From positions 1 through 37,896 of the IMG/VR virus record IMGVR_UViG_3300028800_000198: a stretch of DNA of 37,896 bases. One strand, 5' to 3'. Both the position numbers and the translations under genes were made by a program. The stretch comes from a virus. This document shows, one piece after another, positions 1 to 37,896 of this stretch. A model generated the notes under the pieces. It had not been told where the DNA came from. It saw only the letters and a program-made list of their open reading frames with translations, and searched no databases. Position 1 is the first letter of the stretch. The number at the start of each line of letters is the position of its first letter.

Positions 1-46
1 TTTCGTAGGTTAATTTTGTCGTGCACGACAAAATTAACCTACGAAA
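1..46. repeat. Perfect 46-bp palindrome at contig start (probable fold-back)
   Basis: Bases 1-23 are the exact reverse complement of bases 24-46. The second copy of this region at the right end (from 37771) carries only the right arm and is preceded by unrelated sequence. The left 22 bases are therefore either a fold-back artefact of sequencing or assembly, or a real variant end. I favour the artefact. Confidence 0.85.
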
Positions 47-148
47 AAAGGACAACCCATGTCAGGGATTACCAATATCAACAATATGGCGCCGGAACTG
101 CCGCTTCAGTTTTCTGAAGATTTGCTTTCCACGCCAATGTTTAACCTG
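23..148. repeat. Terminal direct repeat, left copy
   Basis: These 126 bases are identical to 37771-37896. They include the capsid gene ribosome binding site and its first 30 codons, so the end of the window is the same locus read again. The simplest reading is an assembly overlap of a circular or circularly permuted genome of about 37,748 bp, not a biological terminal repeat. Confidence 0.93.
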
Positions 149-1012
149 ATTCACTCCTTTGGATCGGATCTACACCATGCGCAAGCGCATATCGGCAAAA
201 CTACTCGGATGAGTAGATACGAAAGACTTTCCACCGACGGCGGACAGCTAGACGGTTCTGGTATTGATCCAGCTCCTGAAGTTGTCGTTCGTACAGATAT
301 CGACGCCACAATGGAAATCTACGCTAAAACCGTTGTTATCAACGAACAAGTAACTTTATACGAAAATGATAAAGTCTTAACGAAATTCACATCATTATGC
401 GGTCAGTGGATGCGCGAGAAAGAAGATCTCTTAATGAGAGACCTTTTTGCTTCTTCGCCATCTTACATTAACTGCGTAGGCGGTGGAAACGGCGATCAGC
501 CAAGCAACATCTCTAGAGCTGATATTAACAACATCGAACGAATCTTGCTCAACAACGATGCAAGAACGATGGTTGAGTCTATCAATGCAGATCTGAAGTT
601 CGGCACTGCGCCAACTCGAGATGCATTCATCGCTCTTTGCAGCACCGATTTAAGCTCGGATCTGCAAAACGTGTCTGGTGTCATTCTGAAGAATGCATAC
701 CCAAGTCAAGAAGGACTAAGACCAGAGGAATATTGCTCAGTGAGCCGTTTCCGATTCTTTGTCTCTTCACGAGGCATCGCAACGCCTGGCGCATCTTCTA
801 GCGGAGCTACAGTTTACAGCATTCCAATGTATGGACTGGAATCTTTTGCAAAGATCGAACAGAACCAATATTCCGCAATTCTGGGATACAGACCGCCTTA
901 CGTTGTTTCTAGCGTAGCGCAAAACTCACAGCTTTATGCGAAGTTCGCCATTGCGAGAGCCATCACTAACCAAAACTGGTTATCCGGTTTGAACGCAACA
1001 GCAGCAGCATAA
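59..1012 (+). CDS. Major capsid protein, N4-gp56 family
   Basis: Likely the shell-forming major capsid protein, 317 residues. The order of features fits the N4-gp56 capsid family: an N-terminal stretch with TPMFNLIHSFG, a TTRMSRYERL segment, a VRTDIDATMEIYAKTV strand-rich segment, then a helix ending in LLMRDLF. It begins after a clear AAAGGA site. On the circle it directly follows the scaffold gene (36902-37621), the usual scaffold-capsid order. The next head gene starts 11 bases downstream behind GGGAGGA, so the two are probably co-expressed. The family call comes from pattern recognition, not a search. Confidence 0.85.
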   Translation: MSGITNINNMAPELPLQFSEDLLSTPMFNLIHSFGSDLHHAQAHIGKTTRMSRYERLSTDGGQLDGSGIDPAPEVVVRTDIDATMEIYAKTVVINEQVTLYENDKVLTKFTSLCGQWMREKEDLLMRDLFASSPSYINCVGGGNGDQPSNISRADINNIERILLNNDARTMVESINADLKFGTAPTRDAFIALCSTDLSSDLQNVSGVILKNAYPSQEGLRPEEYCSVSRFRFFVSSRGIATPGASSSGATVYSIPMYGLESFAKIEQNQYSAILGYRPPYVVSSVAQNSQLYAKFAIARAITNQNWLSGLNATAAA

Positions 1013-1023
1013 GGGAGGATCTC

Positions 1024-2016
1024 ATGGCTTTTACTATTATGACACAAGGCTCTTTCACCTCTACGGGTGTAGGGCAAAAGATTAATCTCCCAAGCTCGGC
1101 AGATTATTTTAGAGTGCAAAACCTTACTCAACTAGCTACCACACAGGCGACAGGCCGTGGAGTCATGTTTGAGTGGTACAACGGCTTAACCGCCGACGAT
1201 AACGCGATTAAATGGAGTAAAACTAACTCCACTAGCGCTATGAATTTGAGCCTTGCTACTTCTGGTGGATTCACTTATGTGACTACTTCCCCAATCGTAG
1301 AGCCTCAAGCTGCAAACGCCATCACAGCTATTACAGCTGCGGGGCCTGCCGTTGTTTCTCAGACAAACACCTATTCCGAAGGCGATTTCCTGAGAATTTA
1401 TAACACAACTGGCATGCTGCAAATTTCCGGCATGATTTTCCAAATCAGCTCGGTTTCTGGATCTGGTTATACCTTAACAGGTCTAGACGCATCCGGTTTC
1501 GCAGCTCCTGGAACAGCTGGTAATACTAGAAGAGTTTCTAAGTATGCAGCTGTAGAGCCTGAATATCTCTATATCACGGATATCAGCCAAGCACAGCAAG
1601 CAGTTGTCACGTTCTCTGTAGATCCTTCGCTCTTCTATGTCGTTGGCATGAAGATGTATTTCAGCGTTCCATCATCTTTTGGAATGGCCGAAATGAATAG
1701 GCTCACTGGAACAATTGTGGACGTTGACTCTACAAACTATCAAGTCACTGTAGATATCAACTCTTCAGCGTTTACAGCGTTTGCTTTCCCAGCTTCTACA
1801 GCATCGCCAACAGCTCAACTTTGGGCCGTTGCTGCGCCAGCTGGAGCACAGACATCCTATGATCCAAACACTATGGTTCAAACGGGATATAACTTCACGC
1901 TTCAACCTTTCCATACTGGGCAATTTACCCCTTACATGTTTTTAGCAGCCGGGGCGCAATCGCCTGCAGGAAGTGCTAATGATATAATTGCCTGGCAAGC
2001 CTTTAAGCAAGAGTAA
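1024..2016 (+). CDS. Head-associated structural protein with FCCH-like domain
   Basis: A 330-residue beta-rich, Ser/Thr/Ala-rich protein encoded immediately after the capsid gene, with a strong GGGAGGA site 5 bases before its ATG. Around residues 205-245 it has a GMKMYFSVPSSFGMAEMN segment followed by a GTIVDVDSTNYQVTVDI strand pair. This resembles the small beta domain annotated as E1 FCCH-like in many phage structural proteins. Position and low charge suggest a decoration or minor head protein, but no specific role can be read from the sequence. A similar domain occurs in the large protein at 3585-5864. Confidence 0.7.
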   Translation: MAFTIMTQGSFTSTGVGQKINLPSSADYFRVQNLTQLATTQATGRGVMFEWYNGLTADDNAIKWSKTNSTSAMNLSLATSGGFTYVTTSPIVEPQAANAITAITAAGPAVVSQTNTYSEGDFLRIYNTTGMLQISGMIFQISSVSGSGYTLTGLDASGFAAPGTAGNTRRVSKYAAVEPEYLYITDISQAQQAVVTFSVDPSLFYVVGMKMYFSVPSSFGMAEMNRLTGTIVDVDSTNYQVTVDINSSAFTAFAFPASTASPTAQLWAVAAPAGAQTSYDPNTMVQTGYNFTLQPFHTGQFTPYMFLAAGAQSPAGSANDIIAWQAFKQE

Positions 2017-2022
2017 AACAAG

Positions 2023-2040
2023 AGGGGGAGAAATCCCCCT
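2023..2040 (+). terminator. Hairpin between head genes, possible partial terminator
   Basis: AGGGGG and CCCCCT form a 6-bp GC-rich stem around a six-base loop just after the stop of the second head gene. There is no strong T-run behind it, so full termination is doubtful. It could reduce read-through, or block 3' decay and so keep capsid mRNA more abundant than downstream message. Confidence 0.4.
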
Positions 2041-2057
2041 TCAATCTTAGGTATTCA

Positions 2058-2480
2058 ATGAAATTTGAGAAAAAAGTAACAGCATCCGGCGAAGAGCACG
2101 GAATGATTAAAACGCTGGCTAATTCTGTACCGGCACATAAATTTGAAAAATTTAGTCCCGAAAGGAAAACGCAGCTAGAAAAAGAAAAAGTTAGAGATAA
2201 CAGCGTAGTAAGCGCCCGTTATATCAATCACAGAGGCCCCCACGAGAGGCTAACAAAGCCCTATATGCGATGGGCTGGCGATCCAATCCAGATTTGGCAT
2301 TTGATCCCTGGTGAGACTTATGAAATGCCCCTCGGCCTTGTTGAAGAAGTGAATAAGGCTCGTATGCCAAAGCGCAGCGAGGTTTTAGATTCGCAGGGCG
2401 TTCCTACAAAAAAAGACGGTCAAGCAGTACAGATTCATGAGCTTGTCCCAGTAGGTTTTACAGAATTAAAAGCATCGTAA
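2058..2480 (+). CDS. Hypothetical virion-region protein, 140 aa
   Basis: I do not recognise a family. The N-terminal half is charged and Lys/Glu-rich (residues 1-55). The middle is conserved-looking, with NHRGPHERLTKPYMRWAGD followed by an IWHLIPGETYEMPLGLVEEVN segment. It lies between the head protein and the adaptor-like gene, and the next gene begins 16 bases after its stop, so it is probably part of the capsid or head-completion set. No membrane segment or signal peptide is visible. The ATG at 2058 has only a weak upstream purine stretch. Confidence 0.7.
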   Translation: MKFEKKVTASGEEHGMIKTLANSVPAHKFEKFSPERKTQLEKEKVRDNSVVSARYINHRGPHERLTKPYMRWAGDPIQIWHLIPGETYEMPLGLVEEVNKARMPKRSEVLDSQGVPTKKDGQAVQIHELVPVGFTELKAS

Positions 2481-2496
2481 TTTGAGGTCTTAGAGT

Positions 2497-3585
2497 ATGG
2501 CTACACCAGTATCCCCAACAAATCCCACTGTTTCAGCTATACGTACTAAGGTAAGACGGCTGACCGCCTCATCATCCGAAAGTGCCCTCTCAACAACTCT
2601 CATCGATGAAGCGATCAACACTTTCTATAATAATGATTTTCCTTATGCAATCAAGCTTGATCAGATGCGCTCGGTATTTACGATCTTTACCACGCCTTTT
2701 CAAGACAAATATCCTGTAGATGTCAATTACCACCAATCGTTTAGAGATCCGGTGTATTTTGAAGGGGTTCAGGGCAATTTTTTCAAAGATCGAAACAGTT
2801 TTTATAATTTATGGCCTAGATGGCCCAGCAAATTCCAACCGATTGAAGGCGATGGCACAACCCAGCAGTTTAATTTTACGATCCAAGGGCCGTTTCTTTC
2901 CAATGAAGTTGTTTTAGGAGGAGTAGATGTTTCAGGCGTGGGGATCCACATTCATGACGATACTTTCGGTAATCTTTATTGCAATACTCCGAACCCTGTT
3001 GTTTCTGTTCCTGTCTACAATGCTACTTATCTTACCGGGCCTAATGAGGGAATGCCAATTCCTGGCATGTACAATGTAAATACTCAAAACCCCGGGCTAA
3101 ACACAAAGATCTATGTAGGGACGGTCAATTACATTACAGGTCAATTCATTGTCGATACGGGGCTTGCTAACGTAACTTTCGCAGCAGGAACAACACCAAC
3201 CGTGTGGGTTTCTACCTATAACCCAGGCCGTTCTTATAGCTGTCTTTACTGGAATAATTTTATCGAAGTGCGTCCAGTTCCTGACGATACCTACAAAATA
3301 GAAATCGAATGCTATCAAACACCCGTCCAATTTATGGAGTCTACGGATATCCCTATCTTGAATCAATGGTGGCAGTACATCGCTTATGGGGCTGCTATGG
3401 AGATCTTGAGAGAAAGACAGGATCTCGAAGGCGTCGAGAATCTCAGAGAAGGATTTATGAGACAAGAAGCCCTTGTGCTTGAGCGCCAGGGATCGGAAGA
3501 GATTGGGGTCAGAAACCAAACAATCATGAGCAGTTCCTTTTCCGGGCAAGGTTGGAACCAATTCGGTTACGGAGGTTGGTTCTAA
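2497..3585 (+). CDS. Probable head-tail adaptor/connector protein
   Basis: 362 residues. The N-terminus is helical (TLIDEAINTFYNNDFPYAIKL, about residues 35-54), and the C-terminal helix about residues 290-330 contains WWQYIAYGAAMEILRER. Between them is a large aromatic, beta-rich insert. A helical start and a late helix of the IAYGAA-E-L type are typical of head-tail adaptors of SU10- or P22 gp4-like phages. It sits between the head genes and the nozzle-like gene, as an adaptor usually does. A GAGG site precedes the ATG at 2497. The stop overlaps the next start by one base (TAATG), so the two are translationally coupled. Confidence 0.6.
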   Translation: MATPVSPTNPTVSAIRTKVRRLTASSSESALSTTLIDEAINTFYNNDFPYAIKLDQMRSVFTIFTTPFQDKYPVDVNYHQSFRDPVYFEGVQGNFFKDRNSFYNLWPRWPSKFQPIEGDGTTQQFNFTIQGPFLSNEVVLGGVDVSGVGIHIHDDTFGNLYCNTPNPVVSVPVYNATYLTGPNEGMPIPGMYNVNTQNPGLNTKIYVGTVNYITGQFIVDTGLANVTFAAGTTPTVWVSTYNPGRSYSCLYWNNFIEVRPVPDDTYKIEIECYQTPVQFMESTDIPILNQWWQYIAYGAAMEILRERQDLEGVENLREGFMRQEALVLERQGSEEIGVRNQTIMSSSFSGQGWNQFGYGGWF

Positions 3586-5864
3586 TGGGTAAGTACATGC
3601 CGACTTACATCAAGGCCATGCAAGAAGGTCTTGTACAGGAGAGAGTGAATTTTCTACTGCCGGATGATGCTTATCCCGTTTTGGAAAACGCCTATCTTTT
3701 CCGCGAGCGAATCAGAAGAAAATCCGGCTGCGATTTCCTGGGCAGATTTAGACGAGTTTTGACCGCTCAAGCCTTGGGAAATAGCTCTGCTTCTCCATGG
3801 TCTTTTAACCTCTTTACTCTAGCCTCTATCACAGAAACTACCGCTTCTTTAGAAATTGGTAGCACGGTTATTAGAGTTGCGACAGACACATTTGCCGATC
3901 AGGGTAATGGCACTTTGAGGAGGCAAGACGGAAATGTAGCCAGCACAATCAATTATGCAACGGGGGCCATCAGGCTCGAGATGCTAGTTGGGGCTGGAAA
4001 TGCAGCGACTGCCGATTTTAATTATTATCCTGGTCTCCCCGTGATGGGATTAAGATCCAGAGAAACCACCAGCATTAACAACCAGCCAACGGTTGGGTTT
4101 GATACCAAATATGCCTATCAATTCGCAGGCAATCAATGGCAAGAGTTCATCCCCGGTACAACTTGGTCAGGAACAGACTACGATTTCTTTTGGTCAACGA
4201 ATTACTGGGTTAATGCAAGCAACGAAAAACTTTTCTGGGTCACGAACTTTTCAGGAAGCGCAGGCGATCCAATACGCTATACGAATGGCCCCGCTGGTTC
4301 TTGGACAACTTTTGCCCCTCAGATTAGCGGAACGCCTACCTATTTAGAGCAATGCTTAACGATCGTTCCTTATCGCTCAAGATTGGTGGTCTGTAATACA
4401 TGGGAAGGAGCCACTTTAGCTGGTTCAATTAATTTCCCTCAAAGAATCCGATGGGCAGCGATTGGAACCCCATTGCCTTCTCAAAATGCGAATGCTTGGC
4501 GAGATGACGTTCCCGGTCAGGGAGGTTACATCGATGTCCCTACCTCTGAAGATATTACCTCGGTCGGGTTTGTGCGCGATAACCTTGTTATCTTCTGCGA
4601 ACGATCTACCTGGCAGTTGAGATATACCGGAAGATCGATCCAACCTTTTCAGCTCGAAAAAGTGAATACAGAGCTCGGCGCCGATAGCACATTTTCCGCC
4701 GTACAGTTCGACACTTCTTTAGTGGGCATAGGCGATAAAGGAATTGTCCAATGTGACAGTTTCAGTTCAAAAAGGATTGATATCAAGATTCCAGATCTTG
4801 TGTTCAATTTTAACAACAATAACCAAGGAGTCCAACGTGTTCAAGGCATTCGCGATTTTATCAAAAGACTGGCTTATTGGACTTATCCTTACGTACCCGA
4901 TAACGGTCTTTCCACGACTTATCCTAATCGACGTCTAGTTTACAACTATGAAAATGATTCTTGGGCGATTTTTACTGATTCTATTACTGCTCTGGGGAAT
5001 TTTCAGCCTGCCTCATCCGCTACTTGGCAAAACACCGTAGAGCCTTGGGAGACCCAAAATTATCCTTGGGTGTCTAGACCCTCTTTGCTTCCCACGATCA
5101 TTGCAGGGAATCAAAAGGGCTTTACTTTTTACATAGACAATCAGATCGAAGGCTCTCAGGCCGACAACGATCCTACGCTAAATATTGAAGCGATCACAGG
5201 AAATGGAATCGCCTCCCCTGTTTCTGTGACTGTCACAAATCATAATCTAGAAAACTTTTCCATCATTGAAATCAGCGGAATTGTGACGGGGACAGATTTC
5301 GATGATATGAATGGGGGCGTTTATCAGGTAGAGGTAACAAGCGCAGACGCTTTCACTCTCTGGGTATACCATCCTTTTTCTCAAAATTTCTCTCAGCCCT
5401 ATTTTCACGCCTCTGGAAGTTATATCGGAGGCGGTGTCATCGCCATCAGAGATAATTTCCGCATACAAAGCAAGAAGTTCAATTTCTTGGATGATGGGCA
5501 AAATATCCAGCTAGGATTTATTGATGTCCTTCTAAACACCACAGATAGCGGAGCGATCTCTTTAAACGCCTATATCGATTACAACGATTCCGATCCCGTC
5601 AATCAGCTTCCCCAGAACATAAGCCCAGACAGCTTACAACCCGACACTTTCTTTAATACAACTGTTCCCACTTCTCAAACAAGCGGCATCAACTCAACTA
5701 AATGCTGGCAACGGGCTTTTTGCGCTGCGAGAGGGAATTTTATCACCGTGGAATGGACTTTAAGCCCATCCCAAATGAACGGCAGTGAACAGAAACAAGA
5801 CGTCCAAATCTTTTCTCAAATCCTATGGATGAGGAAAGCGGGACGACAATTAGTTAACGCATAG
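3585..5864 (+). CDS. Large tail nozzle/tubular-like structural protein
   Basis: 759 residues from the ATG at 3585, which I chose over an upstream TTG because GGAGG lies 9 bases ahead and the ATG overlaps the previous stop. The N-terminus contains NFLLPDDAYPVLENAYLFRE and RIRRKSGCDFLGRF, a pattern I associate with tail nozzle or packaged-DNA-stabilisation proteins of podoviruses. The middle is rich in aromatic beta strands and may be propeller-like. About residues 545-600 resemble an FCCH-like domain (TVTNHNLENFSIIEISGIV). It probably forms the tail tube or nozzle below the adaptor. The structural role is fairly sure, the exact name is not. Confidence 0.65.
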   Translation: MGKYMPTYIKAMQEGLVQERVNFLLPDDAYPVLENAYLFRERIRRKSGCDFLGRFRRVLTAQALGNSSASPWSFNLFTLASITETTASLEIGSTVIRVATDTFADQGNGTLRRQDGNVASTINYATGAIRLEMLVGAGNAATADFNYYPGLPVMGLRSRETTSINNQPTVGFDTKYAYQFAGNQWQEFIPGTTWSGTDYDFFWSTNYWVNASNEKLFWVTNFSGSAGDPIRYTNGPAGSWTTFAPQISGTPTYLEQCLTIVPYRSRLVVCNTWEGATLAGSINFPQRIRWAAIGTPLPSQNANAWRDDVPGQGGYIDVPTSEDITSVGFVRDNLVIFCERSTWQLRYTGRSIQPFQLEKVNTELGADSTFSAVQFDTSLVGIGDKGIVQCDSFSSKRIDIKIPDLVFNFNNNNQGVQRVQGIRDFIKRLAYWTYPYVPDNGLSTTYPNRRLVYNYENDSWAIFTDSITALGNFQPASSATWQNTVEPWETQNYPWVSRPSLLPTIIAGNQKGFTFYIDNQIEGSQADNDPTLNIEAITGNGIASPVSVTVTNHNLENFSIIEISGIVTGTDFDDMNGGVYQVEVTSADAFTLWVYHPFSQNFSQPYFHASGSYIGGGVIAIRDNFRIQSKKFNFLDDGQNIQLGFIDVLLNTTDSGAISLNAYIDYNDSDPVNQLPQNISPDSLQPDTFFNTTVPTSQTSGINSTKCWQRAFCAARGNFITVEWTLSPSQMNGSEQKQDVQIFSQILWMRKAGRQLVNA

Positions 5865-5871
5865 GTAAAAT

Positions 5872-6489
5872 ATGGTATTCGATCCCAACCGCCCGATAGC
5901 CTCAGAAAACTTATCTGATTCTCAACCTCTTTTGCTCTCGAACAACCGGGCGCTAGACACAAGTTTCGGCGTAGATCACTATAAGTTTAGCGATGCATCA
6001 GGAAATAACGGTTTCCATAACCAAGTAACGACTCCCGTCTTTGTGGACAACCCTGCCACTGGAAATCCCCCTGTAACCGTCGCAAACCCCGTTTTTTTCG
6101 GCTTTCAGCAAACAGCTAACCTTGGAGTGCTCCAATACTCGAGAGGCCCAAATAACGCCGTTATAACGCCTTTAACGAAGATCTATTCACCATCTACGCC
6201 AATATCCATTGGAAATAGCAGCTCGACACCTTTGCTAGATTTTACAGGGATTGTATTGGCGCAAGCTTTGGTACTTTTCACATACACTTTAGTTTCAGGC
6301 GGTACCTTTAATCAATTATGGTCAGTGAGATATCAAACAGGCCCATCAACGACCGTTGTATCATACAATACTTTTACTCCCGGGCTAACACTAGAATTTT
6401 CTGGAAGCGTTCTTTCGATTGTATCTAACAATGTGGGTGCATCAACCAATCTTTTCTGGACCCTTGATTTCCAAAGGATTCAGACATGA
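5872..6489 (+). CDS. Hypothetical virion protein, 205 aa
   Basis: No family recognised. It is a low-charge protein rich in Asn, Thr, Ser, Pro and Val. Residues 30-60 contain SFGVDHYKFSDASGNNGFHN, which resembles the head-binding or tail-anchoring start of fibre-type proteins. The C-terminal half (110-200) is predicted beta strands. It lies 7 bases after the nozzle-like gene and overlaps the following gene by four bases (ATGA), so it belongs to the tail operon. It may link the tail to a fibre or form part of the tail tip. Confidence 0.65.
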   Translation: MVFDPNRPIASENLSDSQPLLLSNNRALDTSFGVDHYKFSDASGNNGFHNQVTTPVFVDNPATGNPPVTVANPVFFGFQQTANLGVLQYSRGPNNAVITPLTKIYSPSTPISIGNSSSTPLLDFTGIVLAQALVLFTYTLVSGGTFNQLWSVRYQTGPSTTVVSYNTFTPGLTLEFSGSVLSIVSNNVGASTNLFWTLDFQRIQT

Positions 6490-6956
6490 CGACAAGCCAA
6501 AGCGAGAGCCTTGAATCTTTTCTTCCTATGTATCCTTTCATCCCCGAAGAATGGGAACAGGCAAGGCAGTTCTTAACCGAAACTTTGAAAATGACGGCTA
6601 ATAGTACGAACGTCAAAGAGATCGGCTGGTATTTAGAAGAAGAGGTAATTTCAGGTAAGCAGTTTTTCCCTGGGATAAATGTTGAGACGTTACCAGGACA
6701 GTACCGAACCATTTTCAGAAAGGTTATTAATTTTTCTCCTTTGGCTATTGGGGTGAATTCAAAACCTCACGGCTTGACAATCGATGCAAATTTCCGTTTG
6801 ATAAATCTTTATGGCGCAGCATCCGATACGGGCGCATTTACGGGAACGCCTATTAATCAGCCAAATATTAATTATGATGCTACAAACATTAACATAACCG
6901 CAGCAGCTGTGTACCAAGTGGCGCAGGCTGTTTTTGAATACATTTACGAGAGTTGA
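6486..6956 (+). CDS. Hypothetical tail-region protein, 156 aa
   Basis: No named family. Helical N-terminal part with YPFIPEEWEQARQFLTETL (about residues 16-34), then NVKEIGWYLEEEVISGKQF, then a beta-rich domain that ends in a helix (AAVYQVAQAVFEYIYES). The pattern resembles small proteins seen next to tail nozzle genes in other podoviruses, but I cannot assign a function. The start ATG overlaps the previous stop (ATGA), indicating translational coupling. Confidence 0.65.
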   Translation: MTTSQSESLESFLPMYPFIPEEWEQARQFLTETLKMTANSTNVKEIGWYLEEEVISGKQFFPGINVETLPGQYRTIFRKVINFSPLAIGVNSKPHGLTIDANFRLINLYGAASDTGAFTGTPINQPNINYDATNINITAAAVYQVAQAVFEYIYES

Positions 6957-6958
6957 TT

Positions 6959-7504
6959 ATGAGTTCATCTAGAGATTTCTGGCTAGGAAGCCCAGGGAAA
7001 ATACAACAACAATCTACGCTCGGCAAAGAACAGCAAGGGCTTTACCAGCAGCTTTTAGGTTCGGCGGGAGGCCCGCAGGGTGGGGCTTTTGGAGAAGCGG
7101 GCGATTATTATAGAAACTTGTTATCTAATAGGGGGGGGGATTTCGAAGCCTTTGCAGCCCCTGAGATGAGACGCTTTAAAGAGGATATCATCCCTAGCCT
7201 AGCGGAGCAATTTGCGGGCGGTGGGTATGGCGGTATCGGAGGAAGCGGGTTTAGAAATGCCGCGACTAGGGCCGGGACTGACTTATCTGAAAGGCTGGGA
7301 GCTATTAGGGCGGGGCTAAGGCAAAGCGCAGCTCAAGGGCTTATGGGTATAGGTCAACAGGGACTAGGAAATTACAATGAGAATTTCTATATGCAGCCTA
7401 CAACTGGATTCTTGCCCGCTTTGAGCATTGCTGGAGCAAATGCAGCGGGATCAGCTCTTGGGACAGGTGCAGGCATGGCTTTAGGCAAGAAGTGGGGAGG
7501 GTAA
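6959..7504 (+). CDS. Gly/Ala-rich probable internal virion (ejection) protein, 181 aa
   Basis: I use the ATG at 6959, two bases after the previous stop; a TTG two codons upstream is less likely. The protein opens with a Gln/Gly-rich region (about 10-50), has an amphipathic helical core (FAAPEMRRFKEDIIPSLAEQ, then an Ala/Arg-rich helix about 95-125), and ends in an Ala/Gly-rich hydrophobic segment (about 145-180). A soluble helical core with a membrane-active Gly/Ala tail, placed just before two more helical proteins, is typical of podovirus ejection proteins. This is an inference from composition and position. A run of nine G at 7130-7138 is a possible indel site for sequencing. Confidence 0.55.
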   Translation: MSSSRDFWLGSPGKIQQQSTLGKEQQGLYQQLLGSAGGPQGGAFGEAGDYYRNLLSNRGGDFEAFAAPEMRRFKEDIIPSLAEQFAGGGYGGIGGSGFRNAATRAGTDLSERLGAIRAGLRQSAAQGLMGIGQQGLGNYNENFYMQPTTGFLPALSIAGANAAGSALGTGAGMALGKKWGG

Positions 7505-7508
7505 AAAA

Positions 7509-8684
7509 ATGCAAATATTACCTCAAAGAGACCTCGGTGGACAGATTGGACAGGCCTTGGGATCGGGGCTTTCAGAATCGTTTTCTAAGAATTTTCAAAC
7601 TAGCAGACTTTCTAAAGCCTATAAAGATTTTCAAAAAGATTTTGACATTCCTAAATTGCTAAGAACACCTGGAGCTGCTGAAGCTTTGCCAAGTCTATTC
7701 CCTTACATGAAACAAAAGGCCGACCAAGCAGCAGCGCAAAAAAGAGCAGAGAGAGATAGTTTAGCGGCTCAAGGCATATCTACAGAAGGAGGCTTGCCGG
7801 GGGCTTCAAATGTGGAAGAGTTTGGCGCAGGAACGGAGGATAGATCACAAAAATTATTTCGCCCTACCGAGCAGCTTATTGAAGAAAATAAAGGGATTTT
7901 GACAGAGCCAACATCTGCGCAAATTAGAGATCTAAAAAATCAATATATGCAGGACAATCCCCTTTTAACTGATAAAGAAGCAGAAGAAAAAGCCAGAGAC
8001 GAACTAAAAACAAATCGTGAATCTCAACAATCAAGAATAAATGAAGCTTTAAAACTTGCTAACGAAAATGTTGGACAAATACTTGCTACTTCAGGATTAA
8101 AAGATACTTCCAAATTAGAAGGTCAAATCTTAGAGAAAGTTGAACAACAATTAAAAGCCGACGTAATCCGAGGAAAAACACCAGATGAAGCATGGAACTC
8201 CATTAAAGGTGCTCTCTCTGACATGAGCGCAGCTTTAGCCAAATTAAGAGGCGGAAGCAAATGGGGATCGAAAGCAGAATCTAATATAAAGGCAGCTTAC
8301 CAAAAATTTGAAGATCTGGGATTGGGGGATAGATTCCCATTATATGCAGCAGAAATGTTTGATATACCAGTAATGACAGCATCTCAAATTGTTGAACCAG
8401 TAAAGAACAAAGAGTTCATTAAAGATGCAAAGTTATTTAAGTTAGGAAGAAGTTACGATAAAATGGCTAATTCTATCAAACCAGAAGATAATATAGCCTC
8501 AATGATGGACTATTTGAGCGATAGAGGATTAGACATAGCAAAATTCAGAGACGCAGTTTTATCAAATAAAAAGCTATATGATAAATTAACCTCTACTCAA
8601 AAGACACAATTACTAGAAGCATTGCCAACGGCTAATGACATAATGGACAAAGAATTTTTTAAAGTAATAGGAAGAGGGGGATAA
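7509..8684 (+). CDS. Helical probable internal virion (ejection) protein, 391 aa
   Basis: Strongly alpha-helical, charged and without cysteines. The N-terminus has an Arg/Gly/Gln-rich start (RDLGGQIGQALGSGLSESF), and long Lys/Glu/Gln-rich helices extend from about residue 60 to 240 with coiled-coil character. No enzymatic motif is visible. It is the middle of three consecutive genes of this type between tail and KTSC genes, where P22-like phages encode proteins ejected with the DNA. I infer an internal virion protein. The gene begins behind an A-rich stretch without a good Shine-Dalgarno. Confidence 0.55.
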   Translation: MQILPQRDLGGQIGQALGSGLSESFSKNFQTSRLSKAYKDFQKDFDIPKLLRTPGAAEALPSLFPYMKQKADQAAAQKRAERDSLAAQGISTEGGLPGASNVEEFGAGTEDRSQKLFRPTEQLIEENKGILTEPTSAQIRDLKNQYMQDNPLLTDKEAEEKARDELKTNRESQQSRINEALKLANENVGQILATSGLKDTSKLEGQILEKVEQQLKADVIRGKTPDEAWNSIKGALSDMSAALAKLRGGSKWGSKAESNIKAAYQKFEDLGLGDRFPLYAAEMFDIPVMTASQIVEPVKNKEFIKDAKLFKLGRSYDKMANSIKPEDNIASMMDYLSDRGLDIAKFRDAVLSNKKLYDKLTSTQKTQLLEALPTANDIMDKEFFKVIGRGG

Positions 8685-8687
8685 TTT

Positions 8688-9413
8688 ATGTCTGCTATTT
8701 TGAGTCCCATTTTAAATGCCACAAAACATTTATCAGAAGACGCGGGGCTGGGGCTATTGAAAAAAGCCTTTCCAAAGCTAAGCAAGTTTTTTTCTGGATC
8801 AATAGCCAAAGGGTTTACCGCCGGGCAAATCTTAAACTATTTAGGTGAAAAGTCGCAGGATAGAGATTTTCTAGCTAAGATGGACGATCTTTATAGCAAA
8901 GGAAAGCTAACTCCTGAAGAAAAGATTCTAAGAAAGAAGGAACACGAAAGAGGAAGGGTTAATAATTTGGTTCGTTCAGGGGCCGCTTTTGCTGGAGCTG
9001 CTTTGTCTCCTTTAGCTGGCGCAGCTTTATCCCCCGGCGGAGGGCAAGAAGCTCAATCGCCCGAAAATGAAATGATGCAAGCACAACAAGGAAATGCCCA
9101 ACAATACGATCCCTTTTCTGCTATAATGCAAAAATTCCCAGAATTAGCCCAATTCATTCAAAGAGAAGCGCAAAACGGCTCGGATGCTTCCATGATTGCA
9201 AGACGCGCCAAAAGCCAGCCATTCGTACAAAAATACGGCCCCATGATCGACGAAATTGAAAACTCGATCGACGAGCCATTTGAAATGCTTTTAGAAAGGT
9301 TATTAGGATCTCAGCAGCCTAGACAGGCTCAAGGGCAACAACAAGGTCAAGGATCTCCAGAAGATAATTTATTAAGAGCCCTGCAAGAACTTAAAAAAAT
9401 GCGCGGCGGTTAA
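8688..9413 (+). CDS. Probable internal virion protein with Gln-rich tail, 241 aa
   Basis: Three parts can be seen: an amphipathic N-terminal region (residues 1-55, several hydrophobic helices such as GLLKKAFPKLSKFFSG), a hydrophobic Ala/Gly/Leu segment about 95-122 that could insert in membrane, and a Gln/Pro/Gly-rich low-complexity tail (about 205-230). It closes the set of three probable ejection proteins and its stop overlaps the next start by one base (TAATG). The membrane-active role is an inference. No family is recognised. Confidence 0.55.
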   Translation: MSAILSPILNATKHLSEDAGLGLLKKAFPKLSKFFSGSIAKGFTAGQILNYLGEKSQDRDFLAKMDDLYSKGKLTPEEKILRKKEHERGRVNNLVRSGAAFAGAALSPLAGAALSPGGGQEAQSPENEMMQAQQGNAQQYDPFSAIMQKFPELAQFIQREAQNGSDASMIARRAKSQPFVQKYGPMIDEIENSIDEPFEMLLERLLGSQQPRQAQGQQQGQGSPEDNLLRALQELKKMRGG

Positions 9414-10027
9414 TGAATGAGACGGGGCTTATCAATTTCATTATGGGGCAAGCCGAGGCTATAATTGCTTCTGGTCGGCCTTTGTCTCCTGCTTTAATGT
9501 CGGAATTAACTGATTTCTTTCAAAGCGAGATACAGAGGGAAAAAAACGTTCCCCCCAATATCCCGCCCGGGGCAGAAAATCTTTGGAATTTATCGGGCGG
9601 AAAACCGGAAGCCTTCGCTAGCTACCTAGGAAATTATCCCGATAAAACAGGGCAACTATCCCAGCTCTTGCGCAATCCCGCTAGACTCGATAGAGTGATA
9701 GAAACGCTGGATAACGAGCATCCTGCCGGTGTTCCGCCTACAGAAGACGGATTTCAAAAAGCAACTCCAAATAGTTCTAACGTATATGGGTTTAATTATG
9801 ATCCTAAATCAAAAGAGCTTCTTGTCAGATTTAATAGTGGATCTGTATATCATTACGACGATGTGCCTAATCACGTGTTTCGTATCTTTCAGTCCGGAGC
9901 TTCTCCCGCCAAAACCTCGGGTAGCAACCAATACGGTCAATGGTGGGTAGGAAAAACGCCTAGCTTAGGGGCTGCCTTTGCTGAGTATATCCGTAATAAG
10001 CCCTATCCATATCAAAGAGTTTCTTGA
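9413..10027 (+). CDS. KTSC-domain protein, 204 aa
   Basis: The C-terminal part (about residues 121-196) fits the KTSC domain: a VYGFNYDPKSKELLVRF strand pair, the GSVYHYDDVP turn, then a helix and EYIRNKPYPYQRV. KTSC domains are small RNA/DNA-binding-type modules common in phages, with no settled function. The N-terminal 110 residues are helical with a Pro-rich linker and are unrecognised. The start overlaps the previous stop by one base. The last 16 bases overlap the end of the opposing DUF29 gene, so the stop codons of two convergent genes are interleaved here. Confidence 0.7.
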   Translation: MNETGLINFIMGQAEAIIASGRPLSPALMSELTDFFQSEIQREKNVPPNIPPGAENLWNLSGGKPEAFASYLGNYPDKTGQLSQLLRNPARLDRVIETLDNEHPAGVPPTEDGFQKATPNSSNVYGFNYDPKSKELLVRFNSGSVYHYDDVPNHVFRIFQSGASPAKTSGSNQYGQWWVGKTPSLGAAFAEYIRNKPYPYQRVS

Positions 10028-10029
10028 GG
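10010..10029. repeat. 20-bp direct repeat at the 3' ends of the duplicated DUF29 genes
   Basis: The 20-base sequence here recurs exactly at 10490-10509, an offset of 480 bases. It holds the stop codon and last codons of each DUF29 copy. At this left site it also encodes the final residues of the KTSC protein on the other strand. It marks the edges of the duplicated unit. Confidence 0.85.
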
Positions 10030-10470
10030 CATCCAGCCAAACTCTAGCGCCTGCTTTAATGTAAAAACTTTATTTATACAACTAGCCTCACTAGGTATTG
10101 TTTTATTCATTTCTTTTTCAGCCTCTTTAAAACCTTTCCTATAGGCGTCTTTAGAAAGTTCTTCTATGCAATAATCTAAACTGGGGCTATCTTCTAAAAG
10201 AGTTTCTATAGCTACTCTTTGCTCTCTAATGGTATTTTCCCAACTACTTCCCATAAATTCGGGTTGATATTTGGCCTTAAGAAGGTGGCAAAACAAAACT
10301 TTTAATCTATTCCTAAGCTCTTGTCTTTCTCTTCTGCCCATGCTTTCCATTTCCTCGGCTAAGTTCAAAAAATCTATATCTATATTTTGCCAACTATTTT
10401 CAGTTAATTTTTTTGCCTGATCGAAACACCACGCATGAAAATCTTTTTGATAACTTTGCTGAGTAGCCAT
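10012..10470 (-). CDS. DUF29 family protein, copy 1
   Basis: 152 residues, start ATG 10470 behind a purine-rich AAGGAAAGG. The sequence begins MATQQSYQKDFHAWCFDQA, has a VLFCHLLKAKYQPE helix with Leu/His spacing, and ends in FGWMPQETL. This layout matches DUF29, a helical family of unknown function found in bacteria and phages. The adjacent gene at 10492 encodes a paralogue with the same first ten residues and the same PQETL end, so this is a tandem duplication that has since diverged. Third gene of a leftward unit after the RNA ligase. Confidence 0.8.
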   Translation of the reverse strand: MATQQSYQKDFHAWCFDQAKKLTENSWQNIDIDFLNLAEEMESMGRRERQELRNRLKVLFCHLLKAKYQPEFMGSSWENTIREQRVAIETLLEDSPSLDYCIEELSKDAYRKGFKEAEKEMNKTIPSEASCINKVFTLKQALEFGWMPQETL

Positions 10471-10491
10471 ATTTACCTTTCCTTATCCTTA

Positions 10492-10938
10492 TCAAAGAGT
10501 TTCTTGAGGGAGCCAATCATCTTGTAATGCTTCTTCTATAGTAAAACACATTTCTTTAGGAAAAGTTTTTTTAGGAAGTCCTGTTTCTTCTGAAGCATCA
10601 TATAAAGCGTCGTCATATGCATCTAAGGCCAATTCTGACAATTTATGTTTTAAAGAAGGGGTTTTTTTTAATCTTTTTTTAACTCTTCTTCTATGTTCTT
10701 GTATAGAATTTATCCAACTCTTTCCTCTTCTTTCATCTTGAAATTTCCATTTTAATAGATGAACAAACAAAACCCTTAGACAACTTTCCAATTCACAAGC
10801 ATATGAATCTCCCATTTCTGTAATTTCCTCTACCAAATGTTCTATATCTAATTTCTCAAACTGCCTCAATTCCAATGCTTTTGCCTGATCCATAAACCAT
10901 GCATAAACATCTTTTTGATAACTTTGCTGAGTAGCCAT
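10492..10938 (-). CDS. DUF29 family protein, copy 2
   Basis: 148 residues from the ATG at 10938, preferred over a GTG two codons upstream because GAGAGG lies 5 bases before it and the same start is used by copy 1. It shares MATQQSYQKD and the PQETL terminus with copy 1 but differs strongly in between, which points to an old or fast-evolving duplication. The VLFVHLLKWKFQDERRG helix is the DUF29 hallmark region. Second gene of the leftward cassette, 51 bases after the RNA ligase stop. Function unknown. Confidence 0.8.
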   Translation of the reverse strand: MATQQSYQKDVYAWFMDQAKALELRQFEKLDIEHLVEEITEMGDSYACELESCLRVLFVHLLKWKFQDERRGKSWINSIQEHRRRVKKRLKKTPSLKHKLSELALDAYDDALYDASEETGLPKKTFPKEMCFTIEEALQDDWLPQETL

Positions 10939-10989
10939 ATTCACCTCTCCATGGACAGAAATTATACATGAAAACCGACATTTAGTCTA

Positions 10990-11958
10990 TCAATTTTCAT
11001 AATCTAAATTAATTACTTTGAAACTAATTGGGCAATGATTAGGTATGTTATATTGCGATCTTATAACAACGCCCTCTCTTTGTTTCCCATTCGAATACAA
11101 GCCTTCTCCTTTTAATTCTAACCCATCTTTTGAAAAGCAATAGCCAGTTTCCAAAATCTTTACGTTAGGGAATTTCATTTCTCTGCTCAAAATCTTAAGC
11201 TCGTCAAAAGAAAAATACCTATGGTTATGAATGTCATAAGCCGAAAACATAAAACCTTCTAGCTCAGAAAGCCCCATAGGGTTGCTCTGAATTTTAGGCC
11301 CGCAAGTTTCCCATTGAATCGTTACGCCCTCTGGTAAATTCTCTTCGACTTTGTATTTTTCAGCCAACAGCCAATAACCGTTATCAGAATTCCTTTCTAA
11401 CTCAAGGTTTCTGGAGCATATGCCAAACGTCCCTTTGTATCGATAAGCAGTCGTCGATGATCCGTCGCATTTTTCGGTAATATAATACGCCTTTCCTACA
11501 AGTGCATCCACAAGATCCGCGTGCATCTGATAATTTAGCTCGTCTGTCTTAGGCAAGAATGCAGGAAACGGGCCTTTTGCTATTCCTTGTAAGTGAGGAG
11601 AGATAGGCTTGTAATATTTCTTTACCCCTAAAAGTTCTGTTAAATCTAAACCAACCTCACCCAACATATAAGTCGCTAATGGCACAATTAAAACTTCACT
11701 AGGAGCCCCCCTAAATCTCTGCATTTTTACGCGCCAATTTGATTTTTCCATGAATTTCAGTTCTTCACTGGGAGGAATAAGGGAATCAGGAAGGTAGACA
11801 GCGCACAAATCCCCCGCTTGGAATTGATCTTTCTTCACGATCCCTTTCCATTTGCCACCCGCTCCACATACCACAGTCGCCGAAACAATGAAATCCGCGT
11901 TCTCGATGAGCTGAAGATCAACAATTTTGCCGACATACACTAAAGGTTTGTAATCCAT
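10990..11958 (-). CDS. RNA ligase, DRB0094/Rnl5-like family
   Basis: 322 residues with an N-terminal OB-like domain (about 1-110) and a C-terminal nucleotidyltransferase domain. Covalent nucleotidyl transferase motifs are intact: motif I TEKCDGSS with Lys163 as the AMP acceptor, motif III GICSRNLEL (179-187), motif IV REGVVIR (Glu295) and motif V SFKVIN (Lys314). The OB-then-ligase order is that of the Deinococcus Rnl5-type enzyme, which seals 3'-OH/5'-phosphate nicks whose 3'-OH strand is RNA. In a phage it may repair RNA cut by host defence, or join RNA to DNA. It heads a leftward unit with two DUF29 genes inside the rightward late block, like an acquired cassette. AGAGGG precedes the ATG. 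Confidence 0.85.
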   Translation of the reverse strand: MDYKPLVYVGKIVDLQLIENADFIVSATVVCGAGGKWKGIVKKDQFQAGDLCAVYLPDSLIPPSEELKFMEKSNWRVKMQRFRGAPSEVLIVPLATYMLGEVGLDLTELLGVKKYYKPISPHLQGIAKGPFPAFLPKTDELNYQMHADLVDALVGKAYYITEKCDGSSTTAYRYKGTFGICSRNLELERNSDNGYWLLAEKYKVEENLPEGVTIQWETCGPKIQSNPMGLSELEGFMFSAYDIHNHRYFSFDELKILSREMKFPNVKILETGYCFSKDGLELKGEGLYSNGKQREGVVIRSQYNIPNHCPISFKVINLDYEN

Positions 11959-11986
11959 ATTCCCTCTTTAAAAAGATTTAATGTTC

Positions 11987-12016
11987 ATTAAATTTTATTT
12001 TATTTTACTTTTGCAA
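11987..12016 (-). promoter_or_regulatory. Predicted leftward promoter for RNA ligase cassette
   Basis: Reading leftward: TTGCAA (12016-12011), an 18-base AT-rich spacer, then TTTAAT (11992-11987). This lies about 29 bases ahead of the RNA ligase start. The -35 hexamer is self-complementary and could be shared with a rightward promoter. Confidence 0.45.
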
Positions 12017-12040
12017 TAAAAATTATTTTGTTGTTACTAT
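12011..12040 (+). promoter_or_regulatory. Predicted rightward promoter for fibre array
   Basis: TTGCAA (12011-12016), 18 bases, then TACTAT (12035-12040). The leader that follows (about 12047-12133) is more GC-rich than its surroundings and holds a perfect CGGGA/TCCCG hairpin at 12055-12070. The same GTTACTAT string forms the -10 region of the Cro-like gene at 23791-23798. Confidence 0.4.
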
Positions 12041-12133
12041 CAGGCTAGCGTAATCGGGAATCGCCTCCCGTGAGTGGCCGTATAAAGACGACTCGCCAGC
12101 GTAAATTGAAATTTTTTAACTAAAAGGTCATTT

Positions 12134-14539
12134 ATGTCTGTTCCTAGCGTCTCAACTAATCCCCTTGGCTATATGGGGACTAGTCCTTATCAAAATCCTG
12201 TTACCCTGCCTGTTTCCACTCGCGTTCCTAGCACTCATGATATTTACCCCATAAACACCGTTTGGCCCTATTCCAATAGCGGCACGATCAGCCTTTACAC
12301 ATCTCTTGGGGACGGCACGTGGGATCAAGGGGGAAATGCCTACGCGTCTACTACTACTCCGGGCATTGTACAACTATCCAATAATACCATTACCCACCAA
12401 TCTTCTACCACGTTAGTGCCAAACGTAAAATCCATATTTGATTACGTGAACTCTGTAGCTATTGCCGGAGCGCCCGCTTGGTCTGAATCAGTCTCGGGAA
12501 TTGGACAGCTCAGCACAGCAGCGGAAGCCGTCGCAGGAACGGATGATAACACAGCTATTACCCCCTTAAAGCTTACAGATCGACTAGCAGCCCCAGGAGC
12601 AATCGGCGGAACCACTCCAAACGCAGGAAGTTTTACAACTCTTGCAGCAAGCGGCCTAGCCTCTCTTTCCGGTAGCGCGACAGTCACAACAGGGGCCACA
12701 GCTCTTAATCTAGCTTCTGATGCATCTACTGGTGCAGTTAATATTGGCACAGGAGCTGGAGCTAGAACGATCACAATCGGAAACGTTACCACTTCAACTG
12801 CCGTCGATATCAATACCGGAACAGGTGGCTTCAATGTAGCCACAACGTCTACAGGTGATGTTGTTCTTAACTCAGCCGATACAGTGCTTATCGATTCAGC
12901 TGGTGTGTTAGAACTTAATTCTTCTGCCGGCGTAATCGGAATCGGTAACGATGCAGTAGCTCAAAATATCAATATCGGTACCGGCGGTGCCCAACGAGTC
13001 ATCACCCTGGGGAATGGCACGTCTGCTAGCCAAGTAGTGATAAATTCCGGTACAGCTGGCGTACAAATTGGGGCAAATGCGATTGCTCAAAGCGTGACCA
13101 TCGGGAACCAAACTGGCGCGAGCGCTGTGGTGTTAAATGCCGGATCTGCCGGTTTTACAATCAATGGAGTGACAAACTCCACCTATGCCGTTGGAGCATC
13201 TACCACAACTGGGACAATGACCATTGGCGGGACAGCGCAGCAAGGGCAAATCACGCTAGGATCATCCTCGGCAACTTCTACCGTATCCATTCAAGCCGGA
13301 GCAGGCGCATCCACTACCTTGATCGGAAATGGTACAGCCGGAGCCAACGTTACAAGCATCAATAATGGAGCTACAGGTGTCAACTCTACCGTGAATATCA
13401 TGGGTGGAGCGATGACTGCCGGTACCCATGCGGTAAATATTCTATCAGGTAACTCAAGCGGAGGAACCGAGACGTTCAATTTAGCCACGGGAACGGGCGC
13501 AGCAGCGTTAAATATCGGTACCGGAACAACAGGCGTAAAAACCATTGCAATCGGTGGAACGGCGGCCAACGTCATAACCATCGGCAACACGCAAACAACT
13601 GGATCAGTAGCGATTGGAAACGCTTTAACAAGCGGAACTGTCACGGTAGGCGGTACAGCTGGCACAGGTACCATTACTTTAGGCGGTGCAACAAACGCCA
13701 CAGGCCAAACGGTATCAATCAACAGCGGCGCCTCAATTGCCGGCCCGAACGTTGTGTCAGTTTTGGCAGGAGCTACACCAGCAGCCAACCAGACATTTAA
13801 TCTGATGACAGGTGTAGGGACAGCGGGTACTTATGCCGTCAATATCTTGACAGGTAACTCCACTGGAACAACTCAAACGTTGTCATTAGCAACCGGATCC
13901 GCAGCTACAACGATCTCAATCGGTGGCTCAGGAGCTAACACCGTAGCGATTGCCAATACCCAAACAGGCGGCTCTTTGTCTTTAGCTCATGCGATGACAA
14001 CGGGAAATATTACAATCGGGGATGCTCAAACATCTGGCACGTTGACAATCGGCTCAACAGCTGCCGGAGCAGGTTTAGCCAGAATTGTAGACGGAACCGG
14101 AGCGCAAACAGTCCAGATTGCAACGGGCGCCGGCATTAAAACCGTAACCCTAGGTTCAACTAATACCTCATCATCACTAACGTTAAATTCCGGTTCAGGT
14201 GGCATTACTGCTACCGGCGTGATTACAGCTAGTAGCAACATAATCATCAACGGAGCTGCTAAACAGCTTCAAGTCCATGGCGGAGCTGTTACAGACTTCA
14301 TTGGAACGGGTGTTTTGACGGCCGGAACTGTAACGATTGCCAATACAAACATCAAGTCAACAGACAGAATTTTTATCCAAAGGACGGCGGTAAACGCTTC
14401 TACGACACTGGGAGAGATTCTGTACACAATTAGCGCAGGCGCAAGCTTTACGGTAACCGCAGTGATTCTAGGGACTCCGGGATCAACTCAGACTAACGAT
14501 GTAAGCTCGTTTTCCTATTTCATTGTAGCACAGGTATAA
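12134..14539 (+). CDS. Large repeat tail fibre protein, 801 aa
   Basis: Almost the entire chain from about residue 165 to 690 consists of irregular short repeats with NIGTG, TITIGN, SIQAG and TVTLGS cores, poor in charged residues and nearly devoid of Cys. This is a typical elongated beta-structured fibre shaft. The N-terminus (1-60) is Pro/Tyr-rich and probably attaches to the virion. The C-terminus from about 735 (TDRIFIQRTAVNA, then GEILYTISAGASFTV) resembles terminal knob domains of phage and cyanophage fibres. AAAGG precedes the ATG. It starts the fibre array after its own predicted promoter. The exact receptor is unknown. Confidence 0.8.
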   Translation: MSVPSVSTNPLGYMGTSPYQNPVTLPVSTRVPSTHDIYPINTVWPYSNSGTISLYTSLGDGTWDQGGNAYASTTTPGIVQLSNNTITHQSSTTLVPNVKSIFDYVNSVAIAGAPAWSESVSGIGQLSTAAEAVAGTDDNTAITPLKLTDRLAAPGAIGGTTPNAGSFTTLAASGLASLSGSATVTTGATALNLASDASTGAVNIGTGAGARTITIGNVTTSTAVDINTGTGGFNVATTSTGDVVLNSADTVLIDSAGVLELNSSAGVIGIGNDAVAQNINIGTGGAQRVITLGNGTSASQVVINSGTAGVQIGANAIAQSVTIGNQTGASAVVLNAGSAGFTINGVTNSTYAVGASTTTGTMTIGGTAQQGQITLGSSSATSTVSIQAGAGASTTLIGNGTAGANVTSINNGATGVNSTVNIMGGAMTAGTHAVNILSGNSSGGTETFNLATGTGAAALNIGTGTTGVKTIAIGGTAANVITIGNTQTTGSVAIGNALTSGTVTVGGTAGTGTITLGGATNATGQTVSINSGASIAGPNVVSVLAGATPAANQTFNLMTGVGTAGTYAVNILTGNSTGTTQTLSLATGSAATTISIGGSGANTVAIANTQTGGSLSLAHAMTTGNITIGDAQTSGTLTIGSTAAGAGLARIVDGTGAQTVQIATGAGIKTVTLGSTNTSSSLTLNSGSGGITATGVITASSNIIINGAAKQLQVHGGAVTDFIGTGVLTAGTVTIANTNIKSTDRIFIQRTAVNASTTLGEILYTISAGASFTVTAVILGTPGSTQTNDVSSFSYFIVAQV

Positions 14540-14540
14540 C

Positions 14541-14717
14541 ATGCTTTATAGAAAACTTTATTTTGATGTGATTGTAAATGGACAATTTTATCAAATGATC
14601 TGTAATGAAGGATGCCAATTATCAGACGCTTTAATGGCAGTAAATGAAATTAAAGATAGTCTGGAAAAACAGATAGCCCAACTGGAATCTGTTCCGGAGG
14701 ATGCTAATGTCGGCTAA
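14541..14717 (+). CDS. Small hypothetical protein between fibre genes, 58 aa
   Basis: ATG two bases after the fibre stop. Sequence starts MLYRKLYFDVIVNGQFYQM, then CNEGCQLSDALMAVNEIKD and an amphipathic helix. The gene overlaps the next start by 11-17 bases and carries that gene's GGAGG site inside its last codons, a compact arrangement typical of a real gene. It could be a small fibre-assembly factor, but nothing in the sequence proves it. Confidence 0.6.
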   Translation: MLYRKLYFDVIVNGQFYQMICNEGCQLSDALMAVNEIKDSLEKQIAQLESVPEDANVG

Positions 14718-15045
14718 TCTTGATTCTTTCCAAGCTATCCCTTGTGTGTCTTTTGATCTAAGCGGCCTTACAGGATCTTATCAATCTCTGAACGGCTCGG
14801 GATTTTCCGACACCATTAAGATTATGAAAATCTACAACGGGTCGGCTGTAGGCGTTGATATTAGCTATGATGGCGTAACTAAGCACGATTTTTGGCCAGC
14901 TGGCGCAACTCTTATCATAGATTTTCAGACAAACCATTCTAACATTGCGTGCGCTCCCGGCACGCTTAATGGCAGAAAAGGCCAAATCATTTACGGCAAA
15001 ACATCTAGCACATCAACGGATCTCCAAATCGCGGGGTATAGATGA
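14707..15045 (+). CDS. Small beta-rich fibre-region protein, 112 aa
   Basis: I prefer the ATG at 14707, 6 bases after GGAGG, to the ATG at 14701 that abuts that site. The protein contains SLNGSGFSDTIKIMKIYNGS and a KHDFWPAGATLIIDFQTN segment, with alternating hydrophobic beta strands. No family is recognised by name, but small proteins like this occur inside tail-fibre clusters and may be fibre tip or accessory subunits. The stop overlaps the next start (ATGAG). Confidence 0.65.
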   Translation: MSANLDSFQAIPCVSFDLSGLTGSYQSLNGSGFSDTIKIMKIYNGSAVGVDISYDGVTKHDFWPAGATLIIDFQTNHSNIACAPGTLNGRKGQIIYGKTSSTSTDLQIAGYR

Positions 15046-15554
15046 GTCAGTTTTTTGTAAATGGAGGCGGTGGCCCAAGTCCCCCAGGAACAGTAACTCA
15101 ATTGGATGGAAATAGCGGAAGCGCAACGCCAACCAGCGGCGTCATAAATGTCGTTGGAGTAGGCAATGCGACCGACGGCCTGTCCCTTAATGGGAACATT
15201 TTAACAAGCGGTTCGGGCGATACGCTCACCATTTACGAAACGCAAGCTCAGTATGTAACTAATTACACGCAAATAACCACAGCTGATTCACCATATACTG
15301 TATTAGACACAGATTATTATATTGCAGTTGATTCAACGGGAGGGCCGGTTATGATTTATCTTCCTTCCGCTCTTACATCCCAAAGAATGTTTTTGATTAA
15401 AGACAGATCAGGACTGGCGGATTCTAATTCTATAACTATTACAACAGCGGGCGGAGTTACATTATTTGACGGCGCAACTACTTATGTTTTAGATACAGAA
15501 TACGAGGCCGTACTTTTGACTTTTGACGGCACATCAGCATATGAGGCGTTCTAA
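15042..15554 (+). CDS. Modular tail fibre protein, 170 aa
   Basis: N-terminal Gly/Pro-rich shaft start followed by an LDGNSGSATPTSGVI module also found in the 18043 gene. The C-terminal half (about 80-170) holds a domain with SPYTVLDTDYYIAVDSTGG, RMFLIKDRSG and DGTSAYEAF. The same domain forms the C-terminus of the next gene (15554), so these two are paralogous by module. All strands, no catalytic motif. Overlaps neighbours at both ends, hence tightly coupled translation within the fibre array. Confidence 0.7.
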   Translation: MSQFFVNGGGGPSPPGTVTQLDGNSGSATPTSGVINVVGVGNATDGLSLNGNILTSGSGDTLTIYETQAQYVTNYTQITTADSPYTVLDTDYYIAVDSTGGPVMIYLPSALTSQRMFLIKDRSGLADSNSITITTAGGVTLFDGATTYVLDTEYEAVLLTFDGTSAYEAF

Positions 15555-15967
15555 TGAGTTCAGGCGTACTTTTTAATAATACTAACGCTGTAACCTCAAC
15601 AGCAGCCGGAACAGCAGGGCAATATTTACAATCCCAAGGCGCAGGATCAGCCCCGACCTTTGTCAATTTTAGCCTACTAGTTGTTGCGTTAACTTCTGTA
15701 ACCACAACACCCTACACAGTTTTAACGACAGATTATTATTTATCGGTAGCTACGGGGACAGCTAAAACCATTAGACTTCCTAATGCACCATCTACTGGGC
15801 GTGTATTTGTAATTAAAGACACAACCGGAAGTGCAAATTCAAATAACATTACAGTTACAACGGTTGGCGGTGTCGTCACAATTGATGGATCAACCAGCTA
15901 TACAGTTAATCTGGCTTATGGATCTTTGCAACTTGTCTTCAACGGCACATCTTATGAGGTTTACTAA
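15554..15967 (+). CDS. Modular tail fibre protein, 137 aa
   Basis: Short N-terminal linker carrying the AGQYLQSQGAGSAPTFVNF variant of the array's GQVL-S-GAG-P motif, then the same C-terminal domain as the preceding gene (TPYTVLTTDYYLSVATGTAK, VFVIKDTTGS, FNGTSYEVY). The TAATG overlap with the previous stop and with the next start indicates coupling. Probably one of several interchangeable tip proteins. Confidence 0.7.
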   Translation: MSSGVLFNNTNAVTSTAAGTAGQYLQSQGAGSAPTFVNFSLLVVALTSVTTTPYTVLTTDYYLSVATGTAKTIRLPNAPSTGRVFVIKDTTGSANSNNITVTTVGGVVTIDGSTSYTVNLAYGSLQLVFNGTSYEVY

Positions 15968-16779
15968 TGGCATATAATCCAAAGGCTTTAACTGTAGCGC
16001 AAGGTGGAACCGGATCGATTACTCTAACGGCATACAATTTAGTTGTAGGTAATGGAGCGAGCGCTCCCGCTTTAGTGGCTCCCAGTGCAACGTCTGGGAT
16101 TCCTCTTGTGTCAGGGGGATCAAGTGCCAATCCGAGCTATACCACCGCAGTTGTAGCGGGTGGAGGAACAGGCGTAGCCTCTACCACCGCTTACGCTGTC
16201 CTTTGCGGAGGAACAACGTCTACAGGAGCGTTACAATCTATTGCGGGAGTTGGCACCTCTGGACAAGTACTTACGAGCAATGGGGCTGGCGCATTACCTA
16301 CTTTTCAGGCTGCGGGAGGCGGTGGATCGAGCACCTATTTTTCAGCTGCTCTAACAAATAATGCCTATGCAAATTCAACGGGAGACGGTACTCAGATCAA
16401 CGCCGTTATATTTGATACAGTAAATCGCAATACAGGAAGTGCTTACAATAATTCCACAGGTGTATTTACCGCTCCTAGCAATGACTTTTATTTTTTTAAT
16501 GCAGTCTTGTTATTTTCAAACATTAACCCAGCATTAAATCTTGTATTTAATATGTTTATCTATTCTAGCATTTTCATAGCTAGAGTAGAAGTAAGTGCGG
16601 CAAATATGGCTGCGGCATCTGACTCAGGACGACTCATTTACTCAATGGGCGGTGGTTATTATCTTACAGCAGGAACACAAGTACAGGTTGGTTTAAACGT
16701 AACCGGTTCATCTAAAACGGTTAACGTTGTAGGGCAATCGGACAATACATGTAACTTTTGCGGATTTTCATTACACTAA
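15967..16779 (+). CDS. Tail fibre protein with C-terminal C1q-like domain, 270 aa
   Basis: Residues 1-118 contain fibre shaft repeats (AQGGTGSITLTAYNLVVG and the GTSGQVLTSNGAGALPTFQ motif). Residues about 122-270 match a C1q/TNF-like jelly-roll: an N-A-TGDGT segment, VIFDTVNRNTGSAYNNSTG, then FTAPSNDFYFFNA, and a closing CNFCGFSLH. C1q-like domains trimerise and bind surface ligands, so this is probably a receptor-binding tip. Two further C1q-like modules occur in the next two genes. Confidence 0.75.
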   Translation: MAYNPKALTVAQGGTGSITLTAYNLVVGNGASAPALVAPSATSGIPLVSGGSSANPSYTTAVVAGGGTGVASTTAYAVLCGGTTSTGALQSIAGVGTSGQVLTSNGAGALPTFQAAGGGGSSTYFSAALTNNAYANSTGDGTQINAVIFDTVNRNTGSAYNNSTGVFTAPSNDFYFFNAVLLFSNINPALNLVFNMFIYSSIFIARVEVSAANMAAASDSGRLIYSMGGGYYLTAGTQVQVGLNVTGSSKTVNVVGQSDNTCNFCGFSLH

Positions 16780-16789
16780 GGATTAAAAA

Positions 16790-18043
16790 ATGTCATATGT
16801 AGGCGCAAAGCCATATCCAATCAGAGACGGAGGAACAGGACAAATTGTTGCGCCTTCCAACGGTCAATTGCTCATAGGGAATGGCGGGGCGTTCAGCGTT
16901 GCATCTCTAACAGCTGGCAGCGGGATCTTAATTAGCCCGGGCCCCGGTTCAGTGACCATTGCTTCTACTGTAGCGCCTCCCGTCTTAACGCCCGTATCAT
17001 TGGCAAGGCTTACTTCTGTACAAAACAATGTAACGGGAGATGGCACAGATTATACCCCCATTATTTTTGATACAGCAGATACTAACGTGGGATCGGCTTA
17101 TAATGCAGCTACAGGGGTATTTACTGTGCCCGCCACGCAAGCGTATGTTTTTTCCTTTGGATTGAGCGTACAGCAAATAGCCAACACCCATACTTTATGC
17201 AGATTCAAGATTGAATCTTCAGCTGGCGACGTCGCTTATGGATTTTACGGCAATCCTTATCCCATTGCTTACGGTGGACAAATAAATCTCTCGCAAACCG
17301 TTGTAATGTATCTTACGGCAAGCACTACCGTCCAAGTTTCTCTGCAAGTATCGAACGGAGCTAAAACCGTTGATGTCTTTGGGGACGCCTCTGGAAATTA
17401 CGACAGCTGGTTCGCGGCTTATCTTTTGGCCGGAAATAATGGATCTACCAGTACTTTAGATTCCTTGATAGACGGATCTGGAAATGCAGTTACTCCAAAC
17501 GGCGGGGCGATTACCTTTGTTGACGGAACGGCGGTCAGTTCTCTTACAGGATCGGCCAACCATATCACATTCGATGTCTACAACAGGACATACCACTCTA
17601 TCCAGATAGGAAACAGCGCAGGATCTTTAGCCAACCTTTCTACGGGAACTTCTGGACAGGTTTTAGTGTCTCAAGGAGCTTCGGCAGATCCTTTATGGGT
17701 CACTTTAGGAAGCGTTGTAATTTGGATTTCGGTAGCAGGAACCTCCCAGCCCATGATAACTCAGCGAGGATATGTAAATCAAAACGCTGGCCTTACAACT
17801 TTTACACTCCCTGCTAGCGCGAATTTCGGCGATATCATAGAGATTGCAGGAGTTGGAGCGGGGGGATGGACAATTGCCCAAAATGCAGGGCAAAGCATGG
17901 TTGTAGGTTCTCTTACGTCTACTGTAGGAGTGGGCGGGTCTGTGTCATCTACCGCTGCCACTGACACAATCCGGTTCCTTTGCGTCACAGCTAACACAAC
18001 TTTCAAGGCTCTAGATTGGGCCGGCAACTTAACGGTGGTCTAA
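16790..18043 (+). CDS. Tail fibre protein with internal C1q-like domain, 417 aa
   Basis: Residues 1-65 are a shaft start, about 69-210 a C1q-like jelly-roll (NNVTGDGTDYTPIIFDTAD, SAYNAATGVFTVPATQAYVF), about 215-305 a GSANHITFDV/GTSGQVLVSQGASADP module that recurs in the 18043 gene, and about 310-417 a further beta domain ending in AGNLTVV. The C1q unit sits internally, not at the tip, so the extra C-terminal domain may be the actual binding head. The stop overlaps the next ATG by one base (TAATG). Confidence 0.75.
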   Translation: MSYVGAKPYPIRDGGTGQIVAPSNGQLLIGNGGAFSVASLTAGSGILISPGPGSVTIASTVAPPVLTPVSLARLTSVQNNVTGDGTDYTPIIFDTADTNVGSAYNAATGVFTVPATQAYVFSFGLSVQQIANTHTLCRFKIESSAGDVAYGFYGNPYPIAYGGQINLSQTVVMYLTASTTVQVSLQVSNGAKTVDVFGDASGNYDSWFAAYLLAGNNGSTSTLDSLIDGSGNAVTPNGGAITFVDGTAVSSLTGSANHITFDVYNRTYHSIQIGNSAGSLANLSTGTSGQVLVSQGASADPLWVTLGSVVIWISVAGTSQPMITQRGYVNQNAGLTTFTLPASANFGDIIEIAGVGAGGWTIAQNAGQSMVVGSLTSTVGVGGSVSSTAATDTIRFLCVTANTTFKALDWAGNLTVV

Positions 18044-19887
18044 TGCCTACAAGCAACGATATTAATGCAAATTCAACCGGTCTAGTAAAATACGACGGAG
18101 CTGGAACGTTTAGCGGGGTTACGACAACTATCCATGATGTTTTGATCGGAGCCGCCTCAAATGGCATCGCGAATGTTGCACCTGGTGCGGTAGGCACGGC
18201 CCTAGTTAGCACAGGGGCTTCGGCTGATCCCGCCTTCCAAGTAGTCCCGGGAATTGGCGTAACGGTCAGTAACCACGCAACGCTCGTCGGAGCAGCCTCA
18301 AATAGCATAACGAGCTTGGCTCTTGGAACTAGCGGGCAAGTGCTCACGAGCAATGGGGCGGGTGTTGATCCCAGTTTTCAAGATGCAGCTACAGGAAGCG
18401 GAATCCAAACCTTGACCGATGGTTCGGCAAACGTTGTTTCTCCAACAGGCGGAACAATCACTTTTACCAATGGCCAGAATGTAGCAAACTTATCCGGCTC
18501 AGCAAATCATATCACTTTCGATGTTACCGGAACGTCTGCGCATGCCGTCCAAGTGGGAAATTCCTCGGGCAATCTAACAAGTCTAGCCACCGGCTCAAGT
18601 GGGCAAGCCTTAGTATCGGGGGGAGCTAGCGCAGATCCGGCTTTTGGAACTCTTCCCGTGAGTGGCGGGGGGTCGGGCTCGGTTTCTTTAACAGGAATTT
18701 TGACCGGAAATGGTACTAGCCCATTCACAGCCAGTACAATTTCACAATACGGAACGGTAATCGCCGGATCCTCAAATGCGGTGAGTAGCGTAGCTCCTGG
18801 AGCAGTGGGAACAGCCCTCGTAAGCAACGGCGTAAGCGCCAATCCTTCCTATCAAGTAATTCCTGGAATTGGTGCAACGCTCGGCGTCCATGACGTTTTG
18901 GTCGGGGGTGCCTCAAATAACATTGTTTCTGTATCTCCATCGACAGCAGGTCTCGTTTTAGCCAGCAACGGCGTTAGTGTCGATCCCAGCTTCCAGACCG
19001 TTCCCGGCGTTGGCGTAACGGTCAGTAACCACGCAACGCTCGTCGGAGCAGCCTCAAATAGCATAACGAGTTTGGCCCTTGGAACTAGCGGGCAAGTGCT
19101 CACGAGCAATGGGGCGGGTGTTGATCCAAGCTATCAAGCGTTGCCATCTACGGTTTTAACAGTCAATGCAGATAGCGGAAGCGCAACGCCAAGCGGTGGC
19201 GTTATTACCCTTTCAGGCGGCACTAGCGGGCTCACAACCTCTGCTTCTTCGGCTACTGTCAACGTCACAGGAACATTAAATGTGGGTCATGGAGGAACTG
19301 GGCTTGCGACTATGACCACTTATGCACTTTTAGCAGGTGGAACAACTGGGACGGGAAATTTACAACAAGTTTCAGGTTTAGGATCTTCGGGTCAAATCTT
19401 GATTTCTAACGGAGCCGGCGCTTTGCCTACTTGGCAAACAAATCCGATAACAGCGGGTTCGATAAATTTTTCATCCAGATTAAGCGGGACCGTATCAAAT
19501 GCCACCGGAGATGGAACCTCTTATGTTTTGATTTGCAATACTATCTTGAAAAATACTGGTAGCGGCTATAATGGAGCTACAGGAGTTTTTACCGCTCCAG
19601 TTACCGGACTTTATTATTTCACTACTATAGTTTCTTTAGAAAATCTATCAGCAGGACATACAACCGGACTAGTTAATTTTTGCGGGCAAGCTCTTAATTC
19701 CAATCCTTTTAACATGGCCACAGCTACTAGTCATGCTGTAGCATTATGCTATACACAAATATTGCAGATGACAGCAGGAGGAACCGCAAATGTTTCAATC
19801 GCTGTGGGTTCTTCTACTAAAACCGTAGGTGTGCAAGGAGGTTCGGGCGTTACCGGATGTTTCTTCTCGGGATTTTTAATAGCATAG
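18043..19887 (+). CDS. Modular tail fibre protein with C-terminal C1q-like domain, 614 aa
   Basis: Start ATG 18043 overlaps the previous stop; an upstream in-frame TTG at 18016 is unlikely. Most of the protein is repeats of about 40 residues with HDVLIGAASN or HATLVGAASNSITSLALG followed by GTSGQVLTSNGAGVDPSFQ. The last about 140 residues are a C1q-like domain (SNATGDGTSYVLICNTIL, GSGYNGATGVFTAPVTGLYYF). A 118-bp stretch is repeated almost exactly within the gene (18254-18371 and 19010-19127), evidence of recent internal duplication or gene conversion. Last gene of the rightward late block. Confidence 0.75.
   Translation: MPTSNDINANSTGLVKYDGAGTFSGVTTTIHDVLIGAASNGIANVAPGAVGTALVSTGASADPAFQVVPGIGVTVSNHATLVGAASNSITSLALGTSGQVLTSNGAGVDPSFQDAATGSGIQTLTDGSANVVSPTGGTITFTNGQNVANLSGSANHITFDVTGTSAHAVQVGNSSGNLTSLATGSSGQALVSGGASADPAFGTLPVSGGGSGSVSLTGILTGNGTSPFTASTISQYGTVIAGSSNAVSSVAPGAVGTALVSNGVSANPSYQVIPGIGATLGVHDVLVGGASNNIVSVSPSTAGLVLASNGVSVDPSFQTVPGVGVTVSNHATLVGAASNSITSLALGTSGQVLTSNGAGVDPSYQALPSTVLTVNADSGSATPSGGVITLSGGTSGLTTSASSATVNVTGTLNVGHGGTGLATMTTYALLAGGTTGTGNLQQVSGLGSSGQILISNGAGALPTWQTNPITAGSINFSSRLSGTVSNATGDGTSYVLICNTILKNTGSGYNGATGVFTAPVTGLYYFTTIVSLENLSAGHTTGLVNFCGQALNSNPFNMATATSHAVALCYTQILQMTAGGTANVSIAVGSSTKTVGVQGGSGVTGCFFSGFLIA
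18254..18371 (+). repeat. 118-bp in-frame direct repeat, copy 1 (copy 2 at 19010-19127)
   Basis: The two copies differ at two positions by eye, both synonymous-type C/T changes in a GCTTGGCTCTT region. The spacing of 756 bases is 252 codons, so recombination between copies would remove or add whole fibre repeats without a frameshift. Confidence 0.9.
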
Positions 19888-19902
19888 ATCATTTCTGATC
19901 TA
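19885..19902. other. Hairpin at convergent gene junction
   Basis: TAGATCA-TTTC-TGATCTA forms a perfect 7-bp stem spanning the stop codons of the rightward fibre gene and the leftward small gene. No T-run follows on either strand, so strong intrinsic termination is not supported. Confidence 0.45.
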
Positions 19903-20059
19903 CAGCGATTCCGATCACAATATCCCCGTCAATGCAATGGATGACGATATATTCCATTTCTTGACTATCGGGAAGTTGTGTTTTTTTCCTATGTACCTGA
20001 TAAACGCATTCTTTATTAGCATTTAAGGATATCTCTAGTATTGGCTCTGCGTGTGTCAT
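19889..20059 (-). CDS. Small hypothetical protein, 56 aa
   Basis: Starts MTHAEPILEISLNANKECVY and ends in two beta strands (EYIVIHCIDGDIVIGIAVDQ). AAAAGGA lies 6 bases before the ATG, a very good ribosome binding site. No family is recognised. It is oriented leftward, converging on the fibre array, and follows a leftward terminator-like hairpin (20072-20111), so it may need its own promoter or depend on read-through. Confidence 0.6.
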   Translation of the reverse strand: MTHAEPILEISLNANKECVYQVHRKKTQLPDSQEMEYIVIHCIDGDIVIGIAVDQK

Positions 20060-20071
20060 GGAATTCCTTTT

Positions 20072-20111
20072 AAAAACCCCTTCTCGGCAAGTTAGGAAAA
20101 ACCGAAAAGGG
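20072..20111 (-). terminator. Leftward intrinsic terminator or attenuator
   Basis: On the minus strand, CCCTTTTCGG and CCGAGAAGGG pair in a 10-bp stem with one mismatch around a 14-base loop, directly followed by GTTTTT. It would end leftward transcripts from the 20373-20814 genes, just ahead of the small gene at 20059. Confidence 0.55.
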
Positions 20112-20197
20112 AGAACCTATCTCTAAGGTTTGGCCTACTTTAATCGCTTGCAATATTTTTTTTCAATAGGCATAACCTATCCAAAAAGGGATGCCTC

Positions 20198-20383
20198 ATG
20201 GAAAAAATAGAGCAAGCCATTTCTATATTGGGAATTTTAGCCCTTATGATATGGATCATGCACGTAGGCATTGAAATCATAAAAATCAATGATCGCTTAG
20301 ACTATCTGACTTTGGAAATCGACTACCTAGAAAAAAACCTGGATCAGAGAAGCCAACCCAGGCCCGAGGAATTTACGAAGTAA
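20198..20383 (+). CDS. Small membrane protein with coiled coil, 61 aa
   Basis: One hydrophobic helix at about residues 9-28 (ILGILALMIWIMHVGIEII) followed by a charged heptad-like segment (NDRLDYLTLEIDYLEKNL). AAAAGGG sits 10 bases ahead of the ATG. The topology resembles small phage membrane proteins such as holins or spanin-type proteins, but no family can be assigned. The last bases overlap the convergent zinc-ribbon gene by 11 bases. Confidence 0.6.
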   Translation: MEKIEQAISILGILALMIWIMHVGIEIIKINDRLDYLTLEIDYLEKNLDQRSQPRPEEFTK

Positions 20384-20597
20384 CTCCCTCATCATATGAA
20401 CAGTAGTAAAATAAATCAATACCGTACTTTTCTATATTGTAATCATCCGTAATGAATATTTCGCCACAATTTAGGCATTCTACAACATCTTTATAAATAC
20501 CCCTGATCTCTACTTTGCTAAAATGCTGAGCGCATCCCGGGCAGATAGACCAAAACTCGTGGTGATTAAAGCAGCTTTTTGCTTTAGTGGTCTTCAT
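20373..20597 (-). CDS. Small zinc-ribbon protein, 74 aa
   Basis: The ATG at 20597 lies inside the end of the upstream gene (14-base overlap), so I prefer it over an upstream in-frame start at 20639. Two Cys pairs, CPGC (about residues 19-22) and CLNC (about 42-45), form a likely zinc ribbon. The acidic, Tyr-rich C-terminus is NIEKYGIDLFYYCSYDEG. Probably a nucleic-acid- or protein-binding accessory protein, no specific function known. Confidence 0.6.
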   Translation of the reverse strand: MKTTKAKSCFNHHEFWSICPGCAQHFSKVEIRGIYKDVVECLNCGEIFITDDYNIEKYGIDLFYYCSYDEGVTS

Positions 20598-20814
20598 CGC
20601 TCTCTTTGTCAAAGTGCATTTCTTGCCAAAAAAGTACATCCACCCAACCGTCAGAAAGGCTATAGAAATGCGGGATCCCTTCTTGATCGACGGTTTCTAG
20701 CCATCCAAGGCAACTAAATACGGTCGCGTTATCCAAACATCTAAGCCGAACCCAGGTTTTTTTTTCTGGAAGCTCTATCTTAACATCGATCCAATCGTCA
20801 GGCGTAAAAGGCAT
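20584..20814 (-). CDS. Small DUF551-like protein, 76 aa
   Basis: Begins MPFTPDDWIDVKIELPEKK with a WVRLRCLDNA strand and a central GW-ETVDQEG-PHFYSL segment. The W-I-V-LP opening is reminiscent of DUF551-type phage accessory proteins, although the usual C-terminal THW-PLP signature is not visible. First gene of a two-gene leftward unit. The downstream zinc-ribbon gene starts within its last codons. Confidence 0.5.
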   Translation of the reverse strand: MPFTPDDWIDVKIELPEKKTWVRLRCLDNATVFSCLGWLETVDQEGIPHFYSLSDGWVDVLFWQEMHFDKESDEDH

Positions 20815-20865
20815 AAAATCCCCCTTTTTAAACGCCTTATAGCATGTGGTAGATTTTTTTTAAGA

Positions 20866-20893
20866 TTGAAAATATGAAATGTTTTGATATATT
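20866..20893 (+). promoter_or_regulatory. Strong predicted promoter before the multi-hairpin leader
   Basis: TTGAAA (20866-20871), 16-base spacer, TATATT (20888-20893), each one mismatch from the consensus. A start point about 7 bases downstream falls at the base of the first hairpin (20900). It is one of the best sigma70-type promoters in the window. Confidence 0.6.
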
Positions 20894-20899
20894 GAAGAG

Positions 20900-21037
20900 C
20901 TAGGCGATTGGCCTAGAAAACACGAAGGCCTTTTCCTTACTGAAGGGAAAAGGCCTTAAAACTAGAGACTCCCGACGCATGCACTCGTCAAGAGACCACC
21001 ATCTTACCGAAGTGGTCGATTTAGTAGCAATACTAAA
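20900..21037 (+). ncRNA. Candidate structured leader or small RNA with five hairpins
   Basis: Five stems follow one another: CTAGGC/GCCTAG (20900-20916), a 12-bp AAGGCC-type stem (20925-20957), a CTC+GACG/CGTC+GAG stem (about 20968-20993), GACCAC/GTGGTC (about 20994-21017), and TTTAGTA-GCAA-TACTAAA with a GNRA-type loop (21020-21037). No open frame covers the stretch. The gene for a winged-helix protein begins at 21089, so this may be its regulated 5' leader, a separate small RNA, or part of an origin. Nothing matches a known RNA class by eye. Confidence 0.5.
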
Positions 21038-21088
21038 AAAATCTTGATTTTGTGGCAAGCGGTTCTCGAGGAGAAAAAGGGAATCCGA

Positions 21089-21757
21089 ATGTCAGCAAAA
21101 ATATTACTAGAAATCGAACAAGACCAAAAATACGAATTTTTTCAAAAATATGATGCGCTAGGCGATCTTCAAAAACAGATCTGGTGCAAAATAGTCGATT
21201 ACTGCAAAGCCTATCCTTGCGCCTTTCCAAAACAGGCCAAGATTGCCCAAGAAGAAAAATGTAGTCGCAAGCACGTCAATAGAACCTTTAAAAAATTTAT
21301 AGAGTTTGGGTGGCTGAAGCTAAAAGCCAGAGGCGCAAGAAGAACTAAAATATTGATTGTTCCTGATTCTTTTATCCAAATCGACGTAATAAATAGAAAA
21401 TATTTCAAAAGAGTTGAGGTTACACGTGGTTCCGAGGGAAAGGTTACATCGGGAGGCTCACATAATACTTTTAATAAAAAAAAAGAGACTAGTACAGAGG
21501 CGGGTGAGATTGCGATACCGCATTATTTAGAAAAGCTACCGATCCCTTGGGATTCAAAGCTTAAATTGAGCCTTTTGCCTGAAAACATCTATCAAGAAAC
21601 CCTTTATCAATGCGAAAAAAAGGCCAGAAGCGGCTTTTTTCCAGACGACCAAGTAAAATACTTTGTAGGAACAGCTGTAAAAATGGCTCAAAAAAACGGA
21701 ATTCGAATAGATTGGATTAAGTACTACAAGACCCTAGATAGGGGAATGAGAATATAA
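21089..21757 (+). CDS. Winged-helix DNA-binding protein, probable replication initiator or regulator
   Basis: 222 residues from the ATG at 21089, 6 bases after AAAAAGGG; an upstream TTG at 21044 lies too near the hairpin leader. Residues about 44-80 form a helix-turn-helix with FPKQAKIAQEEKCSRKHVNR and a wing (WLKLKARGARRTKILIV), the pattern of HTH_36-type domains common in replication proteins of phages and plasmids. The C-terminal domain (about 145-222) is unrecognised. With no polymerase, helicase or primase visible, this protein is the best candidate for starting replication with host machinery. Structured RNA lies both upstream and downstream. Confidence 0.6.
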   Translation: MSAKILLEIEQDQKYEFFQKYDALGDLQKQIWCKIVDYCKAYPCAFPKQAKIAQEEKCSRKHVNRTFKKFIEFGWLKLKARGARRTKILIVPDSFIQIDVINRKYFKRVEVTRGSEGKVTSGGSHNTFNKKKETSTEAGEIAIPHYLEKLPIPWDSKLKLSLLPENIYQETLYQCEKKARSGFFPDDQVKYFVGTAVKMAQKNGIRIDWIKYYKTLDRGMRI

Positions 21758-21785
21758 CGCTCAGAACCCCCCTAGAATCGATTAA

Positions 21786-21907
21786 CGCGACCCTGGGGCT
21801 ATGGTGACAGCCTAAAACAAAAGCAATCGAAAATAAGGGCTTTAGAAACAGAGTCGCAAAACGAACTATTCGGCAATTCCGAGTAGTTGGATAGAAAGTC
21901 TTTTTTT
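21786..21907 (+). ncRNA. Candidate structured RNA after the winged-helix gene
   Basis: GCGAC (21787-21791) pairs with GTCGC (21853-21857) and encloses two short hairpins (GGCT/AGCC and AAAGC/GCTTT). A 10-bp stem with five-base loop follows (21864-21888), then seven T residues at 21901-21907. The T-run is 12 bases beyond the stem, so this is not a classic terminator. The stretch has no open frame. It may be a 3' structure of the winged-helix mRNA or a separate RNA. Confidence 0.35.
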
Positions 21908-21944
21908 GATAATCTTCGGTAGAACCCTAACCAAAGGCGGTTTT

Positions 21945-22085
21945 ATGAAACACAAGGAAGGCAAGAAAAAAGGCCTTAAAAGCAAAGTCATATCTCACGT
22001 GAAAGATGACGAGAAAGAAGTCAAAAGCCTCATGTCTAAAGACAAGAAGCTTAAGAGCGAAGTTAAAAAGTCTAAAGGCTGCTAG
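21945..22085 (+). CDS. Lysine-rich small basic protein, 46 aa
   Basis: More than a third of the residues are Lys, arranged in patches (HKEGKKKGLKSK, then SKDKKLKSEVKKSK), with a short acidic DDEKE interruption. No hydrophobic core is apparent, so it may be disordered and bind DNA or RNA by charge, like small histone-like or packaging-related peptides. AAAGG lies before the ATG. The stop overlaps the end of the convergent exonuclease gene by four bases. Confidence 0.6.
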   Translation: MKHKEGKKKGLKSKVISHVKDDEKEVKSLMSKDKKLKSEVKKSKGC

Positions 22086-22681
22086 CGCAATTCCCCAACC
22101 ATGAAGGGCGGGGGAGTAAACTTGCCCATGTAGTCGTGATAGAAAATGGATTCGGTTTGATTGAGGGCGGATATCATGGCTTCGTCTCGATCTATCCAAC
22201 GGAAAAAATTATATTCCTGGTTCACGTAGGCAAAAAAGAACATTCGATTAGCCTTAGTTACAGCCATTTGATGTTGCATTTGCCATAGCCAATATTCAGG
22301 GATGCCCTTTTCTTCAATTTCTATGATCTTTTTTAGCCTGGGACACTTTATCTCTCCGATCATGGTATTTTCGCCTTCACTATAGTAGCAATCAAGAGAG
22401 GCAATCTGCCAATGCCTTTCTTCGCTTTCACAGCAAACAGGAATCAAAGGAGTGTCGATCTCCTTGGAAATCCACTCTCGGGCTTTTTCCTCCAGTGTCT
22501 TTCCCCTCTCGATGTCCGCATTTGTATAGCTTTCCTCGCCGTGGATTTTCCTGAGCCAAGCCCCATAAGGCGTTTTGTATGGATCTTTGCCCATGATAGC
22601 GGCGCACTCACTGGCTCCGATGCGGGATCGTCGCCAGTTGTGCCATTCTTCAGAGCCTTGGACTAAATCAAGCAGTTTCAC
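22082..22681 (-). CDS. YqaJ/lambda-exonuclease-like recombination nuclease
   Basis: 199 residues, usual size for the family. Motifs in order: QGSEEWHNWRRSRIGAS (8-24), the IERGKTLEEKA helix (58-68), catalytic Asp97 in SLDCYY, and the Glu110-x-Lys112 pair in GEIKCP. It would degrade one strand of linear dsDNA and expose ssDNA for annealing. It overlaps the upstream ERF gene by 14 bases, forming an exonuclease plus annealase pair equivalent to lambda Exo/Beta. This allows recombination, concatemer formation or repair of ends. Confidence 0.9.
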   Translation of the reverse strand: MKLLDLVQGSEEWHNWRRSRIGASECAAIMGKDPYKTPYGAWLRKIHGEESYTNADIERGKTLEEKAREWISKEIDTPLIPVCCESEERHWQIASLDCYYSEGENTMIGEIKCPRLKKIIEIEEKGIPEYWLWQMQHQMAVTKANRMFFFAYVNQEYNFFRWIDRDEAMISALNQTESIFYHDYMGKFTPPPFMVGELR

Positions 22682-23339
22682 GGGCTTTCTCTTGTCGTTT
22701 TTCTAGCAGCTTTTGCTTAATGTAGCCGTAATTCTTTTCTTTAATGCTGGCGAAAGAATCTATTTTATAGTGAGAAAACAATTTTTTTATGATCTCTTGA
22801 TCTCCATCCGCTAGACTGTCTAATTCCAATGCTTGAGCTATCGTAACTCTTGGCTCTGGCTTGGCTGCTTTCTCCATCGCATCAATATCCTCGTAGACAG
22901 GAGGTTCATATTTCTGAGGATAGTTGTTCTGGCTTTTATATTGAGGGGTGCTCGCCTCGTTGCCGTCGTCATCGTCATCGGCAACAATGCCCATCGCTGC
23001 GCATAGGGCGTACCTTTTGCCATAGGTAATCGCGGATCCAAAGCCTTGGGCATCCTTTTTGATGGTGGGGATGTTTAACGGGCCGAATTCGATCCATTGG
23101 CCAGAGCAATGGACAACCCTCGTCGTGATGGCTATGCCTGCATCTGTTGACGTGACATCTTGCCATACGCTAAGGCCGTTATCAGTGATTGGCTTTCTGA
23201 TCGATTCCCAAGAGGATGAGAGGTCGCTATAGCGGCTCTTGAAGTGAGGGTTTACGGAATCTTTTTCAGCGGGCTTCATGATTGCCTGAGCCAAAGACAT
23301 CGCTTTAGCTATCTCGTTGATTTGTTCGGATGTAATCAT
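22668..23339 (-). CDS. ERF family single-strand annealing protein
   Basis: 223 residues. The core fits ERF: NPHFKSRYSDLSSSWESIR (30-48), NGLSVWQDV (54-62), HCSGQW (77-82), and GFGSAITYGKRYALCAAMGI (99-118) followed by the DDDDDGNEAS acidic run. The C-terminal tail is Pro/Lys/Glu-rich and probably contacts the exonuclease. It anneals complementary strands exposed by the YqaJ nuclease encoded next. The gene is third in a leftward unit that begins at 23699. Confidence 0.9.
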   Translation of the reverse strand: MITSEQINEIAKAMSLAQAIMKPAEKDSVNPHFKSRYSDLSSSWESIRKPITDNGLSVWQDVTSTDAGIAITTRVVHCSGQWIEFGPLNIPTIKKDAQGFGSAITYGKRYALCAAMGIVADDDDDGNEASTPQYKSQNNYPQKYEPPVYEDIDAMEKAAKPEPRVTIAQALELDSLADGDQEIIKKLFSHYKIDSFASIKEKNYGYIKQKLLEKRQEKARETA

Positions 23340-23348
23340 TTTTTCACC

Positions 23349-23501
23349 TTAATCATCATAAGAGCTGCTAGGATACCATTTTAATTCCTCTGCGAGCTCG
23401 ATTTCTTGGTCTGTTAATTCTACTTCTGGTAGTCCATCCCAAGGGCAATCAACCCCTGGGCGTATGTCGCTAACCGAATAGAGCGAAATGGGTCTAGGCA
23501 T
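23349..23501 (-). CDS. Small acidic protein, 50 aa
   Basis: Begins MPRPISLYSVSDIRPGVDCP and ends in an acidic helix (ELTDQEIELAEELKWYPSS). It lies between the coiled-coil gene and the ERF gene with short gaps, and GGGG 6 bases before the ATG can serve as binding site. No family recognised. A role in the recombination operon is suggested only by position. Confidence 0.55.
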   Translation of the reverse strand: MPRPISLYSVSDIRPGVDCPWDGLPEVELTDQEIELAEELKWYPSSSYDD

Positions 23502-23510
23502 GACAATCCC

Positions 23511-23699
23511 CTACAAAATAATGTCGGTTTCTTTAACGTCATTTCCTAAATCCTCGATCTCTACACAGACTTTTTGAAGGTCTTTTAGAAGCCCCTCTGC
23601 CGTATAAGACAGATATTGCAAATCGACTCTGATACTGTCGAATCTTTTTTTTAGCTCTTGAATGCCAATAGATAAGTCACTATACTCTTGAAGTAGCAT
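23511..23699 (-). CDS. Small coiled-coil protein, 62 aa
   Basis: First gene of the leftward recombination unit. Heptad-like spacing of Leu/Ile through residues 8-58 (SIGIQELKKRFDSIRVDLQY, then LLKDLQKVCVEIEDL) predicts a coiled coil. AAAGGAA precedes the ATG. No catalytic motif. Could be a regulator or scaffold for the recombination proteins. Confidence 0.6.
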   Translation of the reverse strand: MLLQEYSDLSIGIQELKKRFDSIRVDLQYLSYTAEGLLKDLQKVCVEIEDLGNDVKETDIIL

Positions 23700-23722
23700 A
23701 TAAATTCCTTTGTTTGCGTTGT

Positions 23723-23759
23723 AAGGCCGTAAGAATTCGTAGTTCTTACGGCCTTTTTT
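23723..23759 (+). terminator. Strong rightward intrinsic terminator in divergent region
   Basis: A 13-bp stem (AAGGCCGTAAGAA paired with TTCTTACGGCCTT) with a 7-base loop, followed by TTTTTT on the + strand. It would stop rightward transcription before the Cro-like gene. On the minus strand it lies in the leader of the recombination operon, where it lacks a T-run but could affect translation or stability. Confidence 0.75.
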
Positions 23760-23764
23760 GTTTG

Positions 23765-23798
23765 TGCCGTTGTCGGCAATCTTTACGTGTGTTACTAT
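23765..23798 (+). promoter_or_regulatory. Cro-like gene promoter with overlapping palindromic operator
   Basis: TTGTCG (23770-23775), 17-base spacer, TACTAT (23793-23798). The perfect inverted repeat TGCCG-TTGT-CGGCA (23765-23778) covers the -35 box. This is the position expected for autorepression by the HTH protein encoded immediately downstream. Confidence 0.55.
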
Positions 23799-23832
23799 AT
23801 ACCATCATGAATATTAATGGCAATTGGTTTGT

Positions 23833-24147
23833 ATGGACAAAACGGTAAATCCCCTGACAAAATACCTCGAAAAAAAGGGAGAAAACAGGCTAGCTTTCTC
23901 GCGCAAATGCAAGGTTCCGGCGACGACAATTTACAGTATTTGCGGCGGTCGAATCCCTAACCGGGCAACAGCGATTCAGATTTGCAGGCACACGGACGGC
24001 GAGATAACGCCCGAGGACTTTGGATGGGTTAGAGAAATTAAGCCTTCGGCTAAAAACAGATTTATAAAAAACATCCATCGTAGTAAAATTATCAGGACAG
24101 AACAAAGAGGTCGCAGTGAAATCTTGGAACATGGAAGAAATTATTGA
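23833..24147 (+). CDS. Cro/CI-like HTH regulator, 104 aa
   Basis: Residues about 12-60 form a lambda-repressor-type helix-turn-helix: RLAFSRKCKVPATTIYSICG then IPNRATAIQICRHTDGEITP. The spacing fits small Cro/YdaS-like DNA-binding proteins. The C-terminal 40 residues are basic. ATG at 23833 is preferred; there is no clear Shine-Dalgarno, and the predicted start of transcription is only about 28 bases upstream. A palindromic operator candidate overlaps its promoter. Divergent from the recombination operon, so it probably controls both directions. Confidence 0.75.
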   Translation: MDKTVNPLTKYLEKKGENRLAFSRKCKVPATTIYSICGGRIPNRATAIQICRHTDGEITPEDFGWVREIKPSAKNRFIKNIHRSKIIRTEQRGRSEILEHGRNY

Positions 24148-24301
24148 AAGGAATCAAAAGCTTTTAAAAAGACGTTCTTATAGGCTGGCAAGAGATCAAT
24201 GGGTTTGGAAAAATGTGATTGAGATGTATAGCAGAACGCCTAAAGTGATAGAAAAGAAGAAGAAACATGTGCAGACAGAAATTTTTGAGTTTATAGGATA
24301 A
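24116..24301 (+). CDS. Small basic protein, 61 aa
   Basis: GTG start at 24116 with AGAGG 6 bases upstream, overlapping the end of the Cro-like gene by 32 bases; an ATG at 24131 is the alternative. Contains a basic helix (RNQKLLKRRSYRLARDQWVW) and a KKKKHVQTEIFEF end. No family recognised. Basic character and position suggest a nucleic-acid-related accessory protein. Confidence 0.5.
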   Translation: MKSWNMEEIIERNQKLLKRRSYRLARDQWVWKNVIEMYSRTPKVIEKKKKHVQTEIFEFIG

Positions 24302-24304
24302 GAA

Positions 24305-24592
24305 ATGCTTAATTTAAGTTTAATTTTAGGATCCAGTGGTTTGCTGGGATTTATTTTAATGTTTTTTTGGATTGGTAAATGGATGGGAAAAATTGAGGCT
24401 AGATTAGATGGCTTTGATAAAAGATTTGATTCAATAGATAAGAAATTTGAAGCCCTGCTTCAGGAGATTAAAGAAATCAAAATATCTATTCAAAATATGG
24501 AATCGAGAGTGGCGCGATTAGAAACTCAAGACGAAGAGCGATTTAGGAATGAAATCAAATTGCTTGTTTCTGAGAGAAAAAAAGAAGGATAG
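24305..24592 (+). CDS. Membrane-anchored coiled-coil protein, 95 aa
   Basis: N-terminal membrane helix (about residues 3-26, ILGSSGLLGFILMFFWIG) followed by a long coiled coil (GFDKRFDSIDKKFEALLQEI repeats to about residue 80). Topology resembles XhlA- or holin-associated proteins, but it lacks a diagnostic motif. AGGATAAG precedes the ATG. The following 53-residue gene has the same layout on a smaller scale, and the two may act together at the membrane. Confidence 0.6.
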   Translation: MLNLSLILGSSGLLGFILMFFWIGKWMGKIEARLDGFDKRFDSIDKKFEALLQEIKEIKISIQNMESRVARLETQDEERFRNEIKLLVSERKKEG

Positions 24593-24595
24593 ACA

Positions 24596-24757
24596 ATGGA
24601 TTGGTTTAAAAAACACGTAGACACCGCAGTGATATTAAGTGGCATTCTTGGGTCTGTTCTTTGGATGAATGGCAAGTTTAATGAGATTGAAAAAGAGATC
24701 GGCATAATAAAGACTGAAATGGCAGTAATGAAGACTGTTTTAACGCAGAAGCATTAA
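24596..24757 (+). CDS. Small membrane protein, 53 aa
   Basis: Starts MDWFKKHVDTAVILSGILGS, with a membrane helix at about 10-25, followed by a short coiled coil (FNEIEKEIGIIKTEMAVMK). ATG four bases after the previous stop, inside a GAAGGATAGACA context. A reduced version of the preceding gene. Possible holin or membrane anchor; not assignable with certainty. Confidence 0.55.
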   Translation: MDWFKKHVDTAVILSGILGSVLWMNGKFNEIEKEIGIIKTEMAVMKTVLTQKH

Positions 24758-24770
24758 ACTTTTTTCTTTC

Positions 24771-25187
24771 CTATGTAAAATATTTCTCATTAAATTGGGC
24801 AAGCATAATCTCCATTCTTTCTTCGTCGGCTGCCCATTTACTAACATCGCCAGCTACAATTGCGGAATCATTTTTAAAGAATATGCCTTCTAAGATGTCC
24901 TCCGCCAATTTGCCCAGATTAATCCTATCTGGTTTAGTGACATGGAATAATACCTTATTGCTTTTCTTCAGATAAAAACTCATATCGCAGCGCAAAGGGC
25001 CGGTTAAGAATTTTCCTTTATATGCGCTTCTTAAAAGAGACTTAACAAACTGCTTGTACTTTGAATGTTTTGAATAAGCTTTCCCTCTTGCAATCCGTGG
25101 CGCGCTCCAGGGGATCGGCTTCAAAAATATTGTGATAGAAATAATTCCGTTCTCGAGAGTTTTGATCTTAACTAATTCTTTTGCCAT
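24771..25187 (-). CDS. RusA-like Holliday junction resolvase
   Basis: 138 residues. Core motif KPDRINLGKLAEDIL (86-100) then KNDSAI (106-111) matches the RusA family pattern of D-x-D-N-L-x-K, a helix with Asp, and a later D. Here Asp87, Asp97 and Asp107 are present, but the second Asp of the D-x-D pair is Ile89, a deviation also tolerated in some family members. RusA dimers cleave four-way junctions, which fits the neighbouring recombination genes. Encoded leftward between two rightward blocks. Confidence 0.75.
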   Translation of the reverse strand: MAKELVKIKTLENGIISITIFLKPIPWSAPRIARGKAYSKHSKYKQFVKSLLRSAYKGKFLTGPLRCDMSFYLKKSNKVLFHVTKPDRINLGKLAEDILEGIFFKNDSAIVAGDVSKWAADEERMEIMLAQFNEKYFT

Positions 25188-25195
25188 TTTTAGCC

Positions 25196-25225
25196 TTGAC
25201 TATGTTGTAAATATTTTAATATACA
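25196..25225 (+). promoter_or_regulatory. Predicted promoter for ParB-like and small terminase genes
   Basis: TTGACT (25196-25201), 18 bases, TATACA (25220-25225), with an overlapping alternative TAATAT at 25217. It lies in the gap between the leftward RusA gene and the rightward ParB-like gene, about 25 bases before the ATG. Confidence 0.45.
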
Positions 25226-25249
25226 AAAGGTAAAAAAGAGGCAAACTTA

Positions 25250-25714
25250 ATGGCTGATATAAACTGGAAGCTCGAGAAAAGAAAAATTAAGGAGCTGAAG
25301 AATCACCCAAAGAATCCGCGCAAGATGTCTAAGCATGACGCTGAGCATTTGCAGAAGTCCCTCGAGAAGTTTGGATTAATCGATAAGCCTATTATTAACA
25401 CAGATAATAAAATTATCGGTGGCCATCAGAGATTATCTGTTCTTAAAAAGATGGGGCTAGAAGAGGTTGAATGCTATGTGCCTGATCTTTATTTGTCTGA
25501 TGAGGAAGTCGATGAATTAAATATAAGATTGAACAGGGCGCATGGAGAATTCGACTGGGATATTTTGGCAAATGATTTTGAATCAGCTGATCTTTTGGAA
25601 TGGGGCTTTCTGATTGATGAGCTAGTGGGCGATGAGCCAGAAGAGCTAGAATCCAAAGAAGAAGAACCCAAAGATAAAAAAACAAAATGCCCTAATTGTG
25701 GACACGAATTTTAA
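25250..25714 (+). CDS. ParB/Srx-fold protein with C-terminal Cys pair
   Basis: 154 residues. N-terminal ParB-like domain with LKNHPKNPRKMSKHD (about 16-30), a GLIDKPIINTDNKIIGGHQRL segment with the nucleotide-binding GGHQRL box (57-62), and NIRLNRAHGEFDWD (91-104). The tail is Glu/Lys-rich and ends in CPNCGHEF, half of a zinc ribbon. In many phages this domain is fused to a DNA methyltransferase. Here no methyltransferase follows, so it is a stand-alone form, possibly a CTP-dependent DNA-binding or nicking protein. It precedes the small terminase gene. Confidence 0.75.
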   Translation: MADINWKLEKRKIKELKNHPKNPRKMSKHDAEHLQKSLEKFGLIDKPIINTDNKIIGGHQRLSVLKKMGLEEVECYVPDLYLSDEEVDELNIRLNRAHGEFDWDILANDFESADLLEWGFLIDELVGDEPEELESKEEEPKDKKTKCPNCGHEF

Positions 25715-25725
25715 TAAGAGAAAAT

Positions 25726-26238
25726 ATGGCTAGAAAATCAAAGAGCAATCAAATGGGATGCCCAAAGAAAGAAATTAATTGGGAACTTTTCGAACAGCTT
25801 TGCTCTCTTCAATGCTCGCAATCAGAAATAGCTTCGGCTCTTAAGGTTCACCCCGATACTCTCCGTGATCATGCAGTCGAAAATTATAGAGAAGATTTTT
25901 CCGAGATATATAAAAGGTATAGCGAGAATGGAAAATGTAGTCTAAGAAGATACCAGTTTATCCAGGCAAAAACTAAGCCCGTAATGGCCATTTGGTTAGG
26001 CAAACAATGGCTCAAGCAGACAGATAATAATATGGCCGAAACCCCCAAGAACGATCAGCTCTTAAATCAGATCCTCGAGAACATCAAGAGCCCTTCTTTC
26101 AGCGAGACAATTTTAGATTTGACAAAAGCAAATGCTACCCTACAAGATCAGGTAAATGCCCTACAAAAGCAATTACAGGAGACTTTAGATGTACGAGAGA
26201 ACGATGCCGGACTTCGAACAGACCCTGAAGTTTTATGA
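25726..26238 (+). CDS. Probable terminase small subunit
   Basis: 170 residues from the ATG at 25726. The N-terminal region has a helix-turn-helix (CSQSEIASALKVHPDTLRDH, about 31-50) followed by FSEIYKRYSENGKCSLRR and a KPVMAIWLGKQWLKQTD helix, a pattern typical of small terminase DNA-recognition proteins. The C-terminal coiled coil (about 120-160) would oligomerise the ring. It is separated from the large subunit gene by about 4.7 kb of small genes. The last codons overlap the next gene by 50 bases. Confidence 0.7.
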   Translation: MARKSKSNQMGCPKKEINWELFEQLCSLQCSQSEIASALKVHPDTLRDHAVENYREDFSEIYKRYSENGKCSLRRYQFIQAKTKPVMAIWLGKQWLKQTDNNMAETPKNDQLLNQILENIKSPSFSETILDLTKANATLQDQVNALQKQLQETLDVRENDAGLRTDPEVL

Positions 26239-26590
26239 CGATATTAAGCCATATATAGAAAAGCACTTGGACGATGAGCAGCACTTTGAATTCATCGGGC
26301 TATGTATATCGGAGTTCTTCAGGAACAAGCACTTTCACATTGATAGCTTTATGCGCTATTTAGCGGCTCTTGAAACTCACGCGATAGTTACCACTTTCCA
26401 GCCTTCTTATGAGAACCAAGATGAAAAGATCGTAATCGTTGCTCATAAGATAATTGATATATGCCGGAAGTTTCTCACTCATAAAGAGGCGGAAACGGCC
26501 CTTCTGAGGTCGTTCTTGACCGTGACTACCGACGATCATGAGTTGAGTCCTATTATAGATGATTTTTTAGACAAAGATTTAGGTTCCTGA
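26189..26590 (+). CDS. Hypothetical helical protein, 133 aa
   Basis: ATG at 26189 with AGGAG 7 bases upstream, located inside the end of the small terminase gene in another frame. Helical throughout, acidic (DDEQHFEFIGLCISEFFRN, AETALLRSFLTVTTDDHE). No family recognised. The long overlap suggests translational coupling with the terminase subunit, so a packaging accessory role is possible but unproven. Confidence 0.6.
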   Translation: MYERTMPDFEQTLKFYDDIKPYIEKHLDDEQHFEFIGLCISEFFRNKHFHIDSFMRYLAALETHAIVTTFQPSYENQDEKIVIVAHKIIDICRKFLTHKEAETALLRSFLTVTTDDHELSPIIDDFLDKDLGS

Positions 26591-26662
26591 AAAGCCAAAA
26601 AAAGGCTAGAATTTGCGGAGGCAAAATCGCAAACCGATCAGATGGAAATGGAGTTTTGACAT

Positions 26663-26743
26663 TTGGAATTCGTAGAGTTTTTAGATAAACATTGGGGTAT
26701 GATTGTGGCTCTTATTGTTTTTTTTATTGTTTATACTGATTGA
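26663..26743 (+). CDS. Possible 26-residue membrane peptide
   Basis: TTG start with GGAG 9 bases upstream; the peptide is FLDKHW followed by a single hydrophobic helix (MIVALIVFFIVYTD). The stop lies just before the next gene's binding site. The gap would otherwise hold no gene. Start codon and size make this uncertain. Confidence 0.3.
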   Translation: MEFVEFLDKHWGMIVALIVFFIVYTD

Positions 26744-26754
26744 AGGAAAATTTA

Positions 26755-26997
26755 ATGTCTGGTCGAAACTGGGATGAAAAACCTAATCAATGCTGCTATA
26801 AAGGCGAATGGTTTGATACTGCCGAAGAAACGATGGAATATGCCAAAAAATGGCCAGATCTACAGGTAGATTTAGAGAAATATAGAAAATTTCTAGACAA
26901 CCGTTTTGAGGAAGCTAAAATGAATCTTGAGATGAGAGGGTCGCTTACTAATCGTGAATCGTATAAATTATTATTTTTAAGTTTAGATATGTATTAA
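26755..26997 (+). CDS. Hypothetical protein, 80 aa
   Basis: Starts MSGRNWDEKPNQCCYKGEWF behind AAGGA. Central helix AEETMEYAKKWPDLQVDLEK and a Leu-rich C-terminus (SYKLLFLSLDMY). The Cys-Cys pair and aromatic start have no known match to me. One of a string of short genes between the two terminase subunits. Confidence 0.55.
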   Translation: MSGRNWDEKPNQCCYKGEWFDTAEETMEYAKKWPDLQVDLEKYRKFLDNRFEEAKMNLEMRGSLTNRESYKLLFLSLDMY

Positions 26998-27014
26998 TCA
27001 CACGGAGAAAACAA

Positions 27015-27218
27015 ATGAACTTTGATGAAGTATGGAAAATAAGAAATTGGATCTATATAGCATGCATAGCGATACTTTCGATAGTTGCTTTTTACTTGTA
27101 TGTGATTAAAGATCAAGAATATAAATATTTAACACAATTTTGGCCGCCGGATTTAGTACCGCATCCGAATTTGCCGGAGACTTTGCCTTCACCACTTCCC
27201 CCTTTGAAGTATGCGTGA
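27015..27218 (+). CDS. Small membrane protein with Pro-rich tail, 67 aa
   Basis: Hydrophobic helix at about 12-32 (WIYIACIAILSIVAFYLYVI) followed by an aromatic linker and a Pro-rich end (PHPNLPETLPSPLPPLKYA). GGAG lies before the ATG. A membrane anchor plus proline-rich tail recalls spanin-type lysis proteins, but no lipobox is present. Overlaps the next small gene by 8 bases. Confidence 0.55.
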   Translation: MNFDEVWKIRNWIYIACIAILSIVAFYLYVIKDQEYKYLTQFWPPDLVPHPNLPETLPSPLPPLKYA

Positions 27219-27291
27219 GCATAAAATGTATTTTTTGATTTTGATAGCAATGGTTGCTGTTTTAATAATACCAATGGGAAAAGATGGATAA
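27211..27291 (+). CDS. Possible 26-residue membrane peptide
   Basis: ATG start overlapping the stop of the previous gene by 8 bases and ending 8 bases into the next gene. MREHKM is followed by one hydrophobic helix (YFLILIAMVAVLIIPM). The tight overlaps on both sides favour a real gene despite its small size. Confidence 0.45.
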   Translation: MREHKMYFLILIAMVAVLIIPMGKDG

Positions 27292-27466
27292 AAAACCGAC
27301 AGAACCTTTTGAAAGTTGGGACGATATTATTAGAGATATGTTTTTGTCTACACTAGAAGCCGCAAAAGAAATAAAACCAAATACTTTTGAATGGACTTTT
27401 GTTTGGAATAGTCTTTATTGCTATAAAGCATATGCGGAAAGTAAATATGAAGACGACCAACATTAG
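27284..27466 (+). CDS. Hypothetical protein, 60 aa
   Basis: Starts MDKKPTEPFESWDDIIRDMF, acidic and helical, with a Trp/Tyr-rich second half (FEWTFVWNSLYCYKAYAES). Overlaps the next gene's start by 20 bases. No recognised family. Confidence 0.5.
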   Translation: MDKKPTEPFESWDDIIRDMFLSTLEAAKEIKPNTFEWTFVWNSLYCYKAYAESKYEDDQH

Positions 27467-27845
27467 CCCCCGTATGCAAAGATTCAAAGACGCTGGGCTT
27501 TTGGGGTGTTTTGATGGATCTGGTGTGACCTCGGAGAATTGTAAGGATGTTATGAATGAATGGAAGTTGTTCACAAAGATAAAATACGCTGCTAATCCTC
27601 TGAGTAATTTTGCTGCGCCCTTTGACTCAAAGCCGTTTTTAGCTTGTATTTGGGGGGAATGGGTGGGACAAGCAATATACGCTAGGCATTATGACGCTAC
27701 TGATAATAGATGTCCTGGGAAATACGAATTCTTTTATGTAACACAAAATCCCGAAGATGAAGGATGGAAAATTCATATATCGGAAGATCCTTTCCCGATC
27801 ACCCATTGGATGCCATTACCAAAATCGCCAGAGAAAATTACATGA
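27447..27845 (+). CDS. DUF551-like protein, 132 aa
   Basis: ATG 27447 with GGAAAG upstream; an earlier in-frame TTG at 27387 would lengthen it without support. The C-terminus (ISEDPFPITHWMPLPKSPEK) carries the THW-PLP signature of DUF551-type phage proteins. The N-terminal part (MQRFKDAGLLGCFDG, then SGVTSENCKDVMNEW) is unrecognised. Function of this family is unknown; it is common in accessory gene clusters of phages. Confidence 0.6.
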   Translation: MKTTNISPRMQRFKDAGLLGCFDGSGVTSENCKDVMNEWKLFTKIKYAANPLSNFAAPFDSKPFLACIWGEWVGQAIYARHYDATDNRCPGKYEFFYVTQNPEDEGWKIHISEDPFPITHWMPLPKSPEKIT

Positions 27846-28054
27846 AAGATGAAGAAGATCAGCTAATTAAAGCCCAAATATTATTAGACGAATTGATAAA
27901 ACTTAATTCAGACATTAAACATGGGCTGTGGATAGCTGTGTTCTTAAAAGTAACGGCTACGTCAGTTCAGTACAGCGGTGTTTCTCATGAGGATTTTTGT
28001 AAGTCTTTGGATGATATAAAGGATTTCTATAAGTATCTTTGGGATGAGAAATGA
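27842..28054 (+). CDS. Hypothetical helical protein, 70 aa
   Basis: ATGA overlap with the previous stop. Charged helix (KDEEDQLIKAQILLDELIKL), then GLWIAVFLKVTATSVQYSGV and an acidic end. Soluble and alpha-helical. It overlaps the metallophosphoesterase start by four bases, so all three genes are coupled. Confidence 0.55.
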   Translation: MKDEEDQLIKAQILLDELIKLNSDIKHGLWIAVFLKVTATSVQYSGVSHEDFCKSLDDIKDFYKYLWDEK

Positions 28055-28746
28055 TCATCGATTGCATCAGCGACCTTCATGGCCATTACCCCCAACTAGA
28101 TGGTGGCGATCTTTTGATTGTGGCGGGGGATTTGACTAAAAATGGGACATTGGGCGCGGTCAATCGGTTTAAAGATTGGATCTGGGATGCCGGAGCAAAT
28201 CTTTACAAAAAAGTCGTAATGATAGCTGGAAATCACGACAACTGTATCGAAGACAGAACCTTTTTTAACGAAGACAAAAGATTTTGGGAACATCCGGTTG
28301 TTTCTTATCTCGAAGACACCGGCACAGAATTCGAAGGCCTAAAGATCTGGGGAAGCCCTTGGACGGCGTATTTTGAAGGAATGAACCCTCATTGCATGGC
28401 TTTTACAATCAATGCGGGCTGCGATACTGATGATTGGCTTGCAGAAAAATGGGCATTGATCCCAGAGGACACAGATATTTTGATCACGCATAGTCCTATA
28501 AAAGGAATTCTTGACAAGACAGTAAGTAGAGAAAACGTTGGTTCTTTATCTCTCAAAATGGCCATTTGGCGAATGGAGAAACCACCTAAATTAATAGTGA
28601 CAGGGCATATCCATGAAGGCTACGGAATCCATAGAGAAATATGGTATCAGTATAGTGAAGATGTATTTGAGCAAATTATTGTCAACGCCTCGCACGTCAA
28701 CGAACGCTATGAACCCGTGAATAAGCCGATAAGGATAGAGATATAA
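28051..28746 (+). CDS. Calcineurin-like metallophosphoesterase, 231 aa
   Basis: All signature motifs are present: SDLHG with Asp8 and His10, AGDLT (25-29), AGNHDN (59-64), ITHSP with His147, and TGHIH (184-188). These ligands bind two metal ions and hydrolyse phosphoesters. Length and motif spacing resemble the MPPED-type branch. Substrate cannot be told from sequence: cyclic nucleotides, RNA ends or phosphoproteins are possible. If RNA ends are the target, it could work with the RNA ligase at 10990. ATGA overlap with the preceding gene. Confidence 0.85.
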   Translation: MIIDCISDLHGHYPQLDGGDLLIVAGDLTKNGTLGAVNRFKDWIWDAGANLYKKVVMIAGNHDNCIEDRTFFNEDKRFWEHPVVSYLEDTGTEFEGLKIWGSPWTAYFEGMNPHCMAFTINAGCDTDDWLAEKWALIPEDTDILITHSPIKGILDKTVSRENVGSLSLKMAIWRMEKPPKLIVTGHIHEGYGIHREIWYQYSEDVFEQIIVNASHVNERYEPVNKPIRIEI

Positions 28747-29075
28747 TGGGAATGTATTGTTGTTGTGGAGTAAAAAAAAGAAGTGATGGATGGTCATGTG
28801 AATGCGATTGGGAAGGTTGGTTTTTGTGTTTTGAAGTTAAAAATTTACCAAAAAACATTACGATAAAAAAATATCCAGAAAAAAACGGAAAATACTTAGT
28901 AAGAGTTTTTGAAGATGGGGACTACAATGAAGATGAGAGCGAATTTTCCACTATAGAAAAAAATTGGGAAGAACCTACTAATCAAGCTATATCAAAGTGG
29001 AAAATTGAATATAGTGACAATTGGACGGGATACAGAGGGGTGTATGCATGGAAAGAAATAATCGATAAGGATTGA
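28746..29075 (+). CDS. Cys-rich small protein, 109 aa
   Basis: Starts MGMYCCCGVKKRSDGWSCEC with further Cys at about 27, a potential metal-binding knuckle (C-C-C-x8-C-x-C). The rest is acidic and Trp/Tyr-rich with a beta-strand pattern. It overlaps the previous stop by one base (TAATG). No function known. Confidence 0.55.
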   Translation: MGMYCCCGVKKRSDGWSCECDWEGWFLCFEVKNLPKNITIKKYPEKNGKYLVRVFEDGDYNEDESEFSTIEKNWEEPTNQAISKWKIEYSDNWTGYRGVYAWKEIIDKD

Positions 29076-29078
29076 ACT

Positions 29079-29363
29079 ATGACATGGGTAAAACTCTCAG
29101 AACGAAGACCCGAGACTATCGGGTATTACAACGTCGTGCGATATTATCCTGGTATTCCTTCGGCTACATTTTTTAGGCCGATTCCTCCTTGGAAAGAGAT
29201 TAAATATCTTCTCTGGAATCAGAAAATGAAATTAGAAGAAGAATACGCGGATCGATGCGTTTATAAAAAATATGAGTGCTTTGTGACAGAGCATAATGAG
29301 CCTGTAGATAGGCAAGAAATCCTTTACTGGTATGAACTTGATCCTATTCCCGAGGAACAGTAG
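29079..29363 (+). CDS. Hypothetical protein, 94 aa
   Basis: Starts MTWVKLSERRPETIGYYNVV, reminiscent of the W-x-x-P-x-G-Y-N opening of DUF551-like proteins, then a basic/aromatic middle and QEILYWYELDPIPEEQ. Three bases after the preceding gene, hence same operon. The resemblance is weak. Confidence 0.5.
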   Translation: MTWVKLSERRPETIGYYNVVRYYPGIPSATFFRPIPPWKEIKYLLWNQKMKLEEEYADRCVYKKYECFVTEHNEPVDRQEILYWYELDPIPEEQ

Positions 29364-29527
29364 CTCTTTTTTTGGCCAAACATTCAAATATTTCCTATCA
29401 AAAGTTGTTATGATAAGTAACATTATCGTAGCGATCTGTTAATTTTTCCCAGTCTAAAAATATTCCTTGCAAATCTTTTCCCAAAATCTTAAAAGAAAAA
29501 AAGACCCCATTTTTTCAAGGAAAGATT
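29364..29527 (+). promoter_or_regulatory. Intergenic gap with weak promoter and operator-like repeat
   Basis: This 164-base gap holds no gene. It contains GATAA-GTAACA-TTATC (29413-29428), a perfect inverted repeat, and a weak promoter TTGCAA (29467-29472), 17 bases, TAAAAG (29490-29495) ahead of the HTH-like gene at 29528. Evidence is limited to short motifs. Confidence 0.3.
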
Positions 29528-29932
29528 ATGGATAGCAAAAACAAATCGTTTTTAAATGATTTAGATTCTCACGTGCATTGGGCAATTCAAACGAGCACGA
29601 ACATGTTTGAACAAATGGCCCGCCTTCAAGAGCTGATAAACGATTATAGATTTGAATGTGACGAAGATTTTTTAGAATTAAAAAAACAAATCACTCTTTT
29701 CCCGGGTGCCAACCCATGGACTCGAGAAGAGCTTTTGGAAAAGATCGAAGACTTTCCCACGCTGATCGGCGTTAAAGACATGGTTGACTCGGAAATCTAT
29801 AACAGCAAAACAACTCTGAATAAATATTTTTTACAAGGGAAAATCCCGTTCGAAGTTTATTCAAGATCTGGGAATCGCAGGTTCTTTATAAAAGAAAAAC
29901 TATTGGAGTACATTAATGAAAACTTCTCTTAA
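29528..29932 (+). CDS. Possible HTH/excisionase-like protein, 134 aa
   Basis: The N-terminal 75 residues are helical (QTSTNMFEQMARLQELINDY). The C-terminus (TTLNKYFLQGKIPFEVYSRS, then RRFFIKEKLLEYINENF) fits the end of a MerR/excisionase-type winged helix, where a short recognition helix is followed by a hairpin and R-R-F-x-K. No integrase accompanies it, so gene regulation or control of packaging is more likely than excision. It overlaps the ribbon-helix-helix gene start. Confidence 0.5.
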   Translation: MDSKNKSFLNDLDSHVHWAIQTSTNMFEQMARLQELINDYRFECDEDFLELKKQITLFPGANPWTREELLEKIEDFPTLIGVKDMVDSEIYNSKTTLNKYFLQGKIPFEVYSRSGNRRFFIKEKLLEYINENFS

Positions 29933-30089
29933 AAAACCCAGCTTGCCCAAAAACATTTGTCGCATGTCTCTCGATCTCGACATACAGTTGCATAAGAAAG
30001 TCAAGATTGCAGCCGCTAAAAAGAGAGTGTCAATGAGATCTCTAGTCGTAGACATCATTAAGGAACATTTTATGGGGCAAAAGGCATGA
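29916..30089 (+). CDS. Ribbon-helix-helix DNA-binding protein, 57 aa
   Basis: A beta strand (CRMSLDLDIQLHKKVKIAA) is followed by two helices (KKRVSMRSLVVDIIKEHFM), the classic Arc/ParG-type ribbon-helix-helix fold. GGAG lies 7 bases ahead of the ATG. The stop overlaps the next gene by four bases (ATGA). Likely a dimeric transcription repressor. Its target site is not identified. Confidence 0.7.
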   Translation: MKTSLKKPSLPKNICRMSLDLDIQLHKKVKIAAAKKRVSMRSLVVDIIKEHFMGQKA

Positions 30090-30283
30090 AAAAGTTAATT
30101 GCTCTATTGCCCTTATTGGGTTCCTGCATGCACGGGGATTTGAAAATCGATTATCTAAGGGAAAAAGGAAAGCCTTCGATTTTAGAAATGCACGTAGATT
30201 TTTCGGCGGCAGATGACAGCATAGAGATCGAGTCTCCTCCCACGCTTGACAACGCATTACACAAACAAATTTTTACATTCTGA
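30086..30283 (+). CDS. Small lipoprotein, 65 aa
   Basis: MKKLIALLPLLGSC is a short signal peptide with a lipobox ending at Cys14. The mature part of about 52 residues is hydrophilic and mostly beta. Small lipoproteins of phages act in superinfection exclusion (T5 Llp-like) or as outer-membrane spanins; this one is short of the Pro-rich Rz1 pattern, so exclusion is the better guess. It suggests a host with a lipoprotein pathway, probably Gram-negative. Coupled to the ribbon-helix-helix gene by ATGA overlap. Confidence 0.65.
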   Translation: MKKLIALLPLLGSCMHGDLKIDYLREKGKPSILEMHVDFSAADDSIEIESPPTLDNALHKQIFTF

Positions 30284-30289
30284 GGCTTG

Positions 30290-30673
30290 ATGGCTAGAAA
30301 AATTGCGTCAAAGAGCGCAACCAAGGCAGACGTTTTGATCCAAGAGTTAAAGGAAAGTGTTGATAGCAGAATCGCTGAAATGAACCGCAATGTTTCGGCC
30401 TTCATGGATAAATCTAGGAAAATATTATCGAGAGTAGAAGAGACCGTTGTAGACAATCACTTATTGATTAAAGAATACCATATGTTTCTAGATCAGCTTT
30501 CCCACTCCAATCACAACCTAGAAGAAACTCTTCTGAATGTTCTGCTAGCAATTCGGCAAAACGAATATTTGCAAGCCTGGTATCCGGCTCAAAATGGCTG
30601 CAAAGAAATGAAAGTTACGGGCCAGCACCCAGCAAAAACAAAAGAAAACCACGAGGAAAATTCATGTTGGTAA
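30290..30673 (+). CDS. Hypothetical coiled-coil protein, 127 aa
   Basis: ATG at 30290, GAGG upstream. Basic N-terminus (MARKIASKSATKADVLIQEL), then long heptads (VDSRIAEMNRNVSAFMDK, ILSRVEETVVDNHLL). The end is Lys/His/Glu-rich and contains an isolated Cys-Trp tail. No family recognised. It overlaps the following gene by 10 bases. Confidence 0.55.
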   Translation: MARKIASKSATKADVLIQELKESVDSRIAEMNRNVSAFMDKSRKILSRVEETVVDNHLLIKEYHMFLDQLSHSNHNLEETLLNVLLAIRQNEYLQAWYPAQNGCKEMKVTGQHPAKTKENHEENSCW

Positions 30674-30963
30674 AAGTTAAAGGAAAAATAGAGAGCATTG
30701 AAAGAATCCGCGAGATAACAGTTGATGATATCTTTTTACAAGATGTTTACGAGAGCGATATTACGGATATGATAAGAGTTATTTTTGGAATCGCTATTTC
30801 AATCGCGACAGAAGAAGCGGTGAAAAAATATTCGCTTAGTTATATAGCTAGCCGAGAAGAATCCAACCTAAAGGACATGGAAGCGACCAAAGAAAAAATA
30901 AAAGACTACGCCCTAGATAAATTATGCGAGATTTTTGGGGTTAAGAATTTAGAGTACATTTAA
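30664..30963 (+). CDS. Hypothetical protein, 99 aa
   Basis: Starts MLVKVKGKIESIERIREITV, with a mixed beta-alpha pattern and a central hydrophobic helix (MIRVIFGIAISIATEEAVKK). The final A of its stop codon is the first base of the terminase ATG, so it is coupled to the packaging gene. It may be a packaging accessory, but no motif shows this. Confidence 0.55.
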   Translation: MLVKVKGKIESIERIREITVDDIFLQDVYESDITDMIRVIFGIAISIATEEAVKKYSLSYIASREESNLKDMEATKEKIKDYALDKLCEIFGVKNLEYI

Positions 30964-32450
30964 TGTCCTTATCCGAAAAACAAATCAAAAGCATTCAAGA
31001 GGCAATCCGACGCTTTAATATTTGGTGTGGCGCGGTTAGATCTGGCAAGACCTTCGCCTCTATTTTAAAGCTCATTGATCTTCTGAAAAATGGGCCTAAA
31101 GGGGATGCAATGGTTGTGGGGGTGAACCGCGAATCGATCCAACGAAACGTTTTGAATTTGCTATTCTCCTTATTAGGCGGTGCGCCCCCCTCTTCTAAAA
31201 CAAACTCCACGAAGGTTTACGGTCGCAATATCTACTTCGTGGGGGCTCATGATGAATCAGCAGTTAGAGCAATCCAAGGTTCTACCCTCTCGCTTTCCTA
31301 TGTCGATGAGATCACCTGTATCCCTGCGCCATTTTGGAAAATGCTGGGCTCTCGTCTTAGCGTACCGGGCGCACAACTCTTAGGCACGACCAACCCAGAA
31401 GGCCCAAGCCACTGGTTCAAGAAAGAGTTCTTAGACAGAACCGACCTGGATCTGATTTGCTGGAATTTCACGCTCGATGATAACCCTTCTCTTGACGAAG
31501 CTTATAAGAATAATCTAAAAAAAGAGTATACTGGGATGTGGTATAAACGCTACATTCTAGGGGAGTGGGCGGTTGCCCACGGTCTAATTTACGACAACTT
31601 TGATGAGTTAAACGTCTATGAAGAGCCGCAAAATCAACCAAATTACTATATCGTGGGAATCGATTACGGTACTAGCAATGCTACTGCTGCCGTTCTATGC
31701 GCCGTGACGCCTACCAGATGGCCACAGATTAGAGTAGTCGAAGAGTATTATTACGATTCCGTGATAAAAGGAAGGTCTAAGACAGACGCAGAGCTAGCGG
31801 ATGATATTTATAGATTCGTAGAGTATAAGACGGTAAGAGCAATCTATGTCGACCCCTCAGCAGCAAGCCTAAAGCTGGAGCTAAGAAACCGCAATCTCCC
31901 TGTATTGGATGCGAAAAACGATGTACTCGAAGGGATCAAGGTTACCTCTAAATTCATCGCTGGCAAAAACCTTGTTGTCCATAAATCATGCCGAACTCTG
32001 ATTGATGTCATTCAATCTTATTCATGGGATCCAAAAGCAGCAGATAGGGGTTTAGACAAACCTTTAAAAGAGCATGAGCATATTTGCGTTTCAGGAGATA
32101 CCGAAGTATTAACGGTTTCTGGTTATGAAAAAATTAAAGAATTAGAAAAACATCGCAGAGGAGGTATAATAAATTTTAATAAAGGTTTGTATAGACTGGA
32201 GTATTCTATATATAAAAATGTTTTTTTGACTAAAAGAAATGTAGAAGTCTGGTGTTTAGAATTAGAAGATGGGAAAAAATTGATTGCTACGCCTGACCAT
32301 AAAGTTATGACAGCCAACGGAATGAAGATGTTGCAAGAATTGACTCTTTGCGATATGATAATTACATGCGATATCAAGAACATTTCGGAAGAAAATTTTA
32401 TCAATGCAAAAGAACGGGTTATTGGATCTCTACCAATTACCCAAGAGTAA
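30963..32450 (+). CDS. terL: Terminase large subunit, N-terminal part fused to N-intein
   Basis: 495 residues. The first 374 are terminase: Walker A GAVRSGKT (23-30), Walker B LSYVDE with Asp115 and Glu116, coupling motif GTTNPEG (141-147), nuclease motif I VGIDYG (Asp234), motif II IYVDPS (Asp297). From Cys375 the sequence is an intein: CVSGDTEVLT (block A) and ATPDHKVMT (block B, with Thr443-x-x-His446). The frame closes at 32450 without a C-terminal splicing motif, and the missing nuclease motif III is encoded at 33030. This protein can only give active terminase after trans-splicing with the product of 32898-33179. The last 28 or so residues are coded where the HNH gene overlaps and may not be intein proper. 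Confidence 0.95.
   Translation: MSLSEKQIKSIQEAIRRFNIWCGAVRSGKTFASILKLIDLLKNGPKGDAMVVGVNRESIQRNVLNLLFSLLGGAPPSSKTNSTKVYGRNIYFVGAHDESAVRAIQGSTLSLSYVDEITCIPAPFWKMLGSRLSVPGAQLLGTTNPEGPSHWFKKEFLDRTDLDLICWNFTLDDNPSLDEAYKNNLKKEYTGMWYKRYILGEWAVAHGLIYDNFDELNVYEEPQNQPNYYIVGIDYGTSNATAAVLCAVTPTRWPQIRVVEEYYYDSVIKGRSKTDAELADDIYRFVEYKTVRAIYVDPSAASLKLELRNRNLPVLDAKNDVLEGIKVTSKFIAGKNLVVHKSCRTLIDVIQSYSWDPKAADRGLDKPLKEHEHICVSGDTEVLTVSGYEKIKELEKHRRGGIINFNKGLYRLEYSIYKNVFLTKRNVEVWCLELEDGKKLIATPDHKVMTANGMKMLQELTLCDMIITCDIKNISEENFINAKERVIGSLPITQE
32085..32447 (+). other. N-terminal split-intein half (coding segment)
   Basis: Codes for 121 residues beginning at Cys375 of the upper terminase part. Block A and block B residues needed for the first acyl shift are intact. 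Base composition turns more AT-rich at this junction, consistent with later insertion. The fold-forming part probably ends near LCDMIITC, and the remainder is an overlap-encoded tail. Confidence 0.88.
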
Positions 32451-32962
32451 GAGCTCATACTTGGGTATGGGAAAATTTAAAAGAGAAAGTTCCTAAAGGA
32501 ATGCATTTGCACCATATTGATGGCGACAAATCTAACAATTCTATAGACAACTTAGAGTCAGTTTCTCCAAAAAAACACCTAGAATTGCATGCATCTCCAC
32601 TAAGAACGGAAAAAAGAAAGCAACACGTTGAAAAAATTAGACATTTAACAAAGGCATGGCATGCCAGTGAAGAAGGAAGAAGGTGGCATTCTAATCACGC
32701 ATACAATTCCCTTCCGACAGTTATGGGCGTTGAATATGATTTAACATGCGAACAATGCCAAATAAAATTTAAGGGCAAAAAATCAGATCAAAAATTTTGC
32801 TCTAATGCGTGCAAGTCTAAATTTAGAAGAGATGCAGGTTTTGATGACATAGAAATCAAATGCATTTTTTGCGAAACGAAATTTAAAAGGAATAAGTATG
32901 CAAAAGGAAGATTTTGCTCTAAAAGCTGTAGCTATAAAAAGTATTGGCAGAGTAGAAAATGA
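32366..32962 (+). CDS. HNH homing endonuclease nested between split-intein halves
   Basis: 198 residues from the ATG at 32366; a TTG at 32348 could add six. Reading frame differs from both terminase parts. Residues 27-65 hold the HNH core: RVRAHTWVWENL, GMHLHHIDGD (46-54), NNSIDNLESV. Two Cys clusters follow, CEQC-x15-FCSNAC and CIFC-x15-FCSKSC, each a zinc-finger-like knuckle for DNA binding. It overlaps the N-part by 85 bases and the C-part by 65. It probably cuts terminase genes lacking the intein, spreading the insertion. No clear Shine-Dalgarno precedes its start, so expression may be low. Confidence 0.9.
   Translation: MRYQEHFGRKFYQCKRTGYWISTNYPRVRAHTWVWENLKEKVPKGMHLHHIDGDKSNNSIDNLESVSPKKHLELHASPLRTEKRKQHVEKIRHLTKAWHASEEGRRWHSNHAYNSLPTVMGVEYDLTCEQCQIKFKGKKSDQKFCSNACKSKFRRDAGFDDIEIKCIFCETKFKRNKYAKGRFCSKSCSYKKYWQSRK
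32886..32891 (+). promoter_or_regulatory. Internal ribosome binding site for the C-terminal terminase part
   Basis: AAAGGA, 6 bases before the ATG at 32898, lies inside the HNH coding sequence. It supports independent translation of the C-intein/terminase protein from the same mRNA, not a frameshift product. Confidence 0.7.
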
Positions 32963-33029
32963 AGATGTTTATTGTTTAGCAACTGAAACGAATGGCAATT
33001 TTATAGCAAATGGCATAGTTGTGTCGAAT
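32898..33029 (+). other. C-terminal split-intein half (coding segment)
   Basis: 132 bases, 44 residues, ending in Asn before the catalytic +1 Cys (33030-33032). Its small size is typical of naturally split C-inteins. Combined with the N-half, it makes a 165-residue intein without an endonuclease domain. Confidence 0.88.
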
Positions 33030-33179
33030 TGCGACGCTCTTCGCTATGCCATCTACTCCAACTTCCCCACAGGCCAATTTTATGTCACTGGCGAAAACAT
33101 GACCATTGATCAGATTCGGCAACAAGCTTATGGCGACGAGCCGTTTATTCTAAATCCGGGGGCAGGGGGGTATTGTTAA
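32898..33179 (+). CDS. terL: Terminase large subunit, C-terminal part preceded by C-intein
   Basis: 93 residues. The first 44 are the C-intein: DVYCLATETNGNFIANG (block F) then IVVSN (block G). The rest is terminase C-extein starting at Cys45: CDALRYAIYSNFPTG, ending in NPGAGGYC. Asp46 supplies nuclease motif III, matching the H-x-x-DALRY motif when joined to EHEHI from the N-part. Trans-splicing gives about 374 + 49 = 423 residues, usual size for this terminase family. Block G lacks the usual penultimate His (Ser instead), and block F has Gly in place of one His, so splicing kinetics may differ. Ribosome binding site AAAGGA at 32886. Confidence 0.93.
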   Translation: MQKEDFALKAVAIKSIGRVENEDVYCLATETNGNFIANGIVVSNCDALRYAIYSNFPTGQFYVTGENMTIDQIRQQAYGDEPFILNPGAGGYC

Positions 33180-33351
33180 TTTTTTCACTCTTATTTTCGA
33201 TTGGATTAGGATTTCTCCAATTGTAAATATCGACAAACATTTGCATATATTCACTGATAGTAACGCAACGTCTTACCGCATTCACTTTAGTAATTACCTT
33301 TTTAAGAAATATATCCATATCAATTTCTTTTGATATAAGAAAAGCCATCAA
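33145..33351 (-). CDS. Small hypothetical protein, possibly truncated, 68 aa
   Basis: Starts at TTG 33351 or the ATG next to it at 33348. The same frame stays open upstream to about 33419 (LWQEKAQRYCDFINKSFFKS) without a usual start codon, so this could be the remains of a longer gene. The visible part is helical and basic (FLKKVITKVNAVRRCVT). Its end overlaps the terminase C-part by 35 bases, convergently. No recognised family. Confidence 0.4.
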   Translation of the reverse strand: MMAFLISKEIDMDIFLKKVITKVNAVRRCVTISEYMQMFVDIYNWRNPNPIENKSEKINNTPLPPDLE

Positions 33352-33431
33352 TCCGCTTTTAAAGAACGATTTATTTATAAAATCGCAATACCGTTGCGCC
33401 TTTTCCTGCCATAATTTCTATCTATTGTAGG

Positions 33432-33656
33432 TTATTTTCTTCTCTCTTCAATCGCGCACAATCGTCCATGAAAATCCTTCATTTCATTCTGAATTGCTCT
33501 AAGAATATCCACCACATCGCGCCTCAATTCTTTCGTTTCTTGGTCGAAATGCCTAGCGTCTGCTCTGGCCTCTGATCTCACCCAAATAAATACAGGGAAC
33601 ATCCAAGCCATATTCCCGAACGCTATCACTAAAATTTGTATCCAGCTCATTTCCAT
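33432..33656 (-). CDS. Membrane protein with coiled coil, 74 aa
   Basis: AAGGAG is 8 bases ahead of the ATG at 33656. N-terminal membrane helix about 5-26 (WIQILVIAFGNMAWMFPVFI) followed by a charged coiled coil (HFDQETKELRRDVVDILRAI) and a basic end. Same design as the small proteins at 24305 and 24596, so the genome carries three membrane-anchor plus coiled-coil genes. Possible lysis or membrane-scaffold role. Transcribed leftward from the divergent gap before the portal. Confidence 0.6.
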   Translation of the reverse strand: MEMSWIQILVIAFGNMAWMFPVFIWVRSEARADARHFDQETKELRRDVVDILRAIQNEMKDFHGRLCAIEERRK

Positions 33657-33711
33657 AACTTTTCTCCTTTTTCATGGAACATTCTACCAAAACTGTCGCC
33701 CACCGAGCAAC

Positions 33712-35802
33712 GTGAATTTTTTCTTCACACGTTTGTTTTACAATAAAATCTTTTTTATTATATTGTGTGATTCAAGAATAATTTATGGTAATGTCATCGG
33801 CTCATACGGAAACGCTTACTATTCTGGCAACTACATAGATCCAACGGATGTCGGTGCTAAAAACATCCGCCAATTAATGGATCAGTTTTACCAGTCCTCT
33901 TACCCGCAAAATGCTGCCTATTGGGTGCAGGCTGCCATTGACAAAAGGTTCAAGGCTGGCGATCAGTCTCTTTGGTCTATGCTCTATGGAGAAAATCAAT
34001 ATTCGCAAAACAGAAAGTTCTTTTTTAATTTAATAAGACGTCAAATCAATATGATTTGCGGGCATCAGCGTAGAAATAGAAAGTCCACCATCACTTTACC
34101 ATTACACGACGAAGACGGATTAGCAGATGATTACAACGCCGTTTTAAAATGGTGCGAGGAGCGCGATGGATTTCAAGAGTATTTGTCACAAACTTTTGAA
34201 AATGCAGTGGATTGCGGCACTGGTCTTCTCCATATGTATCCTGATTACGTTAATGATCCTATCAGTGGGGACCTTTATACGGATTGCGTTGCACCCTTTA
34301 ACTATTTGATCGACCCGTTTACCCGCAAGATGGATCTCTCTGACTGCAATGGCATATGGCGAAGAAAATGGGTCACTAAAGAAGTGGCCAAAACCCTACT
34401 TCCTTTGCAAGACAAAGAGATCGACAAGTTTAAACCTCAAGGTGCAAAAGACGGTAGATTCCCCCTACAAGCCGAACTAATCAACATCAACACTTCCCAA
34501 CTCTTCACCTACGACGAATTCTATTATAGATCGACGCGCGAAGCCACCATGATTATCGATCCCAAGTCGGGTGAATCGATGGAGTGGGAAAAAGAAGACG
34601 ATGAGCTAGAAGATGAAATGCAAATGGTTCTTCGCGCTCAACCTTGGCTAAGAGTCAAGAAAATGCAGATCCCAACGGTTAAACTTTGCATCTGCGTAGG
34701 CAATACACCTCTTTACCATGGTCCTAACCTCCTAGGCACTGATGGCTATCCCATGACCCAAGTTGGCTGTTATATAGAACCTGACATTCAAGCATACGCG
34801 TGGAAACAGCAAGGAATTATTAGGGGCCTCCGTGATGCGCAATATTTATACAACTCCCGCGTTTGTATTATGGAAGATATATTACGGTCGCAAATTAATT
34901 CAGGTTGGGTTTATCCGATTGATGCTGTAGTTGATCCAAAGGCCTTCCGCCAAACAGGACAAGGGTTTTTAGTTCCTTTAAAGGCAGGACATACAGCAGC
35001 CGAGCTCCAGCGAATTGAACCGCCTGGAATCCCTCAATCCATGATGGATTTAGCCCGTATGCTGCAAGAAGATATGACCGCTATCTCTGGCGTTAACGAA
35101 GAGCTTCTAGGGGCTGCAACAGACGATAAGGCGGGTATCCTTTCAATGCTGAGACAGGGCGCGGGGCTCACAACGCTGCAGACGATTTTCGATAAGCTAG
35201 ATTATTCCCAAAGGCTCTATGGACAAATCCGCATCCAAGCGATTAGAAAGAATTTCTCGAAGGGCAAAATAGCAAGCATTCTGCAGAAAGAAGCCGACCC
35301 CCGATTTTTCAGCTCTCGATCTCTCAAATACTCAGTCGTTGTAGAAGAAGGAAATTACTCAGCCACACAGCGTCAAACTGAATTACAGCAGCTCTTATAT
35401 TTCCGCGAACTTGGTATGCCGATCCCAGATAAGAGCATCATGAAAAAAGCTATCATCACGGACAAACAAGAGATCTTATATGACATGGAAGAGCAGAACG
35501 CTCAACAGCAGCAAGCGCAACAAGCACAATCACAGATGCAGGCCCAAAAAGACCAGGCAGACGTGATGGCTAAAGTTGCTAAGTCAAGATTAGATCTAGC
35601 AGGCGAGAAAGAAAAATTCGCTCGCATTGATGAGATCGAAGCATCCGCAGAGCAAAAGCAAACGGGAGCTGATCTTGATCTAGTTCGCATGATGATAGAA
35701 CTCGAGGATATGCAGTTAAACAACTTCAGATCTTCTTTCGAGATGGCACAGGCCATTAAACAAGCAAACCAACCTCAACCTACGCAGGAGAAATTAACAT
35801 GA
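33712..35802 (+). CDS. Portal protein, P22-like
   Basis: Up to 696 residues; the body matches P22-type portals, with QRRNRKSTITLPLHD, DCGTGLLHMYPD, a WRRKWVTKEVA segment, and the AYAWKQQGIIRGLRDAQYLY helix that forms the crown/stem side. The C-terminus is Gln/Ala-rich coiled coil (about 595-640). The start is unclear: the GTG at 33712 precedes the predicted transcription start, conserved-looking sequence begins at GNAYYSGNYIDPTD, and the ATGs at 33785 and 33791 are in another frame that stops at 33838. The first in-frame ATG is at 33877, which would lose conserved sequence. A single indel or non-standard start near 33790 is likely. Confidence 0.88.
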   Translation: MNFFFTRLFYNKIFFIILCDSRIIYGNVIGSYGNAYYSGNYIDPTDVGAKNIRQLMDQFYQSSYPQNAAYWVQAAIDKRFKAGDQSLWSMLYGENQYSQNRKFFFNLIRRQINMICGHQRRNRKSTITLPLHDEDGLADDYNAVLKWCEERDGFQEYLSQTFENAVDCGTGLLHMYPDYVNDPISGDLYTDCVAPFNYLIDPFTRKMDLSDCNGIWRRKWVTKEVAKTLLPLQDKEIDKFKPQGAKDGRFPLQAELININTSQLFTYDEFYYRSTREATMIIDPKSGESMEWEKEDDELEDEMQMVLRAQPWLRVKKMQIPTVKLCICVGNTPLYHGPNLLGTDGYPMTQVGCYIEPDIQAYAWKQQGIIRGLRDAQYLYNSRVCIMEDILRSQINSGWVYPIDAVVDPKAFRQTGQGFLVPLKAGHTAAELQRIEPPGIPQSMMDLARMLQEDMTAISGVNEELLGAATDDKAGILSMLRQGAGLTTLQTIFDKLDYSQRLYGQIRIQAIRKNFSKGKIASILQKEADPRFFSSRSLKYSVVVEEGNYSATQRQTELQQLLYFRELGMPIPDKSIMKKAIITDKQEILYDMEEQNAQQQQAQQAQSQMQAQKDQADVMAKVAKSRLDLAGEKEKFARIDEIEASAEQKQTGADLDLVRMMIELEDMQLNNFRSSFEMAQAIKQANQPQPTQEKLT
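33733..33761 (+). promoter_or_regulatory. Predicted late promoter for the portal-scaffold-capsid block
   Basis: TTGTTT (33733-33738), 17-base spacer, TATTAT (33756-33761). Transcription would start near 33768, downstream of the GTG at 33712, which argues that the portal start is later than that GTG. A perfect TATAAT lies on the opposite strand at 33762-33757, with only a weak -35, for the leftward membrane gene. Confidence 0.55.
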
Positions 35803-35987
35803 GCAAAAAAGAAGGCGGAAAGGGCATGAGAAGTGCCACGTTGCCAAAAGAACATTTTGAGAGAAAAGAGCCTCAGTTAGATGGAGCAAATCTCAAATAC
35901 GGTTCCGAATTTGGCAACCCCCAAGATCTTGACAGATCCAATAAGGATTTGGCCGGATACATGAAAAAACATCGCATGAAATATTAA
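35799..35987 (+). CDS. Small basic protein after the portal, 62 aa
   Basis: ATGA overlap with the portal stop. Lys/Glu-rich: MSKKEGGKGMRSATLPKEHF, then a Gly/Asn-rich middle and a basic end (DLAGYMKKHRMKY). No hydrophobic core, likely partly disordered. May be a minor head protein or packaging cofactor, based on position alone. Confidence 0.55.
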   Translation: MSKKEGGKGMRSATLPKEHFERKEPQLDGANLKYGSEFGNPQDLDRSNKDLAGYMKKHRMKY

Positions 35988-35996
35988 GGTTATTTA

Positions 35997-36164
35997 ATGG
36001 AAAAAAAGCCCTACAAAAAAGAACACATGCCCAAGGATAAGCATTGGGAAAAACAAGTAAAAGTGTCTCTGGCGGGTGGTAGTACTCCAGATGGGGCATT
36101 TTTGCCAAAGTTAGCACGAGAAAGGCCAACCCCTCACGTGAAAATTAACGAATGCGACCATTAG
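35997..36164 (+). CDS. Small basic protein, 55 aa
   Basis: ATG 35997, ten bases after the previous stop. Lys-rich N-terminus (MEKKPYKKEHMPKDKHW), then KVSLAGGSTPDGAFLPK and a basic tail. Similar in character to the gene before it, so they may have related roles in the head. It overlaps the next gene by 13 bases. Confidence 0.5.
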   Translation: MEKKPYKKEHMPKDKHWEKQVKVSLAGGSTPDGAFLPKLARERPTPHVKINECDH

Positions 36165-36772
36165 ACGAACCTACCGCCGGAGCCCTTAGTTTAAAGGCTT
36201 CCGGCGACTTACATACCTATGATCCTTTAGAGATCGCCCATGGAATGACCGATAAGGTTATCCAAGGGATTTCTGAATGTATTGAGGCGCATGAAAACAT
36301 CTTTGGCGAGGATGAATTTTTTGTCATCTTGCAAAGAGCATCAGACCCTTTGATTCAAAATGTAATGAGGCAAAAATTCTATGCAGATCTCTTCATGCCC
36401 GAGCCAAGACCCGAACAAATGGTTTGCCTCTACAGTAGAAGAACGCTGGAAGTCAAACGCCTCTGGAGTCTGCCGAATGCAAAGGTCATGGCCATTATCT
36501 CAGAAATGCCCTGGGTCGATCAAAAATGGGTCAATACTAAGTACTGGTGCGACGCCTTCTTCTCAGGACAATTCTTCGAGCGCATCCGAGACCAATATAA
36601 AATTGATCACCTATCAAGGCGCGAATATCTAGATGCTAATAGAGAAAAGATCGTTGAGTCTCGCAGCGATGATTTGCAATCCCCTTTCGCCAAGTCCCGG
36701 AACCGCTTCGAGGTTGGAATCAATGAAATCGTAGGCCCTCTCGAAACCGGCACGGAGGAGGGTATTTTCTAG
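36152..36772 (+). CDS. Hypothetical protein between portal and scaffold, 206 aa
   Basis: ATG at 36152 overlaps the previous gene. Residues about 20-60 are helical (DPLEIAHGMTDKVIQGISEC), the centre contains MPEPRPEQMVCLYSRR and MPWVDQKWVNTKYWCDAFF, and the C-terminus is charged. No named family, but position between portal and scaffold suggests a head-assembly protein. Its final 144 bases are overlapped by an antisense gene (36629-36889). Confidence 0.65.
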   Translation: MRPLDEPTAGALSLKASGDLHTYDPLEIAHGMTDKVIQGISECIEAHENIFGEDEFFVILQRASDPLIQNVMRQKFYADLFMPEPRPEQMVCLYSRRTLEVKRLWSLPNAKVMAIISEMPWVDQKWVNTKYWCDAFFSGQFFERIRDQYKIDHLSRREYLDANREKIVESRSDDLQSPFAKSRNRFEVGINEIVGPLETGTEEGIF

Positions 36773-36889
36773 TTTTTTTGGAAGACATAAAGCACTTATA
36801 GGCATGTTGGCCCCCATGTAATACAGGATCTTCCTGTACCTCTCTAAAACTTTGGTTGCCGCTTCCTTATCTAAATCAAACTCACTCAT
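36629..36889 (-). CDS. RNA polymerase alpha-CTD-like small protein, 86 aa
   Basis: Residues about 30-84 match the alpha C-terminal domain pattern: PISALCLPKKLENTLLRAGF aligned with the P-L-L-N-L-A-I core, AYDFIDSNLEA, then VPGLGERGLQIIAARLND, which fits the helix-hairpin-helix P-N-L-G-K-K-S-L-E-I-L. The N-terminal 28 residues are charged helices. A host-derived alpha-CTD mimic could bind UP-element DNA or activators and redirect transcription. It is antisense to the last 144 bases of the 36152 gene. TTGGGG precedes the ATG. Other HhH DNA-binding proteins are the main alternative. Confidence 0.65.
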   Translation of the reverse strand: MSEFDLDKEAATKVLERYRKILYYMGANMPISALCLPKKLENTLLRAGFERAYDFIDSNLEAVPGLGERGLQIIAARLNDLFSISI

Positions 36890-36901
36890 ACAGGAACCCC
36901 A

Positions 36902-37621
36902 ATGGAAGAAAACCGCAAATTAACAGAAGAAGCACAAAAACCGCAAGAAACCGTTGTACAAACGGAATCTGCACAGAAGGAAGAAACCCCCGAGCAAATT
37001 AACTGGAAAAAATTTAGGGAGAAACGTGAAGAAGAACGAAAAACCGCAGAAAAAAGAATCGCTGAAGAAAAAGAGCGAGCAGAAAAAGCCACAGCAGAAG
37101 CTAAAGCCCTTAAAGATGCCATTGACGCCATCATCAGTAGAGATGGAGATAACACTAACGAGCGATCCCCTGAAAATAATGGAGACGATCCAGACAGAAT
37201 CGCTCAACTCGTGGCAAAAGAACTGGAACGAGTCGAAAGAGAGCGAGAGCAAAAAAGGTTGGAGCAAGAGCGTAAAGAATGGCCTCAAAGACTTGTGCGG
37301 GAAATTCCTGATTTTGACCGTGTTTGTACGACTGAAAATCTCGACTATCTGGAATACCATCACCCGGAAATAGCCGAGGCTTTTAAAGAGGCTCCAGATG
37401 GCTATAACAAATGGAAGAATGTCTATTCCGTTCTAAAGAAAATGATTCCTAATCCTTCCTCAGACAAAGACGAAAAGAGGATGGAGAGAAATCTAGCCAA
37501 GCCCCGTTCTATCTCCACGCCTGGACTGCCATCTACAGGCGATATGGCCCCCCATGTTCTGGATGACTCAAGGAAGAATTCCAACTGGAAAAGAATGCAG
37601 CAGGTTATGAGGGGAGCTTAA
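36902..37621 (+). CDS. Capsid scaffold protein
   Basis: 239 residues, nearly all charged and helical, with Glu/Lys/Arg coiled coil from about 35 to 75 and 95 to 130 (QINWKKFREKREEERKTAEK, VAKELERVEREREQKRLEQE). A compact end follows (YHHPEIAEAFKEAPDGYNKW, then MQQVMRGA). Composition and position right before the major capsid gene are typical of scaffolding proteins, which guide shell assembly and then leave. AGGAA precedes the ATG. Confidence 0.8.
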   Translation: MEENRKLTEEAQKPQETVVQTESAQKEETPEQINWKKFREKREEERKTAEKRIAEEKERAEKATAEAKALKDAIDAIISRDGDNTNERSPENNGDDPDRIAQLVAKELERVEREREQKRLEQERKEWPQRLVREIPDFDRVCTTENLDYLEYHHPEIAEAFKEAPDGYNKWKNVYSVLKKMIPNPSSDKDEKRMERNLAKPRSISTPGLPSTGDMAPHVLDDSRKNSNWKRMQQVMRGA

Positions 37622-37806
37622 TTAATCTTAACTCTGCGCTGATTTATATATTAAATTGATTATAAGTTGGCGCGGATAGTAACATAAAATTAGCATAACA
37701 GGGCTTAGCTAGTCCACTCTTTTTGGTTGTTCACGGGTTCACCGCCGTAGGCTGATTGTGCCATCGCCAAGCACGACAAAATTAACCTACGAAAAAAGGA
37801 CAACCC
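37622..37806 (+). promoter_or_regulatory. Leader between scaffold and capsid genes
   Basis: About 185 bases without a gene up to the capsid ATG at 37807 (equivalent to position 59). A weak promoter may be present: TTGATT (37656-37661), 18 bases, TAACAT (37680-37685). The remaining sequence has a short ACGG/CCGT hairpin around 37733-37748 but no strong terminator. It could be a capsid-specific promoter and leader. Confidence 0.3.
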
Positions 37807-37896
37807 ATGTCAGGGATTACCAATATCAACAATATGGCGCCGGAACTGCCGCTTCAGTTTTCTGAAGATTTGCTTTCCACGCCAATGTTTAACCTG
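37771..37896. repeat. Terminal direct repeat, right copy (start of capsid gene)
   Basis: Identical to bases 23-148. It includes the first 30 codons of the major capsid gene from ATG 37807. It closes the circle and is not a second gene. Confidence 0.93.

What the first reader, a model, noticed from the sequence alone, without database searches (positions are those of the whole stretch)
30963..33179. Fractured terminase: split intein halves flank a free-standing, nested HNH endonuclease gene
The large terminase is encoded by two separate genes ending and starting in intein halves (N-half Cys375 onward, C-half of 44 residues), with a complete HNH gene in another frame between them. The gene overlaps both halves (85 and 65 bases). 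Split inteins with a homing endonuclease between the halves are known as fractured genes (for example around gp41-1, NrdJ-1 and IMPDH-1 split inteins). I know of no well-described case in a terminase with overlap on both sides. The phage depends on trans-splicing to package DNA at all.
Basis: partly seen in the sequence, partly recalled or inferred. Interest (0 to 1): 0.96.

Follow-up and report, generated by a model that had tools for sequence, protein, structure and literature searches.

The report
Split-intein terminase around nested endonuclease
This phage makes its essential DNA-packaging motor as two separate proteins that should be stitched together by a split intein, with a parasitic DNA-cutting gene overlapping both halves; relatives, including several isolated phages, show that this is a real, recurring and apparently unreported arrangement rather than a sequencing error.

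Summary
TerL is encoded as TerL-N+IntN (30963-32450) and IntC+TerL-C (ATG 32898-33179). A complete HNH gene (32366-32962) in the -1 frame overlaps both, by 85 and 65 nt. The main intein catalytic residues are present, and splicing would give a 423-aa TerL matching intein-free relatives at the junction (HI|CDALRY). An assembly error is very unlikely: the intein frame across the HNH region holds 10 stops (8.0 expected if unconstrained), while the HNH is intact (model pLDDT 95). About 30 other loci share the layout, including Lactobacillus phage CL2, Brochothrix phage BL3 (HNH decayed) and Vibrio phage 1.238. IntC starts in fractured loci carry Shine-Dalgarno sites rare in controls (13/26 vs 1/71, p=3e-8). 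About 70 further inteins carry the same HNH family overprinted in the -1 frame of a continuous intein ORF. Known precedents: fractured genes, AceL/GOS-TerL split inteins, a PolB split intein with HNH (MIJ3), an out-of-frame HNH in a methylase. Apparently new: the HNH-overlapped fractured TerL family and its dual-coded sister state (one relevant 2025 preprint could not be read). Trans-splicing is inferred, not shown.

The parts
30963..32084 (+). TerL N-extein (374 aa; ATPase plus most of the nuclease domain, ends ...KEHEHI)
   Evidence: Pfam Terminase_3 / Terminase_6N, phrog_2; 59-76% identical to TerLs of relatives
32085..32447 (+). IntN: blocks A (CVSGDTEVLT) and B (TPDH); natural end near 32380, the last ~22 aa read out of frame through the start of the HNH gene; stop codon 32448-32450
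   Evidence: Intein_splicing profile 5-111; matches DnaB, NrdJ-1 and DnaE inteins in the PDB; L245/L261 IntN end at the homologous point
32366..32962 (+). HNH endonuclease gene (198 aa) in the -1 frame: HNH_3 core and two pairs of CxxC-type zinc-binding motifs, all invariant residues kept
   Evidence: HNH_3 1.3e-12, phrog_15471 2.7e-34; invariant H49 H50 N58 H71 and C128...C188; AlphaFold pLDDT 94.9; best PDB fold match I-HmuI, weak
32883..32897 (+). Shine-Dalgarno-like site (AAAAGGA) inside the HNH gene, just before the IntC start
   Evidence: sequence; enrichment of such sites in fractured loci
32898..33029 (+). IntC (44 aa): blocks F and G, ...NFIANGIVVSN
   Evidence: Intein_splicing profile 122-155; home-made IntC HMM 3e-18
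33030..33176 (+). TerL C-extein (49 aa, CDALRYAIYSNF...GGYC), carrying the conserved last nuclease motif D-A-x-R-Y; stop codon 33177-33179
   Evidence: 44-62% identical to C-termini of intact TerLs, in register

Best explanation
A fractured TerL gene. TerL-N-IntN and IntC-TerL-C are translated separately, probably from one transcript, IntC from its own Shine-Dalgarno site and ATG buried in the 3' end of the HNH gene. The two intein halves find each other and splice in trans to give intact 423-aa TerL. The HNH gene between them, read in the -1 frame, encodes a TerL-directed homing endonuclease that cuts intein-free terL alleles near the DH..DALRY motif, so repair copies the whole IntN-HNH-IntC block. 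Shown computationally: gene layout, catalytic residues, intact HNH, no constraint on the intein frame, IntC ribosome-binding sites, recurrence in relatives and isolates, patchy occupancy of one site. Inferred: trans-splicing in vivo, cleavage of empty terL, homing.
For: Exact extein register against intein-free TerLs. Cys1, TxxH and terminal Asn with Cys+1 in the window and nearly all relatives. Stops in the intein frame across the HNH: 10 in the window against 8.0 expected under a synonymous null; fractured set 8.0 vs 7.7; continuous set 0 vs 5.4. IntC start with Shine-Dalgarno match: 21/26 fractured vs 22/71 continuous, p=1.8e-5; strong sites 13/26 vs 1/71, p=2.7e-8. HNH-IntN offset spread (6/9/10) but HNH-IntC offset -1 in 21/25, p=2.6e-7. 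Same layout in L245 and L261 of the window's own TerL clade and in phage CL2, Vibrio phage 1.238.B, a Fructilactobacillus phage-like plasmid and, with HNH decayed, BL3. The TerL clade is otherwise mostly empty at this site, with a few inteins lacking an intact HNH and a few intact TerLs followed directly by a free-standing HNH, the nearest 51% identical to the window's HNH. The HNH folds confidently, pLDDT 94.9.
Against: No splicing, cleavage or homing data. The window's penultimate intein residue is Ser rather than His (SN also in 25 of 72 continuous inteins). The window's HNH start lacks a Shine-Dalgarno match, so its expression may be weak.
Confidence: 0.9

Rival explanations
1. Assembly or sequencing indels broke an ordinary cis-splicing intein; the true gene is one ORF with the HNH in frame as a domain.
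For: Metagenomic contig without read data; a -1 then a +1 shift would put the HNH in frame.
Against: The halves are already in one frame, so no single indel helps; two compensating errors would be needed. In about 100 related intein loci the HNH is out of frame with at least one intein half in all but one (L186). Records of the isolated phages CL2, TJE1 and Highwayman show the HNH outside the intein frame too. The IntC start has a Shine-Dalgarno match.
Confidence: 0.03
2. The halves are joined by programmed ribosomal frameshifting (-1 into the HNH, +1 out), making one polypeptide.
For: A slippery A AAT TTT lies in the right frame at 32393-32399 of the window.
Against: Slippery heptamers are no richer at the IntN/HNH junction in fractured loci than in the N-extein (0.0054 vs 0.0158 per codon). 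The HNH-IntN offset varies among fractured loci (0, 1, 2), so no conserved shift could serve. A second, +1 shift would also be needed. IntC has its own ribosome-binding site.
Confidence: 0.03
3. The halves assemble non-covalently into a working TerL, or TerL-N alone works, and splicing is weak or lost.
For: Penultimate Ser instead of His; no splicing data.
Against: The other catalytic residues and the Cys+1 junction are kept in diverged loci; BL3 keeps IntN and IntC although its HNH is almost gone, which implies that the splicing parts are under selection. The C piece carries the conserved D-A-x-R-Y motif.
Confidence: 0.04

Closest known systems
Fractured genes with split inteins (Dassa et al. 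2009, Nucleic Acids Res 37:2560; paper not held, content recalled)
   Same: Host gene broken in two by split-intein halves with a separate homing endonuclease gene between them
   Different: There the endonucleases are, as recalled, of another family (Vsr-like) and the hosts gp41, NrdA/J and IMPDH; here the host is TerL, the endonuclease is HNH_3/phrog_15471, and its gene overlaps both halves
AceL-TerL and GOS-TerL natural split inteins (PMC11766414)
   Same: Natural split inteins in phage TerL that trans-splice in vitro
   Different: Atypical split with a 25-37 aa IntN; here a canonical split (about 99 aa of IntN sequence, IntC 44 aa) with an HNH gene at the break
MIJ3 jumbo phage PolB split intein with HNH orf154 (PMC6892783)
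   Different: Host gene PolB; overlap was not described in the passages read
ShiLan out-of-frame HNH insertion in a phage methylase (PMC11855218)
   Same: HNH with zinc fingers encoded out of frame inside another phage gene
   Different: No intein domain and no stops in the host frame there; here intein halves flank the HNH and the host frame is broken
Lactobacillus phage CL2 TerL (KR905067.1), Brochothrix phage BL3 gp2/gp3, Vibrio phage 1.238.B (public records)
   Same: Same fractured TerL layout
   Different: IntC piece unannotated in CL2 and without assigned function in BL3; HNH about 36% identical to the window's in CL2 and only a remnant in BL3; a different TerL site in the Vibrio phage

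Membership tests
Fractured gene (split intein plus separate homing endonuclease gene) | IntN and IntC with complementary blocks on two separate ORFs | tested here: met
Fractured gene (split intein plus separate homing endonuclease gene) | Exteins are two in-register parts of one host protein | tested here: met
Fractured gene (split intein plus separate homing endonuclease gene) | Separate endonuclease ORF between the halves | tested here: met
Fractured gene (split intein plus separate homing endonuclease gene) | Trans-splicing to a full-length product | not testable with these tools
   needs co-expression or proteomics
AceL/GOS-TerL atypical split inteins | Very short IntN (25-37 aa) | tested here: not met
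   IntN 121 aa as encoded, about 99 aa of intein sequence
Canonical bifunctional HNH intein | Endonuclease domain in frame with the intein | tested here: not met
   HNH in -1 frame, 10 stops in the intein frame
ShiLan-type out-of-frame HNH insertion | Out-of-frame HNH with open host frame and no intein domains | tested here: not met
   intein domains present, host frame closed
HNH_3 / phrog_15471 HNH endonuclease | HNH core residues and CxxC pairs intact | tested here: met
Homing endonuclease | Cleaves intein-free terL at or near the insertion site | not testable with these tools
   patchy occupancy and TerL-adjacent free-standing relatives are circumstantial

The most novel reading that the evidence does not exclude
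The HNH and the IntC start form one overlapping cassette (fixed -1 register) that lives in phage TerL inteins in two states: an overprinted state, in which one continuous intein ORF runs through ~600 nt of HNH gene kept free of stops by selection while its translation is a disordered linker (about 70 loci across contigs of bacterial and archaeal origin), and a fractured state, in which that constraint is dropped and IntC has its own ribosome-binding site inside the HNH gene (about 30 loci, including the window). This would be a direct evolutionary link between overprinting and the birth of natural split inteins.
Probability: 0.7. Interest if true: 0.78.

Novelty: new variant of a known kind. 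Interest (0 to 1): 0.66.

Why it matters
Natural split inteins are prized tools, and how they arise is an open question. Here one endonuclease family shows both a dual-coded continuous state and a split state in the same gene and often near the same site, with a measurable signature for each (stop avoidance versus a ribosome-binding site for IntC). It also means that an essential packaging motor in several isolated, culturable phages should be built by trans-splicing, so the question can be tested at once, and it explains unannotated or 'unknown' small genes downstream of terL (for example BL3 gp3). About 30 new split-intein candidates follow for biotechnology.

Tried and rejected
(1) DNA-level search of phage records with the element: no match. 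(2) Close-relative scan of viral contigs with the HNH alone: nothing; an alignment-based scan was needed. (3) Programmed frameshifting: no convincing heptamer enrichment. (4) Group I introns as the carrier of the intein-free HNH loci: no Rfam intron match in 19 loci at gathering thresholds. (5) The idea that all fractured loci descend from dual-coded ones: the HNH tree puts fractured HNHs mostly with free-standing, TerL-adjacent ones, and direction cannot be read from an unrooted tree with many weak branches. (7) A second independent contig carrying the window's junction: none found. (8) Gosselin, Arsenault and Gogarten 2025 preprint on actinobacteriophage inteins with 'non-canonical architecture': not held, so part of the dual-coding observation may already be reported there.

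Full report
What is there. The window is an IMG/VR virus contig of 37,896 nt. TerL-N+IntN runs 30963-32450, the HNH gene 32366-32962 (ATG start), and IntC+TerL-C 32898-33179. Pfam and PHROGs find terminase and the N part of an intein in the first ORF, HNH_3/phrog_15471 in the second, and the C part of an intein in the third. IntN and IntC are in the same frame; the HNH is in the -1 frame. The intein begins at Cys375 (CVSGDTEVLT), has a block B TPDH, and ends NGIVVSN before Cys+1. N-extein (374 aa) plus C-extein (49 aa) gives 423 aa.

Extein register. Twenty TerL relatives were fetched. Nearly all have no intein, and the window's exteins match them in register across the junction: L019 reads KEHEHICDALRYACYTAF, the window KEHEHI|CDALRYAIYSNF. 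N-extein identity is 68-77% and C-extein identity 44-62% over the relatives compared. The C-extein carries the conserved D-A-x-R-Y motif of the TerL nuclease domain (assignment of the motif from general knowledge of TerL).

Same layout elsewhere. Lactobacillus phage CL2 (complete, GenBank) matched the window over both TerL-N/IntN and HNH. Its record annotates a large terminase, an HNH endonuclease and then portal; the DNA between hides an unannotated IntC+C-extein ending ...HNCMDATRYFVMQVIKRRNAAHTFKNTSKYF. Brochothrix phage BL3 has gp2 = TerL-N+IntN and gp3 = IntC+C-extein, with only a zinc-finger remnant of the HNH. Vibrio phage 1.238.B has two 'hint domain' genes flanking an unannotated HNH, and a Fructilactobacillus ixorae phage-like plasmid has TerL-N/IntN, HNH and IntC in order.

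Survey. HNH relatives were collected with an alignment from viral contigs and GTDB genomes, 80 loci each (the best matches, so not an unbiased sample). Home-made IntN, IntC and HNH profiles classified them: about 70 non-redundant loci have IntN and IntC in one continuous ORF with the HNH in the -1 frame; 26 (including the window) are fractured; one (L186) has the HNH in frame; the rest have no intein nearby or are cut by contig ends. N-exteins match terminase large subunit families in at least 24 of 26 fractured loci and in most of the continuous ones.

Control 1, stop codons. The HNH gene was translated in the intein frame and stops counted, against a null that resamples synonymous HNH codons with the gene's own third-position composition. 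Continuous loci (n=69): 0 stops, which defines the class, where 5.4 per locus are expected, so the open frame must be maintained by selection. Fractured (n=26): 8.0 seen, 7.7 expected. Loci without a detected intein (n=39): 7.7 seen, 7.7 expected. The window has 10 (8.0 expected). The intein frame is therefore free of constraint in the window, as a split gene predicts; a single sequencing error in a dual-coded intein would not leave ten stops.

Control 2, IntC initiation. A start codon with a Shine-Dalgarno match of at least 4 nt near the IntC start is found in 21 of 26 fractured loci and 22 of 71 continuous ones (p=1.8e-5); ATG/GTG with at least 5 nt in 13 of 26 versus 1 of 71 (p=2.7e-8). Related loci are not independent, so these p values are upper-end estimates of significance. 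The window has AAAAGGA-ATAAGT-ATG. L245, L261, BL3 and the Vibrio phage also have plausible sites. In the window 18 of 27 other starts have a Shine-Dalgarno match, so the host appears to use them. The window's HNH start has none.

Control 3, register. In fractured loci the HNH-IntN offset is spread (6, 9, 10), as expected if nothing joins them in translation, whereas the HNH-IntC offset is -1 in 21 of 25 (p=2.6e-7 against uniform). I read this as one ancestral overlapping HNH-IntC junction. Slippery heptamers do not favour frameshifting.

Structures. The window's HNH folds with pLDDT 94.9 from its ATG to its stop; its best, weak PDB match is the HNH homing endonuclease I-HmuI. A dual-coded intein (L107) gives a confident Hint-like part in residues 1-89 and 279-318 and a low-confidence, probably disordered linker between (pLDDT about 45), which is the HNH gene read in the wrong frame; the model matches the Mtu RecA, gp41-1 and DnaB inteins. 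In close pairs of dual-coded loci substitutions concentrate at HNH third codon positions (47%), as in free-standing HNHs (47%): the HNH frame is the one whose protein sequence is conserved.

Mobility. In the window's TerL clade (about 90 loci, some overlapping) nearly all sites are empty; L245 and L261 are fractured with HNH, L018, L021 and L254 carry inteins without an intact HNH (L018 keeps an HNH remnant in the -1 frame), and several loci carry a free-standing HNH directly after an intact TerL. The nearest HNH to the window's, 51% identical, is such a neighbour in L016. This patchiness fits homing; cutting was not tested.

Literature. AceL-TerL and GOS-TerL are natural split TerL inteins with very short IntN (PMC11766414). 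MIJ3 has a putative split PolB intein with an HNH (PMC6892783). An out-of-frame HNH without intein lies in phage methylases (PMC11855218). I found no paper describing the TerL arrangement, within a library that lacks most subscription journals and the 2025 preprint on actinobacteriophage inteins, which may cover part of it.

Verdict. Real, well explained as a fractured TerL with a split intein and an overlapping HNH; not unique, but an apparently unreported and recurring variant with a striking dual-coded sister state. Trans-splicing, endonuclease activity and homing remain to be shown.

Noticed in passing
L023, L026, L029, L034, L107 and about 65 others: Continuous inteins, mostly in TerL, with the HNH gene overprinted in the -1 frame and no stops in the intein frame over ~600 nt; in the one modelled (L107) the intein-frame linker looks disordered.
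   Followed up: yes
L190:2286-2582 (Brochothrix phage BL3 gp3): A gene without assigned function directly after terL is the IntC plus C-terminal part of TerL; the HNH between the halves is reduced to a zinc-finger remnant.
   Followed up: partly
L025:2700-3720 (Exiguobacterium phage vB_EauM-23): TerL seems interrupted at the same motif (...DKNNHSM / CDATRYAMEMD...) with the HNH between the parts, but no intein halves and no Rfam group I intron at gathering threshold.
   Followed up: partly
L186:1116-2156: The only locus in the survey with an HNH in frame with the intein (Nitrososphaerales contig); the extein may not be TerL.
   Followed up: no
L154 and L140: Two successive inteins in one ORF.
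   Followed up: no
L016:6326-6934; L219, L231, L260, L263, L267: Free-standing HNH of the same family directly downstream of intact, intein-free TerL, suggesting a TerL-linked endonuclease that can live outside inteins.
   Followed up: partly
window 33180-33711: About 530 nt between the TerL C piece and the portal gene hold only small ORFs on the minus strand (33145-33351, 33432-33656), unusual inside a packaging operon.
   Followed up: no
window 15967-19887: Three consecutive ORFs each match phrog_15750 (unknown function) over part of their length.
   Followed up: no
window 10990-11958 (-): RNA ligase (phrog_968, 7e-40) on the minus strand downstream of the structural genes.
   Followed up: no

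What the first reader, a model, noticed from the sequence alone, without database searches (positions are those of the whole stretch)
32076..33053. Intein insertion sits at the catalytic nuclease motif III of the terminase
Joining the N-extein end EHEHI to the C-extein CDALRY recreates the H-x-x-DALRY motif that carries the third metal-binding Asp of terminase nuclease. Inteins commonly choose such invariant sites, because precise removal is then required and loss is hard. The Asp would be absent until splicing, so the nuclease would be off until the two parts meet, a possible timing switch for packaging.
Basis: partly seen in the sequence, partly recalled or inferred. Interest (0 to 1): 0.7.

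Follow-up and report, generated by a model that had tools for sequence, protein, structure and literature searches.

The report
Split terminase intein with overlapping endonuclease
A phage's DNA-packaging enzyme gene is cut in two inside its DNA-cutting active site by a protein-splicing element (a split intein), with a mobile DNA-cutting enzyme gene packed in overlapping frames between the halves; the same layout recurs in many phages and suggests how split inteins arise.

Summary
TerL codons 1-374 end in ...EHEHI at 32084; an intein N-half follows (32085-32450); the C-half ends at 33029, before CDALRY. Joining the flanks restores H-x-x-D, which aligns with solved D6E terminase and is kept in empty-site relatives. 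The intein is split: N-part ORF, an HNH endonuclease ORF in another frame with its own ATG (32366-32962), and a C-part with its own ATG (32898) and Shine-Dalgarno. It is the only terL in a record with a terminal repeat, so trans-splicing is the best reading. Related inteins at this motif occur in phages of many hosts. Where a full endonuclease is present its frame relative to the C-intein is constant (48 of 49), but the intein frame is in one of two states: still open through the endonuclease (overprinted, disordered linker), or decayed with separate starts (split; this window, Lactobacillus phage CL2, a Leuconostoc genome contig, a Vibrio phage). Endonuclease-less members among the split ones are often contiguous again. 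The proposed timing switch has no support: the ORFs overlap, and relatives lack the split or the intein. Fractured genes and out-of-frame HNH elements are known separately; the overlapping combination is a new variant, though one relevant preprint could not be read.

The parts
30963..32084 (+). TerL N-extein (374 aa): ATPase domain plus nuclease up to motif III His (codon 32079-32081)
32085..32450 (+). N-intein half (C1 at 32085-32087, block B T-x-x-H as ATPDH) with a tail that overlaps the HEN; stop 32448-32450
32366..32962 (+). HNH_3 endonuclease (198 aa, two zinc knuckles), -1 frame relative to C-intein, start Met kept in relatives
32885..32891 (+). Shine-Dalgarno AAAAGGA, 6 nt before the C-part ATG
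   Evidence: dG -5.6, shuffle p 0.04
32897..32900 (+). HEN Tyr178 codon TAT (N-K-Y motif) whose last two bases plus the next G form the C-part ATG (32898-32900)
32898..33029 (+). C-intein half (44 aa, ends VVSN)
33030..33179 (+). TerL C-extein (49 aa): Cys+1, motif III Asp codon 33033-33035, C-terminal end
33712..35802 (+). P22-like portal protein next to terL (context)

Best explanation
The terminase large-subunit gene is broken at nuclease motif III (H-I|C-D) by a split intein. The two TerL parts are made separately (the C-part from its own Shine-Dalgarno/ATG inside the HNH gene), the intein halves bind and trans-splice, and the joined TerL regains H-x-x-D. The HNH ORF, made from its own ATG, is a homing endonuclease expected to cut intein-less terL at this conserved site and so spread the element. 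Shown: sequences, frames, candidate starts, homology, recurrence. Inferred: trans-splicing, homing, and the route: an intein carrying the HNH gene in the -1 frame first stayed open through it (overprinted), then lost that open frame once an internal start (often at the N-K-Y zinc-knuckle codons) could make the C-half.
For: Both intein halves and motifs. terL has a single hit in six frames of the window, which has a 126-bp terminal repeat. HEN frame relative to C-intein is the same in 48 of 49 HEN-bearing inteins with a located N-half, exception L122. In 8 of 20 distinct split inteins the N and C parts lie in different frames, so the C-part needs its own start. Synonymous-shuffle test: 22 distinct contiguous loci have 0 stops in the intein frame (about 52 expected in all; 14 of 22 with P<0.05), third frame as expected; 16 distinct split loci match expectation (window 10 vs 9.3). 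HEN codon position 3 carries excess substitutions in 10 of 11 diverged pairs (16 pairs tried, 5 with 0-1 differences). Tree: among 37 distinct HEN-bearing rows one split/contiguous change; 10 over 61 rows. Brochothrix phage BL3 and Lactobacillus phage CL2 records have the split terL. HEN model mean pLDDT 92.5 from Met1; in overprinted L070 both splicing parts are at about 90 while residues 137-271 are below 50.
Against: No splicing or cleavage data. Penultimate intein residue is Ser, not His (Ser in 26 and Lys in 22 of 76 inteins compared). The HEN ATG has no visible Shine-Dalgarno (by eye). The window's intein has no close relative (best 50% identity). ATG at the N-K-Y codon is in 10 of 17 distinct split but also 2 of 14 contiguous loci (p 0.024, not corrected for kinship). 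The tree root is arbitrary, so the direction of split/contiguous change is inferred.
Confidence: 0.88

Rival explanations
1. A contiguous intein-HEN-intein protein made by programmed ribosomal frameshifting (-1 into the HEN, then back into the C-intein).
For: Frame 0 to HEN is a -1 step, and a phased slippery heptamer A AAT TTT lies at 32393, near the start of HNH homology.
Against: Needs a second shift. HEN has its own kept Met upstream of the heptamer. In L053, L087 and L108 the N-part stops and HEN starts downstream in the same frame. HEN-reduced L060 and L077 stay split.
Confidence: 0.05
2. A self-splicing RNA intron rather than protein splicing.
For: Exiguobacterium phage EauM-23 has the same motif broken by a related HEN with no intein halves seen (L142).
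Against: No Rfam match in the window or in four other phage loci including L142; intein motifs on both sides in frame with both exteins.
Confidence: 0.03
3. A timing switch: separation of the halves is kept so that the nuclease is off until late in infection.
For: The catalytic Asp is absent from the N-part; the Mic1 paper proposes control of packaging by its TerL inteins (PMC7156551, passages).
Against: 47 of 49 nearest relatives lack any intein; HEN-less members near split ones are contiguous; overlapping ORFs argue for joint expression.
Confidence: 0.05
4. A decaying pseudogene or assembly artefact.
For: Ten stops in the intein frame within the HEN.
Against: The three-ORF layout recurs in independent records including the CL2 phage record; terL is single in the record.
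Confidence: 0.02

Closest known systems
Fractured genes (Dassa et al. 2009, content recalled; the paper is not held; cited in PMC11766414, passages seen)
   Same: Enzyme gene broken by a split intein with an endonuclease gene between the halves, in phage-like sequences
   Different: Here TerL motif III; HNH_3 with two zinc knuckles, not Vsr-like; HEN overlaps both halves in a constant -1 frame; overprinted contiguous relatives exist
ShiLan element (PMC11855218; abstract, Results part 1, Discussion and passages read)
   Same: HNH endonuclease with zinc fingers hidden out of frame in an open host frame
   Different: ShiLan is reported not to be an intein; here intein splicing halves flank the HEN
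TerL inteins of mycobacteriophages (PMC5050341, passages)
   Same: TerL as intein host, insertion at functional motifs
   Different: All those lie in the ATPase domain; this one is at nuclease motif III
Microcystis phage Mic1 TerL nuclease-domain intein (PMC7156551 passages; sequence)
   Same: Same junction H-L|C-D
   Different: Contiguous mini-intein without HEN
AceL-TerL / GOS-TerL split inteins (PMC11766414, passages)
   Same: Naturally split inteins in TerL
   Different: Atypical short N-half (25-37 aa); here the N-half has blocks A and B; their insertion site was not checked

Membership tests
Inteins (HINT splicing domain) | N- and C-terminal splicing motifs: Cys1, T-x-x-H, C-terminal Asn, nucleophile +1 | tested here: met
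   relative L070 models as HINT, best Foldseek hit gp41-1 intein 6qaz, E 8e-08
Split inteins | Halves encoded by separate ORFs | tested here: met
Split inteins | Trans-splicing activity | not testable with these tools
   no wet experiment
Fractured genes (recalled definition) | Free-standing endonuclease gene between the split-intein halves | tested here: met
   but it overlaps both halves
Fractured genes (recalled definition) | Vsr-like endonuclease (recalled: about half of the loci) | tested here: not met
   HNH_3 match; not required for membership
ShiLan-type hidden HNH | Host frame open through the HNH gene | tested here: not met
   window has 10 stops there; met in 22 distinct contiguous relatives
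Large intein with in-frame endonuclease domain | HEN in the intein's own frame | tested here: not met
Terminase nuclease motif III | H-x-x-D aligned to a solved terminase | tested here: met
Group I or II intron | Rfam intron model match | tested here: not met
   gathering threshold
HNH homing endonuclease | Site-specific cleavage of the empty allele | not testable with these tools
   HNH_3 in 15 of 15 aligned members; nearest fold I-HmuI, weak E 0.024

The most novel reading that the evidence does not exclude
Inteins at terminase motif III form a family in which the homing endonuclease is not a domain but a separate gene overprinted in the -1 frame of the intein. While the intein frame stays open the HEN's shadow serves as a disordered linker; once the zinc-knuckle codons give a Shine-Dalgarno/ATG for the C-half, the shadow frame decays and a split intein is born; loss of the HEN can fuse the halves again. 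This would be a direct, reversible route between contiguous and split inteins.
Probability: 0.5. Interest if true: 0.75.

Novelty: new variant of a known kind. Interest (0 to 1): 0.6.

Why it matters
It puts contiguous, overprinted, split and endonuclease-less states of related inteins at one site, so the origin of split inteins can be tested in laboratory phages. It also offers many uncharacterised candidate split inteins, and it shows annotation gaps: in Lactobacillus phage CL2 the TerL C-part that completes the nuclease is not annotated.

Tried and rejected
Searches with the N-intein half and with the HEN alone in viral contigs found nothing usable. Rfam gave no intron. A frameshift reading was considered because of the slippery heptamer and rejected. 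A first tree used wrong intein starts for six loci (five of them in the deduplicated tree); these were corrected and one unlocatable locus (L104) dropped before the tree. Foldseek for the HEN gave nothing at E <= 0.001.

Rows dropped before counts: of 96 loci examined (71 viral pattern hits, 15 genome hits, window, 9 added by hand from hits), 19 had no located N-half (7 viral, 12 genome); L068 was skipped as cut at the locus edge, leaving 76; 75 after L104. Near-copies were then dropped for distinct counts (11; 14). The pattern demands N-C-D-A-L-R-Y-A (Leu may be Phe), so the C-junction census is by construction; the HEN frame is not. The contiguous class is defined by its open frame, so zero stops there is by definition and only the expected number is informative. 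In the N-K-Y count, tallied by hand, L122 was left out (frame not matching) and L078 matched at another motif.

Full report
What is there. The window is an IMG/VR virus record whose last 126 bases repeat bases 23-148, so it is probably complete; a TerL profile finds one terL in six frames. terL starts at 30963. Its ORF ends at 32450, but after codon 374 (...DKPLKEHEHI) it runs into an intein: Cys1 at 32085, block B ATPDH. A second ORF in the same frame, 32898-33179, holds the intein C-half (...IANGIVVSN) and the TerL end CDALRY.... Between them, in another frame and overlapping both, lies a 198-aa HNH_3 endonuclease ORF with two zinc knuckles, 32366-32962. The C-part has AAAAGGA six bases before its ATG.

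The site. The joined TerL aligns to the solved D6E terminase (5oe8, E 7e-64) with H-I-C-D over H-Q-L-D; a profile of 15 intein-less relatives gives the same alignment, with motif III Asp invariant and His nearly so. In 49 relatives from viral contigs, 47 have H-x-x-D at the junction and 2 have D-x-x-D; 47 of 49 have no intein and two (L045, L047) have contiguous inteins at exactly this site. G20c work shows D294, D347 and D429 mutants with the lowest nuclease activity (PMC5389553, passages).

A family at one motif. A degenerate pattern for N-C-D-A-L-R-Y-A found 71 viral stretches and 15 genome stretches. With the window and nine loci added by hand from other hits, 97 less one shared count gives 96 loci examined; 77 have a locatable N-half. 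Of 75 with a mapped first Cys, 67 lie at Hx|xD, 4 at H|xxD, 3 at DDx|CD, and one (Acinetobacter phage Highwayman) just after the Asp and Ala. Hosts or sources named by records include Leuconostoc (L127), Patescibacteria (L125) and Acidobacteria (L128), Lactobacillus and Brochothrix phages, Tetrasphaera, Vibrio and Acinetobacter phages, and a Methanomassiliicoccales virus. Microcystis phage Mic1 has a contiguous mini-intein at H-L|C-D, already reported as a nuclease-domain intein (PMC7156551, passages).

Two states of one layout. Where a full HEN is present, its frame relative to the C-intein is the same in 48 of 49 (exception L122), and its stop lies 4-112 nt before the C-junction in distinct loci. 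In 22 distinct contiguous loci the intein frame runs open through the HEN: 0 stops where synonymous shuffling of the HEN expects about 52 in total (14 of 22 individually P<0.05; the other 8 are not informative alone), while the third frame is as expected. In 16 distinct split loci, the window included (10 vs 9.3), stops match expectation, so that stretch is no longer held open. HEN-frame third positions carry excess substitutions in 10 of 11 diverged pairs, in both classes (five further pairs had 0-1 differences, and the one diverged pair without excess, L056/L074, has only six). In the contiguous L070, AlphaFold gives both splicing parts pLDDT of about 90 and residues 137-271 below 50; Foldseek finds gp41-1 and other inteins. 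The window HEN models at mean pLDDT 92.5 from its ATG-coded Met.

How the C-half is started. In 8 of 20 distinct split loci the N and C parts lie in different frames, so the C-half needs its own start. In the window the ATG is formed by the HEN Tyr178 codon of an N-K-Y motif; this holds in 10 of 17 distinct split loci and 2 of 14 contiguous ones (Fisher p 0.024, not corrected for kinship). Most other split loci have ATT there and other candidate starts. The N-K-Y motif is close to invariant in the HEN alignment (N176 nearly invariant, Y178 invariant), so the zinc-knuckle codons look like a ready source of a ribosome site. That last point is inference.

Tree. On 61 distinct inteins (N plus C splicing parts, 135 columns), HEN-bearing rows (21 contiguous, 16 split) need one change of state; all rows need 10, because HEN-less rows near split ones are contiguous, such as L091 beside L053 and L088 beside L105, and L083 and L096, which keep a zinc-finger remnant out of frame. 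HEN-reduced but still split forms exist: L060, L077, L113 and Brochothrix phage BL3. The remnants argue that HEN loss can re-fuse the halves; the root, and so the direction overall, is not fixed. Several branches are long or open.

Mechanism and rivals. Best reading: trans-splicing of two TerL parts, with an HNH homing endonuclease riding in the gap. It rests on phage records with the same split and on a single terL; no experiment was run. Frameshifting, RNA splicing and decay are disfavoured for the reasons given in the rivals. A regulatory switch is possible in principle, but nothing in the distribution favours it.

Priority. Fractured genes (Dassa 2009, recalled; not held) already describe split inteins with endonuclease genes between the halves. 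ShiLan (PMC11855218) describes out-of-frame HNH genes, in a methylase and not in an intein. Searches for intein with out-of-frame, alternative-frame or overlapping HNH returned only ShiLan as relevant in their listings. A preprint on non-canonical actinobacteriophage inteins (10.1101/2025.01.02.630785) is not held and may describe the overprinted state. I therefore call this a new variant of a known kind.

Noticed in passing
L142 (Exiguobacterium phage EauM-23) 2258-3219: TerL is broken at the same motif by a related HNH gene with no intein halves seen and no Rfam intron match; could be an unrecognised intron or a broken gene.
   Followed up: partly
L141 (Pseudomonas phage PAE1) 663-2882: Intact TerL (DHIADCIRY) followed directly by a free-standing relative of the same HNH gene, as if poised next to its target.
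   Followed up: no
L146 vs L051 (Acinetobacter phages BP10 and Highwayman): A related HNH gene is free-standing upstream of the terminase genes in BP10 but nested out of frame inside a terL intein in Highwayman.
   Followed up: no
L138 2580-2771 (Lactobacillus phage CL2): The TerL C-part needed to complete the nuclease is not annotated in the record; only N-part and HNH are.
   Followed up: yes
window 23-148 and 37771-37896: 126-bp direct repeat at the ends, consistent with a complete circular or terminally redundant record.
   Followed up: partly
window 10990-11958 (-): RNA ligase (PHROG 968, E 7e-40) on the opposite strand.
   Followed up: no
L122, L063, L092: HEN in the other alternate frame relative to the C-intein, a possible second origin of the overprinted layout.
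   Followed up: no
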